From assembly GCF_020623625.1 (NCBI RefSeq), contig NC_060200.1, positions 2,190,001 through 2,254,000 of the forward strand: a DNA stretch of 64,000 bases, in the 5' to 3' direction. Below the pieces are notes generated by a model. It was not told the DNA's origin. It ran no database searches and saw only the letters and a list, made by a program, of their open reading frames with translations. Origin of the DNA: Saccharomycodes ludwigii (lineage: Eukaryota; Ascomycota; Saccharomycetes; Saccharomycodales; Saccharomycodaceae). The first letter of the stretch is position 1. Every line of letters begins with the position of its first letter. Below, one piece after another: positions 1 to 64,000 of this stretch. Both the position numbers and the translations under genes were made by a program.

Positions 1-101
1 GCAGTAATGTGACGGTTCTTTAAAAGATTTGTTGTTGCTTCTTCTTCCATAATATTTCCTCCGCTTTTAGTGCTGCTTCTATTGGTAATCGTTGCGGCCA
101 T
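1..101 (-). CDS. N-terminal fragment of an unidentified protein, cut by the left edge
   Basis: On the minus strand an ATG at 101-99 opens a frame that stays open to the window edge (about 33 codons, starting MAATITNRSSTKSGG). The upstream side is a pyrimidine/purine and poly(T/A) stretch like that before other genes here. A second ATG at 109-107 lies in another frame and soon stops. The gene would sit in tandem downstream of RRP6. The fragment is too short to identify, and whether it is a real gene is uncertain. Confidence 0.35.
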   Translation of the reverse strand, partial: MAATITNRSSTKSGGNIMEEEATTNLLKNRHIT

Positions 102-833
102 AATAACATGCGTTACTTTCCCTCTCTTTTTTTTTCTTTTTTTTTTTTTTTTTTCTCCGTTGAAGTATTGATGAGGTACTAGATGAAGAATAGCTAGAGC
201 AACCAAATGGAAAAAAAAAAAAAAAAAAAAAAAATATAGATTCACTTAAACGCAAAAGTAAAATAATGGATAAATTGAGTACAACCAAATATATGTAGAA
301 TTTTTTGAAGTTTGTGTTGCTTTTCAGTTAATTATTCTCAATATCTATTTACTTGTTTTTCTTTACCCTATTTTATTCTCTTGTTTTCTTTTTGATATAT
401 TTTTTCAACAAAAAAAAAAAAAAAAAAAAAAAAAAAGGTCAACAAAAAACAAAATCACTCAGCCTAGCTATTATTTTTTTTTTTTTTTTTTTTAAATTTG
501 TTCTTTCACTTAAATTTGACTCTTATCTGTGCTGGTGCATACTACTGTCACAGCTACTGAACCCTTACCTCTCCCATACCATCTCTTTAGCGTAGTTTAT
601 GATCATAATGGAAAACAAAGTATAATATAGAATAAAACACCACAAACTTTTCCAATTTAAGAATAAATACGTAATCGCACAAATGCCCATGTTAAAAATT
701 TATACTATTAGGTCTAATCAGTTATTCCAACCGGTACTTTTATATCAAACTAAGTAGTTATTTATAAAATACTATGGATATTTGACAGTAAATATTAAAA
801 AAAAAAAAAAAAATATATAAATTACATATATTA
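102..833. other. Intergenic region with homopolymer tracts
   Basis: This stretch between the left-edge gene and the RRP6 stop holds several A or T runs of about 15-25 bases (near 134-153, 210-232, 410-435 and 475-493). The small open frames here are translations of those runs. I see no RNA gene or conserved site. Confidence 0.6.
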
Positions 834-3149
834 TCACCTTTTATTGAATGTAATCATTTTACCCTTTACCGGCTTTGCTCTCTTTTTGACTTCTTTTGGT
901 CCAATGATTTCTTTGGTATAAGGATCAAATTTTATCTTCTTATTACCTTTAGTATCCCGTACCCTACCCTTTGATAAATTCATAACTTTTTCGCTATTTT
1001 CATAATCAATAGCTTCAACTGACTCTGATACATCCTTTTCTGCAGATACGCGGGGTGTTATGGATTGTAATTTTCTCTTTTTACTCTTTAACACAACAAT
1101 TTCATCTTTATCGGGTGTCGACATATAAGAATCCTTGCTTTCGTTAGTTTGGGAGTTATTGGGATTTTCTGCTTCTTTTTCCTCATTAGTTCGGTCAAAT
1201 CCAGATGTTCTATCTACTCCTGTCGTGGTGAGTGTGATCTCAGACAACGGACCAATTGTTTTTCGGTTTTCTTCTTCTAAGCGCTTAATAATGTCTTTTT
1301 TCCTTTCATTCAATTTTTTTTCATCAGCAACTAAAACTTCACCATCCTCTTGGTAAGAAACAACCCGATTACCCCAATCTCCTTCAAAAAATCTAGAATG
1401 AAACTGCTTAGGATTGATAGCAATAGATATATTTCCATCTTTTTGTAGCTTACCTTGTAAAACCTCAAATTGTTGGTTCATATATTTGACTTGTGCTGGA
1501 CTCACCAGTTTCAAAACTTCATCATCATCAGCATCTTCTTTATTTACAACCTTAAATTGATTCTTAGTCCCATTCTGCGTGCTGGCTAGTACTTCGCATG
1601 CGTTTTTTATAATATTGGCTATTATTTTGGAATTACTTCTAACGAAGTCTGTAACATTATTACTAATCGACATTACACCGGCAGGATCAGTTGGCTTCAT
1701 GGACACAAGCAATGCCAACAATTGATTGGGCATTATATACCTAGGTGACTCATCTTCTCTTCTAGCCACAGCGTCTCTCCATTCATAAAGCTTTATCAAC
1801 AATAATTCTGAGTCTAACGGAATATTATAGTTATACATAAGGGATTTCCAAGGCGCAATTTTTTCTTGTGTGCAATACACTTCAGACGATAAGTTGGATG
1901 GTCTGTACTTGACATATTCAAATCTTCTTTTGGCAACAAGGCGGGATTCGTGTAGGACATCTGCCAACTTATTCTTGGTTATCAACATATTTCTTAATTG
2001 ATCAAAAATATACAACAGGAAATGTGTATCTGACCTTGCATATGCAAACATTGCATCCGTTAAAGGTCTAATCCTCCAGTCCGCTAACTGGTACTTTTTG
2101 GATGTTTTAAAATTCGCAAATTTTTCCAATAAATAGGCCAAACTATGTTTTGGAAAACCCAAAGCCCTACTAGCGTGATAAGTGTCAAATAAACTAACAA
2201 CATATAATCCCAAATCTCTTTGCAACCAAATAATGTCCATAAAGGCACCATGGAAAACCTTGGTAATTTCTGGATTAGCAAATACTGTATTTAATTTTTG
2301 TAAATGATCCCTTAATTTTATGGTATCAACAATCCAATCTTTCTCTCTGGAACTTATTTGCATTAAACACACTATTCCATAGTATGATCTTAAATCATGA
2401 TGCTCCAAATCAACTGCAATTTCAGTTTGAGTTTGCAATTCCTTGATCATCAGTTCCAACTCATCAACAGAATCCACCCATGTAGCACCAGTCTTGTCCC
2501 AGTCTTGAGGCCTTATAATTTCCAACTGTTGAAGTACCTTTGTATTGTACGGTTGATTGTCAATTTCTTCTTCATATGGATTAGCGTAATGCATAGGAAT
2601 ACCTTCTTCCGCATCTATTATTTGAGTAGATTTTTCAAGTGACTTTAATGCAAAAGGTTTATCGGTCAATAAGGGTTTAAAAGGATGTGATTCTGTATTA
2701 TCAATGGGTGTCTTAAATTCCAATTGGGGTTTCCCCATTTTTTTCCTTGGATTCCCTGTAATTTTGCCGACTTTAATATTGTCATCCAGATATTGAAAAG
2801 TGTTTTTGCCCTTGCCATAAGTACTTCCATTATCGACATTCCTAGCTCTTCTAAACTCATCAATATAACGATCTGACTTTTCTAAAACAAAATCCATAAC
2901 ATCAGTTATGTTATTCCAGGATTCGGCCAAATTATCTTTATTGTCGTTGATACGCTCATTATTTTCATTAATAGCCAAAATAACATCATTGATTAGGGAC
3001 AATACTTTTGTTCTAGCAGAATCAATTTGAGCACTGGAACTCGTGTCTATACTAGTATTGAATCCAATATCCAAGGAGGAAACAGCAGTTGTTGCTCGAA
3101 TGGTATTCATGAGCTTTGATAATACTTCGTCTTGTATTTTTTGCGACAT
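834..3149 (-). CDS. RRP6: RRP6, nuclear exosome 3'-5' exoribonuclease
   Basis: Catalytic subunit of the nuclear exosome. It trims and degrades 5.8S rRNA, snoRNA, snRNA and faulty nuclear transcripts, and in yeast it works with Rrp47. The 771-residue protein is close to the roughly 730 of S. cerevisiae. An N-terminal PMC2NT-type helical region spans about 1-110. The DEDD-Y exonuclease domain spans about 210-400, with visible catalytic residues D247 and E249 (in EIAVDLEHH), D305 (GAFMDIIW), and Y370 and D374 (YARSD). An HRDC domain follows at about 435-520, and the C-terminus is lysine-rich, as expected for nuclear localisation. The start is the first ATG. In S. cerevisiae RRP6 lies next to CEN15 with PHO80 on the other side, and the same neighbour and orientation are seen here across the 3150-6007 gap. 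The call is firm. Confidence 0.97.
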   Translation of the reverse strand: MSQKIQDEVLSKLMNTIRATTAVSSLDIGFNTSIDTSSSAQIDSARTKVLSLINDVILAINENNERINDNKDNLAESWNNITDVMDFVLEKSDRYIDEFRRARNVDNGSTYGKGKNTFQYLDDNIKVGKITGNPRKKMGKPQLEFKTPIDNTESHPFKPLLTDKPFALKSLEKSTQIIDAEEGIPMHYANPYEEEIDNQPYNTKVLQQLEIIRPQDWDKTGATWVDSVDELELMIKELQTQTEIAVDLEHHDLRSYYGIVCLMQISSREKDWIVDTIKLRDHLQKLNTVFANPEITKVFHGAFMDIIWLQRDLGLYVVSLFDTYHASRALGFPKHSLAYLLEKFANFKTSKKYQLADWRIRPLTDAMFAYARSDTHFLLYIFDQLRNMLITKNKLADVLHESRLVAKRRFEYVKYRPSNLSSEVYCTQEKIAPWKSLMYNYNIPLDSELLLIKLYEWRDAVARREDESPRYIMPNQLLALLVSMKPTDPAGVMSISNNVTDFVRSNSKIIANIIKNACEVLASTQNGTKNQFKVVNKEDADDDEVLKLVSPAQVKYMNQQFEVLQGKLQKDGNISIAINPKQFHSRFFEGDWGNRVVSYQEDGEVLVADEKKLNERKKDIIKRLEEENRKTIGPLSEITLTTTGVDRTSGFDRTNEEKEAENPNNSQTNESKDSYMSTPDKDEIVVLKSKKRKLQSITPRVSAEKDVSESVEAIDYENSEKVMNLSKGRVRDTKGNKKIKFDPYTKEIIGPKEVKKRAKPVKGKMITFNKR

Positions 3150-4077
3150 TATTCTCTTTTACCTTTACTTACTTTAATTTTCAGAAATTCTAGCGTTAAA
3201 ATTTCAATTTATTTGTAATAGATTTATCAATTATAATAAATTAATAACTTAGAATAAAGTAAACCGAGAACCTACTTTTTTCTATTTTTTTTTTTTTTTT
3301 TTTTTTTTACCTTTGTTTTTACTTATAGTCTTGTATTAAGAAATGTTTCTGAGAGTTGGAGTAAATGCAAAAATAAAACTTTTTTTTTTTTTTTTTTTTG
3401 GTCAATAAAAATGATGCTGTTTCTAATAGCTGAGGAAATAGTGCGCAAAAATACAAGCACAGAGATAAATAAATCGAAAAAAAAAAAAAAAAAAAAAAAG
3501 AAAAAAAAAGAAACGTTTATTATATAAGACTTAAGATATGGATCAACCAACGAGAATTTGATGAACCCACCATTAGTATTACCATTATATGGAAATCTAT
3601 AAAATCCTAACAACTTCGTAATATGTAAAGTTGATTAAAAAACAACGATATTGTACAATTTTTTCTTTTTTTTTTTGTTTCACTTTTAGCTATTTTAAGA
3701 TTGCCTTTATAAAAACCAGACATTAACCACGGTTGTTTGTAATATTGATATCACTACTGTAAGATACCTTTTTTTTTTTTTTTTTTTTTTAGCTCTTTAT
3801 TGTAATTCGATATTTTCATTTCTTCTTCGATGCACCGAGGGCTATTGTTATAACATATTTACACTCCAATCGAACAATAAAATTTTTTCTTTGATTATCA
3901 ATTATCTAGATATACAAACAATCATAAAAGAGCTACGGAGTACTCTTGGCAATATTTACGTCTTAAGAAACATTAAAAAAAATTACTATAGTGTGATAAT
4001 TCGATTAGGATAAAAGTGCTTATCTATATTAAAAGATATTTTACATAATGTTAATTATTCTACCAATTTGTTTGGTT

Positions 4078-4320
4078 TGTTGAAGAAATATAAACATGTT
4101 TCTATTTTCTCTATGTAATAACTATATATCATATGATTGATTATTCACAATGTTATCAATACATATGTACTACAACTTATTTAAGTTGTGTCTAAATAAT
4201 ATAGGAAATCCTTTCACATAGGCTAAAAGGATCAAGGTGGTATATTCGTATTACTAGATAATACTATATATTATGAATAACTTTATATTGAAGGATTAGA
4301 TGCATTATCTGCCCAATGCA
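4078..4320 (+). mobile_element. Old solo LTR relic of a Ty5-like element
   Basis: About 243 bp begin TGTTGA and align along their length with the 244-bp LTR of the whole element at 44307-49586, most clearly over the 3' half (for example CACATAGGCTAAAAG against TACATAAGCTAAAAG). The position that corresponds to the element's start codon inside the LTR lies at the same offset. No internal region follows and no target duplication is evident. It is strongly diverged from the young copy, so it is an old solo LTR, perhaps of a related subfamily. Confidence 0.7.
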
Positions 4321-4353
4321 CAAAATAAAGTAGACTAATTAAATACAAAATCA

Positions 4354-4366
4354 ACACCCGTACATT
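4354..4366 (+). promoter_or_regulatory. Rap1-like site
   Basis: ACACCCGTACATT fits the Rap1 consensus ACACCCRYACAYM at all but the last position. No gene start is nearby. The same motif, on the other strand, lies in the Ty5-like LTR (44321-44334), so this may be LTR debris rather than a functioning host site. Confidence 0.35.
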
Positions 4367-4420
4367 TATATATAAGCATTAATTATTTTTATATAATAAA
4401 CGTTAACACAAAATATATCT

Positions 4421-4617
4421 TCGCAAATATTCTTTGTTTTTATAATAATTAAATAAACTACTTTCTTTAATATTTAATAAATTATTATTCTATTATATTT
4501 GTATAATATAATTTATTTTTATTATTTATGTTATGATTGATGATATTGTTAATTATATATAAAAAGTATAAACTACTTTTATTTAAATTTTATTAAATAA
4601 AAATAAACATTTTGCGA
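4421..4617. other. Candidate point-centromere core: AT-rich block with inverted 7-mers
   Basis: Positions 4441-4610 hold only 14 G/C in 170 bases (about 92% AT). The block is flanked by TCGCAAA (4421-4427) and its exact reverse complement TTTGCGA (4611-4617). It lies between RRP6 and PHO80, the S. cerevisiae CEN15 flanking genes. Length and composition resemble the long CDEII of non-Saccharomyces yeasts. On the minus strand the left flank reads TATTTGCGAAGAT, one base off the TTTCCGAA core of CDEIII. The other flank only weakly resembles CDEI. Position is supported by synteny; the element assignment is inference. Confidence 0.35.
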
Positions 4618-5859
4618 CACCAATTATTGGTTTTAAACAAAAGAGTTTTTTTAGTATTCCTATTAAAAAAATATACCTGCGTATAATTTCATTAATTACT
4701 GCATATCGTATGTTGAATTATTTTTTTTTATACTTACGTATATTATATTAGTAGTCTCTTTATATAAGCTATATATGGTCTGATGTAGATTTATGTTAAT
4801 CTATCTAATATATATTACGAATAATCCGGTCAGTTTCACTTTCTTTATTTTTATGTGGCACCAAACTTTAATTAGATCCTGTGTAGTGGTTAACTTTCCT
4901 TATAAAGGAAGATACAATGTTAAAGTTAAAAAATATTACGATGAATTTGAGCCTTTTTTTTTTTTTCTTTTTTTTTTTGATTAATAAAAAGTAACAAGTA
5001 TTTTTACATAGTTATTTACAAATAAATGAGACTCTTGTTTACATTGAGAGCAAAGTTAACAGAGTATTATATGTTTATTATTATAATTAAAAATCACTTT
5101 TTTTTTTTTCCATAGTTTTTCATGAGCAATTGTATTGCTGTATGATAAAGAAAAAAGATTCACTTTATAATGAGGTGTCACCATCACACACTATCTCCCT
5201 GGCCCAGTACTTTAATAGTTTTTAGCTAATGGTCAATGATAAATCTTTAAAGTACTAGGATGAACAGAATTTTCAATTCATATATAAATGTTTTAATTGA
5301 AAATTAATTTATTATTTTTGTTGAACAAACACACTTTAAATCCTATTGTAATGAACCTGTTTTTTTATTAAAATTTTTTTTTTTTTTTTTTTTTTGGAAA
5401 AAAATATTTGTATGCAATTGCCCTGCGTACTATTTCCCAATCATTAAGGCTGATAATTTTTTGTGTTATGAACAAGTTAATATATTATTAGCTCTAAGTA
5501 ATGGAACTGATATTTTCACATCAAGATGATTAATTGCTGTTTAATACGTTCTAAGGTTTTCTTAACATATTAGATAGGGCATCATGGGACATATAACATG
5601 GGGGGTTTTTGTCTTTTGTAAAAATAACCCATTATTCGGCTCATCCAAAATATTTAAGAGAAACATTTCAAGTTATAAGTTGCTATTTATTTATATTTAG
5701 GTAACTTGCTAAAAGTCACACCTATAACGATTGTATTATATTATACGCCGGTCCCATATAAAATATGTATTTACATAAACCCTTAAAAAAAAATGAATAT
5801 ATTAAGCCATTACTTTCCACCTCAATCATAAAATCACCGAAACAATTAGTTTAACTTTA

Positions 5860-5897
<38 letters not shown>

Positions 5898-6007
5898 AAA
5901 AAAGAAAGAAAGAAAGGAAAGAAGCCAAAAGCAAAATAGATAATGATATAATCCAAGAAACCTAAAAAGACATTAAATTATACACTAACTAAAAATTCTT
6001 AAAGCCA

Positions 6008-7294
6008 CTAACTTATACTATTAGTATCATTATTATTAATAGAATTAGTCCGAGTTTCAGTATAACTAGTAAAAGGAGTATTCACGCTTAATCTAGTTGG
6101 CGCTATAGTTTCCGCTGATATTTTATATTGGTTATTATCGCTATCACTGTCATTAGAAATATCAAGGCTAACACCATTATTAGAAGTGCCAGTGCTTGTA
6201 GGATTACTGTTCGGTTTTTTCAAGGGATGATATAGCCCTTTATAAGTATCTGAAGTGCAGGAAAAATTATTAGTGAGATCACCATTATTATGCTTAATAT
6301 TTTCTTGTTTAATATTATTTTCAGTGCTAGCTGTGGAATATATTTGTGAAACAGAAGAAATGGAAGAGAGCGAGAAAAATTCCTCATTTTCACTAGTCTC
6401 ACAACATTCACCAGGATGGTGATGATTGTGGTCATGGTATGCCCTTTTCCTACTGTTGTTATTAGAACTATTTGTGTTTTCAGAAGTGTCTGTCATCAGT
6501 GAATAGCGTTGTCGGATAGGGGGTGACAAAAGTATTGTGTAGCTCTTTTTATGCGATTTATCTTTACAGGTGTTATAGTTGCCGACAACTTGTATCATTC
6601 TTGTATAGTATGTAGTTAAAATATTGTAGCCCTGGTTGGCCAAAGACAGCTGATCTTTAGGTGGATATATATTAAATTTCTGCTGCATTATTTCTTGTTT
6701 ACACAGGTACAGATTATAATCCCTAGGTATAATACGAAAGTTTATTCTATTTAAAAACTCTTCCTCTAGAATATTTAATTCTGAATACTGGACGCCACCA
6801 ACTTTTGCGTAGTGATTGTTTGTAAAAAATAAATCGCATAAACCTTTGCTGGCTACAGTTGTTGCTGCCAAAAGAAACCTATGGACAGTTAAGGAATTAA
6901 CATTAAATACAGGGTAAACCGAAGTTAGCAAATCAATATAATAAACTGTGGTTAATAACACAGAATGATCTAGAGATGAATACTTTGTGAGCCGTACTAA
7001 ATAATCATAAACCGATATAGGGGGTGGTATTTTAGAATGAAATCTTGTTAGTGTTTTATTTTCTTCATTATCATCTTTCCCATCAATAGTACAACCATTT
7101 TCCATTTTTCTTTTGCTTTTGTTTTTTTTTGTATTTTCTTGTTCTAATTTCCCATCGTTAATGAGTATGACCGACGTTATCATTCTAGATATTAGAATAA
7201 CTAAATCTTGTATAGGACATTGCATGTAATTTTGTGAGAGTGATACAAGCGAAACCTTTTCCTCTTGAGAGTTTTCCGTATTTGTATTATCCAT
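6008..7294 (-). CDS. PHO80: PHO80, Pho85 cyclin of phosphate signalling
   Basis: Cyclin that pairs with the kinase Pho85 to phosphorylate Pho4 when phosphate is plentiful, which keeps the PHO genes off. The cyclin region, about residues 28-195, matches S. cerevisiae Pho80 closely, for example TRFHSKIPPPISVYDYLVRL, the stretch HRFLLAATTVASKGLCD, and HYAKVGGVQ. The protein has 428 residues against about 293 in S. cerevisiae. The extra length is a Lys-rich insert near 50-80 and a Ser/Asn-rich tail after about 260. The first ATG is used. Its neighbours are RRP6 across the putative centromere and YPT7 upstream. A CACGTG core lies upstream at 7817-7822. The call is firm; the function of the tail is unknown. 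Confidence 0.95.
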   Translation of the reverse strand: MDNTNTENSQEEKVSLVSLSQNYMQCPIQDLVILISRMITSVILINDGKLEQENTKKNKSKRKMENGCTIDGKDDNEENKTLTRFHSKIPPPISVYDYLVRLTKYSSLDHSVLLTTVYYIDLLTSVYPVFNVNSLTVHRFLLAATTVASKGLCDLFFTNNHYAKVGGVQYSELNILEEEFLNRINFRIIPRDYNLYLCKQEIMQQKFNIYPPKDQLSLANQGYNILTTYYTRMIQVVGNYNTCKDKSHKKSYTILLSPPIRQRYSLMTDTSENTNSSNNNSRKRAYHDHNHHHPGECCETSENEEFFSLSSISSVSQIYSTASTENNIKQENIKHNNGDLTNNFSCTSDTYKGLYHPLKKPNSNPTSTGTSNNGVSLDISNDSDSDNNQYKISAETIAPTRLSVNTPFTSYTETRTNSINNNDTNSIS

Positions 7295-7565
7295 ATTTTT
7301 TTTTCTTCTCTCGTTATTTTAATATTAGGTATATATACCGAAAGGATACACTTAATACCTATTTTATTTTTATTTTTATTTTATTTCTTTTTTCTGTAAA
7401 GGAGATACTGTTATTATTTGTTGAACATATATACCAGTCGAATAATTAGCAAAACGGTATATTCTATAGATGCACAATAGTAAAGGATTCTCTACTTTCC
7501 GTTGTTCCACTTTTTTATATTTTTTTTTATATTTTATTAAAATAGTCTTGATATCTTGGTATTAT

Positions 7566-7602
<37 letters not shown>

Positions 7603-8735
7603 AAAGAGTATATGGTATTTAATAAAATTAGCAATGGCCCATTTATAATTTATTTATTTAAACTACTTCTAATTTTGTTCAAAAAAAAAATAAAAAATAA
7701 CTAAGAATAGTAATAAACTTTAAGCTGAGAAGAAATTTTTGTCTAAAATTTGATTTAACACAAAGTTTGTATGAAAAAAAAAAAAAAAAAAAAAAAAAAA
7801 TTACGTTATTTATTTCATTGCACGTGCCTAGGCGACCAAATATTGAATATTTTTATACTATAAAAAACACGAGTAATATTTATGTAAGTAAACAACTTTG
7901 GAGATGGTTTTTATATACTTGATTTATTTATTTATATATTTTTCTTTTTCTTTTTCTTTTTCTTTTTCTTTTTCTTTTTCTTTTTCTTTTCCCCCGTATA
8001 TAATCGCCTGCGTTTGTTTGATGTAACAATAAAATATAATATACGCTATTCCGTTTTGCAGAACAAAAAGGAAAGCCTTGCGTATCAGCAGCGTGAAACT
8101 ACATTCATCCATCATTTGATCCAGGCAAACAATGGAAATGCTTTTATTATGTAATACATTTTGCTAATCTGACCAGCTACTTTAATGTTTTCCTATATTA
8201 TTCACCAAAATACATTATATATAAAATTGTATTGAAAAAAAAAAAAAAGAAAAAAAAAAAAAAAAATGTTAAAATACGAAAAGTAATTAACAGATGAAAC
8301 AGAGAAAAACGAGCCAAACAATCACATGTTACTTTTCATATAAGCCAGCAAATTAAGTATTTTCTCAACAAAATGCTGAAAGAGAGACATTACCAAGACA
8401 ACATACACTAAAATAAAACGTGACAACAAAATATTTTGACACTAACGAATCATTACTTGATTATACTGAAATATTTTATTTTATAATATTATTAGAAGAA
8501 GAAAAAAAAAAAAAAAAAAAAAAAAAAAAACAAAAAACAAAACACACACACATGTAGATAAATCAATTTTTATCTTAGGTTAATTTATACACATATGTAT
8601 ATTTTAGGCAATAACCTATGTATAAATACATAAACATACACAAGTAAATGTGTTATCTGATAAACTAGGCAATAGATAAATTTCTTTTAAAAAATTACAA
8701 GATAACAATATAACCTGTTCAAATGTATGTGTACA
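7295..8735. other. PHO80-YPT7 intergenic region
   Basis: This 1.4-kb stretch holds T and A runs (about 7567-7599 and 7773-7800), a (TTTTTC)8 microsatellite, a CACGTG at 7817-7822 and an ATCACATG octamer at 8321-8328. A short minus-strand frame over 7924-8115 is largely a translation of the microsatellite. I see no RNA gene. Confidence 0.55.
7939..7986. repeat. (TTTTTC)8 microsatellite
   Basis: Eight perfect copies of the hexamer TTTTTC in tandem in the PHO80-YPT7 intergenic region. Confidence 0.95.
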
Positions 8736-9467
8736 TTAACACTGACAAGAACTTGGTCCGTTATCTAATTGGATATTGATAGCATCGTTAAAATCGTCTT
8801 CGAACATATCGTCTTCTAGTTGATTTTGTTGTAAGGCACTCCTAGCTATTTCTTCAAATGCTATATCAACGTTTATTGAGCTTTTAGCACTAGTAAAGAA
8901 TAAAGGAATGTCACCTAAACCTTTGGCTAAATCTTGAGCTTGTCTGGCGCTAACTACTTTTTTGGCTTCATCCACATCAATTTTATTACCCAATATAACA
9001 AAGGGGAAAGTTTCTGGGGAACTAACATTTGCATGTAATAAAAACTCGTCTCTCCACACCTTAATGTTTTCAAATGATTTTAAATTGGTAACGTCATATA
9101 CTAGAACACAACAATCTGCACCACGATAAAAGGCAACACCTAATGATTGAAATCTTTCCTGTCCTGCAGTATCCCATACTTGTAATGTAGCAGTTTTACT
9201 GCCGTTGCTAGTATTGTTATTATGTTGAGTACGGCTATTATCATTATTAAAATTATTATTGCTGTTATTATTGCTATTGCTGTTGTTGACATGACTGCTG
9301 CTATCGTCTAATGTAACTTCTTTTGTTAAAAAATCAGCACCTATGGTAGCTTTATATTGCTGTGAATATTTACCATTAACATACCTTTGCATAAGAGATG
9401 TTTTACCAACACCTGAGTCACCTAATATAATGACTTTTAAAATATTTTTCTTTCTTCCACCAGACAT
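8736..9467 (-). CDS. YPT7: YPT7, Rab7-type vacuolar GTPase
   Basis: Small GTPase of late endosomes and the vacuole. It recruits HOPS for homotypic vacuole fusion and late endosome-vacuole fusion. The P-loop GDSGVGKT is at about 16-23, switch I with ATIGADF at about 40-46, switch [11 protein letters not shown] at about 98-106, the base motif NKID at about 155-160, and the C-terminus is CQC for double geranylgeranylation. The protein has 243 residues against about 208 in S. cerevisiae. The surplus is an Asn/Ser-rich insert at about 55-91 between switch I and the WDTAGQE strand, where Rab proteins normally have a short turn. The first ATG is used. In S. cerevisiae YPT7 borders CEN13 and VRL1 is its neighbour; here VRL1 lies 10 kb away. 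Confidence 0.97.
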
Positions 9468-9657
9468 TTATTATAAGGTATGTTGTTAATCGATCGAGTA
9501 AATCTGTTTTTGCTTTTTCTCTTCCTGTTGTTATACAATGTAAGTGATGATATGGAACCCTGGATTTAATAGTGGTTTAGCATAAATAAGTGGTAACATA
9601 CAACACAACATGAATTTAACGCAGCAACCAACTTAATGCCTCCCTCTCGCCTCTGTT

Positions 9658-9694
<37 letters not shown>

Positions 9695-9750
9695 AAAGAA
9701 AAAGAAAAAAAAACATATAAAAATTGTTGGGATAATTTATTCCCGTTGTA

Positions 9751-9757
9751 TTACCCG
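9751..9757 (+). promoter_or_regulatory. Reb1-type site upstream of YPT7
   Basis: TTACCCG, followed by G, is the Reb1 core. It lies 284 bp upstream of the YPT7 ATG, a usual position for a general regulatory factor site that sets a nucleosome-free promoter. Confidence 0.55.
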
Positions 9758-10833
9758 GACTAAACTAGCATTAATATATTGATGCAATCTTTTGCTACCA
9801 GTAAAGTTTTGTTCATAATTTTGGGTCAAAATCCTCAACTGCCGCTGTCTTTTTTTTTTTTTTATTTTATATATTGTGATTTATCGTATGTAGAACTATA
9901 CAAAAAAGAAAAAAAAAAAAGTTATTGACAAATTAACAACTTTCTGTAAAAGTATGAGTAACTAAAAATTTTTTTATGTGCCTTCTTATTTCTTCAGTTT
10001 TCTAACAATCTTTTTTTCTTATTACTTACTGAGTTGCTCTAGCGTTATAAAGTTATAATAATATCGTATTACATAATGTTTCTCCGAAAGATTATTTTTA
10101 CTCATTTATTACGGCGTTTATAATATGTGTAATTTTAGATTTTATTTTTTGTTCCTTTCTGTTTCCTTTTTTGTTTCCAAAGGGATTTCCGCAAACCTTA
10201 GCTAACAATTATCTCAATGCAAGTTGTACTTTTAATATTGCCAAGAACATAAGTTAAAGGCTTATAAGAATTTCCAATAGCAATTATTTTGGAAGCTTTG
10301 AATACAAATAAATTACATGAGGGATTATTATTGTGATTATTAATAACAGTATTATTAATAATATTAGTAGTTCAAGATAGGTTTATTATATAAAATTATT
10401 ACTCAGAGATTACTAAATAGCTTAACTACTTTAGTAATGGTTTCATGTAACGCGTATTTCATCTTGATGCCCGTAGATAACTTAACATCGTTCTCACGCG
10501 CTCCCTCAAATGAGAGAGAGAGAGAGAAAAAAAAAAAAAAAAAAAAAAAAACAAAAAAAAGGGTTTAGTAATTATTTGCCAAGTTAAAATAACAAAGATT
10601 ACGTAAGTATTTTATTGTAACAAACGCTTTCATTAACCATAGTTTTCTTCCCCGCAATATTTCCGTAAACTGCTATTATAATCATCAAAAGAGAAAGAAA
10701 AAGCAAAAAAAAAAAAAAAAAAAATTCAAGCATTACAAATTCAAATTACTTACCAAGTGCAATGCTAACTAATCACACAATAATATGACTAATGTCAAGA
10801 CTTTGAAGGTGTAAGTTTTCCTGTAAAAAAATG

Positions 10834-10841
10834 TATAAATA
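10834..10841 (+). promoter_or_regulatory. TATA box of the pirin-like gene
   Basis: TATAAATA lies 135 bp upstream of the ATG at 10969 and 297 bp upstream of the internal ATG at 11131. The spacing favours the upstream ATG being in the mRNA. Confidence 0.5.
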
Positions 10842-10968
10842 CTCTTCATTTATCTGATCAACTTAGAAATAGTTTAGAAAAAAAATTCTCTTTTTATTTC
10901 ATCTACATTTTTAGATAATATTTATTCTCTCTTAGTTTTACTATTTTTTTTTTTTTTTTTTAACGACA

Positions 10969-12075
10969 ATGATAAAGCCAAGAACAAAAGTAGGAAAAAT
11001 AGCTCCCCATTTAATTTCTATTATTTTAACATCTTTTTTTTTATTTTTTTTATTAGGGTTTTTATTCACAACATATATTAAAGTAAATACCATAATTACA
11101 AAAACAACAAATCACACTATTAAAGGTTATATGTCTTTGGAGAATATGAATCAAGTTAGATCAGTTTTAAAACATTTCATTGCTATAGAACAAAGCGAAG
11201 GTATGGGTGCTCGTGTTAGAAGGTCTGTTGGTACTCATGAAATGAGAAAATTCTTACCATTTTTAATGTTAGATCATTTTACTGTTGCCCCGCCAGCCGG
11301 GTTCCCTGATCATCCACACCATGGCCAAGAAACTATTACATATATTATTGAAGGTGCGGTAGCTCATGAAGATATCACTGGATCCAGAGGTGTTTTAAGA
11401 CCAGGTGATTTACAATTTATGACTGCTGGCAGAGGGATTGTTCATTCAGAAATCCCAGTTTCCTTTGCTGATAACAGAGCTAGCAAAGGGTTGCAGTTAT
11501 GGGTTGATTTACCGGAAAAGTTAAAGAACACCCGCCCAAGGTACCGCGATTTGAGGAGGGAAGAAATTCCTACTGCTAAACCAAATGAAAATGTAAGCGT
11601 GAAAGTCATTAGCGGCAATTCCTATGGGGTTGAATCTTTAGCTGATTTGGCTTATACTCCGATCCATTTTTATTATTTCACTTTAAACAAAAACAATGTT
11701 GAGTTTGAACAAGGTTTCCCCAAGGATTTCAATGTTTTTTTGTATGTTTTAAAAGGTTCCGTTTCAATTAATAAACAGGTTTATCCACAGTATTCAGCAG
11801 TATTTTTCAAAGCAGATGGGGATTCTATTAGGGGTGTTTCTTCCAGTGAAAACACTGAGTTTGCTGTTATTGGAGGTCGAATTTTAGATCAAGAAGTTGT
11901 TCACTATGGCCCCTTCGTTGAAACTTCCAAATCAAAACTAATACAAGTCATTAAAAATTATCAAGAAGGTAAGAATGGGTTTGAGAGGGCTCAATATTGG
12001 ACTTCTTCTATTAGTAATGGTATTGATGAATCCAGAGCCAAGAAAATCCTACAACAATCCAATTTAACTTTTTAA
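10969..12075 (+). CDS. Pirin-family cupin protein with N-terminal membrane segment
   Basis: Pirins are iron-binding bicupin proteins with roles as transcription co-factors or quercetin 2,3-dioxygenases. The yeast role is unknown. The pirin domain spans about 60-340 of 368 residues. The four metal ligands are visible: H115 and H117 in DHPHHGQET, and H159 and E161 in VHSE. Before it lies an unusual extension: a basic MIKPRTKVGK followed by a hydrophobic helix at about 12-37, which looks like a signal anchor or targeting sequence. An ATG at 11131 (residue 55, MSLENMNQ) would give a normal cytosolic pirin of 314 residues. The TATA box at 10834 is placed for the longer form. I know no clear S. cerevisiae counterpart. 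The family call is firm; the start and location are open. Confidence 0.88.
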   Translation: MIKPRTKVGKIAPHLISIILTSFFLFFLLGFLFTTYIKVNTIITKTTNHTIKGYMSLENMNQVRSVLKHFIAIEQSEGMGARVRRSVGTHEMRKFLPFLMLDHFTVAPPAGFPDHPHHGQETITYIIEGAVAHEDITGSRGVLRPGDLQFMTAGRGIVHSEIPVSFADNRASKGLQLWVDLPEKLKNTRPRYRDLRREEIPTAKPNENVSVKVISGNSYGVESLADLAYTPIHFYYFTLNKNNVEFEQGFPKDFNVFLYVLKGSVSINKQVYPQYSAVFFKADGDSIRGVSSSENTEFAVIGGRILDQEVVHYGPFVETSKSKLIQVIKNYQEGKNGFERAQYWTSSISNGIDESRAKKILQQSNLTF

Positions 12076-12576
12076 AGGCATTTATTATATATACATATAT
12101 TTTTTCTTTTTTCTTAAATTTTTTTTTTTTTAATAAAATAATATATTCTTTAAAATTTATTTATAATAGCAAGCTCCTCAATATCTATTTTTAAAATTTC
12201 CCTTTAAAATAGAAAGCCAGAAATGTTTTAACTTAGTTTTATAACAACTAACAGAGATGAATATGCTGTTAGTACCAAAAAAAAAAAAAAAAAAAAAAAT
12301 CGTATACTATATACGAAAACTTTTATGAATATTTTTTTTTTTTTTATTGGTATTCTTTCCATTATTTCACTTTTTTCTTCGCGCCTCCTCTTTCTTTTTA
12401 TATATGTTTACAATCTTTCTCTCTCTCTTTGTCTCTTTTAGAGTATGATTAATAACAAACATTATTAGTCTTGAAAAAAGAACAATTGCCACAACGTGTC
12501 AATAAACACAGATCTCATTAGCACACAGCCAACTGAATCTGAATCATTTCACACAAAAAAAAAAAAAAAAAAAAAA
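12076..12576. other. Intergenic region upstream of ALG6
   Basis: About 500 bp with poly(T) near 12120, poly(A) near 12279-12299, a pyrimidine-rich stretch around 12395-12440 and an A run that ends directly at the ALG6 ATG. A frame open upstream to 12496 begins with GTG and is not credible as a start. No other feature is seen. Confidence 0.55.
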
Positions 12577-14268
12577 ATGGGCAAAAAAATTAAAAAAAAT
12601 ACCAAGATCTCTTCTTCTGCACATTCGAAGAACGAATCGTCATTATCATTCCCAATACCAACCAAAAATGGTGTAATACTCAATGAAAAAAAAGAAGCTT
12701 TTTATGCATCTCCACTCTACGATTTTTTATCTCCATTAAGGCCTGTTAACCATCAATGGGGTGCCGAGTACATTATAGTTTTTTTTGCACTGATTATAAG
12801 GTGCGCAGTGGGATTAGGATCTTTTTCTGGCTACAAGGACCCACCAATGCATGGTGATTTTGAAGCACAAAGACATTGGTTGGAAATAACAACTTCACTA
12901 CCAATCTCTAAGTGGTATTATTACAATTTAGAATATTGGGGATTGGATTATCCGCCTCTAACAGCATATCATTCTTATGTCCTGGGATACTTGGGTTCTT
13001 TAATAAACAGTTCATGGTTTAACTTAGACGATTCAAGAGGTTTGGAAACCTTAGATTTAAAATCTTATATGAGATTTACTGTTATTCTAAGTGAAGCCTT
13101 GTTATATATACCGGGTATAATTTATTTCTGCAAATGGATTGGAAAACACACTCATGAGTCACCAATTAACCAATATATTGCGGCAGCAGCAATATTGTTT
13201 CAGCCAGCTCTAATTTTGATTGACCATGGACATTTCCAATATAATAGTGTTATGCTAGGGCTGACTGTCTATGCAATTAATAACATTTTGGATGACTACT
13301 ATGTACCGGCTGCCATTTGCTTTGTTTTATCGATTGGTTTTAAACAAATGGCTCTTTTTTACTCTCCAATTTTTTTTGCATTCTTGCTAAGACAATCCTT
13401 ATTCATCAACTTCCCAAGATTCATCTTAATTTCTGTGGCGACGGTTTTAACGTTCTTTGCTATGTTTGTTCCATTATATGTGTTTGGTGGATTGGATAAT
13501 GTTTTACAATGCTTGCATAGAATATTTCCTTTTCAAAGAGGCATTTTTGAGGATAAAGTGGCCAATTTCTGGTGTGTCAGTAACATTGTTATTAAATATC
13601 GAGAATTGTTTACTTTAGACGAATTGAAGATGCTGTCTCTAGTGCTAACCTTTATAGGGTTTTTACCAGCATTCGTTATCATTCTGTTGTACCCCAAAAA
13701 GCATTTAATTCCGTATGCCTTGGCTTCGAGTTCTTTATCGTTTTATCTGTTTGGATTTCAGGTGCATGAAAAGACTATATTACTACCACTATTGCCGTTG
13801 TCCTTGTTATACACATCTTCTGATCGAAATGTAGTATCTTTGGTTAGCTGGGTAAATAACATTGCTGTATTTAGTTTATGGCCATTATTGAAAAAAGATG
13901 GTCTTTGTCTACAATATTTTGCTATTTTGTATTTGAGCAATTGGTTAATTGGGAATTTTAGTTTTATCACACCGAGATTCTTCCCCAAATGGTTGACCCC
14001 AGGCCCTTCTGTTAGTGATGTATCTGTTGCTTATAGGAGAAGAAGTTTATTGCCCAATAGCTTATTTTGGAAAGTTTTTATTGTTTTATCTTACATAATA
14101 ATGGGTGCTATTCATTTGTGTGATTTTTTATTAGCACCACCGGATAAATATCCAGATTTATGGGTTTTATTGAATTCTGCTTTATGTTTTGGCTGTTTTG
14201 TGTTGGTGTGGCTATGGACTAATTACAAGTTGGTTTTACTACGCAATAAGACTTTTAAATCGTATTAG
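12577..14268 (+). CDS. ALG6: ALG6, dolichyl-P-Glc:Man9GlcNAc2-PP-dolichol alpha-1,3-glucosyltransferase
   Basis: ER membrane GT-C enzyme that adds the first glucose to the lipid-linked N-glycan precursor, using dolichyl-phosphate glucose. The protein has 563 residues from this ATG (S. cerevisiae 544), with many hydrophobic spans. Strong matches include GDFEAQRHW near residues 93-101, with the catalytic acid D94 of this family in the first luminal loop, then YWGLDYPPLTAYHSY, LIDHGHFQYNSVMLGLT, RGIFEDKVANFWC and the FGFQVHEKTILLPLLP segment. I chose the ATG at 12577 because the frame farther upstream has only a GTG and a poly(A)-derived Lys run. In S. cerevisiae ALG6 follows RRP6; here pirin, YPT7 and PHO80 lie between them. 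Confidence 0.96.
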   Translation: MGKKIKKNTKISSSAHSKNESSLSFPIPTKNGVILNEKKEAFYASPLYDFLSPLRPVNHQWGAEYIIVFFALIIRCAVGLGSFSGYKDPPMHGDFEAQRHWLEITTSLPISKWYYYNLEYWGLDYPPLTAYHSYVLGYLGSLINSSWFNLDDSRGLETLDLKSYMRFTVILSEALLYIPGIIYFCKWIGKHTHESPINQYIAAAAILFQPALILIDHGHFQYNSVMLGLTVYAINNILDDYYVPAAICFVLSIGFKQMALFYSPIFFAFLLRQSLFINFPRFILISVATVLTFFAMFVPLYVFGGLDNVLQCLHRIFPFQRGIFEDKVANFWCVSNIVIKYRELFTLDELKMLSLVLTFIGFLPAFVIILLYPKKHLIPYALASSSLSFYLFGFQVHEKTILLPLLPLSLLYTSSDRNVVSLVSWVNNIAVFSLWPLLKKDGLCLQYFAILYLSNWLIGNFSFITPRFFPKWLTPGPSVSDVSVAYRRRSLLPNSLFWKVFIVLSYIIMGAIHLCDFLLAPPDKYPDLWVLLNSALCFGCFVLVWLWTNYKLVLLRNKTFKSY

Positions 14269-14407
14269 ATTTACATAACATAGTAATAATATATTGGAAA
14301 ATTATTTGTAATGAATAGTTTTTTTTTTTTTTTTTTTTTTTTTTTTCACTGGAGATTATTTGATATTATTTAACTACATGTTTCACTATTAAACTGGAAA
14401 GGGGGGT

Positions 14408-14438
<31 letters not shown>

Positions 14439-14503
14439 CCACAGCAGTGGAGACAAATATTCAATTTCATTTTATAAGCAACAATATAAACTGAGCACAT
14501 GAA
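14269..14503. other. Convergent ALG6 / GH17 3' region
   Basis: Short spacer between two converging genes, with a T run (about 14320-14346) and an A run (about 14412-14435) that may serve as 3'-end elements on each strand. Confidence 0.4.
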
Positions 14504-16639
14504 TTATACAATATATGTTTGATTACAAATAGGTAACTCTACCCCTTTTTTTAAATTTCTCTTGATATCAAAGATACCCCATTCGGTTTCCCAAGTATTA
14601 TTTTCATTATAGTATATTCTTTTCCAAGGCTCATCAAATGCCTCAAAATAGTACCATTGATAGGAATAGTTCTTAGATTTACATACCCAGTCCTTCAAGA
14701 ATTTTTCGAAATGCGCAGGCTTTGCAATTGATTCATTATAAGAACCCCCATCATACGGCCATCCCACTTCGGAAATAACAATCTTTGGTTTACTGGAAAC
14801 TGTTAGTGAATTTAAAGTACTTTCAAGCGATTCGAAAACCCAGTCCGAAGCTGTTTGCACCATTTGGCCTGTAAAAAAGGGCTGTATGTTGGCACCAAAA
14901 AAATCAACATTGTCTAAAAGCTCTCTTGTGACCAAGTCTGGTATATCGGCAGTACCCACCGGTAAATCTGTTATTTTCAAATTTTCGGTAATATCTTGCT
15001 TGACGCTTACAATTAGACCGATTAATTCACTCACTTTTAAATCGTTTCTGAATAACACCTCATTGCCTACAATAATATTTTCAAATAAGGAACGGTCATA
15101 GGCTTTTAGGATCTTTTTCAATTCGGCCAATTGTCTTAAATTTTGTTTCTTATTTTTGCCGACCCATACTCCCAAAGATACTGTCATGTTTAAGTTGAGC
15201 TGTTCAATAGCATTCAAAATTAATTGTACCTGGTTGCATTGGAGCCCATATGTTCTGATCTTTGTTGTCACTCTTGATAAAAGCAACACATCTAGTAGTA
15301 CATCCCTTTCATTTATACCACACAATGGGTACATGACCCCTGCCGGGGAATAATTTATTCCATCAAAAGTCTGTCTTAGCTGCTGCTTGGTCAATATGCT
15401 TAGAACTTCCGAATCATACTGATATTGAAGCGGGAGACTTCGCAAGATGCTAACATCATAGGGCGTGATATTTTTGTTTGCGGCGTAGTCGAGATAATGG
15501 TTTTTGTTACTATATGGAATAGATGTTTCCGTAGACGTAGCTAATGCATAAGGGGAACTTAGCTGCTTTTTCATCCAAAGTTCACTACCATTGTCCAAAG
15601 GAGTTTGGTCATAAAATTGTGACGTTATTTCATCTAGCAATCTTTTTTTAGCAGAGTCAGATGAGTTTTCAAAATATTTCAATACTGAACTACGTGTCCC
15701 GCGTGATAGTATAACTAGAATGGGAATGAAAACACAGATCATAATTAAAATTACCAAAATCAAAACCCAAGCTAATATTGCCAGTTTGTACTTTTTAAAA
15801 AACGTTTTTTTTTTGGCTGCTGATAAATCATTATGAGTTTTATGATTCCCATCATGGTTTGGATTCGAATTCATAACGGAAAGAGTATGCCTATCTCCAG
15901 CCTCAATGTTGTGTGTTTTGCAATTTGAAAGTGTTTTCTGGTTATCATACTTGTCTACAGAAACGTCAATATTTGAGTTGCGATGTTCTGCCGTATTTTC
16001 CTTGCTTATTGCTTCGTAAAAAGATGATGAAGAGCTGTTGTTGCCACTTTTAGAGGGAGGTTTATAAAACACGGCGTTCTCTTTACTATACTTTTTAGGA
16101 TTAGTTGCAGGTTTGCAGGTGTCATAACTAATATTCGGCTCTGCTTGTGTTGATTGAAAGTTGGCGATTTGACCGCTTAATAATTCGCTGCTACTTGTAC
16201 TCTTGGTAATCAAATTTATTCTTCTAGGAACGGATGTTCTAAGGGTAACAGCTGAGGGAGTAAGTCGTTTAAATCTATTTAATCTTTCAGTTTTAGCGTT
16301 TGAATTATCTAAGGCAGGGTATACTAATTTTTTTTCCTTAATCAAAGGGGTTTGAGACAAAACTGAATCATTACTTGAATTAGATTCCTCATTTTTATTG
16401 TATACGTCTAGGAATGAACCAATTGAAGTTGAACTTTGAGGTTTGCTTATTTTCACCAGAGAAGTCAGTAAAACCTCGTTTGGAATTATAGTGGAAATTG
16501 AACGGGTTAATTTTTTAGAGTAATTAGCATTCGTGGTGCTATTATTGTTGTTATTATCACTATCATCGTTAGCAGTAGCATTGTTATTAGTAATATTCTT
16601 GCTACTGTTTCTAACAAAATTGCTTTCTCTTGCTGACAT
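14504..16639 (-). CDS. GH17 glucan beta-1,3-glucosidase-like type II membrane protein
   Basis: Predicted cell-surface beta-1,3-glucan hydrolase or transglycosylase of glycoside hydrolase family 17. With the start at MSARESN it has 711 residues: a long Ser/Asn-rich cytosolic part (about 1-285), one membrane helix (about 286-312, KLAILAWVLILVILIMICVF) and a GH17 domain in the last 280 residues. The acid/base E527 (VGNEV) and the nucleophile E624 (ISEVGWPYDGG) are present, as is GINYSPAG at the domain start. The layout resembles Aspergillus BtgC-type proteins; the well-known S. cerevisiae GH17 proteins (Bgl2, Scw4, Scw10, Scw11) are secreted instead. The frame extends to an upstream ATG at 16735, but that adds only a Lys/Arg run from a homopolymer, so 16639 is preferred. 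Family is sure; substrate is inferred. Confidence 0.88.
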   Translation of the reverse strand: MSARESNFVRNSSKNITNNNATANDDSDNNNNNSTTNANYSKKLTRSISTIIPNEVLLTSLVKISKPQSSTSIGSFLDVYNKNEESNSSNDSVLSQTPLIKEKKLVYPALDNSNAKTERLNRFKRLTPSAVTLRTSVPRRINLITKSTSSSELLSGQIANFQSTQAEPNISYDTCKPATNPKKYSKENAVFYKPPSKSGNNSSSSSFYEAISKENTAEHRNSNIDVSVDKYDNQKTLSNCKTHNIEAGDRHTLSVMNSNPNHDGNHKTHNDLSAAKKKTFFKKYKLAILAWVLILVILIMICVFIPILVILSRGTRSSVLKYFENSSDSAKKRLLDEITSQFYDQTPLDNGSELWMKKQLSSPYALATSTETSIPYSNKNHYLDYAANKNITPYDVSILRSLPLQYQYDSEVLSILTKQQLRQTFDGINYSPAGVMYPLCGINERDVLLDVLLLSRVTTKIRTYGLQCNQVQLILNAIEQLNLNMTVSLGVWVGKNKKQNLRQLAELKKILKAYDRSLFENIIVGNEVLFRNDLKVSELIGLIVSVKQDITENLKITDLPVGTADIPDLVTRELLDNVDFFGANIQPFFTGQMVQTASDWVFESLESTLNSLTVSSKPKIVISEVGWPYDGGSYNESIAKPAHFEKFLKDWVCKSKNYSYQWYYFEAFDEPWKRIYYNENNTWETEWGIFDIKRNLKKGVELPICNQTYIV

Positions 16640-16654
16640 TAAATTTGGTATCCA

Positions 16655-16685
<31 letters not shown>

Positions 16686-16911
16686 CTTATTATTCTTTTT
16701 CTTTTTCTTTTTCTTATTCTTTTTTTTTTTTTCAAAAAAGAACTGGAGTTAAATTTTGATTCAAGATTAAGATAAGTAATGGCATTATTTATTTATTTAT
16801 TGTGTATATGAGTCATTTTGGGCCTATTCTATTACTAGAATCAAGCTTAGTTCTATCTCAGTAATAGTTAATATATATTTCTTTCCTTTCCTGACAGTAC
16901 AAGACTGACAC

Positions 16912-16943
<32 letters not shown>

Positions 16944-17566
16944 ATTTTACTGTAATAGCGGAATTGATGCGAAAACAAACATGTTATTATTGTAGAGGGA
17001 AAGTGTCATCAGCCTAAGATAATATAAGCTATGCGACTCACTTTTTCTTTATATATTTCTAACTACTGATTCTAAGTAATAAAATATTTAATTTTACATG
17101 ATTCAATGGCGCTAGCTCTAAAATGGATCATCTTATATATGATTTATTTTTTAAGTTTTTTATCTGTCTTTTGCGTAATCCCTTTCGTGACATGCTGGTA
17201 TTATCAATAAATCAATAATACGACATTTTATACAAACTTTATAAGGAGTACAGCAGATCCTTGAAATGAAACTGTTATGAAGTAAAATAATGTTCTTCAC
17301 AGTTCGTGCGGAATAAAGGAATAGCCAGTTGATAAAGGATATGTTAATAACGAATTTGGAATGCTCTGCTAACATCAGAACAGAGATTAAAATAAAAATA
17401 AAAATAAAAATAGAAAAAAAAAAAAAATGGTATGTAAAGAAATGATTTACTTAAGAGTTAATTGGTAGGTTAAAATATATATTGGAAAAACGACAGAATA
17501 TTAGGTTAGGTTATTAATGGTTTGTTAAATTATATTCTGCAAGTAGTAGAAAAAGGCCAGAAACTG
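16640..17566. other. Intergenic region between the GH17 gene and tRNA-Arg
   Basis: Holds T tracts (16661-16685), a poly(A) run (16913-16940), a tandem AAAAT-like run (17390-17427) and otherwise unique AT-rich DNA. A 71-codon minus-strand frame at 17160-17375 has no recognisable features. No LTR-like match was noticed despite the tRNA nearby. Confidence 0.5.
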
Positions 17567-17656
17567 TTCCTCGTGGCCCAATGGTCACGGCGTCTGGCTA
17601 CGAATATAGTCACTTCTGAAACCAGAAGATTCCAGGTTCGACTCCTGGCGGGGAAG
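17567..17656 (+). tRNA. tRNA-Arg(ACG) with a 17-nt intron
   Basis: The exons fold as a full cloverleaf. Acceptor TTCCTCG pairs with CGGGGAA and the discriminator is G. The D arm is GGCCCAATGGTCACGGC, the anticodon stem TCTGG/CCAGA, the anticodon ACG at 17600-17602, and the T arm CCAGGTTCGACTCCTGG. Spliced length is 73 nt. The exons are almost identical to S. cerevisiae tRNA-Arg(ACG) as I remember it. An intron at 17604-17620 sits one base 3' of the anticodon, the canonical position; its TAG can pair with CTA of the anticodon loop. A T-rich pol III terminator follows from about 17663. A34 would be edited to inosine to read CGN codons. Confidence 0.93.
17604..17620 (+). other. tRNA-Arg intron
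   Basis: Seventeen bases (ATATAGTCACTTCTGAA) lie between position 37 and position 38 of the tRNA. The boundary can shift by one because of the A residues. It would be removed by the tRNA splicing endonuclease and ligase. The S. cerevisiae gene for this isoacceptor has no intron to my knowledge. Confidence 0.85.
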
Positions 17657-17662
17657 TTTCAA

Positions 17663-17680
17663 TTTTTTCTTTTTTTTTTC
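17663..17680 (+). terminator. Pol III terminator of tRNA-Arg
   Basis: Two T runs, interrupted by a C, start about 7 bases after the tRNA 3' end, which is typical for RNA polymerase III. Confidence 0.7.
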
Positions 17681-18046
17681 ATCACTTTTTTTCTCTCTCA
17701 AATTTTCAATTGGTTGAAATTAAAATTATCAAGCGCTGCTTTGGTGATTATTCTTTGGAACATAATGGAAGAGAATAGAATTATTTATTTAATTGGAGGC
17801 GAAGGCGAAGGCGGAGACGGGGACGGAGGGGAAAATAATAAACTTATGCCCTAGCAATCTTAACGCTGACCCTTGTTTATCGTTTAAAGGCGGGTTTTTC
17901 AAATATAACGCGGGCAAAATGTATAAAAATACCTTACCTCCTACTAATTTCATTTTTTTTTTTTTTTTTTTTCATTACTTTTATGTTGTTACAGAAACAA
18001 ACAGAACAAGATATAAAAACATATATAACGTAGTTGCCAGAAAAGG
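17681..18046. other. SGT2 upstream region
   Basis: Contains a GC-richer GGCGAAGGCGGAGACGG-type purine stretch near 17796-17830, a TATA box at 17922-17929 and a T run (about 17952-17972) shortly before the SGT2 ATG. No coding frame is convincing. Confidence 0.5.
17922..17929 (+). promoter_or_regulatory. TATA box of SGT2
   Basis: TATAAAAA lies 125 bp upstream of the SGT2 ATG, at the usual yeast TATA-to-start spacing. Confidence 0.5.
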
Positions 18047-19060
18047 ATGTCTGCTGAAAACAAGGCCATTGCCGCATTAATTATCGACTTTTTAACCGCT
18101 GTAACTGGCAAGAAACAAGTAAGCGAAGATAGCATCGACTCTTTAAACGTTGCAATTGATTGTATTTCCGAGTCTTTTGAAATAGAGAGGGATGATGTCA
18201 GTTCTATTATTAAAAACAAGTTCGATGGCCGTTCATTAGCTGAGCTAATCGGACAAAAACCTGCCGTTATCCCTGTTGCCCCCGCCTCTGCTGCCCCTGT
18301 TGTTGATGGAACTGTTGACATTAACATTGATGAGGAAGAAGAATTGGAAACCAAAGCCAAAGCTGAAACTCTGAAATTAGAAGGTAACAAGGCTATGGCT
18401 GCTAGAGATTTTAAATTAGCCGTCCAAAAGTATACTGAAGCTATTGATACATTAGCCACTAATCCAATCTATTATGCAAATAGAGCTGCCGCTTATTCTT
18501 CTTTGAAAGAATACGATAACGCTGTAAATGATGCTAAGACTGCTATACAGCTTGACCCAAGCTACTCTAAGGGTTACTCCAGATTAGGGTTTGCTCAGTA
18601 TGCTTTAAATAAACCGGAAGAAGCTGTGGAGGCCTACAAAAAAGTTCTAGATTTGGAGGGTGACAAAGCCACAGATGTTATGAAGAGAGATTACGAAACT
18701 GCCAAAAAGAAAGTTGAAAGTTCTTTGCAAGGTGACGTAGCTATTTCCAAAGACATTAATGACACTCAAGAATCTGCTGGTGCTTCTACCGCTGGCACAG
18801 GTGCTGGTGGTTTGCCAGATATGTCCAGTTTATTAGGCGGCGGGTTGTCTGGGTTATTGAATAATCCGCAAGTTATGCAAGCTGCTGAGCAAATGATGAA
18901 GAACCCAGGTGCCTTGCAAGACATGATGAATAATCCAGCTATTAAACAAATGGCAGAAAAATTCTCTTCAGGTGGCGGTATGCCAAGCATGGGTGACCTA
19001 ATGAATGATCCAGCATTAAAAGATATGGCTGGTAAGATGTTTGGTGGCGGAAAGAAGTAA
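18047..19060 (+). CDS. SGT2: SGT2, small glutamine-rich TPR co-chaperone
   Basis: Cytosolic co-chaperone that receives tail-anchored proteins and passes them through Get4/Get5 to Get3 for insertion in the ER. The protein has 337 residues (S. cerevisiae 346). The N-terminal dimerisation and Get5-binding domain is about 1-72, an acidic Ala/Pro linker follows, three TPR repeats span about 100-215 (for example KYTEAIDTLATNPIYYANRAA), and a Gly/Met/Asn-rich substrate-binding tail contains repeated NNPQVMQAA- and NPGALQDMM-type motifs. First ATG used. It converges with VRL1 (169 bp between stops). In S. cerevisiae SGT2 is next to TSR3; here VRL1 lies between them. Confidence 0.96.
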   Translation: MSAENKAIAALIIDFLTAVTGKKQVSEDSIDSLNVAIDCISESFEIERDDVSSIIKNKFDGRSLAELIGQKPAVIPVAPASAAPVVDGTVDINIDEEEELETKAKAETLKLEGNKAMAARDFKLAVQKYTEAIDTLATNPIYYANRAAAYSSLKEYDNAVNDAKTAIQLDPSYSKGYSRLGFAQYALNKPEEAVEAYKKVLDLEGDKATDVMKRDYETAKKKVESSLQGDVAISKDINDTQESAGASTAGTGAGGLPDMSSLLGGGLSGLLNNPQVMQAAEQMMKNPGALQDMMNNPAIKQMAEKFSSGGGMPSMGDLMNDPALKDMAGKMFGGGKK

Positions 19061-19228
19061 TCCTTTTATTTATTTTTATTTTTATTTTTTGTAAGTTATG
19101 TGTAGTTTGAGTCGCTTTTTACCATAGTTAGCTTTACTTTTTATTAAAAAAAAAAAAGAAAAAAAAAAAAAAAAAAAAAAATATTTGTATGTTTACACAG
19201 TGTACAGACAATATAGGAGAGATAAGGC

Positions 19229-22200
19229 TTATAACTTTCCAATTCTATCTTTGATTTGCTTCAACTTTAAGAGCTTTCCCTTTTGAGATACTAACATTTT
19301 CTTGCTAATGTCAACAATTACCGTGCTAAACAAAAAAGTATTTTTTGATGCCATAAAATTATTAATTTCTTCAGCCAAATTTACATGTTCATTGCGTAGC
19401 TGTGTATCAATCGTACGTAACTTTTCAAATGCATTCTTGAGGCTAATATAAGCTTTATTCTTATACATTTGTCTATTTTCCTCTAAGTAATCTTCTACCA
19501 TCGTAGGCCATACCTGACCACCACTTTTTTTATAGTCCGGGTTTGACCGATTATATTGCTTTTCATTTTCTAGATATTCTACATGTAAAAGAAACCAGCT
19601 TTGAATCGTGGTTGTGGTTGATTTTTGTATTTTAGTAATTAATTTTTCAATGCATATATAAAAAAAATTTACCGCTAGAATGGATTCTGAAAATGGATAA
19701 TCATGTAATTTCAAAATGTCGGTTTTAAGCGTTTCAAAAGTAGAATCAAAAATCTTGCCGTATAATGGTTCCATAATCTTTTTTAATAAGATATAATCTG
19801 ATTCGACTATATCTTTCATTTTTAATGGATAGAAAATTAACAGCTTTTTCAAAATTGATACCTCTTTTTTTAAATTGTGCAATTCATTTATTGCAAATCT
19901 TAAAAACATTTTAATGCTCAGAACTTCTTCATTGTTCATCAATTTGTACTTAGCACTTGGTACATGCCTTACGGACTTTTGAGCATCAACTTCGTTGACT
20001 TTTTGTTTTAAGTACTTAACCATTTGATGATCGTTTAATAGCAATCCATCCAGAAAATCCTTGTCATTTAAACATATTCCAAAAACAATTTTATCCCAGT
20101 AACTAAATATCTTGTTAATTTGAAGTTTTCTAAAGTCACCAAGTAGCATTTCACTTTTTTCCGTTGATATAGGTATATTGTTCAAAATTATATCATGTGA
20201 CAAAAAAGAATACTTGTACTTTTTTTTATGGAGAAAGACAAATGCCTTAAAACATTTTAGACTATGCTTGGTCACAAGAACCTCTCTATTATTTCCCTTT
20301 AAAGACATAGATAAGACCCAAGTGGTACCTTCCAATCTAAGGGATAAAAAGACAGGCTTTCTCTCCATATCCTTAAACGGTATTATGTTTCTACCCAATA
20401 TATCCATTATCACAGGCGATTTCACAAAATCAAAGCAGGACATGCCAATATACTTTTTTGGACTATCTACTCTTGCGTGTAACATGACACGATCATCTGT
20501 TACGATATCTCTAATATTTTGAACCCTATTATATTTGGAAAATACCATTAATGGAGTCATTCCAGAGGAGTTTCTCGCATTCACATCAATGTTTTTTAAT
20601 TGAAGCACTTCTTTTAAGTTGCTTTTCAAAATATGTAAAAGGCTGTTCCCCTTCTTATCCACATGATAATAGAAATCAAAAGATAAGTGCTTCAGTGAAT
20701 AGGAGCTGATGCAAAGCCTTAGTGATATGTCTACAAGTATCTCATATTGGGGATGGTCATAACTTCGAAGCAAAGAAAATAATGGAGTATATCCCAAATT
20801 ATCTTTAATATCCCAGTCGAGTAACAAGCCAACTTTTTTCAAGCCGTTTAGGTCAAATCCAAAATAATGACCACACGTCCTGTTGGTTGAGTTTTCTGTG
20901 GCATTGATAAAAACAGACATTTCCATCTTCGTGCAGTTCTCACATAACAAATTCATTATAATTTCTGTCATTTTGGTATTTTCGTATTTTAGACTTTGTA
21001 AAAGTAGAGTACGATTGTCCTTATCTCTATCCTCTAAGATATCTTCCAATGCAAAAAATTCTGGATTGCTTTCATAAACCCATGTAAAAATGTCACCCCC
21101 ATATTCCAGATTTTGTGAACAAAGAGAAATAAACGATTCCCCCTTAAAAGTCCTTGTTTTAACCAAAAATTCAACGTCTGTTATTACTTTGTTTCGATCT
21201 AAAAACATTTTCAAGTCGTCTAATTGGCCACCCTTCACAATTTCCCAAAAACTATAAACACACTCACATATAGTTAAAATCCCGCCTTCGTCTCTCAAAG
21301 ACTGCTCTATGAAGGATAAAGCGCCGGCATAAGTTGAAATAGCATATGCGGCAGGACCAAATGAAACAGTTTCCTCATATATACTAAAATGTTGTAAATA
21401 GATTAACTGCTCATATAAAGAATGGCTATCAGATCTGCATAAACATAGAATTAGCAAAGAAAGCAATGTGTCTGCATCTAAAAATTCATCTGCTGAAAGA
21501 CATTTAAGTACTTTTAACAATAACTCACATTTTTCTCTATGAAGCTTTCTTTTTGAAATCTCCTTAATTAGTAAAACAGCTTTGTCTATTCTTCTTTCAT
21601 AATCTATAACAGTTTTTAATGAAAATGCACTATCGTTGTTCTCCAAGTATAAAGGAGTTGATAAAACATTTAGTGATATTTGGCTAATTGCAGACAAAAA
21701 AATCCTATCATTCTTGGTTACCTGTTTTATGATACTTATTATAGGTTTGTAACAACACTTTTCTACATATTCTGAGACTGTTTCTTGTAAATTAGGAAGA
21801 TCTTTAAATTCTTTTTTATTTTTACAAAACTCTATACTTTGGTCAATTATCCCTGAGAAAGCTTTGGATATTTCATCAAAGCTATGTTTTTTGTAGGAAT
21901 GCTTCAGTTCTTTCAATTGAAAGTCTAAACTGGATTTGAGACTATTGGTCACATCCTGGTGAAGAGCTAGAAAACGCTCAAATTTAAGGGTTTCCCCATT
22001 TTCAGTTTCCTCTTCTTCTGAGTCTAATGGATTGTTTACGATTTGTATATTTTGTGGCAACAAACAATTCAATATGTTATTATTGTCTACTAGACATATA
22101 TCTATGAATAAAAATAAAAAGTGAGAATCAGCAAAAAAATAATCATTAAAATTCGGGAAATATTGGACATCAAGTATCTTTATCCTCCTGACGTTATTCA

Positions 22201-22516
22201 GTATTATATTAAAATCACTTATTCTTATGTTGCTTTCCTTATTATTCAATGTTTTGTACCAATTATTGTTTGGATCATCTGAAGTTACCAGTATATGGGA
22301 ACTGACGAATTCTTCGCATAGTTTTATAGGTATTTGTGAATGTGTATCGTACTTTAATAGTTGCTCAAATGGTGGGACTAATAGTATAAAATTTTGGAAT
22401 TTCAATTTTTCAAAAATTTTAGATAGAGGTGATGTTTTGGGATTAGGACAATTGAAAAGTGCATTAATTAGTGGATTTAATAAAGTTGGAAGTTGTGGCA
22501 ATCTATCATTCGACAT
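19229..22516 (-). CDS. VRL1: VRL1, VPS9-domain ankyrin protein (VARP-like)
   Basis: Predicted Rab5-type guanine nucleotide exchange factor of endosomes. In yeast Vrl1 pairs with Vin1 in the sorting-nexin-like VINE complex. The protein has 1095 residues, close to the about 1090 reported for the intact yeast gene. A VPS9 domain lies at about 300-405, with the conserved acidic and hydroxyl residues in SADEFLDADTLLSLLILC and the aromatic AAYAISTYAGAL stretch. Ankyrin-like repeats span about 500-700 (DNLGYTPLFSLL, NSSGMTPLMVFSKYN), then a PX-like segment near 720-830 and a helical BAR-like C-terminus. The gene is uninterrupted here, whereas the S288C reference strain carries it split as two frames (YML003W/YML002W). 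Its promoter faces that of TSR3. Confidence 0.9.
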   Translation of the reverse strand: MSNDRLPQLPTLLNPLINALFNCPNPKTSPLSKIFEKLKFQNFILLVPPFEQLLKYDTHSQIPIKLCEEFVSSHILVTSDDPNNNWYKTLNNKESNIRISDFNIILNNVRRIKILDVQYFPNFNDYFFADSHFLFLFIDICLVDNNNILNCLLPQNIQIVNNPLDSEEEETENGETLKFERFLALHQDVTNSLKSSLDFQLKELKHSYKKHSFDEISKAFSGIIDQSIEFCKNKKEFKDLPNLQETVSEYVEKCCYKPIISIIKQVTKNDRIFLSAISQISLNVLSTPLYLENNDSAFSLKTVIDYERRIDKAVLLIKEISKRKLHREKCELLLKVLKCLSADEFLDADTLLSLLILCLCRSDSHSLYEQLIYLQHFSIYEETVSFGPAAYAISTYAGALSFIEQSLRDEGGILTICECVYSFWEIVKGGQLDDLKMFLDRNKVITDVEFLVKTRTFKGESFISLCSQNLEYGGDIFTWVYESNPEFFALEDILEDRDKDNRTLLLQSLKYENTKMTEIIMNLLCENCTKMEMSVFINATENSTNRTCGHYFGFDLNGLKKVGLLLDWDIKDNLGYTPLFSLLRSYDHPQYEILVDISLRLCISSYSLKHLSFDFYYHVDKKGNSLLHILKSNLKEVLQLKNIDVNARNSSGMTPLMVFSKYNRVQNIRDIVTDDRVMLHARVDSPKKYIGMSCFDFVKSPVIMDILGRNIIPFKDMERKPVFLSLRLEGTTWVLSMSLKGNNREVLVTKHSLKCFKAFVFLHKKKYKYSFLSHDIILNNIPISTEKSEMLLGDFRKLQINKIFSYWDKIVFGICLNDKDFLDGLLLNDHQMVKYLKQKVNEVDAQKSVRHVPSAKYKLMNNEEVLSIKMFLRFAINELHNLKKEVSILKKLLIFYPLKMKDIVESDYILLKKIMEPLYGKIFDSTFETLKTDILKLHDYPFSESILAVNFFYICIEKLITKIQKSTTTTIQSWFLLHVEYLENEKQYNRSNPDYKKSGGQVWPTMVEDYLEENRQMYKNKAYISLKNAFEKLRTIDTQLRNEHVNLAEEINNFMASKNTFLFSTVIVDISKKMLVSQKGKLLKLKQIKDRIGKL

Positions 22517-22767
22517 CGAACCACCTAATATTTATATACGATTTTTGAGTAACTCTAAAGTAGCAGGTCTATAACAGTGCTAAAGAGTAGGAATAGGATA
22601 TTATTAGTAACTGTAACGTATACGTATATCAATTATTAAAATGAACTTGTTTTTATGCTTTGCAGTATTTAATATTTAATCTTACCAAAAGATAAAAGGT
22701 AGTTTTATATGTTAAAAATTTCTGGTATTAAGCTTATAACAGGAGCAGGGATTGTATATATAACATA

Positions 22768-22777
22768 ATCACGTGAT
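22768..22777. promoter_or_regulatory. Cbf1-type site, VRL1/TSR3 promoter
   Basis: ATCACGTGAT is a perfect palindrome carrying the Cbf1 core TCACGTGA. It lies 252 bp upstream of VRL1 and 274 bp upstream of TSR3. It also fits CDEI, but no CDEII- or CDEIII-like sequence accompanies it. Confidence 0.5.
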
Positions 22778-22877
22778 GATATATCACTACTGACGAGCAT
22801 GTTATATCCATGATATAAACTTTTTGTATCGATTCAAAAAAAAAAAAAAAAAAAAAAAAAAATTCGTTTTTCGTTTA

Positions 22878-22908
<31 letters not shown>

Positions 22909-22923
22909 CATTCTTGCGTGTAA

Positions 22924-22995
22924 AGTTTTAGTTGAAGTTTTAGTTGAAGTTTTAGTTGGAGTTTTAGTCGAAGTTTTAGTCGAAGTTTTAGATCA
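22924..22995 (+). repeat. 12-bp minisatellite before TSR3
   Basis: Six tandem units of AGTTTTAGTTGA: two identical, one ending TTGG, two ending TCGA and a last one ending ATCA. The array ends 55 bp before the TSR3 ATG, so it probably lies in the 5' UTR. Confidence 0.9.
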
Positions 22996-22997
22996 AG

Positions 22998-23029
<32 letters not shown>

Positions 23030-23050
23030 TCAATCAGAACCAAATAAACC

Positions 23051-24007
23051 ATGGGCAAAGGCAAAAATAAAAACCATGATGATAAACCAAGATCCTCACG
23101 TGGATCAAATGGCCATAGTATAAGACATAATCATAAGAGAATGGAAATGAGACATACTGGTGGTTCTTCCATTTCTAAATTTCCCGTTAAACTAGCCATG
23201 TGGGATTTCGATCATTGTGATCCTAAAAGATGCAGTGGGAAAAAATTAGAAAGATTAGGGCTAATAAAATCGTTAAAAGTTGGCCAAAAATTTCAAGGCA
23301 TTGTTGTATCACCGTCAGGTAAATCAGTGGTTTGTCCGGCAGATAAATCAATAGTAGAGGAAAATGGGGCTGCAGTGGTGGAATGTTCTTGGGCTCGTCT
23401 AGAGGAAGTTCCATTTGAAAGAATAGGTGGCAAACACGAAAGATTGTTACCTTATTTGGTTGCTGCAAACCAAGTCAACTATGGAAGACCTTGGAGGTTG
23501 AATTGTGTTGAGGCTTTGGCCGCTTGTTTTGCTATTGTCGGACGAACTGATTTGGCTGAGCAATTGTTATCTAATTTTTCCTGGGGGTTAGGTTTTTTGG
23601 AGTTAAATAGAGAATTACTTGAAATCTATCAACGTTGTACGGATTCGGACTCTGTGAAAAAGGCAGAAGAAGAGTGGTTAGCTCTAATAGAAAGGGAACA
23701 TGAAGAGCGTAAAAATCAATTAAGAAATGAAGATCTCTGGTCAACAGGGAATGTCAATAGAAAACCAAACCATACAGAAGATCACGATTTATTAGAAAAT
23801 AGCGACGATATAAATTATAACACCGCCAACCTTGAATTTGATTCATTAGGCAATATTGTTGCCAATCCAACAAAGGAGTTAAAATATGATCGTTTGGGTA
23901 ATATAATTGAATCTGATACTTTGGATGAACAGGCTGTGGAACTTCAAGAAGAAGAAGAGGAAGAAATTCCAACTTTGGTTAAGAGTGTTGATAATTTACG
24001 TATATAA
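23051..24007 (+). CDS. TSR3: TSR3, 18S rRNA aminocarboxypropyltransferase
   Basis: Transfers the 3-amino-3-carboxypropyl group from S-adenosylmethionine to the hypermodified pseudouridine (m1acp3-psi) of 18S rRNA, a late cytoplasmic step in 40S maturation. The protein has 318 residues (S. cerevisiae 313). The conserved N-terminal domain has MWDFDHCDPKRCSGKKL, then the core with VVECSWARLEEVPF and the RLLPYLVAANQVNYGRPWRL region that forms the SAM-binding SPOUT-like fold. The tail after about 220 is acidic and less conserved, with a doubled motif (EFDSLGNIV and KYDRLGNII). First ATG used. TSR3 and SGT2 are neighbours in S. cerevisiae. Confidence 0.96.
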   Translation: MGKGKNKNHDDKPRSSRGSNGHSIRHNHKRMEMRHTGGSSISKFPVKLAMWDFDHCDPKRCSGKKLERLGLIKSLKVGQKFQGIVVSPSGKSVVCPADKSIVEENGAAVVECSWARLEEVPFERIGGKHERLLPYLVAANQVNYGRPWRLNCVEALAACFAIVGRTDLAEQLLSNFSWGLGFLELNRELLEIYQRCTDSDSVKKAEEEWLALIEREHEERKNQLRNEDLWSTGNVNRKPNHTEDHDLLENSDDINYNTANLEFDSLGNIVANPTKELKYDRLGNIIESDTLDEQAVELQEEEEEEIPTLVKSVDNLRI

Positions 24008-24411
24008 ATTGAGAAAAAACTTGTATTATTATTTCTGACATTTTTATTACTATTTTATCTATGTTTTGTATCTAAATTATCTTAAGTGGAACTGGATAAA
24101 ATTTAATCTTCTTTTTTTTCTTTTTTATCCTATGTAAAAAATGTGACTTATTATTAATATCCTTTCCCGTACTATTGCACACAGATGGACTTTTTATTGT
24201 CAGCTTTTTTTATTTTTTTTTTATTTTATTTTTTTTTTATCTTCTCTCCTGCTGTAATATTTTCAGTCCACTCACCTGTGTCCTTTAACCTTGTCACTAT
24301 TAACTACTTCCAATGATGAGCTAATTGTAATCTGTTTTTGTTTCTACCCCCCCCCTTTCCTATCATTGTTTGTTACACATTTCCAATTTAAAAGGCTTAA
24401 AGAAACTAAGC
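24008..24411. other. TSR3-NPR2 intergenic region
   Basis: About 400 bp with interrupted T runs (24110-24125 and 24206-24239) and a nine-base C run at about 24348-24356, 55 bp before the NPR2 ATG. No RNA gene is seen. Confidence 0.5.
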
Positions 24412-26418
24412 ATGAGCTTAAAATTTGATGATATCCAACCTATACATACTGTTTTTTACGCAGTTTTTCATCCCATGGAAGGAACAAAAATCAGTTTTCA
24501 ATTTCCAGAATCTAACCTGAGCAAAGCAAATGTAAACTTTAACACTATAAAAAACTATGTTATTCCCAAGCCGCAGTTATGCAACAAATTATTGACATTC
24601 AAATACGGGAATTACAGGATTGTAGGCTATCCTGTGAATGTAAAAGCTCCTTATTATGCTAGAAATTCGTTTAATTTTAATTTTGTTTACGTGTTTCCAT
24701 ATGATTGCGCAACAACTCCTTACGAACCGTCCATTGAAAGATTGGGCAAAATGTTTAGTGTTTTGGAGGAACAGTCCCAAATTCTCTCAAAGGCCGAGAT
24801 GGATCCTGTTTATTTTCAGGTAAAATCCAATAAAATCAAAGGGCTAGACGATATCAATACACAAGATAAATCATCACCAGATGTCTGTAGTAATACTACT
24901 AATGAAAAATATAATGATATCATAAATGAAATTTTGGGAGGATCGCCTCAATTATGTATACCAGACTTTTTAACTAAGCTTTATCAGGATTTGAATAACT
25001 ATTCAGAATGTTTGATTCCAATCGATCCAGGTAACTCGATCGATATAAAGTTGTTTCCATTATTAGCACCACCTACTGCCTCAGTATCTGTAGAAGATGT
25101 TCCTATAACAACTGTAAACTTAACCAAACTAATCGATGCGAACTGGGACCCAACCATGCTAAAAATTGTCCCATATATAAATGGGGTCAACAGCATAGCG
25201 AAAATAGCAAAAATAAGCGATAGTGATGTGAATTTAGTTATAGAGTGTGTTAATCATTTGATTTATTACAATTGTGTTTTGATCCTTGATATATTTCAGT
25301 TTAGCAATATATATGCGCCAACATCTGATATTTCCAAATTTTTAACCAACCCTTTATTAGCAAATGAGTGTCAAAAGTATATTATAACAAGAAACACCGA
25401 ATTTTTGTCGTTAGATTTCAACAAAAAATCTAGTTTTAGTCAGCAAAAGCCAACAATGAGGACTCTCCATTCAAGCAGTACAATAAATAGCAACACTAAA
25501 AAAAGATTGCCATCAATATCTTCTAGTTCCTCGAATTTTGACAATAAGCTTTCTACCTCCTCTTTGTCATCAACCTTCTCCAAAAACAGAAACTCGTTAG
25601 ACTTTAGCGTTACAAGAGATGATTCCAACAACACAATTTTGTTGCCAACAAAATCATGCATATTTGATTTATACAGATCTCTATCTCAGGGGAAACTTTT
25701 AAAAGATTGGTATAGAGAAAATATACAGACACTAAAATCAAATAATATTGATATCAGGAGATTTATAGTATTTGGCATTACAAGAGGACTAATTTACAGA
25801 TGCTATTCGTATCCGCTTTTAAAAAACAGTGTTGAATTGTTTAATGTGATTAATATTAATTCCGAAGATTTTAAAAAATTCATGAAAAATAAGAAAAATA
25901 AGGAAAAAAAACTATTTTCAACAGCCGACATTAAGCCAGATATGGAAACTTTTTCTACTTTAAAAAAACAAAATTCTGGATCTATTAATAGTAAATTGAC
26001 AGCAGAGTTAAGACCCGAAAACATTGCCGACGAGATATTAAAAGAGGTTTACCAGAAACTGAATAGCAAAAAGCAAAATTTGGAAAATGAAAGACGAATT
26101 ACAAACCCACTCTCCATTCTTCATAGCACCAGAAGTAATAGTGATCCAAGTTCCTCTGCAATTTCTAGAGAGCGATCACAAAAGGTATCTAGAAGAAACA
26201 AAGTTCTGTTTGACACTATTTCTAACGACAGTGACGCAGGAGAAGGATCGATCAACACAGAGACAAAGGAGAGGGATTCTAAGGACATAGAAATATTAAT
26301 AAAATGTCTTCGTAATGCAGATTCTATGGATCGTATTTGTACAGTATTACAAAAAGATAGAGAAGAAGTAGAAAACTTGCTTCACGATATTTCAACTTAT
26401 AGTTTAGTAAATAGCTAA
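24412..26418 (+). CDS. NPR2: NPR2, SEACIT/Iml1 complex subunit
   Basis: Subunit of the Npr2-Npr3-Iml1 (SEACIT, GATOR1-like) GTPase-activating complex, which restrains TORC1 at the vacuole when nitrogen is short. The protein has 668 residues from this ATG (S. cerevisiae 615). The N-terminal longin-type domain is well conserved: PIHTVFYAVFHPMEGTKI, the stretch FNTIKNYVIPKPQLC, and FVFPYDC-like and RLGKMFSVLEEQ segments. A Ser/Asn-rich insert follows at about 350-420, and the C-terminus has winged-helix-like parts. The ATG at 24412 puts PIHT at residue 10, as in S. cerevisiae; the frame's farther start is only a TTG. It converges with CIN8 37 bp away, and NPR2 and CIN8 are neighbours in S. cerevisiae too. 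Confidence 0.95.
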   Translation: MSLKFDDIQPIHTVFYAVFHPMEGTKISFQFPESNLSKANVNFNTIKNYVIPKPQLCNKLLTFKYGNYRIVGYPVNVKAPYYARNSFNFNFVYVFPYDCATTPYEPSIERLGKMFSVLEEQSQILSKAEMDPVYFQVKSNKIKGLDDINTQDKSSPDVCSNTTNEKYNDIINEILGGSPQLCIPDFLTKLYQDLNNYSECLIPIDPGNSIDIKLFPLLAPPTASVSVEDVPITTVNLTKLIDANWDPTMLKIVPYINGVNSIAKIAKISDSDVNLVIECVNHLIYYNCVLILDIFQFSNIYAPTSDISKFLTNPLLANECQKYIITRNTEFLSLDFNKKSSFSQQKPTMRTLHSSSTINSNTKKRLPSISSSSSNFDNKLSTSSLSSTFSKNRNSLDFSVTRDDSNNTILLPTKSCIFDLYRSLSQGKLLKDWYRENIQTLKSNNIDIRRFIVFGITRGLIYRCYSYPLLKNSVELFNVININSEDFKKFMKNKKNKEKKLFSTADIKPDMETFSTLKKQNSGSINSKLTAELRPENIADEILKEVYQKLNSKKQNLENERRITNPLSILHSTRSNSDPSSSAISRERSQKVSRRNKVLFDTISNDSDAGEGSINTETKERDSKDIEILIKCLRNADSMDRICTVLQKDREEVENLLHDISTYSLVNS

Positions 26419-26455
26419 ATTATAATAATTGTTATACATTTTTTTTTTTTTTTTT
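26419..26455. other. Very short convergent 3' spacer with poly(T)
   Basis: Only 37 bp separate the NPR2 and CIN8 stop codons, and about half is a T run. The two mRNA 3' ends must overlap. Confidence 0.8.
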
Positions 26456-29400
26456 TCACTCTATAACTTTATTCCTTTTGTTTAGAATACCCATTTCGCT
26501 TTCCTCAACAATATCAGATTTAACATCGTCATCCAATATATGTGTCCGTTTTCTTAGGATGGTAGGGCTTTGTGCTGTATTATTGTGTCTTTTTATGATA
26601 GTAGTCTCCCCTGGTTGGTTAACAGATGCGTGCGATATTCCATTCTCTATGGGAACCATTGGTCTCAATGGTGTTTTCCCTGTGGAACCAACCGGTTTTA
26701 ACTGTTTATACTCTATATGCTTAAGTATTTTGTCTAGGGTTGATTCATTTTCTTTGTTTTTGTTGTCATTATTTTCTATCAACTTTTCCAAACTATCACC
26801 CATATCCTTGATATTTTTTCGAATTGATTGGTAATGGCCCAAGTTCGATTTTAGTTCTAATTTCATCATATCTTGTGACGAAGATAACTCGTTTAAACCA
26901 GAAAAAAATCGGGAACCTTCTTTTGCATCGCTTAATTTTGCACATTCTTTATCTAAGCTATCTAATTGGATTTTGACCAAGTTTTTAAATTCAGCATTCG
27001 TAGTTTTGTTTTTTTGAAGTGTTTCTTGGATGCAAGTTATTGAATTTTTAAAATTGATTTCAAATTTATTATTTAATGAATCAGAATGATTGATTTTTTC
27101 TATAGTCTCATCTAATTTCAGTCTTGTTGGATTTAATGCTTTGTTTTCAGAGGCAACTAAATCTGTTGTTATATGCTTCAACGAGTCCATAAGCATGGTT
27201 TTGCTGTTTTGTAAATGATCTTCCATCAATTTCTTCATACTAGCCAATAATTCATTAGAATCTTCAGTTAAATGAGTATAGGTTGTCAATAATAATGGTG
27301 ATATAACTGCTTCACAATCCACGTTAAATAGATCTTCATTCAAAATATAACGGAATTCGTTACAATATTCACTTATTTCGCTTAACCCGGTAGTAATATT
27401 ACATATTTGCTTTGCTGTCACCTGCTTTAAATTTTCAATATGAGAAGTAATATCATCAAGATCTTTGGTTGAAACATCCACTTGAGTGTCTACCACATTT
27501 TGAATTTCTTGGACATTTTTAGATTTGATTTTCTGAAATGTTTCCATGACATCTTTTTTTATCGATTCGATTAGTGTTGTTGTGTTTCGAGGGCGGTCAG
27601 CAGATGAAACGATCACTTCCTCTACCTCATGTGTACCAATGTTTGTTTCTAGTATGTCTTGTATTCTCGATAAATACTGATCTATATTACCTTGTATTTC
27701 CCAGAGGGTATTATCTAAAATTTCTTTAATCCTATTTTTAGAATTTCTCTTGTCTTCATTGTAATAATTAACAGTATCCTGCATCAAAGTTATAGCTTCG
27801 GCCAATTGTTTGGCATGGTCTACCAAATTCTCTTCGTTTTTATGTTGTTTGTCCATTTTTTCATATATGTAATCAATCACTGTATTTAATTCCAAAATTT
27901 TTTTTTTTTGAAGCTCAAGTTTTCCTATAAACTTTTGCTTCTCTTTTAAATATTCCTCATTCTGAGACTTCAAATATTTTATCAACCTCTTAGCTTCTAT
28001 GACTTCTGTTTTAGAATTTTCATAATCCCTCATCAATTCATCATAATTTTCCGACTCTAAATAAATCCCCTCTTTATTTTTAGTGTTATACAAATCTGCC
28101 TTGAGCTTGGAGAGTTCGGTAGCTAAATTTTTTACTAGTATGTCTTTTAAAAGAAGTTCACCCATTTCCGGTTTATTTTTAATGTTTTTGGCCTTGGTTG
28201 CATATTCTAAGGTACTACTTGTTTCATCAAAATTCATCTGGGCTGGTGATATCGTGGCTATCAATGCAGTTTTGGTATTCCCACCTAGAGAGTCTTGCAA
28301 TAATCGTGTTAGCTTCGATTCTCTAAAGGGGACGTGTGGATTTTTGTCAGCCAATGAATTTATTACTCTTCCTAACGTTAATAGACTTTGATTTATCGAA
28401 CCAGCTTCTTTAATTCTCTGGTTTTGTGCTCCCGATTTATTAATGTTTTCTGAGCCTGCTAAATCTACTAAATTCATTTTTGAAATCCTGTACATCTCAT
28501 CGCGATCATTCGTTTTTTTGTACAACAGTATCGTAAATATAGTGTGAGATCTACTTGAAAAATCGTTCATTTTGGTGGATGCTACTTGTCTTAATTTTAA
28601 ACCTCTTTGTAATAACCTGATTCCTTGCTGCGCCGAGCTTATTTCAAATTCTTGTAAATTTTGTATGTAAATGCCAGTGTCATTGTTTCTTTCTCTGGTA
28701 CCATTAGTCGTGGCATTATTGTCTTGAAATGATAAAGATGAACTGTTTCGACTGCTGATACGGCTAAGACTAGATCGTCTGCTGTTCGAGATCGAAGGTG
28801 TGCTTCTAGTAAAACTTTTTCTCTTCATTGTGTTATTAGCAGCATCAGTATTATGAACATATCTTTTGGCTTTATAGGTATGATTCCTACTATTTTTAGG
28901 ATTTGAATCAAAAATTTTTAGTTTCTTAACATTGCTGTCCGATATAGTCGTTGATATTGGATACGCTAACAAATCTTTCAATTCTTCATTGTATAGCTCG
29001 ATGAAAGAACACTTTACTATGAAATCTGAGTTTTGCTGGTCAGATTTTAAATGGTCAAAAAGCTTGAACAATATCCTAGGTATAATTCCAGCTTCATCAA
29101 CTAGCTCTCCATTACGCAAGTTTTCATCCCCCGTCATAGTATATGTTTTCCCAGTAGATGTCATACCATATACTAGTACAGTACAGTTGTAGCCTTTGAC
29201 AAACTCTGTAAAAAGTGGATTTGCAATTTCTTGGAAAATAAGGTTTTGATCTGCACTTGGTCCAAATACTTTATCTACAAGGTATTTTTTGGAGGTGAGT
29301 TGTGCCGCTATTCCAATATCGCCAGATGTATTAATTATTACTTCATTCTTTCCCATTATATCAGGTACGGTCACTACAACTGGACTTTTAGCCTCAACCT

Positions 29401-29500
29401 CACGTTTATTCCTACTTCTGCATCTCACAGCTACAAGTATATTTAATTCTTCTTCGTTTTTATTGCTATTGATATTGGTATCAATTTGTTTAATACTCAT
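26456..29500 (-). CDS. CIN8: CIN8, kinesin-5 spindle motor
   Basis: Bipolar homotetrameric kinesin-5 that crosslinks and slides antiparallel spindle microtubules during assembly and anaphase. The protein has 1014 residues (S. cerevisiae about 1000). The N-terminal motor domain, about 20-445, carries the P-loop GMTSTGKT (112-119), switch I SSRSH (315-319) and switch II DLAGSE (346-351). A Ser/Arg/Asn-rich insert of roughly 90 residues at about 185-275 in loop 8 is the hallmark of Cin8 rather than Kip1. Coiled coil follows from about 450 with a long helical stalk, and the C-terminus has a basic, NLS-like LRKRTH and NKRNK tail. An ACGCGT box lies 337 bp upstream. First ATG used. Confidence 0.95.
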   Translation of the reverse strand: MSIKQIDTNINSNKNEEELNILVAVRCRSRNKREVEAKSPVVVTVPDIMGKNEVIINTSGDIGIAAQLTSKKYLVDKVFGPSADQNLIFQEIANPLFTEFVKGYNCTVLVYGMTSTGKTYTMTGDENLRNGELVDEAGIIPRILFKLFDHLKSDQQNSDFIVKCSFIELYNEELKDLLAYPISTTISDSNVKKLKIFDSNPKNSRNHTYKAKRYVHNTDAANNTMKRKSFTRSTPSISNSRRSSLSRISSRNSSSLSFQDNNATTNGTRERNNDTGIYIQNLQEFEISSAQQGIRLLQRGLKLRQVASTKMNDFSSRSHTIFTILLYKKTNDRDEMYRISKMNLVDLAGSENINKSGAQNQRIKEAGSINQSLLTLGRVINSLADKNPHVPFRESKLTRLLQDSLGGNTKTALIATISPAQMNFDETSSTLEYATKAKNIKNKPEMGELLLKDILVKNLATELSKLKADLYNTKNKEGIYLESENYDELMRDYENSKTEVIEAKRLIKYLKSQNEEYLKEKQKFIGKLELQKKKILELNTVIDYIYEKMDKQHKNEENLVDHAKQLAEAITLMQDTVNYYNEDKRNSKNRIKEILDNTLWEIQGNIDQYLSRIQDILETNIGTHEVEEVIVSSADRPRNTTTLIESIKKDVMETFQKIKSKNVQEIQNVVDTQVDVSTKDLDDITSHIENLKQVTAKQICNITTGLSEISEYCNEFRYILNEDLFNVDCEAVISPLLLTTYTHLTEDSNELLASMKKLMEDHLQNSKTMLMDSLKHITTDLVASENKALNPTRLKLDETIEKINHSDSLNNKFEINFKNSITCIQETLQKNKTTNAEFKNLVKIQLDSLDKECAKLSDAKEGSRFFSGLNELSSSQDMMKLELKSNLGHYQSIRKNIKDMGDSLEKLIENNDNKNKENESTLDKILKHIEYKQLKPVGSTGKTPLRPMVPIENGISHASVNQPGETTIIKRHNNTAQSPTILRKRTHILDDDVKSDIVEESEMGILNKRNKVIE

Positions 29501-30299
29501 GGTTGTATATGGTACTATACAGACCTGGATTTATCTATATATATATATTAGCACCTTTTTATTTTTGTTTTTGCTTTTGTTTTAAACTCTTGCTGGAGGC
29601 TGTTTTCTCTGTAAAATTAGAAAAAGATTTACCGTAAAAGTATTTCTAGCATTATTACAATATATTTCTTTTAAATGATATTATAAGATAGACAAACCAG
29701 TAAACAAATAACTAGTAAACAGATAATTGATACACATAAAAGATCCAAGCTATAAAAAACGAAGGAAAAAAAAAAAAAATAAAATAAAATAAAATAAAAT
29801 AAAATAAAAAAATATAAATAAATGAACATTGGCTTAACGCGTTTTTTCTTTTCCTTTTTTTGATGAAATCTCTCTTTATTTCCGTACAAAAAAAAAAACA
29901 AAAAAAAAATTGGCCCCATCATTAAAACCAAACCACAAATTGAATAACAATTACGAAATAAAACTTACAAGAAATGTGTGAAAATATATTGCCTTTTTTT
30001 ACATATGGCAAAATTCTCACAGCAAGCTTTTGTAATCTTGTTTTATTTATGTTGCTTTTCAATCAATTAATTAAAAAAATCGTATGTCTATATATCCATC
30101 TGTTATACAGAAATAATATAAAAATCCAATGGTCTCGATTCAAGCTATAAAATAAAAACGTAACATCACCATAGATGATCATATATATTTAAAAACAAAA
30201 TAAAAAATGCATTAGTTTAATAGTTAGAAGCATTTCCCCCCCCCCGTTTATATTCTACACAGTTATTGCCAGGGTACATAAAATACCAGTCCACTATTC
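29501..30299. other. CIN8 upstream / UTP23 downstream region
   Basis: About 800 bp. Near 29766-29812 a run of A's passes into tandem AAAAT units. It has an ACGCGT at 29837-29842 and an eleven-base C run at about 30235-30245 close to the UTP23 stop. The 86-codon minus frame at 29671-29931 is mostly repeat-derived. Confidence 0.5.
29837..29842. promoter_or_regulatory. MCB-type box upstream of CIN8
   Basis: ACGCGT, inside AACGCGTT, lies 337 bp upstream of the CIN8 ATG. This is the Mbp1/Swi6 (MBF) core that drives G1/S transcription. CIN8 is a cell-cycle gene, so the site is plausible, but a single hexamer can occur by chance. Confidence 0.4.
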
Positions 30300-31214
30300 T
30301 CAACTCCTTTCTTTTTTATCGTTCTCAGTAACATTGGGACTGACACCATTTTCATCATCCAAAGTGGTGGAATTAGACAAAACAGTGTTGATGCTTTTTG
30401 CCTCTGTATCCGCAATGTTATTTCTCTTTTTATGGTGTTTTCTCTTTCTCTTTTTCTTTACGGGTTCATCAGTTGTATTTTCATTTGTAGAACTCTCGCT
30501 TTCCTTTGGAATGGTTTCTATAACTTTATCTTTATTTTCAGTAGTTATGTCATTCGAAATAGCCTTTTTTTGTTTTTTTTTAACGCTTAATGGATTTGGA
30601 CCTTTACGTCCATTTCTTTTCCTCTTCAAAATGTTTTCTTTATCATCGATGTTATTATGATCGCTTTGAAAGTTTAGTCCAGCATTTTTAGAATCATTTA
30701 AGCCAGAAGTCAATTTTTTTTCTTCTTGCTGAACATTGAACCTATTACTAGCATCACTTAATGGTTCCATGACCATAACACTCCTATTCATATGAATAAT
30801 AGGAACCCCAGGAATCTTTCTCAATTTTCTTCTTAACTCGACATTTTGGGAGCATACAACATATCTGTGCTTATTTTTGTTATCTACATTAACAACACTG
30901 AGTATACAATCTTTAGGACTTTCTGGAGCCTTAATGGAGTGATTACAACGACGTCTTTCAAAACTTTTGGCTTTATCAATAACTGTCTGATCAGCTGCTT
31001 CATACAATGCTTGGATACAACATTGTGTAATCATTGGCTTAATTTTTTCGGCATTTAAAGTTTTTTTTAAACCTTTTATTAAGTCAAAGGATGTTTGACA
31101 AGTGTCTAATATGATTTCATTATCAATTAAAATTTGGTACGGTTCTCTAAATTTGAAAGCGTGGCTATAAACTAGCATTTGCTTTTTGTAGGCTTTAGCT
31201 CTCTTTTGACGCAT
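30300..31214 (-). CDS. UTP23: UTP23, SSU processome PIN-like protein
   Basis: Nucleolar component of the small-subunit processome needed for early 18S pre-rRNA cleavages and release of snR30. The protein has 304 residues (S. cerevisiae 254). The start MRQKRAKAYKKQM and the PIN-like fold over about 1-165 are typical (FREPYQILIDNEIILDTC). Cys and His residues of the Utp23 zinc-binding motif are visible at CC near 85, CNH near 120 and C near 132. A Lys-rich tail makes up the rest (PLSVKKKQKK, KKKRKRKHHKKR) and probably directs nucleolar localisation and RNA binding. First ATG used. In S. cerevisiae UTP23 is beside YSP3, a PRB1 paralogue, and PRB1 is two genes away here. Confidence 0.94.
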   Translation of the reverse strand: MRQKRAKAYKKQMLVYSHAFKFREPYQILIDNEIILDTCQTSFDLIKGLKKTLNAEKIKPMITQCCIQALYEAADQTVIDKAKSFERRRCNHSIKAPESPKDCILSVVNVDNKNKHRYVVCSQNVELRRKLRKIPGVPIIHMNRSVMVMEPLSDASNRFNVQQEEKKLTSGLNDSKNAGLNFQSDHNNIDDKENILKRKRNGRKGPNPLSVKKKQKKAISNDITTENKDKVIETIPKESESSTNENTTDEPVKKKRKRKHHKKRNNIADTEAKSINTVLSNSTTLDDENGVSPNVTENDKKERS

Positions 31215-31695
31215 ATTTGTTATTTTTAGTTAGCTGGTCTTTTTTCTTTTTTTTTTTTTTTTTTTATTTTTGATTTTGAAGTATAAAGTTATGTCTTCTG
31301 AATGGAGAAAAGTAAAAGTGTTGACAAGAATAAAACAACTAAATATACAAGTTTTTTGTATCCTTTTATTATTATTATTCTTACTGTTTCTCGACATTTA
31401 AAAAGCAAAACCAAAAAAAAAAAAAAATAAAAAAAAAAAAAAAAAAAAAAAAAATAAAATAAAATAAAATAAAAAGAAAAGATGAACTAAATTATATATA
31501 TATATATATATTTTTTTTTTCTCCGCGAAAAACCAAAAATGTTAGACACGTCTTCAATAAATAAATAACCTTCAAAAACCACATGCTTGTCTCCCAATGA
31601 GAAATAATTTAATGCAGTCTAAAAAAGAATAACGACAAGATATTATTTTCTTTTTTTATGTCTATTCTCGACAAGCAGTGCAGTAAGACCCAGTA
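31215..31695. other. UTP23 upstream region
   Basis: About 480 bp with a T run near 31248-31265, A runs passing into AAAAT units at about 31410-31476, a (TA)n stretch near 31493-31510 and CGCGAAA (SCB-type) at about 31524-31530. Confidence 0.5.
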
Positions 31696-32676
31696 CTACT
31701 TATTCTCACTATTTCTAATTCCAGTAACGATGTTGTTGTTATGCTCATTCGTACGAATATTAACACAAAAAGATCGAACTATATCGCCCAAGTGTTCCAA
31801 TATTCTATTTATTTGGAAAATAATAAATATTAAAAGAACAAATTTGATTAACTTGGAATGTGTTGATAATGTAGGAAACCATTTATCAATCAAAACATTA
31901 ATTCTAAGAGATAACTTGATAAAATATGCTTCAAAAGTGTTGTATCTAGCAAATATCTTGTTTCCATCCGCGTCATTCAATAATTGACGTTGTTCAATAT
32001 AAAGATTTGCGCTTTTACATGTTTCTAAATCATTTGCATTTTTATCAGGGTTATCAGAGGAAACTTTATTTGAAGTTTCATTCGACGAAGAAGGAGAAGA
32101 TCTTTCCGTTTCTTTTCTTTTACCATTTTTGTCTAGGTCTTTTGCACTTAATTTGTTTTCTTTAATGATATTAATATTGCTAGGAACGGTCATTTTTCTA
32201 GGTGGGTCAAGTTTCTTAGCACCTTTGTACGTTTTATTAATATTTTTTTTGGTGCTACCATTATTTTCGTCGCTATTAATATTATTCACATCAACAACAT
32301 GCAATTCTGGTCGTTTAACCTCAAATGTGTCTCTCTTCTGTCGCTGTAATTCATGTTGTACCAAAAAATTATTATTCTTATTATTCTTATTATTCTTAAT
32401 GTGTTCACGATAATGCTCTTTTATATTACCATTTTGATAAATCATTGAAGAGGTGACGGTTCCTTGAAATGCAACGTATGGTTCTGGAAGGGAAGGTTTT
32501 GATATTGGGGGTGCAGGTGGTATTCTTTTTTGCGCTATACTAAGGGGAACATAATTATCTTTCAAGGTAAAATTATCTACATCTCTTTGGGGATATGGGA
32601 CCATAAGCCTTCTACCACTGGAGCTTAAATCTTCACTATCATCAGTAACGTTATTGTTCATATATTCATTAGGCAT
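31696..32676 (-). CDS. Unrecognised protein with one C-terminal membrane segment
   Basis: I do not recognise this 326-residue protein. The N-terminal 240 residues are hydrophilic and low-complexity: a Pro-rich stretch at about 50-68 (RIPPAPPISKPSLPEPY), an Asn/Lys-rich stretch near 92-103 and Ser/Asn/Lys-rich spacer. A more structured part begins near 240 (YNTFEAYFIKLSLRINVLIDKW) and leads to one hydrophobic helix at about 275-295 (LIKFVLLIFIIFQINRIL) with about 30 residues after it. This suggests a single-span, nearly tail-anchored protein with its bulk in the cytosol. Codon use and the downstream and upstream tandem genes look ordinary, and the frame is long and ATG-initiated, so it is probably real. 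No S. cerevisiae gene comes to mind at this place between UTP23 and PRB1. Confidence 0.7.
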   Translation of the reverse strand: MPNEYMNNNVTDDSEDLSSSGRRLMVPYPQRDVDNFTLKDNYVPLSIAQKRIPPAPPISKPSLPEPYVAFQGTVTSSMIYQNGNIKEHYREHIKNNKNNKNNNFLVQHELQRQKRDTFEVKRPELHVVDVNNINSDENNGSTKKNINKTYKGAKKLDPPRKMTVPSNINIIKENKLSAKDLDKNGKRKETERSSPSSSNETSNKVSSDNPDKNANDLETCKSANLYIEQRQLLNDADGNKIFARYNTFEAYFIKLSLRINVLIDKWFPTLSTHSKLIKFVLLIFIIFQINRILEHLGDIVRSFCVNIRTNEHNNNIVTGIRNSENK

Positions 32677-33444
32677 TTGTTAATTAAAAAATTGAGTGTG
32701 TTATTTATCCTTGTTAATAGGATGTTTATGGCAGAGATTATCAAACGAGGTTTCAAAAAAGAAAAAAAAAATAAAAAAAAAATTAAAATAATAATTTTGG
32801 CTTTAAATGCATTCATAATCCATTAAAGGTTAGATTCTTACGTATACTAATAAACTTAAGTTACCCCCATCAACACCTTGTGGCCGAAATATAACCAAGG
32901 ATGTTAACAAGTGGTATTATTGGGAGCCTGGATAACTTCTAGTCAAAAGACAAGCAATAATATCAATTAAAAACTATTATAATATTAAATAATAATTATA
33001 TAAAATACTTGTATGTATATAAATTCCACCAAATAAAATAAATCCTAGTAACAATAAAACATAACGATAATAACAACGGAATGACACGATTTGCTAAAAA
33101 AAAATAAAATAAAATAAAATAAAATAAAATAAAATAAAGGCAAAAGTTAAAAGGACAAAGATGCTAAATTATAAGAAAAGCAAAATAAAAATAAAGCAAA
33201 AATCTCTAAATTATATCATCAATAATAAACTGTTAAGGGGAAAAAAAAAGGCAAAAAAAAAAAGAAAAAAAAAAGATAAGCTAAATTTAAAAACAGCATA
33301 TATGAATAGTAGATCTTCCTGTACCATTATAAAACTCCCTCTAACTCATCTAAAAGTTTGGCGAATTAACCACAGTATCCACTTGCCACTCTTTCCTCTC
33401 ATTCATCTGAGCCATTGCTTTCATACCCATGCGTAAAAGGAAAT
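32677..33444. other. Intergenic region between the 326-aa gene and PRB1
   Basis: About 770 bp of AT-rich DNA. It has AAAAT tandem units at about 33102-33138 and an A-rich run near 33241-33274. A plus-strand Lys-rich frame at 33161-33436 is produced by the A runs. No further feature is seen. Confidence 0.5.
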
Positions 33445-35169
33445 TCAAAATAATCTCAAATCCTCAAACAAATGTCTAACTTCCTCAAAAATGTTATCAG
33501 TCTTGCCACCTATAGAGTCCACCAAGGAGCCCAAAGTTTCTTGCAAGCGACTCTCATCAAGTCTCTCCTCGTGTTCCCTCTCATTACCAATATCTTTGCC
33601 CCAGAAATCTGACAAATCTTCGCCACCACCGTTAAAAATTAACAAGTTTGGTGTTTCAGAATCAATATCACTCAAAACATCCTTAGTAGCAAAAGATAAA
33701 ACCTTCTTTTTCAATAAAGCTGGTGTGATCTTAGAGGAACCTTGGTAATATGCACTATCAGAATCCGGCTGCAAGGACAAATAATAAGTCAATAAACCAG
33801 CAACGTGTGGTGAGGCCATAGAAGTACCAGACAAGACAGCAGTAGCACTGTCGGAGCCAATATATGTAGATAAAATATTCAAACCTGGAGCAAAAACATC
33901 CACACAAGACCCCCAGTTAGAGAAATAAGCTCTGTCGTCACTCAAAGTGGAAGCACCAACAGTAACCGCATTTTCAGCAGCAGCTGGAGAAGTGTTACAG
34001 GCATCTTGATCCTCATTACCAGCAGCAACAGCAAAATGCAAACCAGCTTTAACGGCAGCGTTAACAGCCAAGTCCAAAGTTGGTGATTTGCCCCCGCCCA
34101 AAGACATGTTAGCAGTGGAACCCTTGAATTTTTTATTATTCTTTTTAACTTCAGAAGTGTGCGATTCAGCTGCATATTCAACACCTTTAATGACATCGGA
34201 CATAGTACCCGAACCATTTGATCTCAACACTTTGACAGCAACGATCTTTGCCTTCTTGGCAACACCATAGCTGTTTGAACCAATCGTACCGGCACAATGA
34301 GTACCGTGTCCATTTCCATCGATGTCCTCATCGTCATATGGAATGGTTTTACCCCAAACGGCTCTACCATCAAACTCAACATGTTCCACATTGACACCTG
34401 TATCTATGACATAAGAAGTGACACCTTCTCCGGCATTATCATCAAACAGATACTTATTGAAACTGCCCAAATTCAATTTTTCACGATGAGAGATACGAGC
34501 TAAACCCCAAGGGGCACCATTTTGGGTATCAAAATCATTGGCATACACCATTGAATCTTGTTCAACGTAATCGACAAAGGGGGTTGCACGAATAAAATCA
34601 ACAACTCCCTCGGTGAAATATCCAACATAACCAGATAATAAACCATCTCCAATAGAGAAAGAATCTTGAATACCACCCTCCTTAACTATGGCTTTGACTC
34701 CATACAAATCATCTGTTGTAGTAGAAGTGAAAAAGGGATCGTTTGGTGACAAGTTACTAACAACATTCAAATGGACTTCAGAAATTAGTTCCTTATGGAA
34801 ATCAATTTCTTCTGCAGAAATGCCCTTTTTAAAAACAATAATGTAGCGGTTTGGAATAATTTCGTTTTTGTTACTATTAGTGTTTACAATAGGAGCTAGT
34901 TTAAAGTTCTTTTCGCCCTCGGCATCAGCCATATAAACATCAATTGTATTCTTACCCAAAGCAGCCAAAGCAGAGTCCAAAGAATCATACTCAGAGTCGG
35001 ATTCATCATGATGCTTGCCCTTCATAAGACCGCAACCCTCATGTTTAGACTTGTGCTTAGGACTGTCTTTAGCAGCAGGAACAGAAGTGGAGTCGATTTC
35101 TGGAATAACTAGAGCACTACCTAAAGCAACCAAAACAGACAAAGGTAATAACGTGTTTGAAACTTTCAT
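33445..35169 (-). CDS. PRB1: PRB1, vacuolar subtilisin-like proteinase B
   Basis: Serine endoprotease of the vacuole that degrades autophagic and imported proteins and activates other vacuolar hydrolases. The protein has 574 residues (S. cerevisiae 635). A signal peptide is at about 1-19, followed by a propeptide with an inhibitor-type domain (NRYIIVFKKGISAEEIDFHK, about 107-126). The mature S8 domain starts near 210. The catalytic triad is D256 (SYVIDTG), H288 (GNGHGTHCAGT) and S450 (SGTSMASPHVAG), with oxyanion N385 (AAGNEDQ). A C-terminal extension after about 510 is acidic and is removed in the S. cerevisiae protein. First ATG used. In S. cerevisiae PRB1 lies beside CIN8 and SOM1, as in this region. 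Confidence 0.95.
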   Translation of the reverse strand: MKVSNTLLPLSVLVALGSALVIPEIDSTSVPAAKDSPKHKSKHEGCGLMKGKHHDESDSEYDSLDSALAALGKNTIDVYMADAEGEKNFKLAPIVNTNSNKNEIIPNRYIIVFKKGISAEEIDFHKELISEVHLNVVSNLSPNDPFFTSTTTDDLYGVKAIVKEGGIQDSFSIGDGLLSGYVGYFTEGVVDFIRATPFVDYVEQDSMVYANDFDTQNGAPWGLARISHREKLNLGSFNKYLFDDNAGEGVTSYVIDTGVNVEHVEFDGRAVWGKTIPYDDEDIDGNGHGTHCAGTIGSNSYGVAKKAKIVAVKVLRSNGSGTMSDVIKGVEYAAESHTSEVKKNNKKFKGSTANMSLGGGKSPTLDLAVNAAVKAGLHFAVAAGNEDQDACNTSPAAAENAVTVGASTLSDDRAYFSNWGSCVDVFAPGLNILSTYIGSDSATAVLSGTSMASPHVAGLLTYYLSLQPDSDSAYYQGSSKITPALLKKKVLSFATKDVLSDIDSETPNLLIFNGGGEDLSDFWGKDIGNEREHEERLDESRLQETLGSLVDSIGGKTDNIFEEVRHLFEDLRLF

Positions 35170-36660
35170 TGTGAATTAAACGTGATTTTGAATTTATTAT
35201 TTTTTTTTTTTTCCTTTCTTTTTCTTTTTCTTTTGTTAATTGTCAGGAAATATAGACCAGCTATTTATTTGCAAATATTTTGGTGGTTTTTATTTTGTTA
35301 TAATTATTTTTTTATAATTATTTTGTTTTTTTTTTTCTTTTCTTCGTCTGAACTAATTTTTAGTCTACCGTAAAAAAAAAAAGGGGGGGGGATAGATTTG
35401 ATGTTATATAAATGATGGTTTGTAATGTAATATCAACGTCTATATTAATATTACTAGTAACAAAAAAAAAAAAAGGTTTATTTATTTTAAATGTTTGATA
35501 TGTTTTTTTCTTTTTTTATCTTTTTGTTTTTGCAGAGGAAACTATAGTGATAATGCTTTATGGAGATTAACTAATCGCGTCTAAAAACTTTAAAGAAAAA
35601 GAAAAAGAGAATAGGTTAAGAGTTGAAAACACTTTAAATATCTTCTGTCTTTATATAATGTATTTTTTTAAAAAAAAGAAAAAAGAAAAAAGAAAAAATA
35701 AAAAAAAATAAAATAATCTAATTTAAAATTCGCTTATCTATCTTTTTTAAGGGGTGCTGTCTGTAAGTGGAGGATAATAAATAGCTTTATAGTAAAAATA
35801 GCTCTATAGTAAAAATGGGTGGCAAAAAGCCTATCGGAGTAAATATTTTTTGTTAGTAAAAAAAAAAAAACTGGCGTAGAGTTTATACATAAGAATAAAA
35901 GTAAAATAAGAACAACGAGAGAAGGGTTAAAGGAGACGAATAACAACTGTATTACTCTTCTGATAATGCTCAACTAGAAAAATGATAATTTGTTATTAAA
36001 TGGTATAGTAAAACTAGTACTCATTCTCTTTATTAAAATAAAAAAAAAAGGTGATAGCAGGTCTTTAGCATGATGTGTGTGGGTGTGTAAGTTTTATTTT
36101 TTTTTTTTTTTTTTTTTTTCTTACGTTAACCCCTAATATATAGTACCACTAGGGCAATATCTGTGGTAATTGTACTATCAAAATTAATATTATTATCATT
36201 ACCAACGTCATTATCTAAAAATAGCAAATAAAAGCAAACATTACAAATTGTATATTATCTCATCTATACATACATGTAAAGATAACAAGCATCAATTTAT
36301 CATCCCAATCCTCCATATCTTCGTAGATCATTATTGCTATCATTACTTATAAAACAAAATAAAACATTTTTAAGTCAGTAATCATGTTTTTGCTTATTCT
36401 TAACTTGTTATTGTGGTCATTAAAAAGATACTAAATATTACAAGCAAACAAAAAACAAAAACAAAAAAAAAATAACCTCTTCCTCAAAACATGAGTCAAC
36501 CTCATTTGAACTATTTCTATAATATTATATATGACCTCATACACGCCACCAGAAAGACAAAAGACATCGTAACAAAGATAGTGAACATGGGCGTCCTACT
36601 TATCTTCTTTAGTTGAACATAGTCAAACATAAATATTTTAATTAAACAATACCTCCAGCT

Positions 36661-36699
<39 letters not shown>

Positions 36700-36816
36700 A
36701 ATATCACCATAATAACAACTATATATAATAATAATAATAAAATAACACTAAATACATAACAAACTAATTACAATAATGACTCATTATAAAGTAAAAATTG
36801 GCAAAACCCAGATCGT
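35170..36816. other. Long PRB1-FUM1 intergenic region
   Basis: This 1.65-kb stretch has no convincing gene. It holds a run of A then G near 35370-35391, T runs near 36097-36119, AAAGAA-type repeats near 35675-35715, and a 34-base A run at 36665-36698. A 79-codon hydrophobic minus frame at 35734-35973 lacks any known motif. No tRNA or snoRNA-like boxes were noticed. Confidence 0.5.
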
Positions 36817-38319
36817 TCATGGTTTTGGTCCAATCATTTTTTCTGGAACAACCCATTCGTCAAATTCCTTCTCTGTCAAAACACCCAACTCTAAGGCAGA
36901 TTCTTTCAAAGTAATACCCTTGTGGTGAGCATTTTTGGCAACTTTAGAGGCAGCATCATAGCCGATCTTTGGATTCAAAGCAGTAACCAACATCAAAGAC
37001 TCATGCAATAATTTGTTGATCTTACCGGTATTAGCCTTGATACCATCAACACAATGGATTTTAAATGAGTGACAAGCATCGGCCATCAACCTAATAGAAC
37101 GCAATAAATTAGCAATCAAAACTGGCTTGTAAACATTCAATTCGAATTGACCACCTGCACCGGCATAGGTGATGGCAGCGTTATTACCCATGACTTGAAC
37201 ACAAACTTGGGTCATGGCTTCGTTCTGGGTTGGGTTAACTTTACCAGGCATAATGGAAGAACCTGGTTCATTTTCTGGCAAAGCCAATTCCCCGTAACCA
37301 CATCTTGGACCAGAACCCAAGTATCTAATATCTTGAGCAATCTTGAATAAGGAACAGGCAACAGTGTTCAAAGCGCCAGAAGCCTCAACAATAGCATCAT
37401 GGTTGGCCAAAGCTTCAAACTTGTTTGGAGCAGTTTTGAAATCAATACCGGTCTCCTTGGAGACTTCCTCAGCAATCTTTTCAGCAAAACCAATCTTGGT
37501 GTTCAAACCAGTGCCAACAGCAGTACCACCTTGAGCAATGAACTTCAAGTTAACTAAAGAATGCTCAATACGACCAATCCCATTGGTTAATTGTTGAACG
37601 TAACCAGAAAATTCTTGACCTAAGGTCAATGGAGTAGCATCTTGCAAATGGGTCCTACCAATCTTGACAATATCTTTAAATTCCTCAGACTTTTTAGCCA
37701 AAGAATCTCTCAATTGAGTAAGCTTTGGTAATAAGTCATGAGTAATTTCAGTAACAGCAGCAATATGCATAACAGTTGGGAAAGTGTCATTAGAAGACTG
37801 AGATTGGTTGCAATGATTGTTTGGGTGAATTTGCTTAGAACCCAACTTACCACCTAATAATTCAATAGCTCTGTTCGAGATAACTTCATTGGCGTTCATA
37901 TTACTCTGAGTACCAGAACCAGTTTGAAAGACAACTAGAGGGAAATGCTGGTCCAATTTACCAGAAATCACTTCATCGGCAGCTTTCTGGATAACTTTAG
38001 ATATACTTGGATCTAAAGTACCAAAGCCTTCATTAACTCTGGCAGCAGACTTCTTGATAATACCAAAAGATTTGATAATTGGTTCTGGCATTCTTTCTCT
38101 TGGACCACCAATCTTGAAGTTTTGGAAAGACCTTTGGGTCTGAGCACCCCAGTATTTATCAGCTGGGACCTTGATTTCACCGAAAGCATCGGTTTCAATT
38201 CTAAATTGTTGTTGTAAAGATGTATTAGTAGTAGATAGCATCATTCTACTGATCAAAACAGTATGCTTGTTGTTGATTGACCTTAAAAAATTGGTTCTTG
38301 TGGTAGTATTTCTTAACAT
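36817..38319 (-). CDS. FUM1: FUM1, fumarate hydratase
   Basis: Class II fumarase that interconverts fumarate and L-malate in the TCA cycle. In yeast one gene supplies both mitochondria and cytosol. The protein has 500 residues (S. cerevisiae 488). The first 35 or so residues are basic and hydroxylated ([19 protein letters not shown]), a mitochondrial presequence. The fold starts at [21 protein letters not shown]. The active-site regions [13 protein letters not shown], the stretch [18 protein letters not shown] and the fumarase signature [11 protein letters not shown] (353-363) are all intact. First ATG used. Codon use is strongly biased, as expected for an abundant enzyme. FUM1 and KEL3 are neighbours in S. 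cerevisiae; here SOM1 and PCM1 lie between them. Confidence 0.98.
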
Positions 38320-38962
38320 TTTTGTTCCGGATAAATATCTTGTTTGTCAAAAAAGTAAAAAAAAAAAAAATTTAGAATATATTATTAAACCCGTAGACCG
38401 AATTTTTTTTGTTTTGGTTTTTTTTTTTTTTTTTTTTTTTGATACTTTTCCCTGGTAGTTTCTAAGTTTGTTTTATTATCTACTAAAACAAAAGTAAGAG
38501 CTTGTTAAATAAACATAAGAATACTTAAGTTAAGGGGAGGGTAGGAAGATGGAAAGAAAGAAAAAAAAAAAATTTAAAAAAAAAAAAAAAGAAAAAAAGA
38601 AAAAATTAAAGTCATTCTAATCTTAACTCAGACTAGGGTGGATATATATATATATATAAACCAGAGTGGATTGTTAAGAAATGCTATGAAGGCGGTTAGA
38701 CTCGAAAGAAATTATATAAATCTAAACAAAAATGGAAACAAGATCTACTAAAAGGATAAAGTGTTTTCATTATATATATAATATATATAAGTGTGAGCGT
38801 ATATGTGCGTTTAAGGGATGCATGCATGTGTATAATATAATTTAATAAAAATAATATTTTTATTTTCCCTTTCGTCCTCTTTTGTCTCTGCCAATTAAAT
38901 AATTAATATATGAGAACCAATCAGGAAACAAGCTAGATGAATTGTTGCTTTGTTAAAATATA

Positions 38963-39003
<41 letters not shown>

Positions 39004-39127
39004 CGCCGAGGCCTTGAAAAAAGAAGCTTATCAGTTTTCGGTTCCGAAATCGGAATATTCATTACTGGCTCAATTGAAAGTTTAAAAAGTTGGTAATTGC
39101 AACAAATCAATGAACATAGAGCCATTA
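38320..39127. other. FUM1 upstream / SOM1 downstream region
   Basis: About 800 bp with T runs (38417-38440), A runs near 38560-38605, (TA)n at 38642-38658, and a 39-base T run (38965-39003) followed by a cluster of CGG/CCG half-sites (39036-39055). No gene is seen. Confidence 0.55.
39036..39055. promoter_or_regulatory. Nested CGG inverted repeats
   Basis: TTTCGG, then TTCCGAAA, then TCGGAA form two overlapping inverted repeats: TTTCGG/CCGAAA with 2 bp between, and TTCCG/CGGAA with 4 bp between. CGG triplets in such pairs are typical of zinc-cluster activator sites. The site lies about 720 bp upstream of FUM1 and just 3' of SOM1. Confidence 0.35.
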
Positions 39128-39481
39128 TCATCTTTTTAACTCTTCATATAATGGTAACTTTTTTACGTTATCTAACAAATTGCGATCATTAGTATCTAAA
39201 TCAGTAATTTCTACTCTATTAATAACAAGAGCTTTTTTAACACTAACTCTACCTTCTACCTTTTGCTTAACTTTTTTCCATGTTCGACACTCTTTAAATA
39301 ATCGTGTAAATGGTATACACACAAATTCTCCTGTGTATCTATCAAAAGTACACTCATTCTGAGATAGCTGCTTAATTATACAATCATCATTAGACACAAA
39401 GGGATTGTTATTCTTTTTATTGTTGTTGGTTAATTTCTCTACAACTTGTTCTTTGGTCCAAATAGGCGTTAATGGTGCCAT
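39128..39481 (-). CDS. SOM1: SOM1, inner membrane peptidase complex subunit
   Basis: Small subunit of the mitochondrial inner membrane peptidase, needed with Imp1 and Imp2 for maturation of some intermembrane-space proteins. The protein has 117 residues against 74 in S. cerevisiae. The diagnostic core is QNECTFDRYTGEFVCIPFTRL followed by FKEC, which matches the S. cerevisiae Cys-rich core with the same Cys spacing. The start MAPLTPI also resembles MAPPTTI. The extra length is an Asn/Lys-rich insert (about 19-27) and a longer tail. First ATG used. It is divergent from PCM1, as SOM1 is close to PCM1 in S. cerevisiae. Confidence 0.88.
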   Translation of the reverse strand: MAPLTPIWTKEQVVEKLTNNNKKNNNPFVSNDDCIIKQLSQNECTFDRYTGEFVCIPFTRLFKECRTWKKVKQKVEGRVSVKKALVINRVEITDLDTNDRNLLDNVKKLPLYEELKR

Positions 39482-39801
39482 AGTTTAAAAATACTTTGCT
39501 TCTATTTAGCTACTTGAGTCTAATACTATAATGGTTACAAATATGATAAGAGGGTTTAAAAAAGAAGAAAAAGAAAAAGAATTTTGATGATAGTGCTATC
39601 CTAAATGTCAATTGCTACATAAAACAAATTCTCTTTTAAACTTTTTTTTTTTTTTCTATTATTTTAAATACACGATAATAAAATATCATCGTGACTCGTA
39701 CAAAATAACAATACAACACGTGATATAATCAATATTATATCCCAAAATGGAAATACCGTAAACATCAAATTTCCTGTATTTTATCATTTTTTGCGTTTTT
39801 G

Positions 39802-39833
<32 letters not shown>

Positions 39834-39989
39834 TTTTTTTTTTGTTTTTAGTAAAAAAGAATGAATTGCAAAGCATCTATGAGAGCATATTTACCAAAGT
39901 ATCATAATTTTAACTTTAATTGCCTATGCTGCCACTATTGCAGCTGTTAAAAACAAAGAATCATCAGAAATATTGAGTCATACAAAACA
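39482..39989. other. Divergent SOM1 / PCM1 promoter region
   Basis: About 510 bp with a T run near 39643-39656, a Cbf1-type CACGTGAT (39717-39724) and a long, slightly interrupted T run (39804-39849). Confidence 0.55.
39717..39724 (-). promoter_or_regulatory. Cbf1-type site in the SOM1/PCM1 promoter
   Basis: CACGTGAT (ATCACGTG on the minus strand) matches the Cbf1/CDEI octamer RTCACRTG. It lies 236 bp upstream of SOM1 and 266 bp upstream of PCM1. No CDEIII-like partner is present, so it is a promoter site, not a centromere. Confidence 0.45.
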
Positions 39990-41741
39990 ATGGAAAAGTT
40001 GATTAACTTACAATTACTAGAAAAATTATATAACAAAAATTGTACATCCAATAAGGGTTTCAAATATGCATATGGTACCGCCGGCTTTAGATACAATGCT
40101 GATGTTTTAAACACCGTTATGTTTACCACGGGTATATTGTCTGTTCTAAGATCCATTTATCTACAAAATAAAACAATAGGTATTATGATTACTGCTTCGC
40201 ATAATCCACCACAAGACAATGGTGTTAAAATTGTTGAACCAATGGGGGAGATGTTGGATCAATCTTGGGAATCAATAGCTACTGATCTGGCCAACTCTGC
40301 TTCAAACAGTTATAATGACTTCATTACCTATTTAAACCATCTAATTAAAGATAAGGGTATTGACCTTATTGATACCTCTAATGGTATTGGATCCGTTATT
40401 GTTGGCAGGGATTCTAGAGAAAGTGGGCCAAGATTATTGGAGACAGTTTTAGATGCCGTCTATTGTTTTCAACATGATAGTACTGAAAGGGTTTCCAAAA
40501 TTTTAGATGCTGGCATTTTAACCACTCCACAGTTACATTATTTAGTTTATAAAACTAATGTTGCAAAAACACTAGAAAAAAATGAAATTGGTATTGGCTG
40601 TTATTTTGATGATTTTACGAGAGCTTGGCTTGATTTGTGTGAATTATACGGTTTCAGCACCGAACACTTGAAATTTGCATTGACCATTGATGCAGCTAAC
40701 GGTGTTGGCGGTTTTCAAATGGAAAAAATGATTTCATTACTATTCACCTCGTGTAAAACTACTGTAGATGGTGGAAATAGTACTAATATCTCAATTGTTA
40801 ACAATGATTGGCAAAAACCTAATTTGTTAAATAATAAATGTGGTGCTGATTATGTGAAAACGAACCAATGCTTGCCAAATGGTGTCGTTTCTAATAGCAA
40901 ATTCAGCACAGGAGGAGAAAACACACAAAAATTAAACTGTTCCTTTGATGGTGATGCTGATAGAGTAATATTTTACTATCAAGACAATGAGAATAAAAGT
41001 AGCTTTCATTTATTGGATGGAGACAGAATCTCCACTTTATTTGCCAAGTTTTTTCAGCACTTATTAAAGGAATCAGGTTTGTTGGATGCTTCTGATAATG
41101 ATATTAAAGTAGGTGTTGTTCAAACTGCTTATGCTAATGGTAACTCTACTAAATATATTACCGAAGTATTGAAAATGGATGTTTCTTGTACACCAACAGG
41201 CGTAAAACACTTGCACCATGAAGCTGTTGAAAAATATGATATTGGTATTTATTTTGAGGCCAATGGTCACGGTACAATAGTGTTTTCCGAGAAAATTAAA
41301 TCACTAGTGAATAATAGCATGTCTAATGGTAACAAAGCTTTGAAAACTATTGAAATTTTTACTAGGCTAATTAATAGAACTGTAGGGGATGCTATCTCCG
41401 ATATGCTAGGTGTTTTGGCAGTATTGTGTATATTAAACTTGACTCCTCAAGATTGGTATAATGAATATTCAGATTTACCAAATAAATTGATTAAAGTTGT
41501 TGTTCCTGATAGAACTGTATTTAAAACCACTAATGCCGAAAGACAATTAGTTTCCCCGGCCGGTTTACAAGGTAAAATTGACGAATTAGTTAGTTCTTAT
41601 GGTGCTGATAGCAGATCTTTTGTTAGAGCTAGTGGGACTGAAGATGCTGTTAGAGTCTACGCTGAATCTAGCACCAAAGAAATGGCTGAAAGTTTAGCCG
41701 AGAAAGTAGGTCAACTAGTAAGCAATTGTTGTGGTGAATAG
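39990..41741 (+). CDS. PCM1: PCM1, phosphoacetylglucosamine mutase
   Basis: Converts N-acetylglucosamine-6-phosphate to the 1-phosphate, a step toward UDP-GlcNAc for chitin, N-glycans and GPI anchors. The protein has 583 residues (S. cerevisiae 557). Four alpha-D-phosphohexomutase regions are visible: the phosphoserine S70 in MITASHNPPQDNGVK, the magnesium loop DGDADR (320-325), the sugar-binding FEANGHGT segment near 425, and the phosphate-binding RASGTEDAVRVY near 550. First ATG used. It is divergent from SOM1 and in tandem with KEL3. Confidence 0.97.
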   Translation: MEKLINLQLLEKLYNKNCTSNKGFKYAYGTAGFRYNADVLNTVMFTTGILSVLRSIYLQNKTIGIMITASHNPPQDNGVKIVEPMGEMLDQSWESIATDLANSASNSYNDFITYLNHLIKDKGIDLIDTSNGIGSVIVGRDSRESGPRLLETVLDAVYCFQHDSTERVSKILDAGILTTPQLHYLVYKTNVAKTLEKNEIGIGCYFDDFTRAWLDLCELYGFSTEHLKFALTIDAANGVGGFQMEKMISLLFTSCKTTVDGGNSTNISIVNNDWQKPNLLNNKCGADYVKTNQCLPNGVVSNSKFSTGGENTQKLNCSFDGDADRVIFYYQDNENKSSFHLLDGDRISTLFAKFFQHLLKESGLLDASDNDIKVGVVQTAYANGNSTKYITEVLKMDVSCTPTGVKHLHHEAVEKYDIGIYFEANGHGTIVFSEKIKSLVNNSMSNGNKALKTIEIFTRLINRTVGDAISDMLGVLAVLCILNLTPQDWYNEYSDLPNKLIKVVVPDRTVFKTTNAERQLVSPAGLQGKIDELVSSYGADSRSFVRASGTEDAVRVYAESSTKEMAESLAEKVGQLVSNCCGE

Positions 41742-41871
41742 ATATATATTTTTATAAAATATAAACGATATAAATGCAGCGAGACTATATAAAAGAAAAC
41801 AAAGGAAATATTTAAAAAAAAAAATTTAACTAGTTATTTTGTGCTTTAAAAAGGTTGAATTGAATTGAATT

Positions 41872-41903
<32 letters not shown>

Positions 41904-42140
41904 CTGCTGCTTAGTAAAACTTTTTAGATCCAATTAAAAAAATTTTTTTTTTTTTTTTTTTTTTTTTAATAGAAAAAATGTGAAGCATATTATTAAAAAG
42001 AAACTTACTTCAAACAACACAAGATTTGTTTTATAATATTACTCAAAGTACTGTATATAATTTATTTATACATATATTAAAAAAAAAAATGGTACAGCCT
42101 TTGTTTAATTATAACATAATCATACACAGAGAAATATACA
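41742..42140. other. PCM1-KEL3 intergenic region
   Basis: About 400 bp with two long T runs (41873-41903 and 41942-41967). Nothing else is noted. Confidence 0.5.
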
Positions 42141-44096
42141 ATGGCTAAAAAGACGAAAAAGGATAAGGAGGCTAAGAAGGCTCGTGCCGAAGCTAAAAGT
42201 AAGAAAAACTCAATAAAAGCAGATGCAAAAAATAAAAAATTGGCTAAAAAGTTAGGCGATGTTGAAGAGAATGATTTGGATATTGAGGAAGTATTAGCTA
42301 CTTTTAAGAAGGAACAAGAGCAATTCGAACAAGTCACTACCGTACCAATTCAAAAGCCATCCAAAAGAATAAGCCCATGTATATTCAGTAATCCACTACA
42401 TGGTAAGTCTGAACTTTTGATTTTTGGTGGAGAAACTACGGTCGGTGGCAACACAGTTTTTTATAATGAGTTGCTAAGCTATAATCCTACCAATGATCAA
42501 TGGAAAAAAACTACATCTCAAAACTCACCAATGCCAAGATCTTCAGCGGCTGTAGCTACACATCAAAGTGGGATTGCTTTGATCCATGGTGGCGAATTCT
42601 CTTCTCCCAAACAGAATACTTTTTATCATTACTCAGATACATGGTTGTTGGATTGTTCAACTAAAGAATGGACCAAAATAGAACAGAAAAACGGACCCAG
42701 CGCTCGTTCAGGTCATAGAATGACTAGTTGGAAAAATTACATAATTTTGCATGGTGGGTTCAGAGATCTGGGTACTTCAACAACGTATTTGAATGATTTA
42801 TGGTTATTTGATATTACTACATACAAATGGAAGCAGGTTGTATTTCCGCCAAATCATTTGGTTCCAGACGCTAGGTCTGGGCATTCTTTGATTCCAGCAC
42901 AAGATGGTGTCATTTTATGGGGTGGTTATTGTAAAGTTAAAGCTCGTAAAGGTTTACAAAAGGGTAAAATTTTGACTGACTGCTGGTTTTTGAAAATGAA
43001 ATCAGATCCATCTGCTATTAGATGGGAAAGAAGGAAAAAACAAGGATTTCAACCTTCTGCCAGGGTCGGTTGCTCAATGTCTTACCATAAGGGCAGGGGC
43101 ATTTTATTTGGTGGTGTGTATGATTTTGAGGAAACTGAGGAGACATTAGAGTCTATTTTTTTTAATGATCTATTTTCCTATCAAATTGAAACTAATAGAT
43201 GGTACAATTTGTCACTAAGACCACAAAGAAAGAAAAATAAATTGCTTGTGAAAAATAATAATAAAAATAGAGATGACGAATTAGAAGAATTACTAAATAG
43301 TATTTTAGAGAAGGCAAATTTGAATGATAAAGCTAGCGGAGATTCAAATGATACTGCTGATGATGATGCTGCTAGAAATGAAATTGAAAATGAGCTACAA
43401 AAATTAGAAAATAATGACGATGCTTGTGGTTCTTGTGAAGAAGCTGAAAATAAAAAGGAATACGAAGTTTCTGGGAAATTACCACACGCAAGATTTAATG
43501 CAGCAACGGCCGTGGTTGATGACACCTTTTTTATTTTTGGTGGTGTATGGGAATATGGTGAAAAAGATTACAGTATTGACTCTTTCTATAGCATCGATTT
43601 AAATAAATTGGATGGTGTTAAAATTTTTTGGGAGGATCTAGAAGAAGTTACCAGAGCCGAAGACTTGGGTGACTTAGATAGTGATGATGACGAGGAGGAA
43701 GATGATGATGAAGAAGAGGAAGATGATGATGACGAAGAGGAAACTAAAAATGAAAAACTTATTGCAGAAGACGAAGAGGAAGAGGAAGAATATGGTGTTG
43801 ATGCTGAAGAAGAGCCTGAAATTCCAGATCCGCGACCATGGCTGCCACATCCAAAACCATTTGAAACATTACGTGCCTTTTATTTGCGTACTGGTGCTGA
43901 TTTCTTGACTTGGGCTATTTCAAATAAAAGGGATGCTAGAGGTAAACATTTAAAGAAGCATTCGTTTGATTTATGCCAAGACCGTTGGTGGGAAAGACGT
44001 GAACAAGTTCGTATTGAAGAAGATAAATTAGAAGAATTGGGTGGTATTGGTGAAGTTATTGAAAAAGACACATCAAAGAATGTCAAAAGAAGATGA
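42141..44096 (+). CDS. KEL3: KEL3, kelch-repeat protein
   Basis: Cytoplasmic kelch beta-propeller protein whose function is poorly known in yeast. The protein has 651 residues, the same length I recall for S. cerevisiae Kel3. A Lys-rich start (MAKKTKKDKEAKKARAEAK) precedes kelch repeats over about 85-350 (for example LLIFGGETTVGGN, IALIHGGEF, YIILHGGFRD and GILFGGVYDFEE), with a further repeat near 465. An Asn/Asp-rich spacer lies at about 365-440 and a highly acidic run at about 510-555. The C-terminal DPRPWLPHPKPFETLRAFY is the conserved Kelch_3/DUF-type tail. First ATG used. The Ty5-like element lies about 200 bp downstream. Confidence 0.95.
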   Translation: MAKKTKKDKEAKKARAEAKSKKNSIKADAKNKKLAKKLGDVEENDLDIEEVLATFKKEQEQFEQVTTVPIQKPSKRISPCIFSNPLHGKSELLIFGGETTVGGNTVFYNELLSYNPTNDQWKKTTSQNSPMPRSSAAVATHQSGIALIHGGEFSSPKQNTFYHYSDTWLLDCSTKEWTKIEQKNGPSARSGHRMTSWKNYIILHGGFRDLGTSTTYLNDLWLFDITTYKWKQVVFPPNHLVPDARSGHSLIPAQDGVILWGGYCKVKARKGLQKGKILTDCWFLKMKSDPSAIRWERRKKQGFQPSARVGCSMSYHKGRGILFGGVYDFEETEETLESIFFNDLFSYQIETNRWYNLSLRPQRKKNKLLVKNNNKNRDDELEELLNSILEKANLNDKASGDSNDTADDDAARNEIENELQKLENNDDACGSCEEAENKKEYEVSGKLPHARFNAATAVVDDTFFIFGGVWEYGEKDYSIDSFYSIDLNKLDGVKIFWEDLEEVTRAEDLGDLDSDDDEEEDDDEEEEDDDDEEETKNEKLIAEDEEEEEEYGVDAEEEPEIPDPRPWLPHPKPFETLRAFYLRTGADFLTWAISNKRDARGKHLKKHSFDLCQDRWWERREQVRIEEDKLEELGGIGEVIEKDTSKNVKRR

Positions 44097-44301
44097 AATT
44101 AATATACGCAGACTTTTATTTTTTTTTTTTTTTTTTTTTTTTTGTTTTGTTTAATATTTATCTATATATAAATTAATATAAATTTGTAGTTTTTGTTGTT
44201 TCGTAAGAAACATATGTCACATGTGCTGTAGATAGAGAATATTACAGGCTAAGGGAAACAAACTCGTACCTTTATATTTTTGACACTTTTATCTAGGACT
44301 A

Positions 44302-44306
44302 GAAAA
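44302..44306. repeat. Left target-site duplication GAAAA
   Basis: GAAAA directly before the left LTR is repeated at 49587-49591 directly after the right LTR. Five base pairs is the usual duplication for Ty/copia integration. Confidence 0.85.
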
Positions 44307-44550
44307 TGTTGAGAAAATAAATGTACGGGTGTGTATATTTATTTTCTATCTGCCTGTTCGTCATATGCATGGCTGCTTCTAAATACTATCTTTCCTTTTA
44401 TAATATTATATTAATTAAGTTATACGTAATTTATATAAGAAGTCCCTTTTACATAAGCTAAAAGAGACTAAGGTGTATATTCATATTAACAGGTATATTA
44501 CATAATATGAATCATTCTATTGATCGGTTAGATCAGCTATTCGCTCAACA
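44307..44550 (+). repeat. Left LTR of the Ty5-like element
   Basis: 244 bp bounded by the perfect inverted repeat TGTTGAG...CTCAACA. By eye it is identical to the right LTR at 49343-49586. It contains a Rap1-like motif (44321-44334) and the start of the coding region (44507), as in other Ty elements whose gag begins inside the LTR. Confidence 0.95.
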
Positions 44551-47500
44551 GGTTATGAGCCCTGAGGCAATACCCGAAGTACTCTACAAATTAAAAGGAA
44601 ATTCCAACTATAAAAAATGGTGTGACGAATTTACTTATATGTTAACAGCCTTTAACCCATATATTGTGAGTTTCTTGCAAACTGGTCTATTAAACATACC
44701 AGACATTAATAATGCTGATACATTTGTTACCACTAGAATGCTTACCACGGCTAGTCGAATTGCAGACATGGCCATCAGAAAATCTCTCGATGAAAATACA
44801 TTAGATACATATACAGCTGCCACAAATGCTTTTCGGGGCACAAATTATTATCTAAGAACCAAGGCCGGCTGGGATAGCTTGAATGAGATGTATTCCTCCG
44901 GTACTTTGAGATCCTACTATGATGCCATGAGCAAGAAGCCTACACCTTATACCTTAACTTCTTCCATTTCGACATGTACTGAAGTTATAAATCATCTAGT
45001 CGAATTAGATGACTTGAGAATGACAAACTCAGTTTTATACCAAAGTGCCTTATTTTTAGATTATTGTCCAGCAATTGCTGATATGGTGATTGATAAGTAT
45101 GGTGATTCCACAGATGTCACTGTTAATCAGATTAAATTGTATTTGACTAATAAGTCAGCAACAAGAAAGAATAAAGACAATGCCATAAATCCATTATCTT
45201 CTGCTTTTCTTTCTCAATCTTCAACCCTCAATACATCACAGAAAATCCAAAATGGTGATGCTTTTACTAAGGTCTCAGCCAAAAATCAAAGATATAACAG
45301 AGAAACAAAGTATAGGTGCAAGTTATGCGACAAAGATCATAAAACTATCAATTGTCCCGATATTGAGAAATGTAGAGAAATATTACAAAAAACCAAAAGT
45401 AGCGCATTCTTCTCAAACGGAAATTCTAAATCCCGAAAATGTGATAATTTTGTCAAATCTGAACCTATTTGGTGTTTAGATAGTGGATGTTCAGCACATA
45501 TGACTGATAATAGGAGTTGTTTTACAGAACTACTACCATGTAACACAACAGTTAATGGTATTGGTGGAAAGAGATTAACGGCAGAAGGAATAGGAACTGT
45601 TAATATAAATGGAACTGTCTTCAGGGATGTTTTATATGTACCTGATCTTCAGAACAATCTAATTTCTGTTAGGAAAATTAGGAGTGAAGGTTATGACATT
45701 GTATTCAAGAAAGACGGTACCGTCTGGCTACATGGAAAAGATGTGTTACGTCAGGTTGGTATTGAAACTAAGGGCGGTATTTATTCTTGGTGTGGTGATT
45801 CCTTTGCTTTCTGCTCTCTTGCTGCGGACAACCTATCGTTTGGCCCAGTCTCACAAAAGATTGCAGCTTCCTCATCAAGTGCACCAATCTGGCATGCTAA
45901 ATTAGGACACCCCAGTGTTAAATATTATAATGCCGCTGCCCGGATATTTGGAAAACCAATTTTGAACTCTGAGAAGTATTCTAAATGCCCAACCTGTCAA
46001 TTGTCAAAAGGTATCCATGACAAGTCGACATCTTCAACCACTACGTATAAACAACCACTGTCTGTCATCATGGTTGATATCTGTGGTGGCTTTCGATATA
46101 AAGAACAAACTGAAGCTAGATATTTTCTAACAATAGTTGATGCTTTCTCCCGATATATAACTGTTATATCCTTAAAGCGCAAATCTGATGCCACATCCTC
46201 ATTGATTACATGGATAACCCAAATTGAGAATTTCTTTGCTGCAAATGGTTACAATTATCGACTTGGTACTATTAGATCTGATCATGGTGGTGAATTTGAC
46301 AACAATAATTTTCATGAATATCTTCAAAAGAAAGGGGTGAAACATGAATTCACCGTATCACATTCCAGTTATCAAAATGGAATTGCTGAGCGTACACATC
46401 GTACTATCGAAGAACGAATGAGAGCATTGATGATTGGAGGAAAGGTACCACCCTATTTGTGGACAGAGGCACTACAAACTTCTGTCTATATTATCAACAG
46501 GACACCTCGTCCATTTAACAATAACAAAATACCATACTGTATCTGGTTTAATAAATCTCCCAAATCTATTAATATAGAACATCTACATGTATTTGGATGT
46601 GCTGCGTATGTTACATTACCAGAGTCTAATCGTGATGGAAAATTGATGCCAAACTCTATCCTTGGTGTTTTTGTTGGTTATGATAGCTCTCACAAAGCCT
46701 ATAGGATTTATCATATTGATAGTGCTAAGATTTTTGTTGCAGCTAATAGAGATATTGTTTTTGATGATACTATGTTTCCATTTGCCTACTCATCTGACTC
46801 GTCAAAAGCCTATAATTTTGCTGATTCAAAAGTTACAGGACCCCCTAAGTATCCATCTATTGGATCAACCCAAACTAATTCATCTATTAATCCTAGTATG
46901 GCTAGTAAAGGAACTTACCTACCACCAATGACATCTATGATAAACAATATCAATACCTCATCTTTATCGTCTGACTCAGACGGGGATATAATTCTACCAG
47001 ATGATAAAAAGACCTTTGACTCATTACAGAATAACAAAATTGCTAATACAACCAATTCTGACTTAGTTCCCTTAGCAACAAACTCAATTATTCATCGAAT
47101 GCCTGATGATTCCCCAATGCCGTACATCGGACATCAGCCTGTTGAAAGTACTCAAACTGGGTTAGATACCATTCTCCCTCCTAGGCAATCATGTATTGCT
47201 GCAAATCCTATCAAACAATTATCAGTTCTCCCAACCAATTATGAAACTGGTGAACATACCTCTAAAGAAAAATTAGCTTCCTTGGACAGCCTTGTTCCCT
47301 TCTCAAACAGTTCATCCTTGCCTGCTACAGAATCATCTGAATCCATTCCTTCTCCTGATTTTTCAAAACTATTACCAGACTCGCAGAAATTACTAACCAC
47401 TTCAGTTCAACCACTTGAAGTTGGTGAAGCAACAGCTCCTTTCCTTGGATCGTCATCAGTGGCTCCCTTTTTCATTCCCCATGGTGGGAATACACCACTT

Positions 47501-49303
47501 ACCTCTCAGCTTTTGGATCTTGCTTTACCATCTACTTCTATATCTTCCTCACCATCAACATCAGAAAATTCCTCTTCGACTGTACCATCACTAAATGAAT
47601 TACCATTATTACCAGCTTCAACTGGAACAACAGATTCCTTAGTCCATACATCGCCTGACGTTTTTGATCAGACTGAAACCAACGCTACTGAGGGTTATTC
47701 ATCCACTGCTATTAAACGTTCCCATACAGCAGCATTTCCTGAGCACTCTAATATTGCTTTATCTGCTATGGCCTATTTTGGAACCCATGATGATAAAATA
47801 CCACAAAACTTTAGTGCTGCATTAAAAGGTCCAAATGGTAAAAAATGGAAAAGTGCGTGTCAACAGGAATTAAATTCGCTTGTTGAAAATCACACGTTTG
47901 ATTTGGTTTCTCCTCCATCCGACACTAAAACTATAGGTTCTCGTTGGGTCTTTACCATTAAGGATTCAGGGTTGTACAAAGCCCGTTTAGTTGCCCAAGG
48001 TTTTACACAGCGTGCTGGTATTGATTACAATGAAACATTTGCTCCTGTTATTCGTTATAGCAGCGTTCGTTTGTTTCTTGCTGTTGCTGCGTCTCGTGGT
48101 TTCCTAATCCACCAAATGGATGTAACCACGGCATTTCTAAATGCACCTATTGATACACCCATATATGTCCGTCCTCCTGTTGGTTATCCACATGCTCCTG
48201 GCATGGTGTGGAAATTGAATAAAAGCTTATATGGTTTGAAACAAGCGCCTCTTCTTTGGAACCAAACTATAGCTGGAAAATTAGCCCATATAGGCTTTAC
48301 AAAACATCCATCTGAGCATGGGTTGTTTGTTTGTTGCAATAACTCCGATGAAACTTTTGTTGCACTCTATGTTGATGATTTATTGATTGCCGGTAGCTCT
48401 TCTGCTAATGTTTCTAAAGTCAAGCATTACTTGTCCGAGTGTTTCCAGATGAAAGATCTTGGACCTGCTTCAAAATTTCTTGGTATGAACATAACGCAAT
48501 CTCCACAAGGAATTTCGGTCTCTCTATCCGATTATATTTCAAAATTGCTTGTTGAATTTGGACCTCCATTTAAACCCATTCATACTCCACTAGATAAACA
48601 TGCCGATTTATTTTCTTCAATTGAACCTCCAACTTCCGATATCACTAGATTTCAAAGCATGGTGGGAAAACTGCTATTTGCTTCGAATACTGTGAGATAT
48701 GATATTGCTTTTGCTGCTTCATTTTTATCTCGGTTTCTCAAATCGCCTACAAATGTGCATCTGAAAGCTGCTAGAAGAGTTGTTGACTATCTAATTACTA
48801 CTAAAGATTTTAGTCTCACTTATAAAAAAGGTATTCCGTCTCATCTTACTGTCTACAGTGATGCATCCTATGCCGATGATAAGACGGATATGCATTCTAC
48901 CTGTGGATACATCACAGTTTACAGTGGTGCACCCATTACGTGGAGTTCCAAGAAAATTAAAGTAATGTGCTTATCTTCTACTGATGCAGAATATATATCC
49001 ATGAGTGAAGCGTGTAAAGAAGCATATTGGTTAACTGACATATTTAATGGCCTGAACATTGAAATACCATCTATTGATTTGATGGCTGATAACACATCTG
49101 CAATTGCACTTGCTAAACATCCAACACAACACAACCGTACAAAACACATTAACGTAAAATATCACCACATAAGAGAAGCCGTTGAAACCAAAAAGGTAAA
49201 CATTCAATTTTTAAAAACAACAGAACAACCAGCTGATATGATGACCAAACCTCTCTCAAGAGCTTTACACGAAAGATGCCGTGACACCTTTATTACTACT
49301 TAA
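44507..49303 (+). CDS. Gag-Pol polyprotein frame of the Ty5-like element
   Basis: One continuous frame of 1598 codons (Ty5 has about 1600), with parts in copia order: a gag-like region and zinc knuckle (about 1-300), an aspartic protease (about 325), an integrase with zinc-binding N-terminus and catalytic core (about 460-760), a long Ser/Thr/Pro-rich linker (about 765-1080), reverse transcriptase (about 1130-1370) and RNase H (about 1440-1598). The protease-integrase-RT order marks the Ty1/copia group. No frameshift separates gag and pol, unlike Ty1. Confidence 0.93.
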   Translation: MNHSIDRLDQLFAQQVMSPEAIPEVLYKLKGNSNYKKWCDEFTYMLTAFNPYIVSFLQTGLLNIPDINNADTFVTTRMLTTASRIADMAIRKSLDENTLDTYTAATNAFRGTNYYLRTKAGWDSLNEMYSSGTLRSYYDAMSKKPTPYTLTSSISTCTEVINHLVELDDLRMTNSVLYQSALFLDYCPAIADMVIDKYGDSTDVTVNQIKLYLTNKSATRKNKDNAINPLSSAFLSQSSTLNTSQKIQNGDAFTKVSAKNQRYNRETKYRCKLCDKDHKTINCPDIEKCREILQKTKSSAFFSNGNSKSRKCDNFVKSEPIWCLDSGCSAHMTDNRSCFTELLPCNTTVNGIGGKRLTAEGIGTVNINGTVFRDVLYVPDLQNNLISVRKIRSEGYDIVFKKDGTVWLHGKDVLRQVGIETKGGIYSWCGDSFAFCSLAADNLSFGPVSQKIAASSSSAPIWHAKLGHPSVKYYNAAARIFGKPILNSEKYSKCPTCQLSKGIHDKSTSSTTTYKQPLSVIMVDICGGFRYKEQTEARYFLTIVDAFSRYITVISLKRKSDATSSLITWITQIENFFAANGYNYRLGTIRSDHGGEFDNNNFHEYLQKKGVKHEFTVSHSSYQNGIAERTHRTIEERMRALMIGGKVPPYLWTEALQTSVYIINRTPRPFNNNKIPYCIWFNKSPKSINIEHLHVFGCAAYVTLPESNRDGKLMPNSILGVFVGYDSSHKAYRIYHIDSAKIFVAANRDIVFDDTMFPFAYSSDSSKAYNFADSKVTGPPKYPSIGSTQTNSSINPSMASKGTYLPPMTSMINNINTSSLSSDSDGDIILPDDKKTFDSLQNNKIANTTNSDLVPLATNSIIHRMPDDSPMPYIGHQPVESTQTGLDTILPPRQSCIAANPIKQLSVLPTNYETGEHTSKEKLASLDSLVPFSNSSSLPATESSESIPSPDFSKLLPDSQKLLTTSVQPLEVGEATAPFLGSSSVAPFFIPHGGNTPLTSQLLDLALPSTSISSSPSTSENSSSTVPSLNELPLLPASTGTTDSLVHTSPDVFDQTETNATEGYSSTAIKRSHTAAFPEHSNIALSAMAYFGTHDDKIPQNFSAALKGPNGKKWKSACQQELNSLVENHTFDLVSPPSDTKTIGSRWVFTIKDSGLYKARLVAQGFTQRAGIDYNETFAPVIRYSSVRLFLAVAASRGFLIHQMDVTTAFLNAPIDTPIYVRPPVGYPHAPGMVWKLNKSLYGLKQAPLLWNQTIAGKLAHIGFTKHPSEHGLFVCCNNSDETFVALYVDDLLIAGSSSANVSKVKHYLSECFQMKDLGPASKFLGMNITQSPQGISVSLSDYISKLLVEFGPPFKPIHTPLDKHADLFSSIEPPTSDITRFQSMVGKLLFASNTVRYDIAFAASFLSRFLKSPTNVHLKAARRVVDYLITTKDFSLTYKKGIPSHLTVYSDASYADDKTDMHSTCGYITVYSGAPITWSSKKIKVMCLSSTDAEYISMSEACKEAYWLTDIFNGLNIEIPSIDLMADNTSAIALAKHPTQHNRTKHINVKYHHIREAVETKKVNIQFLKTTEQPADMMTKPLSRALHERCRDTFITT
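44551..44564 (+). other. Primer-binding site matching the initiator tRNA-Met anticodon arm
   Basis: GGTTATGAGCCCTG directly after the left LTR is the exact reverse complement of the anticodon stem-loop part of yeast initiator tRNA-Met (CAGGGCUCAUAACC). Priming from an internally cut half-tRNA is known for Ty5 and copia, while Ty1 uses the tRNA 3' end. Confidence 0.85.
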
Positions 49304-49342
49304 TACTATACAAAGACTATGATAATATTAAGTAAGGGAGAG

Positions 49343-49586
49343 TGTTGAGAAAATAAATGTACGGGTGTGTATATTTATTTTCTATCTGCCTGTTCGTCAT
49401 ATGCATGGCTGCTTCTAAATACTATCTTTCCTTTTATAATATTATATTAATTAAGTTATACGTAATTTATATAAGAAGTCCCTTTTACATAAGCTAAAAG
49501 AGACTAAGGTGTATATTCATATTAACAGGTATATTACATAATATGAATCATTCTATTGATCGGTTAGATCAGCTATTCGCTCAACA
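49343..49586 (+). repeat. Right LTR of the Ty5-like element
   Basis: 244 bp, identical by eye to the left LTR, with the purine tract just before it and the GAAAA duplication just after. Confidence 0.95.
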
Positions 49587-49915
49587 GAAAAGCCCATGAA
49601 AAAAATTATTTTATTTTATTTCTTTTTTTTTTTTTTTTTTTTTTAATGTGCATTATTCATCTAAAATTAAACGCGGATTTTGTGTTCACAATAAAGAATT
49701 TGACCGGTTTTTTATTTCAAGAATTCCGGTGTGATTCGGACAAAAGAATATTATCTCATTTTCAAGTTTAATTTAGTTCCCATTTTTGAATCGTTCTCTA
49801 CTAAAGCCATGCATACTTTTTAATAAAGTTAGTTTTACTTTTACTTTTTTTTTTTTCTTTTTTAAAATAGGCTATGAAAATAGAACTGCTACATCTGAAT
49901 ACCAACTACCACGCA
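49587..49915. other. HAT2 upstream region
   Basis: About 330 bp between the right LTR and HAT2, with a T run near 49623-49644 and another near 49845-49862. It is all that remains of the original KEL3-HAT2 spacer on this side. Confidence 0.5.
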
Positions 49916-51115
49916 ATGTCTGAAGAATTGGCTCAGCCTACAACTATTGAAGATGAATATGAATTATGGAAGTCAAACGTTTCCTTAATGTACGATTTCT
50001 TAAGTGAAACCCGTTTATTGTGGCCAACATTAACAGTCGAGTGGCTTCCATCATTAGAAACTGAGAACATAAGGCAAGAATTTATCATTGGCACATTGAC
50101 GACAGGTGCTGAAAAAAATTTTTTAAAGATTGCAGCCATAGATTTACCGGAAGAAGTAATTAAGGACGAGTGTAACAATGATAATGAAAAGGATGACGAT
50201 ACCGAAGCTGGTAGCACACACTCTAAAATTAAAATTGTTAAAAAATTTGCACATGAAGAGGAGGTTAATAGAGCTAGATATATGCCCCAGAACACAGATT
50301 TGATTGCAACGATTAATGGTTCAGGTACAGTATTCTTATATGATAAATCTAAAAATAAACAAGAAGCTTTGGTATCTAAGTTTGTTGCACATACTGAAAA
50401 CGGGTACGGTTTATCATTTAATCCAAATATTAAAAATCAGCTATTATCATGTTCAGACGATAAAACTGTCGCGTTATGGGACATAACTAATAATAAAGCG
50501 CCTTTGCATTTTATTGAGCCCCATGTAGATATGGTTAACGACTGTAAATGGAGCAATTTCAATGAAGCCTTGTTTGGTTCCGTATCTGAAGATAAACATT
50601 TGTATTTATATGATACAAGATGCACTAAAAAAAATATGATAATAGGGGATATTCAAGCCGAGTCTTCGTTCAACACTTTATCATTTAGTAAGCATTCGCA
50701 CAATTTATTTGCCGCTGCAGGTACTGATTCATTGGTATATTTATATGATATGAGAAACCTATCTAAGCCGTTACATGCAATGGAGGGACACACTGACTCT
50801 GTATCAACGCTAGACTTTTCGCCACATAGAGACGGTATTATATTATCCAGTGGTGCTGATAGAAGAGTTATAACATGGGATATAACCCAGTTTGGTGCCG
50901 AATTACCTCCAGAAGATGCTGAAGATGGTGTTCCTGAGTTATTAATGATGCATGGTGGTCATAGAAGCAGTGTCAATGACTTTTCTATAAATCCAAATAT
51001 TCCTTGGTTGGTGGCTAGTGCTGAAGAAGAAAATATTTTACATATTTGGAAAGTTTCTAAAAGGCTAACTACAACTGAATTCACCGCTAAGTATGATATC
51101 AAGTCATTGGAATAG
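49916..51115 (+). CDS. HAT2: HAT2, histone acetyltransferase B WD40 subunit
   Basis: RbAp46/48-type WD40 protein that binds histone H4 and helps Hat1 acetylate new H4. The protein has 399 residues from MSEELAQ (S. cerevisiae 401). The N-terminal helix DEYELWKSNVSLMYDFLSET and TRLLWPTLTVEWLP are close to S. cerevisiae Hat2, and six or seven WD repeats follow (DDKTVALWD, DTRCTKKN, TDSLVYLYDMRN, GADRRVITWD and EEENILHIWK). The binding-loop segment EDAEDGVPELLMMHGGHRSSV is nearly the same as Hat2 and separates it from Msi1. An in-frame ATG at 49874 would add 14 residues; I prefer 49916 by alignment. HAT2 and POL5 are neighbours in S. cerevisiae and converge here. Confidence 0.94.
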   Translation: MSEELAQPTTIEDEYELWKSNVSLMYDFLSETRLLWPTLTVEWLPSLETENIRQEFIIGTLTTGAEKNFLKIAAIDLPEEVIKDECNNDNEKDDDTEAGSTHSKIKIVKKFAHEEEVNRARYMPQNTDLIATINGSGTVFLYDKSKNKQEALVSKFVAHTENGYGLSFNPNIKNQLLSCSDDKTVALWDITNNKAPLHFIEPHVDMVNDCKWSNFNEALFGSVSEDKHLYLYDTRCTKKNMIIGDIQAESSFNTLSFSKHSHNLFAAAGTDSLVYLYDMRNLSKPLHAMEGHTDSVSTLDFSPHRDGIILSSGADRRVITWDITQFGAELPPEDAEDGVPELLMMHGGHRSSVNDFSINPNIPWLVASAEEENILHIWKVSKRLTTTEFTAKYDIKSLE

Positions 51116-51215
51116 TTGATAATTAAGCATATATATGAGAGGGAAAAGATACCTCTTTTTTTTTTTTTCTTTTTTTTTTTTTTATTCTTCATGTTACATA
51201 TTACATTTATATTAT

Positions 51216-51256
<41 letters not shown>

Positions 51257-51289
51257 TTTAGTATATAATTTTAAGTTGTACATTAATAT
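51116..51289. other. Convergent HAT2 / POL5 spacer
   Basis: Mostly T runs (51156-51184 and a 36-base run at about 51220-51255), which probably act in 3'-end formation. Confidence 0.5.
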
Positions 51290-54200
51290 CTATTTTTCTT
51301 GGCTAGTTTGTTGTTTTTTTTTGGCCGCTATCCAATTAACGTACTCTGTGAAAAAGTTTTGTGTTATTTTAACAGACGGGTCGCTAGACCATTTTTTCAT
51401 TGTATTTGAATACCTATCAATAATATCATCAAATAATCCTACTTCATTGTCATTATCTCCATTTGTTTTTAATGTATGGATAATTTTACACAAAAATAGG
51501 GATGTTGTAGATGCAACGGATAAATATAGGTTTGGAAATTGTCCAATTTTGGGTTTCAATACTAGTTCATGGATATCATCTAAAAGTGCAGTACTATATT
51601 TAATTAAATTTTTACTGTCTTTTTTAGCAGCATTTCCAATTTTAACTTTACAAATTCTTGTCTTGATTAATTTGGTAACTTTCTCGGCCAATTGTCTGCT
51701 CAAAGTGTTTCTGATGCATTGAATAAAAGGTTTGCACATTGACAATAATAACATTAAATGTTGCGAACTAATACCAATATCGTTAATAGCACTATGTTCT
51801 ACACATTTAATATATTCTTCTAAAAGATCAACATTTTTCTGTTTAAAAGATGTAACTGTTTCTCTTGCATTTTGAACTTCAACTTTTCTTTGATTACCGG
51901 TATTAATTTTTTCCAAGGCTTCTTTTCTATGTTTAAAAATTGAGGATAAGTGTTCATCTAATTCCATCATTTTTTCATCATCCAAATCTTCATCTTCATC
52001 GTCATCATCACTAATATTATCATCACTGTCGTCTAAGTCATCAAATCTAATTTCACCATTGCTATTTAATATATTTTCTGGAAGATTCAAAGCCTTGGCT
52101 AACGCGCTGGTGGCTTCTTTATCGATCTTTCCGATTTCTTCATGATTTTGATTTTCAATATCCTCTTCCTCTTCTTCCTCTTCCTCTTCTTCCTCTTCCT
52201 CTTCTTCCTCTTCCTCTTCTTCTTCCTCTTCTTCTTCTTCTTCCTCTTCTTCTTCTTCTTCTTGTAATTCATAATCGCTCTCAAATAAAAGAGTAAACCC
52301 CTTTTTATTTTCCCTTGTTGACAAAGAATTCAATAAAACATCGATTTCTTTTTGTTTAATGACAGGCATAAACAACCTCCACACAATTATACTTATTTTT
52401 TTTAAAAAAGACTTTTGTTGGGCCAATAAAGATAATAATATTTCCGTAATACCCACAAAAGAAATATCTTCCTGTGTGTCATGGGTATATTCTGCAAAAA
52501 AAGTAGTTAGATCATCCAAAATAGATAAAGATTCAGTGTCGCCAGAATATAATTGTAGCAAATTAATAGTCAACAACAACTCCAAACCTTGGAAAACTCC
52601 CCTTTGTACATTAGTCTCGGTACTAATATCAGCGTTCAGTAACTCTTTTATTTCAGTTAAAACAGACAATGAGTTTAACTTGATATTAATTAGCGACTCA
52701 TCTGGCTTATATACTAATGGTTTGTTTCCATCTTCTTCTTTGGTGACAGTTAGTTGTAAAACAAAATAGGGCCACTGTAAATTATCTTGATTTTTGGTAT
52801 CATAACCACTAGAAACATTATTCGTTGAAATCAAATCTCCTAAAACAGAATATAATTTTTGTAAAGCTTTATAATTAATGGAACTCTCAGCATCTGTACT
52901 AATTTCATGTTCTTGATCTCTAATGTTCTTGGTGCTTTTCTCATTTTCATTATCGGCCTTAAAAAATGCTACATCCACAAGTTTTTCTAAAATTAGCTTT
53001 ACCCATTCAATACCACCACCATCAATACTTAAAGCTTTGGATCTATGGGAACGAACAATATGTAATAAACAATCTAACGCAAAGTTAACCATTTTACCTT
53101 TATCCGCATCACTTTCTTCATTAGCAGAATTATTCATAATATTTTTTAAAATCATTTGAGTTAAACAACACAAGTTATCATTATCTAATTGTTTATTATT
53201 CAATAGGCTGCTTGTAAAATTCGATTTAGTTAGCTGGTCAAAGTTAACAAGTCCACGAGTAAACCACAAATTTTCTAAGATTGGAATAATTTTGCTACAA
53301 TTTCCATTTAAACGAAGAATTTTGATGATGTCATCAAAAACAGAGTGACACAGTTTATACAACATTCTTTCCTTATCAGAAGATTGATTAATAATGGTGC
53401 GTATTAAATTGTTGGAAAATAAAACTGGAATTGAATCAGCTGGCAAAATTTCTAAACTTTTTTTAAAAATTAAGAGTCCAATATATTTTCGTTCATTAGA
53501 AGCCTTTTCAGCAAAAAAAATTTCATCAACAACAGGTTTCCAAAAATCAGAAATTTGGATTATCCCCATACTATTGCTGGCAGAGTTGGACTTTTGTTTC
53601 TTTGACGAGCCCTTAGCAATTTTTCTCTTTTTATGAGCACGCTTTCCATCATCATTTGATGCATTGCTAGATAAAACTTTTAGTAAATGGCCCCAAACAA
53701 AATGTAAACGAGGAGACCAGAACCCCTTCGGTTTAGAAGTACTACTGTTTCCATCAACAGTGGTATTATTTAGCGCTTCCTTCATTACTAAAGCTAAAGT
53801 TTTCAAATTCCCGTGTGACAAAGGGTCATTATTTTTCCACTTTAAATTGTTGGTATTATTTTTATTCTTAAAAGTTATGTGCTTTAATCCGTCGTTGTTT
53901 TTTATAAGTATACTTGTAGTGGGACATTCGTAAATAAACCATAGATAAACCGCCAAGCCTTCTTTAGTTAGCGTCAACGAATTCTCATCTAAAGCGCTCA
54001 AAATTTCTTCAATGTGTGATATATCAACAATAAGTGGAGTCAGTTTGGTGATAAAATTGTAAACCGTAAATAGACAAGGTTCAGAAATCCAAGTTTTCCC
54101 TAAGGAAATATGGATTAAATGATTAACAAAAGCAATACTAAACTGCATATTAATGGCTTTGCTGTCACCGTTACTAGGAATAAAAAAGATTTTAGAAAAT

Positions 54201-54619
54201 AACGGCTCATTAAGAAGACATTGTAGACCAAATAATAAACCAAACAAATTTTGTCTTTCTTCTTTATTAGTACTGTTGCCACTTAAAGTTTTAAATAAAA
54301 TATTATCAATATATTCATCAATACTGGACAGTTCCCTAGTTTCTAATCCTAGATTAATAACCTCTGTCAAGCATAAAGAATACCCTAATCTGGCACCGCT
54401 TCTATTAGATGCCAAACCCTTGGTCAATCTATCTAAAACATATGAATATTCACTAGTAAACAGACTAGCGCTGTCTTCTTTGAGAAGATTTAATTGTTTA
54501 ATTATAGAGATAGCACTTTCCACTCTTTCCTTTTCTAAATCAGAAGCCAACTTGAAAAATAAATCCCTGTTGACTTTATTAGTAGTATTATCCATTTTTG
54601 TATTGTTAGAAGCTGTCAT
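51290..54619 (-). CDS. POL5: POL5, Myb-binding-protein-1A-like nucleolar protein
   Basis: Essential nucleolar HEAT-like protein of the MYBBP1A family. It was first described as a DNA polymerase phi but acts in rRNA synthesis and 60S assembly. The protein has 1109 residues (S. cerevisiae 1022). The N-terminus VNRDLFFKLASDLEKERVESAI and SARLGYSLCLTEVINL match Pol5, as do GITEILLSLLAQQKSFLKKISIIVW near 745 and KEATSALAKALNLPENI after the acidic part. Residues 787-819 are 33 Glu in a row in the place where yeast Pol5 has a mixed Glu/Asp/Ser run. The ATG at 54619 is used; the frame's farther start is a GTG, and M9 (MDNTTNK) is also possible. It is divergent from ATP15. Confidence 0.96.
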   Translation of the reverse strand: MTASNNTKMDNTTNKVNRDLFFKLASDLEKERVESAISIIKQLNLLKEDSASLFTSEYSYVLDRLTKGLASNRSGARLGYSLCLTEVINLGLETRELSSIDEYIDNILFKTLSGNSTNKEERQNLFGLLFGLQCLLNEPLFSKIFFIPSNGDSKAINMQFSIAFVNHLIHISLGKTWISEPCLFTVYNFITKLTPLIVDISHIEEILSALDENSLTLTKEGLAVYLWFIYECPTTSILIKNNDGLKHITFKNKNNTNNLKWKNNDPLSHGNLKTLALVMKEALNNTTVDGNSSTSKPKGFWSPRLHFVWGHLLKVLSSNASNDDGKRAHKKRKIAKGSSKKQKSNSASNSMGIIQISDFWKPVVDEIFFAEKASNERKYIGLLIFKKSLEILPADSIPVLFSNNLIRTIINQSSDKERMLYKLCHSVFDDIIKILRLNGNCSKIIPILENLWFTRGLVNFDQLTKSNFTSSLLNNKQLDNDNLCCLTQMILKNIMNNSANEESDADKGKMVNFALDCLLHIVRSHRSKALSIDGGGIEWVKLILEKLVDVAFFKADNENEKSTKNIRDQEHEISTDAESSINYKALQKLYSVLGDLISTNNVSSGYDTKNQDNLQWPYFVLQLTVTKEEDGNKPLVYKPDESLINIKLNSLSVLTEIKELLNADISTETNVQRGVFQGLELLLTINLLQLYSGDTESLSILDDLTTFFAEYTHDTQEDISFVGITEILLSLLAQQKSFLKKISIIVWRLFMPVIKQKEIDVLLNSLSTRENKKGFTLLFESDYELQEEEEEEEEEEEEEEEEEEEEEEEEEEEEEEEEEDIENQNHEEIGKIDKEATSALAKALNLPENILNSNGEIRFDDLDDSDDNISDDDDEDEDLDDEKMMELDEHLSSIFKHRKEALEKINTGNQRKVEVQNARETVTSFKQKNVDLLEEYIKCVEHSAINDIGISSQHLMLLLSMCKPFIQCIRNTLSRQLAEKVTKLIKTRICKVKIGNAAKKDSKNLIKYSTALLDDIHELVLKPKIGQFPNLYLSVASTTSLFLCKIIHTLKTNGDNDNEVGLFDDIIDRYSNTMKKWSSDPSVKITQNFFTEYVNWIAAKKKQQTSQEK
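52163..52261 (-). repeat. GAA/GAG trinucleotide repeat inside POL5
   Basis: Ninety-nine bases of mixed GAA and GAG codons give 33 consecutive Glu. The higher-order GAAGAGGAA pattern suggests expansion by slippage, and copy number probably varies between strains. Confidence 0.9.
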
Positions 54620-55090
54620 ATTCTGAGATGAGATAAACAAAATGTAAAGCACAGCTTATAATATTATTTTTTTAATTGATTACTTTGAAGAGTGGGGGGG
54701 GGGGGGGGAGAGAGAGAAACACTTTCTTATTTATTAGAACCAATAAATAATTGTTCAGTGAATTTAATTTCAAAAATGAGTAACAAATTTTTCAAGGAAA
54801 AAAAAAAAAAGAAAAGAGGAAAAAAACATTCATAGTGATAGATAAAATGGACCATGTCCGTATATATTATATATCCGTTGTACGATATTTTCGGATTATG
54901 CATATATATCACTTTATACTAACCAATAGATTTCTTGTTATATAATTTAGGGGGGGGGGTGAGGTAGAAGAAATAATGTATTAATTATTTAACGAATAAA
55001 AAGTATTTGTCTTTGTTGGTGTACGGGTGAGTAGACATAAAGTGCTGTCACTTAGAACAATACGTAGCATCCGTTTTTATTAGTATTTTC

Positions 55091-55123
<33 letters not shown>

Positions 55124-55285
55124 CTCATTCATATACTCGATTACTTTTACGAAAAAATAGAATGTGGGAATAAAAGCAAAGTTATGTTAAAATTAAAATT
55201 AAATTAAATTAAGTTAAACTAAATTAAAGTCAACTTAAAATAAAATAAAATAAAATAAAATAAAACACAAAATAAACGATAAATA
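54620..55285. other. Divergent POL5 / ATP15 promoter region
   Basis: About 670 bp with a 15-base G run (54694-54708), a 10-base G run (54950-54959), a Rap1-like site (55018-55030), a T run (about 55097-55123) and AAAT/AAAAT repeats just before ATP15 (55190-55265). Confidence 0.6.
55018..55030 (-). promoter_or_regulatory. Rap1-like site in the POL5/ATP15 promoter
   Basis: GGTGTACGGGTGA matches the reverse of the Rap1 consensus at 12 of 13 positions. It is 256 bp upstream of ATP15 and 399 bp upstream of POL5, a ribosome-biogenesis gene. Confidence 0.45.
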
Positions 55286-55477
55286 ATGTCTGCTGTTTGG
55301 AGAAAAGCTGGTTTAACTTATAACAGTTACGTTGATGTGGCTGCTAAAATTTTGCGTAGTAGTTTGAAGCAAGAATTCAAAACTACTGCTGTTTTGGAAA
55401 GATCTAAGACTGATGTGCATTTTGTCACTTTCAAGAAAAATGGTGAACCAAATGAGCCAACTCCTTTGAAAAAATGA
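55286..55477 (+). CDS. ATP15: ATP15, F1 ATP synthase epsilon subunit
   Basis: Small subunit of the central stalk of mitochondrial F1Fo ATP synthase in the matrix. The protein has 63 residues (S. cerevisiae 62). The sequence SAVWRKAGLTYNSYVDVAAKI, then LRSSLK, TAVLERSKTD and the end NEPTPLKK track the yeast protein along its whole length. First ATG used. It is immediately followed by MDL2, KAR9 and PLC1, the same order as on S. cerevisiae chromosome XVI. Confidence 0.97.
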   Translation: MSAVWRKAGLTYNSYVDVAAKILRSSLKQEFKTTAVLERSKTDVHFVTFKKNGEPNEPTPLKK

Positions 55478-56285
55478 GTAATTGATTAAAATAAAATAAA
55501 ATAAAATAAAAATAAAAATAAAAGGGCAAGAGAAAGGAAATAGAAATGGAAATGGAGCAAGAATATGGTAAAGACTGCCTGGGTTTTTTCAATGTTTTTT
55601 TTTTTTTTTTTATTTTATTTAATTCTGTTTATATCAAATTGTTATCTTAATAATATTAGTATCACTTTTATATTTCTATTCTTTTATATTTTTAGTTTTC
55701 AATCATTCCCTTTTTGTTTTTGTTTTTGTTTCAAGAGATGGAAAAGGAAGATGGTGTTTCTTCCATAGGTGGCAGAATGGTTTGTAAATCAAATGTATAT
55801 ATACATATATATATATATAATATTGGCATCCTATTGAGAATGAAGATTCTTTAATCTTTGTTAATATGTAAAGAGAAAGAAAAGAGTATTAAATTATTGT
55901 TAATCATAGTAATAATATTCAATTTACACCCATACACCCAATCAATATATTTATGTACACACACACACACAAACACACGCACATCTCATAACCAATTCAA
56001 TATTTTAAAATAAATCCCATTAAAAAAAAACATTGAAAAAAACTTCCTTTTTTCATTCTTTCCTCATTTACAGTCTCTTTATATATATATATATATATAT
56101 ATTTACATATTTATATTGAAGAAAAATTATCATAAGAACGTTGCGTTTACTGTTTACAAATAAAATACTCATATATAACTATTGATTTAATTTAAATTTA
56201 AAAAAATTTTTTTTTTTTCCCCCTCTATTTCCAACCGTTTTCCCATCTTTTAATACTTTACTATAACCCAACCATTGACAAAACA
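55478..56285. other. ATP15-MDL2 intergenic region
   Basis: About 800 bp. AAAAT repeats directly follow ATP15 (55488-55523). There is a T run (about 55594-55611), several (TA)n tracts (55797-55820 and 56082-56101), an (AC)n stretch (55958-55976) and a Rap1 site (55926-55938). No gene is seen. Confidence 0.5.
55926..55938 (+). promoter_or_regulatory. Rap1 site upstream of MDL2
   Basis: ACACCCATACACC fits the Rap1 consensus ACACCCRYACAYM at all 13 positions and lies 348 bp upstream of the MDL2 ATG. Confidence 0.5.
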
Positions 56286-58757
56286 ATGTTTGTTGTAAAG
56301 AAAATGCGATTTACTAACCCCCCATTTCAAAGTTTAAATATCAAAACGCTAAAAAATATCTCTAATAGTTCTATTTCTAGCGGAAATATTAGGCAATTCC
56401 ATAATTATCGACCAATACCATCAACACTGCCACTGTTAACCAGAATAGAATATGGTTCCTTATTATCGAAAAACACTAATAATATTCATTTTTATCACCG
56501 ACCAAAAACCTCAACAAATCACACAAGTACAATCCCATCTCTACTAATAAATAACACAAATAATGGAGGTCTACGATTTAATATACACATCCGCACCGGT
56601 ATCAATAGTGGTGCTTTTAAATATTTTCACACAACTTCTAAAGCATATTCGCAAAGTACAATAAACCCTGATACTACGAATACTAAAAAGCCAGCAACAT
56701 CAAATGGACATAAAGAGCTACTGAGATTGTTGAAATTGGCTAAATATGACTGGAAATTATTATCTGTCGCATTAATATTATTGATTTTTTCGTGTGTAAT
56801 TGGAATGTTAATACCTAAAGTTATTGGTATGGTTTTAGATGCTACAAAAGACGCCGTTTTTAATAATGATAATAATAGCGATCATAAAATCACAAGTATT
56901 GATGACATGTCCCCTATTATCTGGGGTTTATCTATGCCAGATTTCTTGTGGGTGGTAGCTGGTGCACTAATTATAGGACAGGCAGCCTCTTTTGGTCGTG
57001 TTGTTTTATTGAGAATATTAGGTGAGAAACTAGTTGCTAGATTAAGAGCTAATGTAATGAAAAAAACCCTACATCAGGATGCCGAGTTTTTTGATAGAAA
57101 TAAAGTTGGTGATTTAATTTCAAGACTAAGTTCTGATGCCTATGTAGTATCCAGATCAATGACACAAAATATCAGTGATGGTTGTAAAGCTGTCATTTGC
57201 GGTGGTGTTGGCATTGGCATGATGCTCAATATTTCAACTTCTTTGTCTGGCGCATTATTTATCTTTGCGCCTATATTGCTTTTTGGCGCATCTTTATATG
57301 GTAAAAGAATTAGAATTATTTCTAAAAAATTACAAGAATCAACAGGTAATTTGACAAGAGTTGCCGAAGAACAGTTAAGCGGAGTCAAGACAATCCAATC
57401 CTTTGTCGCAGAAGGTAAAGAACTACATAGATATGACAAATCTATTAGGCAGGTTTTTCATGTGGGCAGAACTGAAGCATTCACAAACGCCACTTTTTTC
57501 TCTTCAACTAATATGTTGGCTGACATAAGCTTTCTTATTGTTTTGGCTTATGGCTCTCATCTAGTTTTGCAAGGTGGTTTGACTATTGGTGACTTAACTG
57601 CATTTATGATTTATACTGAATACACCGGTAATGCAATGTATGGCTTATCTAATTTTTATTCTGAATTAATGAAGGGTGCTGGTGCAGCTTCAAGATTATT
57701 TGAATTAACCGATAGGAAACCGGTTATTTCTTCTACAAAGGGTGAGCATTTTATCACCAGAGATTTTAAATGTGGTTCAAGCATTAGATTTGAAAATGTC
57801 TCATTTTCCTACCCGACAAGACCAGGCAATAAAATTTTCAGCGATTTAACTTTTAATATTGAAGCTGGGTCAAATGTTTGCTTTGTTGGGCCTAGTGGTA
57901 GGGGAAAGTCCACTATAACTTCTTTATTGTTGAAATATTATTTGCCCTCGACCGGCACTATCTATATTGATGGCCAGGATATTAATAAGATAAGCGCCAA
58001 GTCTTTAAGACGTTCGTTAGGTGTTGTCCAGCAGGAACCTATTCTAATGTCAGGAACAGTTCGAGATAATATTGCATATGGGTTGGATTATAAACCCACA
58101 TTGGAAGAGATCAGAGGTGTCGCTAAAAAAGCCTTTTGTTTCGATTTCATCACGAAATTTCCCCAAGGCTTTGATACAGTTATTGGTGCGCGTGGCGCTT
58201 TGTTAAGTGGTGGCCAAAAACAAAGAATTTCTATCGCCAGAGCCTTGTTGAAAAAACCTAAGATCTTGATTTTAGATGAAGCTACCTCGGCTTTAGATGT
58301 GGAGAGTGAAGGCGCTATCAATTACACTTTGGGTCAATTGATGAAGAGTAAAGAGTGTACCATCATCAGTATTGCTCATAGGTTGAGTACTATTCGCCGA
58401 TCCGAAAATGTTATTGTTTTAGGTAATGATGGTTCTGTTGTCGAAACCGGTAAGTTTAAAGAATTGTATGCAAAACGTGACAGTGCATTGTTTAAGTTAT
58501 TGAATGAACCTAAAAAACTGGAAACACTAATACCATCACCATTACTATTAAAGAGTGGCGATATTAACAATAATTTGGGTGATCCTGCATATAAAGAATC
58601 TGAAGATAAATCAACTGTAGCAAAGCAAGATTCCGACGATAAGAAGAAAAACAATGAAGAGGATGATTTTGAAGTCAAAAAGGCCAAGGATGAAGTTATA
58701 GAGCATGTTTATGAAGATATTAATTCAGATCAAAAATCATCACAGTTAAGACCATGA
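56286..58757 (+). CDS. MDL2: MDL2, mitochondrial ABC half-transporter
   Basis: ABC transporter of the mitochondrial inner membrane, TAP-like, with the nucleotide-binding domain in the matrix. Mdl1 exports peptides; the Mdl2 substrate is uncertain. The protein has 823 residues (S. cerevisiae 773). A long basic, Asn/Ser/Thr-rich presequence covers about 1-140. The six-helix membrane domain is about 155-460. The ATPase domain has Walker A GPSGRGKST (535-543), signature LLSGGQKQR (near 640), Walker B ILILDEATSALD and the H-loop SIAHRLSTIRRSENVIVLG. The acidic, Lys-rich C-terminal tail also resembles Mdl2 more than Mdl1, and gene order supports Mdl2. First ATG used; an internal start is possible. 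Confidence 0.94.
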   Translation: MFVVKKMRFTNPPFQSLNIKTLKNISNSSISSGNIRQFHNYRPIPSTLPLLTRIEYGSLLSKNTNNIHFYHRPKTSTNHTSTIPSLLINNTNNGGLRFNIHIRTGINSGAFKYFHTTSKAYSQSTINPDTTNTKKPATSNGHKELLRLLKLAKYDWKLLSVALILLIFSCVIGMLIPKVIGMVLDATKDAVFNNDNNSDHKITSIDDMSPIIWGLSMPDFLWVVAGALIIGQAASFGRVVLLRILGEKLVARLRANVMKKTLHQDAEFFDRNKVGDLISRLSSDAYVVSRSMTQNISDGCKAVICGGVGIGMMLNISTSLSGALFIFAPILLFGASLYGKRIRIISKKLQESTGNLTRVAEEQLSGVKTIQSFVAEGKELHRYDKSIRQVFHVGRTEAFTNATFFSSTNMLADISFLIVLAYGSHLVLQGGLTIGDLTAFMIYTEYTGNAMYGLSNFYSELMKGAGAASRLFELTDRKPVISSTKGEHFITRDFKCGSSIRFENVSFSYPTRPGNKIFSDLTFNIEAGSNVCFVGPSGRGKSTITSLLLKYYLPSTGTIYIDGQDINKISAKSLRRSLGVVQQEPILMSGTVRDNIAYGLDYKPTLEEIRGVAKKAFCFDFITKFPQGFDTVIGARGALLSGGQKQRISIARALLKKPKILILDEATSALDVESEGAINYTLGQLMKSKECTIISIAHRLSTIRRSENVIVLGNDGSVVETGKFKELYAKRDSALFKLLNEPKKLETLIPSPLLLKSGDINNNLGDPAYKESEDKSTVAKQDSDDKKKNNEEDDFEVKKAKDEVIEHVYEDINSDQKSSQLRP

Positions 58758-58925
58758 TAAAGTGAGCAGGAAACAACATTCTCGTTAGAAGGAGTATCTA
58801 AAGAAGAAAAACGGTAAAATCACTATTTATTAATTTTTTTATTTTTTATTATCATTATGATTAATTGACCTATATATATATGTGTGTATATATGTACACG
58901 TATTATTTTTATATACAACCATTTT

Positions 58926-58968
<43 letters not shown>

Positions 58969-59580
58969 CTTTAATGCCAATATTCACTCACATTTATTAT
59001 ATGATGTCAGATAAAATATGCCTTTATTTTTATCTTTGTATAACTTTTGATATTAATAGAATTTGGAAGGGATGGGGGAAATAAAATAAAATAAAATAAA
59101 ATAAAATAAAATAAAATAACCATAGATTGTTACATGTTTATACATTTCCATGACAATGTACACGACAGCCCATTGCTTAAATAGCAACAATTTTTGCTTT
59201 TTCCTTTTTTCCCCAATAGGAGATTTAAATGGAAAAACGCTAAAAACTTTCAAAGTTTGCTACGAGTATTTTTACGCGTGTAAATGTTCATTTAGAAATT
59301 ACACGTGACTTTTATTTTTCGCGTCTGAGTTAAATGTCTGGTGTTATTATCAAAGGCTACTTTTAAAAATGTTTCAGAAAAATAAAAAATAAATTCCTGT
59401 TGTAGAAATGTAAGAGATAAGTTTTGATTTTATTCCTATTTTTGCCAATATATATATATTCTTTTTACCTCCCTTTTCTAATCTTCCCAATGTGTAAGTT
59501 GCTTTATATTCTTCATTACTCAAAGCTCCATTCAATTAGTCCATGTTCTTTTACATTATATAACTGGCATATATTAATCG

Positions 59581-59618
<38 letters not shown>

Positions 59619-59693
59619 ACCTTATTATTTGTCTAGCATATAATATAGTGTTTCCCTCTTTACCTCCCTCTCTACCGTCCCTCTCTATGTATA
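58758..59693. other. MDL2-KAR9 intergenic region
   Basis: About 940 bp with a T run (about 58929-58960), AAAAT repeats (59081-59118), a cluster of ACGCGT, CACGTGAC and TTTCGCG sites (59274-59323), and an A run (59581-59605) near KAR9. Confidence 0.6.
59274..59323. promoter_or_regulatory. Cell-cycle box cluster upstream of KAR9
   Basis: Within 50 bp lie ACGCGT (59274-59279, MCB), CACGTGAC (59302-59309, Cbf1 octamer on the minus strand) and TTTCGCG (59317-59323, SCB CRCGAAA on the minus strand). The cluster is about 370-420 bp upstream of the KAR9 ATG. Three such motifs close together are less likely to be chance than one. Confidence 0.5.
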
Positions 59694-62285
59694 ATGTCAA
59701 TTATACCATCGGTAAGGATAACAAAAAACCCTAGTAAAAAATTATCTTTATTGTTACAACCTATTTTAGATGCTTTGGCCACCACTATCTTAGAAATAGA
59801 TGAACAAATAGATACCGATAGAATAGAAGGACAGTTTAGTTGTTTGGATTTTGAAAATTGTGCTACTCTTTTAGACCAACAATTAGATGAAGTTGCCAAG
59901 ATATTCAAACAAATATTATTTGAAAAGGATCAAGCATTGGATCGTAGTTACTTATCTGAATATATTGACTGGTTACATGACGGGAAGAAACAATTCTATT
60001 CAATTCTACAGGCTTTGCAAAAAGTAGAGCACCTACTAGTGAAAATACTGGATGTTATAGAGACAAAGCATGCTGAATCAATAGACAGTAGTTTTTCCAC
60101 AATATTTGATTTAATTGAGAAATGTTCAGAGAAATACGCCATTTTGAAAACTTTGTGTTCATATTTACAACAACATTTCGGTATAATATCCGAGTTCAAA
60201 GAAATTTACTGCGAATTTATGGATTCATTGGATATAGAAATTGGCAAAATGTTTTCAAAATTGTTGATATTTCGTGATTTAAATTTAGATTTTGATAATT
60301 CCATACCGAATATAAACATTCTGATTAAGATTTTAAACGAGAGCACAATAAATGGGATAGAATCACCAAAAAATAAAAGTACTCCCAGTATTTGTAGAAA
60401 TCATGAGCCCCTAGCCCATCAATTACCCGCTTTCACCCTAGATGATAATTCCAAATGGGAACTTTTCAGTGAAGAAATCATATCTAACTTTAAACCTCTG
60501 AATACTAGTATTACTGAAATTTTAGCGGGGAAAATTGAAGATTTTAAAAACTCACACGAAAACTTTGAGAATTTGGTCCAATTAATCGAATTAATAGCAA
60601 AGAAATATAACAATTTAACCAAAAAATTTGAAATATTGGAGAATGAAATCATGGATTTCAAAACTGAAATTATAATGGATAGATGGAAGCAAGTATATTA
60701 TCACAATTGCAATACTATTGAGAACTTGCTAAACAATGTATTACCCACCAATCATGTAAAATATAAGAACTGTATGGAACTAAATGGGAATAATGAAATG
60801 CTTAAATTTTATAGGAAAAAAATTTATGGGAATATTTTAATAATAGAAAAAATTTTAAAATTTATCAGCCAGTTGACAGAACAAGATTTTTGGCTTCAAG
60901 AGGGGAGCAAACCCAATTTCAATAATAAAAGCAATTGCTATAGAGGTGGTAGCACCAGTAATATCGATCTACTTTATAAAAAAAACGAATTAATATTCCA
61001 ATGGTTAAAAATAAAAAAAGAACTGGGTTTAGTTGATGAAATTGTAGATTCTATTAAGAAACAAGAATTTTCTGAACCACCGGTATCAATGGCAATTGGA
61101 ACTTCTTCTACACATGAAGTTAAACGGGACCAGAAAAGTAACAACAATAGTGTAAGCCATAGTATTAGATCTAACAACACAGACGGTAAAAGCAAGAATA
61201 AATCCCATGGGACCACAAGAAATATAAGTATAAGGAAAAGTTATATGTCATCAACACAGAATCGAGAGTCGTCAAGAATAAGTTCAAATCTATCCGATGA
61301 AAACTATTGTGGCGGTAACGCCTGTAACAAGATTAAAAGGTTAAGTACTTTTGAAAATATTGAGGAATGGGAGAATCTTAGCAAAGAAGTGAGAAAACAA
61401 AGTATAGGGGCATTAATACATCAAAAAATGAATATTGTGCCCATTATTGTTAGTAATACTCCTGAATCACAGTCATCAGGAAGGGCTTACTTCGATACGT
61501 TAGAGCCTGAGGTGTGTAGAGCTGAACGAAAGAATGACAAGTATGAGTTTGATGGTTGTATCAACGATATATTAGAATATGAAAGAAACAACACAAGAGG
61601 GGAAGTTGCAACTCCTGAATTTTTAAACCCTACCGTATTAGCCGAGGGATCGTATTTACATGAAGCAGGACTTGATTTTGTTCAGAGCAGTTCACCAACC
61701 GAAGCTAATGTGGATGTAGGTGGTGTTTTAGGAACATTAAAATCAGAAGATGGAAAAACAGGAAAGAATCGTGCTGATGATATTGGTAGCAATGATAATA
61801 GTCACATAGCAACTATAAGTTCTGAAAGGATGAGTCCAAAATATGAGAATGATGGTGATATTAGGGAGAAAGATAATGATAGTGATGATTGTAGTGACTT
61901 AAATAAAACATTTATTTCTTTAAACATTCCAAAAAATAGGACTAATGAAAACAGAGATTTTGAAAAGCTATTTAAGGAAAGAATTATTTCTAATGCTAAT
62001 GTTAAATCAAAGATTCCTAATCTAAAGAATAGAGGCTCTGCTGATGTGCTGATAAACACTGGGATAGAAAACAATGAAATTAACGGAACATCAAATGCTT
62101 TGAGCAATTCGGTATCAAGAATACTAAGTTTATGTTCAACAAAGAAATCATCTAAATTGTTATCATTATCGTTTGATGGATATTGTTGTAGTATTCCAGA
62201 GAAAAATAAGATTTTGCGCAAACCTACACCTCTAAAAGAATTATTAGTAAATAATTCAAGAACACCGACGACAGTATATAATTAA
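59694..62285 (+). CDS. KAR9: KAR9, spindle positioning protein
   Basis: APC-like adaptor that links Bim1 on astral microtubule ends to the myosin Myo2 and so orients the spindle toward the bud. The protein has 863 residues, longer than the 644 of S. cerevisiae. Residues 1-430 or so are helical, as in the Kar9 folded domain. The rest is disordered and Ser/Asn-rich. Two Bim1-binding signatures known from Kar9 are present: an SxIP motif in a basic context, SKIP (772-775, VKSKIPNLKNR), and LxxPTPh, LRKPTPL (841-847), near the very end. Overall identity is low, so the call rests on the motifs, architecture and its place between MDL2 and PLC1, as in S. cerevisiae. First ATG used. Confidence 0.88.
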   Translation: MSIIPSVRITKNPSKKLSLLLQPILDALATTILEIDEQIDTDRIEGQFSCLDFENCATLLDQQLDEVAKIFKQILFEKDQALDRSYLSEYIDWLHDGKKQFYSILQALQKVEHLLVKILDVIETKHAESIDSSFSTIFDLIEKCSEKYAILKTLCSYLQQHFGIISEFKEIYCEFMDSLDIEIGKMFSKLLIFRDLNLDFDNSIPNINILIKILNESTINGIESPKNKSTPSICRNHEPLAHQLPAFTLDDNSKWELFSEEIISNFKPLNTSITEILAGKIEDFKNSHENFENLVQLIELIAKKYNNLTKKFEILENEIMDFKTEIIMDRWKQVYYHNCNTIENLLNNVLPTNHVKYKNCMELNGNNEMLKFYRKKIYGNILIIEKILKFISQLTEQDFWLQEGSKPNFNNKSNCYRGGSTSNIDLLYKKNELIFQWLKIKKELGLVDEIVDSIKKQEFSEPPVSMAIGTSSTHEVKRDQKSNNNSVSHSIRSNNTDGKSKNKSHGTTRNISIRKSYMSSTQNRESSRISSNLSDENYCGGNACNKIKRLSTFENIEEWENLSKEVRKQSIGALIHQKMNIVPIIVSNTPESQSSGRAYFDTLEPEVCRAERKNDKYEFDGCINDILEYERNNTRGEVATPEFLNPTVLAEGSYLHEAGLDFVQSSSPTEANVDVGGVLGTLKSEDGKTGKNRADDIGSNDNSHIATISSERMSPKYENDGDIREKDNDSDDCSDLNKTFISLNIPKNRTNENRDFEKLFKERIISNANVKSKIPNLKNRGSADVLINTGIENNEINGTSNALSNSVSRILSLCSTKKSSKLLSLSFDGYCCSIPEKNKILRKPTPLKELLVNNSRTPTTVYN

Positions 62286-62725
62286 AAGAGTTTTTCTAGT
62301 GGTATTTAGCGATATATATATATATTTGCATTCATCTTGTATGGGACAGAGATAGAAAAAATGATAAAATCAGCTTTACGCGAAAATGCATAGAAAATAG
62401 AATAACAAATAAGCTTGATTTTGTTGGATTATGAAACATTAAGCAAGAAAAGAAAAAAAAAAAAAAAAAGAAAAATTTCTTAGATGATTATCGCTCCCTT
62501 AACAAAAACGCCTTTCATTTTCTACTTTCTACTTAAAATGCATGTCTTTTCTATTCTAATGCTACAAAGCTCAACTGTATTCTAAAAGATAAAAAAAAGT
62601 ATAAAAGCCTTTTAATATTTAACTTTTTCCTTTTTTTCTTTTTCCCTCTTTTTATCTTTTGTTTTTGTTGTTAATTATTTTCTTCTCTTCTCTTCTCTTC
62701 TTCCTTCTCTGTTTTTATACTTGCG
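62286..62725. other. KAR9-PLC1 intergenic region
   Basis: About 440 bp with an ACGCGAAA (about 62378-62385, hybrid MCB/SCB), an A run near 62453-62469, a TATA box (62600-62607) and a pyrimidine-rich stretch with TCTTC repeats just before the PLC1 ATG. Confidence 0.55.
62600..62607 (+). promoter_or_regulatory. TATA box of PLC1
   Basis: TATAAAAG lies 126 bp upstream of the PLC1 ATG. Confidence 0.5.
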
Positions 62726-64000
62726 ATGAATGAGAACAAGAAAACCAACCAACTGAGACCAACATTGAATAGCACAAAAAGTAATTATGATAAAGTGTTT
62801 AGTTATGGTGATGCTAATAATGAAGATGATCAACTGGAATGTATGTCAGCTAATACCTCTAGTCAGTCATCCTTTAAAGATAGTTTTAAGGAGATCCTAA
62901 GGTTTACAAAAAACGTGGTTACATCCTCATCTTCTGTTATTATTACACCACCATTACTTAGTCCAACAGATTCTCCCTCAAAACAAAAAAATGTATTGAA
63001 TAAAACTGATTTGTCTGCACCACTATTTTTTCCTCATGGTTGTGAAGAAAGGCATATTTCCACTACTAATTATATTAAAGAAACCATTATTGATTCTAAA
63101 AACCCATTGCTTCAGGATACGGATTTTAATAATAATAATAATAATAATAATAATATCGCTCAGTTCCAAAATAGTGATCTTAATACAAATAAAAAAATTA
63201 AAGGTTATTTAGAACACATGAAATCAAAAGGCGTAACATTCATCAAGGTGACACGAAAAAAAAGAACTTCTTACAACTTTATGTTAATTAAAGGAAAAAT
63301 TATTCGTTGGAAAGACAAATATCTCGATATCGATGGGATAAAAGATATAAGGATTGGTGATGACGCAAACAATTATAAAAACCAATTTAATATTAATGAA
63401 AGGTATTGGATTACAATAATATACCAAGTACCCAAAAATAAATTAAAGGGTTTGCATGTATATACTAATTCTGTTGAAAACTTCACCATATTTTATGACT
63501 CCTTATGTTACATTGTAAAAACAAGGCACGAATTAATGAAACAATTATCGATTCCTGACAATGAGGAATTTGCCATTGCACACTGGGGATGTAGAAAGAC
63601 TAATGATGGTTTGATAACATTTGACGATCTAGTATCCATGTGTTTAAAATACAACCTTTTCTGCTCTTCATCTTTTTTGCGTAAGATTTTTATTCAGGTT
63701 GATACTACTGAAGAAGGATGTTTAAATTATGAAGGCTTCAAGCAATTTGTTAAAATATTGAAGACAAGGAGAGAAATGAAGGATTTGTTTCATAAACTCG
63801 TAAATAAACCATATATGGATTTTGAAGAGTTCATTAACTTTGTTGTAAACGTTCAAAAGGAAACTTGGCCCAATACATCTCAAGACAAACTACGGGGCCA
63901 GTTTGAAAAATATTCAAAAAAAATGCTGGGAGTATTGACGGAAAAGGAATTACTAAAATATTTGCTTGACCAGCCACCCTTACATCCTTCCAAGGACAAC
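62726..64000 (+). CDS. PLC1: PLC1, phosphoinositide-specific phospholipase C (5' part)
   Basis: Hydrolyses phosphatidylinositol 4,5-bisphosphate to diacylglycerol and inositol trisphosphate, the source of inositol polyphosphates in yeast. The frame is open from the ATG to the window edge, 425 codons; S. cerevisiae Plc1 has 869, so the catalytic X and Y domains and C2 lie outside. Seen here are a Ser/Asn-rich N-terminus with nine Asn from an AAT repeat (135-143), a PH-like domain at about 155-275 (FIKVTRKKRTSYNFMLIKGK, then WKDKYLDIDGIKDIRIGD, very close to yeast Plc1), and EF-hand-like segments at about 285-400. The synteny with KAR9 agrees. Confidence 0.93.
   Translation, partial: MNENKKTNQLRPTLNSTKSNYDKVFSYGDANNEDDQLECMSANTSSQSSFKDSFKEILRFTKNVVTSSSSVIITPPLLSPTDSPSKQKNVLNKTDLSAPLFFPHGCEERHISTTNYIKETIIDSKNPLLQDTDFNNNNNNNNNIAQFQNSDLNTNKKIKGYLEHMKSKGVTFIKVTRKKRTSYNFMLIKGKIIRWKDKYLDIDGIKDIRIGDDANNYKNQFNINERYWITIIYQVPKNKLKGLHVYTNSVENFTIFYDSLCYIVKTRHELMKQLSIPDNEEFAIAHWGCRKTNDGLITFDDLVSMCLKYNLFCSSSFLRKIFIQVDTTEEGCLNYEGFKQFVKILKTRREMKDLFHKLVNKPYMDFEEFINFVVNVQKETWPNTSQDKLRGQFEKYSKKMLGVLTEKELLKYLLDQPPLHPSKDN

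Follow-up and report, generated by a model that had tools for sequence, protein, structure and literature searches.

Does the long gene-free interval between RRP6 and PHO80 in Saccharomycodes ludwigii hold the centromere of its chromosome, and is there a sequence within it that could define one? We examined this in a window of 64,000 nucleotides (C1:2190001–2254000) from an assembly that totals 12,500,424 bases in eight contigs; the S. ludwigii assembly is described as 12.5 Mb in seven chromosomal scaffolds (Papaioannou et al., 2021; PMC8567612). ORF matches to solved chains confirm the identities that an earlier note on this DNA had given to RRP6, PHO80 and YPT7 (Table 1), and SCODWIG_03787 is 100% identical, over the full length, to the PHO80 protein of the window. 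The YPT7 frame contains an in-frame, Asn/Ser-rich insert of about 35 residues between conserved parts of the GTPase; the full set of intron signals was not seen for this insert in 8736–9467.

The gap is gene-free and exactly where the note had placed it, with a length of 2858 bp and a GC content of 23%. It is the largest of the 23 gaps that separate the 24 main ORFs of the window (next 1666 bp, median 534 bp; six of the 30 ORFs, each overlapping a larger one, were dropped from this count). The minus strand reads YPT7, PHO80, the gap and then RRP6, with all three genes co-directional, in agreement with the flanks of CEN15 and CEN13 in S. cerevisiae (YOL001W, YOR001W and YML001W). The Eremothecium homologues of PHO80 carry the names FACR001C, AaceriACR001C and HCR001C, under a naming practice in which the number-001 genes adjoin the centromere. 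The relative order and orientation of RRP6 and PHO80, with YPT7 beside PHO80, are thus kept as had been claimed, and the proposal that CEN13 and CEN15 descend from one ancestral centromere fits both this gene order and the known whole-genome duplication (Gordon et al., 2011; PMC3141009). As for the main suggestion, a probable centromere in this interval, it is supported by an element that occurs once per large contig and is missing from the HAT1 site; judging from these sequences, this S. ludwigii chromosome very probably has its centromere in the RRP6–PHO80 gap.

The element emerged from a genome-wide search for the families of genes that neighbour centromeres in S. cerevisiae. The search returned a trehalase on C3, dynamin genes on both C5 and C6 (with further dynamin matches elsewhere), a DOM34-type gene on C4 (a second eRF1-type gene being on C3), ERG26 as the best 3Beta_HSD match on C2, and HAT1 on C1. 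Four candidate gaps have in common the 13-mer CCCGTACATTTAT, which occurs 14 times in the genome and on all seven large contigs (reversed control, 0); it belongs to a Ty5-like LTR and was rejected as a centromere motif. Next to this 13-mer, another pair of sequences kept recurring: box pairs were noticed by eye on C1, C4 and C2, and a first scan showed a single box each time on C3, C5 and C6. The search rule, TCGCA followed by TGCGA at a distance of 100–330 bp with an interval at least 78% AT, yields exactly seven matches in the window and 16 further loci (224 kb in all), one per large contig and all 185–197 bp long, and none in the 10 non-centromeric loci among those 16. Both C7 boxes, and on C3, C5 and C6 the partner box, come from the rule alone and are therefore the more independent cases. 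The C3, C6 and C7 loci were fetched on account of the LTR 13-mer. A genome scan with a CDEI-CDEIII pattern gave no matches, which carries no information, the 10-base gap of that pattern being one that fits no real centromere.

Table 1. Features of the window around the RRP6–PHO80 gap (window coordinates).
Feature	Position	Strand	Details
RRP6	834–3149	-	771-aa ORF; best match among solved chains, E 1.5e-194
RRP6–PHO80 intergenic gap with the proposed centromere	3150–6007		2858 bp, 23% GC
Short decayed LTR fragment	4013–4062		78% over 50 bp
Decayed Ty5-like LTR fragment	4177–4301		76% identity, 127 aligned columns
13-mer CCCGTACATTTAT	4357–4369	+	Also near one Ty5-like LTR end; ~35 bp from the element
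Proposed centromere element (AT-rich core between two inverted boxes)	4404–4634		231 bp
Left box TGCGAAGATATATTTTGTGTTA (minus-strand reading)	4404–4425	-	Matrix rank 1 of 147,916
AT-rich core	4426–4612		187 bp, 91.4% AT
Right box TGCGACACCAATTATTGGTTTT	4613–4634	+	Matrix rank 3 of 147,916; lowest score of the 14 boxes
PHO80	6008–7294	-	428-aa ORF; best match among solved chains, E 6e-69
YPT7	8736–9467	-	243-aa ORF; best match among solved chains, E 1.7e-94

At both ends of all seven elements lies a 22-bp box close to TGCGAACACAAAATNTGTGTTT, the two being inverted and pointing outwards. The cores between them measure 175–187 bp and are 90.0–93.4% AT, figures to be read with the minimum of 78% AT that is built into the search rule. 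The invariance of TGCGA carries no weight because the rule demands it; beyond TGCGA, the shared box positions include A6 (13 of 14 boxes) and GTT towards the outer end. Positions 5–21 form an imperfect 17-bp dyad with a 5-nt spacer, which scores 136 matches over the 14 boxes vs 73.7 ± 9.1 after shuffling (none of 5000 shuffles reached 136); the register was picked by eye after looking. Left and right boxes resemble each other in a mean of 15.0 of 22 positions within an element and 15.0–15.2 between elements; therefore, there are no distinct left and right box types.

Not one AT-rich pair appeared in 100 dinucleotide (block) shuffles, against 7 observed, and pairs of any AT content averaged 0.39 per shuffle, again against 7. 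When 60 permutations of TCGCA were tried, TCGCA itself gave 7 matches, CGCAT gave 1 and the rest none. With leave-one-contig-out matrices, ranked within the fetched loci of each contig, a contig's own boxes take ranks 1 and 2 on six of the seven contigs and ranks 1 and 3 on C1 (147,916 positions in its fetched loci, scored with a matrix from the six other contigs), where the right box is outscored by one other site of the window, 49669–49690. Genome-wide, a pattern fitted to the seven elements finds eight places, of which seven are the elements themselves and the eighth lies within the VPS1 frame; since this pattern was fitted post hoc and some loci were chosen by the 13-mer, the scan tests uniqueness and not discovery. 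The reversed control of the two-box pattern has 7 strand hits genome-wide, so that the pattern alone is not fully specific and is completed by the AT-rich core and the position. The single box, allowing up to one mismatch, has 36 genome-wide matches vs 22 for its reversed control and was rejected as an unspecific genome-wide marker.

The positions of the elements can be compared with gene order through neighbours named by Pfam family. On all seven large contigs, genes that flank centromeres in S. cerevisiae are close to the element. Besides the C1 site, these are ERG26, EFM5 and TFC3 on C2; NTH (trehalase), YRB1 and RMD1 on C3; RER1, DOM34, CDC10 (septin) and MRPL32 (L32) on C4; VPS1 and PAP1 on C5; and IRC22, SGN1, NOP16, PMI40, WBP1 and INP51 on C7. 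On C6, DNM1, PRE3 and SFI1 lie beyond a Ty5-like copy and the other flank is a POP4-type gene, which is not known as a centromere neighbour in S. cerevisiae; because of this flank, the C6 site is considered rearranged on one side. The interval from DOM34 to MRPL32 is the one designated Anc_CEN1 by Hession et al. (2025; PMC12711049).

These data make it highly likely, as far as sequence can tell, that contig C1 of S. ludwigii has its centromere at 4404–4634 and that this centromere is sequence-defined and symmetric. One could instead suppose that only gene order has been conserved and that the C1 centromere now lies elsewhere, for instance at HAT1. Indeed, C1 bears two ancestral sites, RRP6–PHO80 and HAT1, the latter being the eighth ancestral centromere site, linked with CEN16; therefore, one of the two must be silent. 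At HAT1, however, the next ORF on the 3′ side is only 180 bp away, neither the rule applied to the 10-kb fetched locus nor the genome-wide pattern finds an element, and the sole C1 match of the genome-wide scan falls in the window. We thus rejected HAT1 as the C1 centromere and regard a displaced centromere as very improbable. If the HAT1 site is Anc_CEN8, the missing element agrees with a published report that no centromere of Saccharomycodales is located at Anc_CEN8 (Hession et al., 2025; PMC12711049). Even less credible, to a degree that leaves it hardly any room, is a classical CDEI-CDEII-CDEIII point centromere as in Saccharomyces, in which CDEI reads NNCAVBTG and CDEIII has an invariant CCGAA (Gordon et al., 2011; PMC3141009). 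The AT-rich core, the short size and the presence of CBF3 genes would suit it, and in a looser context of 500 bp CCGAA is found near three of the seven elements and an E-box near one; the window gap itself contains two CCGAA, each about 1 kb or more from the element. On the other hand, none of the seven elements has NNCAVBTG at either end (searched over about 60 bp on the outer side and 20 bp on the inner side), and CCGAA is absent within 60 bp of all seven. The classical form is, for these elements, already largely refuted.

A further reading keeps the centromere in the same gap but has it defined epigenetically or by a cluster of Ty5-like LTRs, the twin boxes being incidental or relics. The centromeres of H. 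menglaensis are reported to be featureless (Hession et al., 2025; PMC12711049), and Ty5-like LTR matches do crowd at the elements: among the 27 listed genome-wide, 22 are no more than 10 kb from an element and 26 no more than 45 kb. These counts are lower bounds, and the decayed fragments of the window escaped that search. The remaining listed match is 1.17 Mb from the element, on C3. On six contigs the nearest listed match is 28–125 bp from the element; on C1 it is 39.7 kb off, yet a decayed fragment lies about 100 bp from the element. The ten non-centromeric loci scanned gave no LTR match at E 1e-3. Against this reading, the LTR remains in the C1 gap have decayed while boxes and core are nonetheless kept, and core length varies only between 175 and 187 bp over the seven contigs. 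Moreover, the one intact LTR that was tested holds no convincing box (best score 3.4 bits, equalled in 107 of 500 shuffles; real boxes 20–29 bits), and a derivation of the box from the Ty5-like LTR is not supported by this comparison. We therefore consider an epigenetic or LTR-defined centromere unlikely. Homing to centromeres accounts for the clustering of LTRs no less well than an LTR origin does. The same alternative is weighed by Hession et al. (2025; PMC12711049), who cite Haase et al. (doi 10.1038/s41586-025-10092-0) for a Ty5-like LTR origin of proto-point centromeres. The window also contains a complete Ty5-like retrotransposon (44307–49586), about 40 kb from the centromere element, with two identical 244-bp LTRs, 5-bp GAAAA flanks and a 1598-aa frame at 44507–49303. 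The box-like 22-mer at 49669–49690, second-best of the 147,916 positions in the fetched C1 loci, lies 82 bp past the LTR at 49343–49586 of this off-centromere copy; this could be a hint that a box-bound protein guides insertion, or a chance match.

How could a sequence-defined, symmetric element work? The genome encodes a member of the Cep3 family (E 4.9e-92, 595-aa ORF), whose Cys-rich N-terminus is read as a zinc cluster, and one of the Ndc10 family, with the main match on C3 (E 1.6e-48). A second, weaker NDC10_II match (E 1.7e-8) is found at C2:1812367–1812696 in a 1091-aa frame. A CBF3-type complex, consisting of a Cep3 zinc-cluster dimer with Ndc10, would bind each self-palindromic box; the bound boxes would position a single Cse4 nucleosome, wrapped by the core, on which the kinetochore would be assembled. 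As a tentative model, which we regard as possible but less probable than not, the site would be a symmetric point centromere with one Cse4 nucleosome between two inverted self-palindromic CBF3-type boxes and could plausibly have preceded the lopsided form of Saccharomyces, in which CDEIII would descend from one box and CDEI would have taken the place of the other; Ty5-like elements would home to the complex bound at the boxes.

With this element, a guess from synteny becomes a testable stretch of 231 bp, and the twin-box sequence rule holds for every one of the seven large contigs of this yeast, whose order is sister to the Saccharomyces group. Should the symmetric layout prove functional, it would represent an intermediate from which the asymmetric Saccharomyces centromere could have arisen. 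The sites also lend themselves to asking whether Ty5-like elements create centromeres or only home to them. The location is in effect known, since putative point centromeres have already been reported for every S. ludwigii chromosome on the basis of synteny and a motif (Papaioannou et al., 2021; PMC8567612). That set very probably includes the RRP6–PHO80 site. No published description of the twin-box layout in S. ludwigii was found in a search mostly at the level of paper listings, and neither ludwigii nor Saccharomycodes is mentioned in the main texts of Hession et al. (2025; PMC12711049) and PMC12925627; this is weak evidence that the layout is new to the literature.

Among known systems, Hanseniaspora uvarum belongs to the same order and is reported to have its seven centromeres at ancestral locations (Hession et al., 2025; PMC12711049), as the proposed elements of S. 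ludwigii would be. Its motif is described as 21 bp long with two AACGCA halves inverted 5 nt apart, and 8 of the 10 best motif matches are at centromeres (PMC12711049); therefore, two copies may be present in one or more of the seven. For the S. ludwigii box, a 17-bp dyad with a 5-nt spacer is supported. AACGCA was not found within 500 bp of any of the seven S. ludwigii elements. A further difference is that H. uvarum is assigned one motif per centromere, under a zero-or-one setting (PMC12711049), while in S. ludwigii two boxes bracket an AT-rich core. The resemblance to the Saccharomycetaceae point centromere lies in the ancestral positions, the short AT-rich core of narrow length range and the CBF3 genes (Gordon et al., 2011; PMC3141009). 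The S. ludwigii core conforms on all seven contigs (175–187 bp, 90.0–93.4% AT) to CDEII, which is 76–98% AT and of near-constant length within a species. The two differ in that S. ludwigii has symmetric boxes in place of CDEI and CDEIII.
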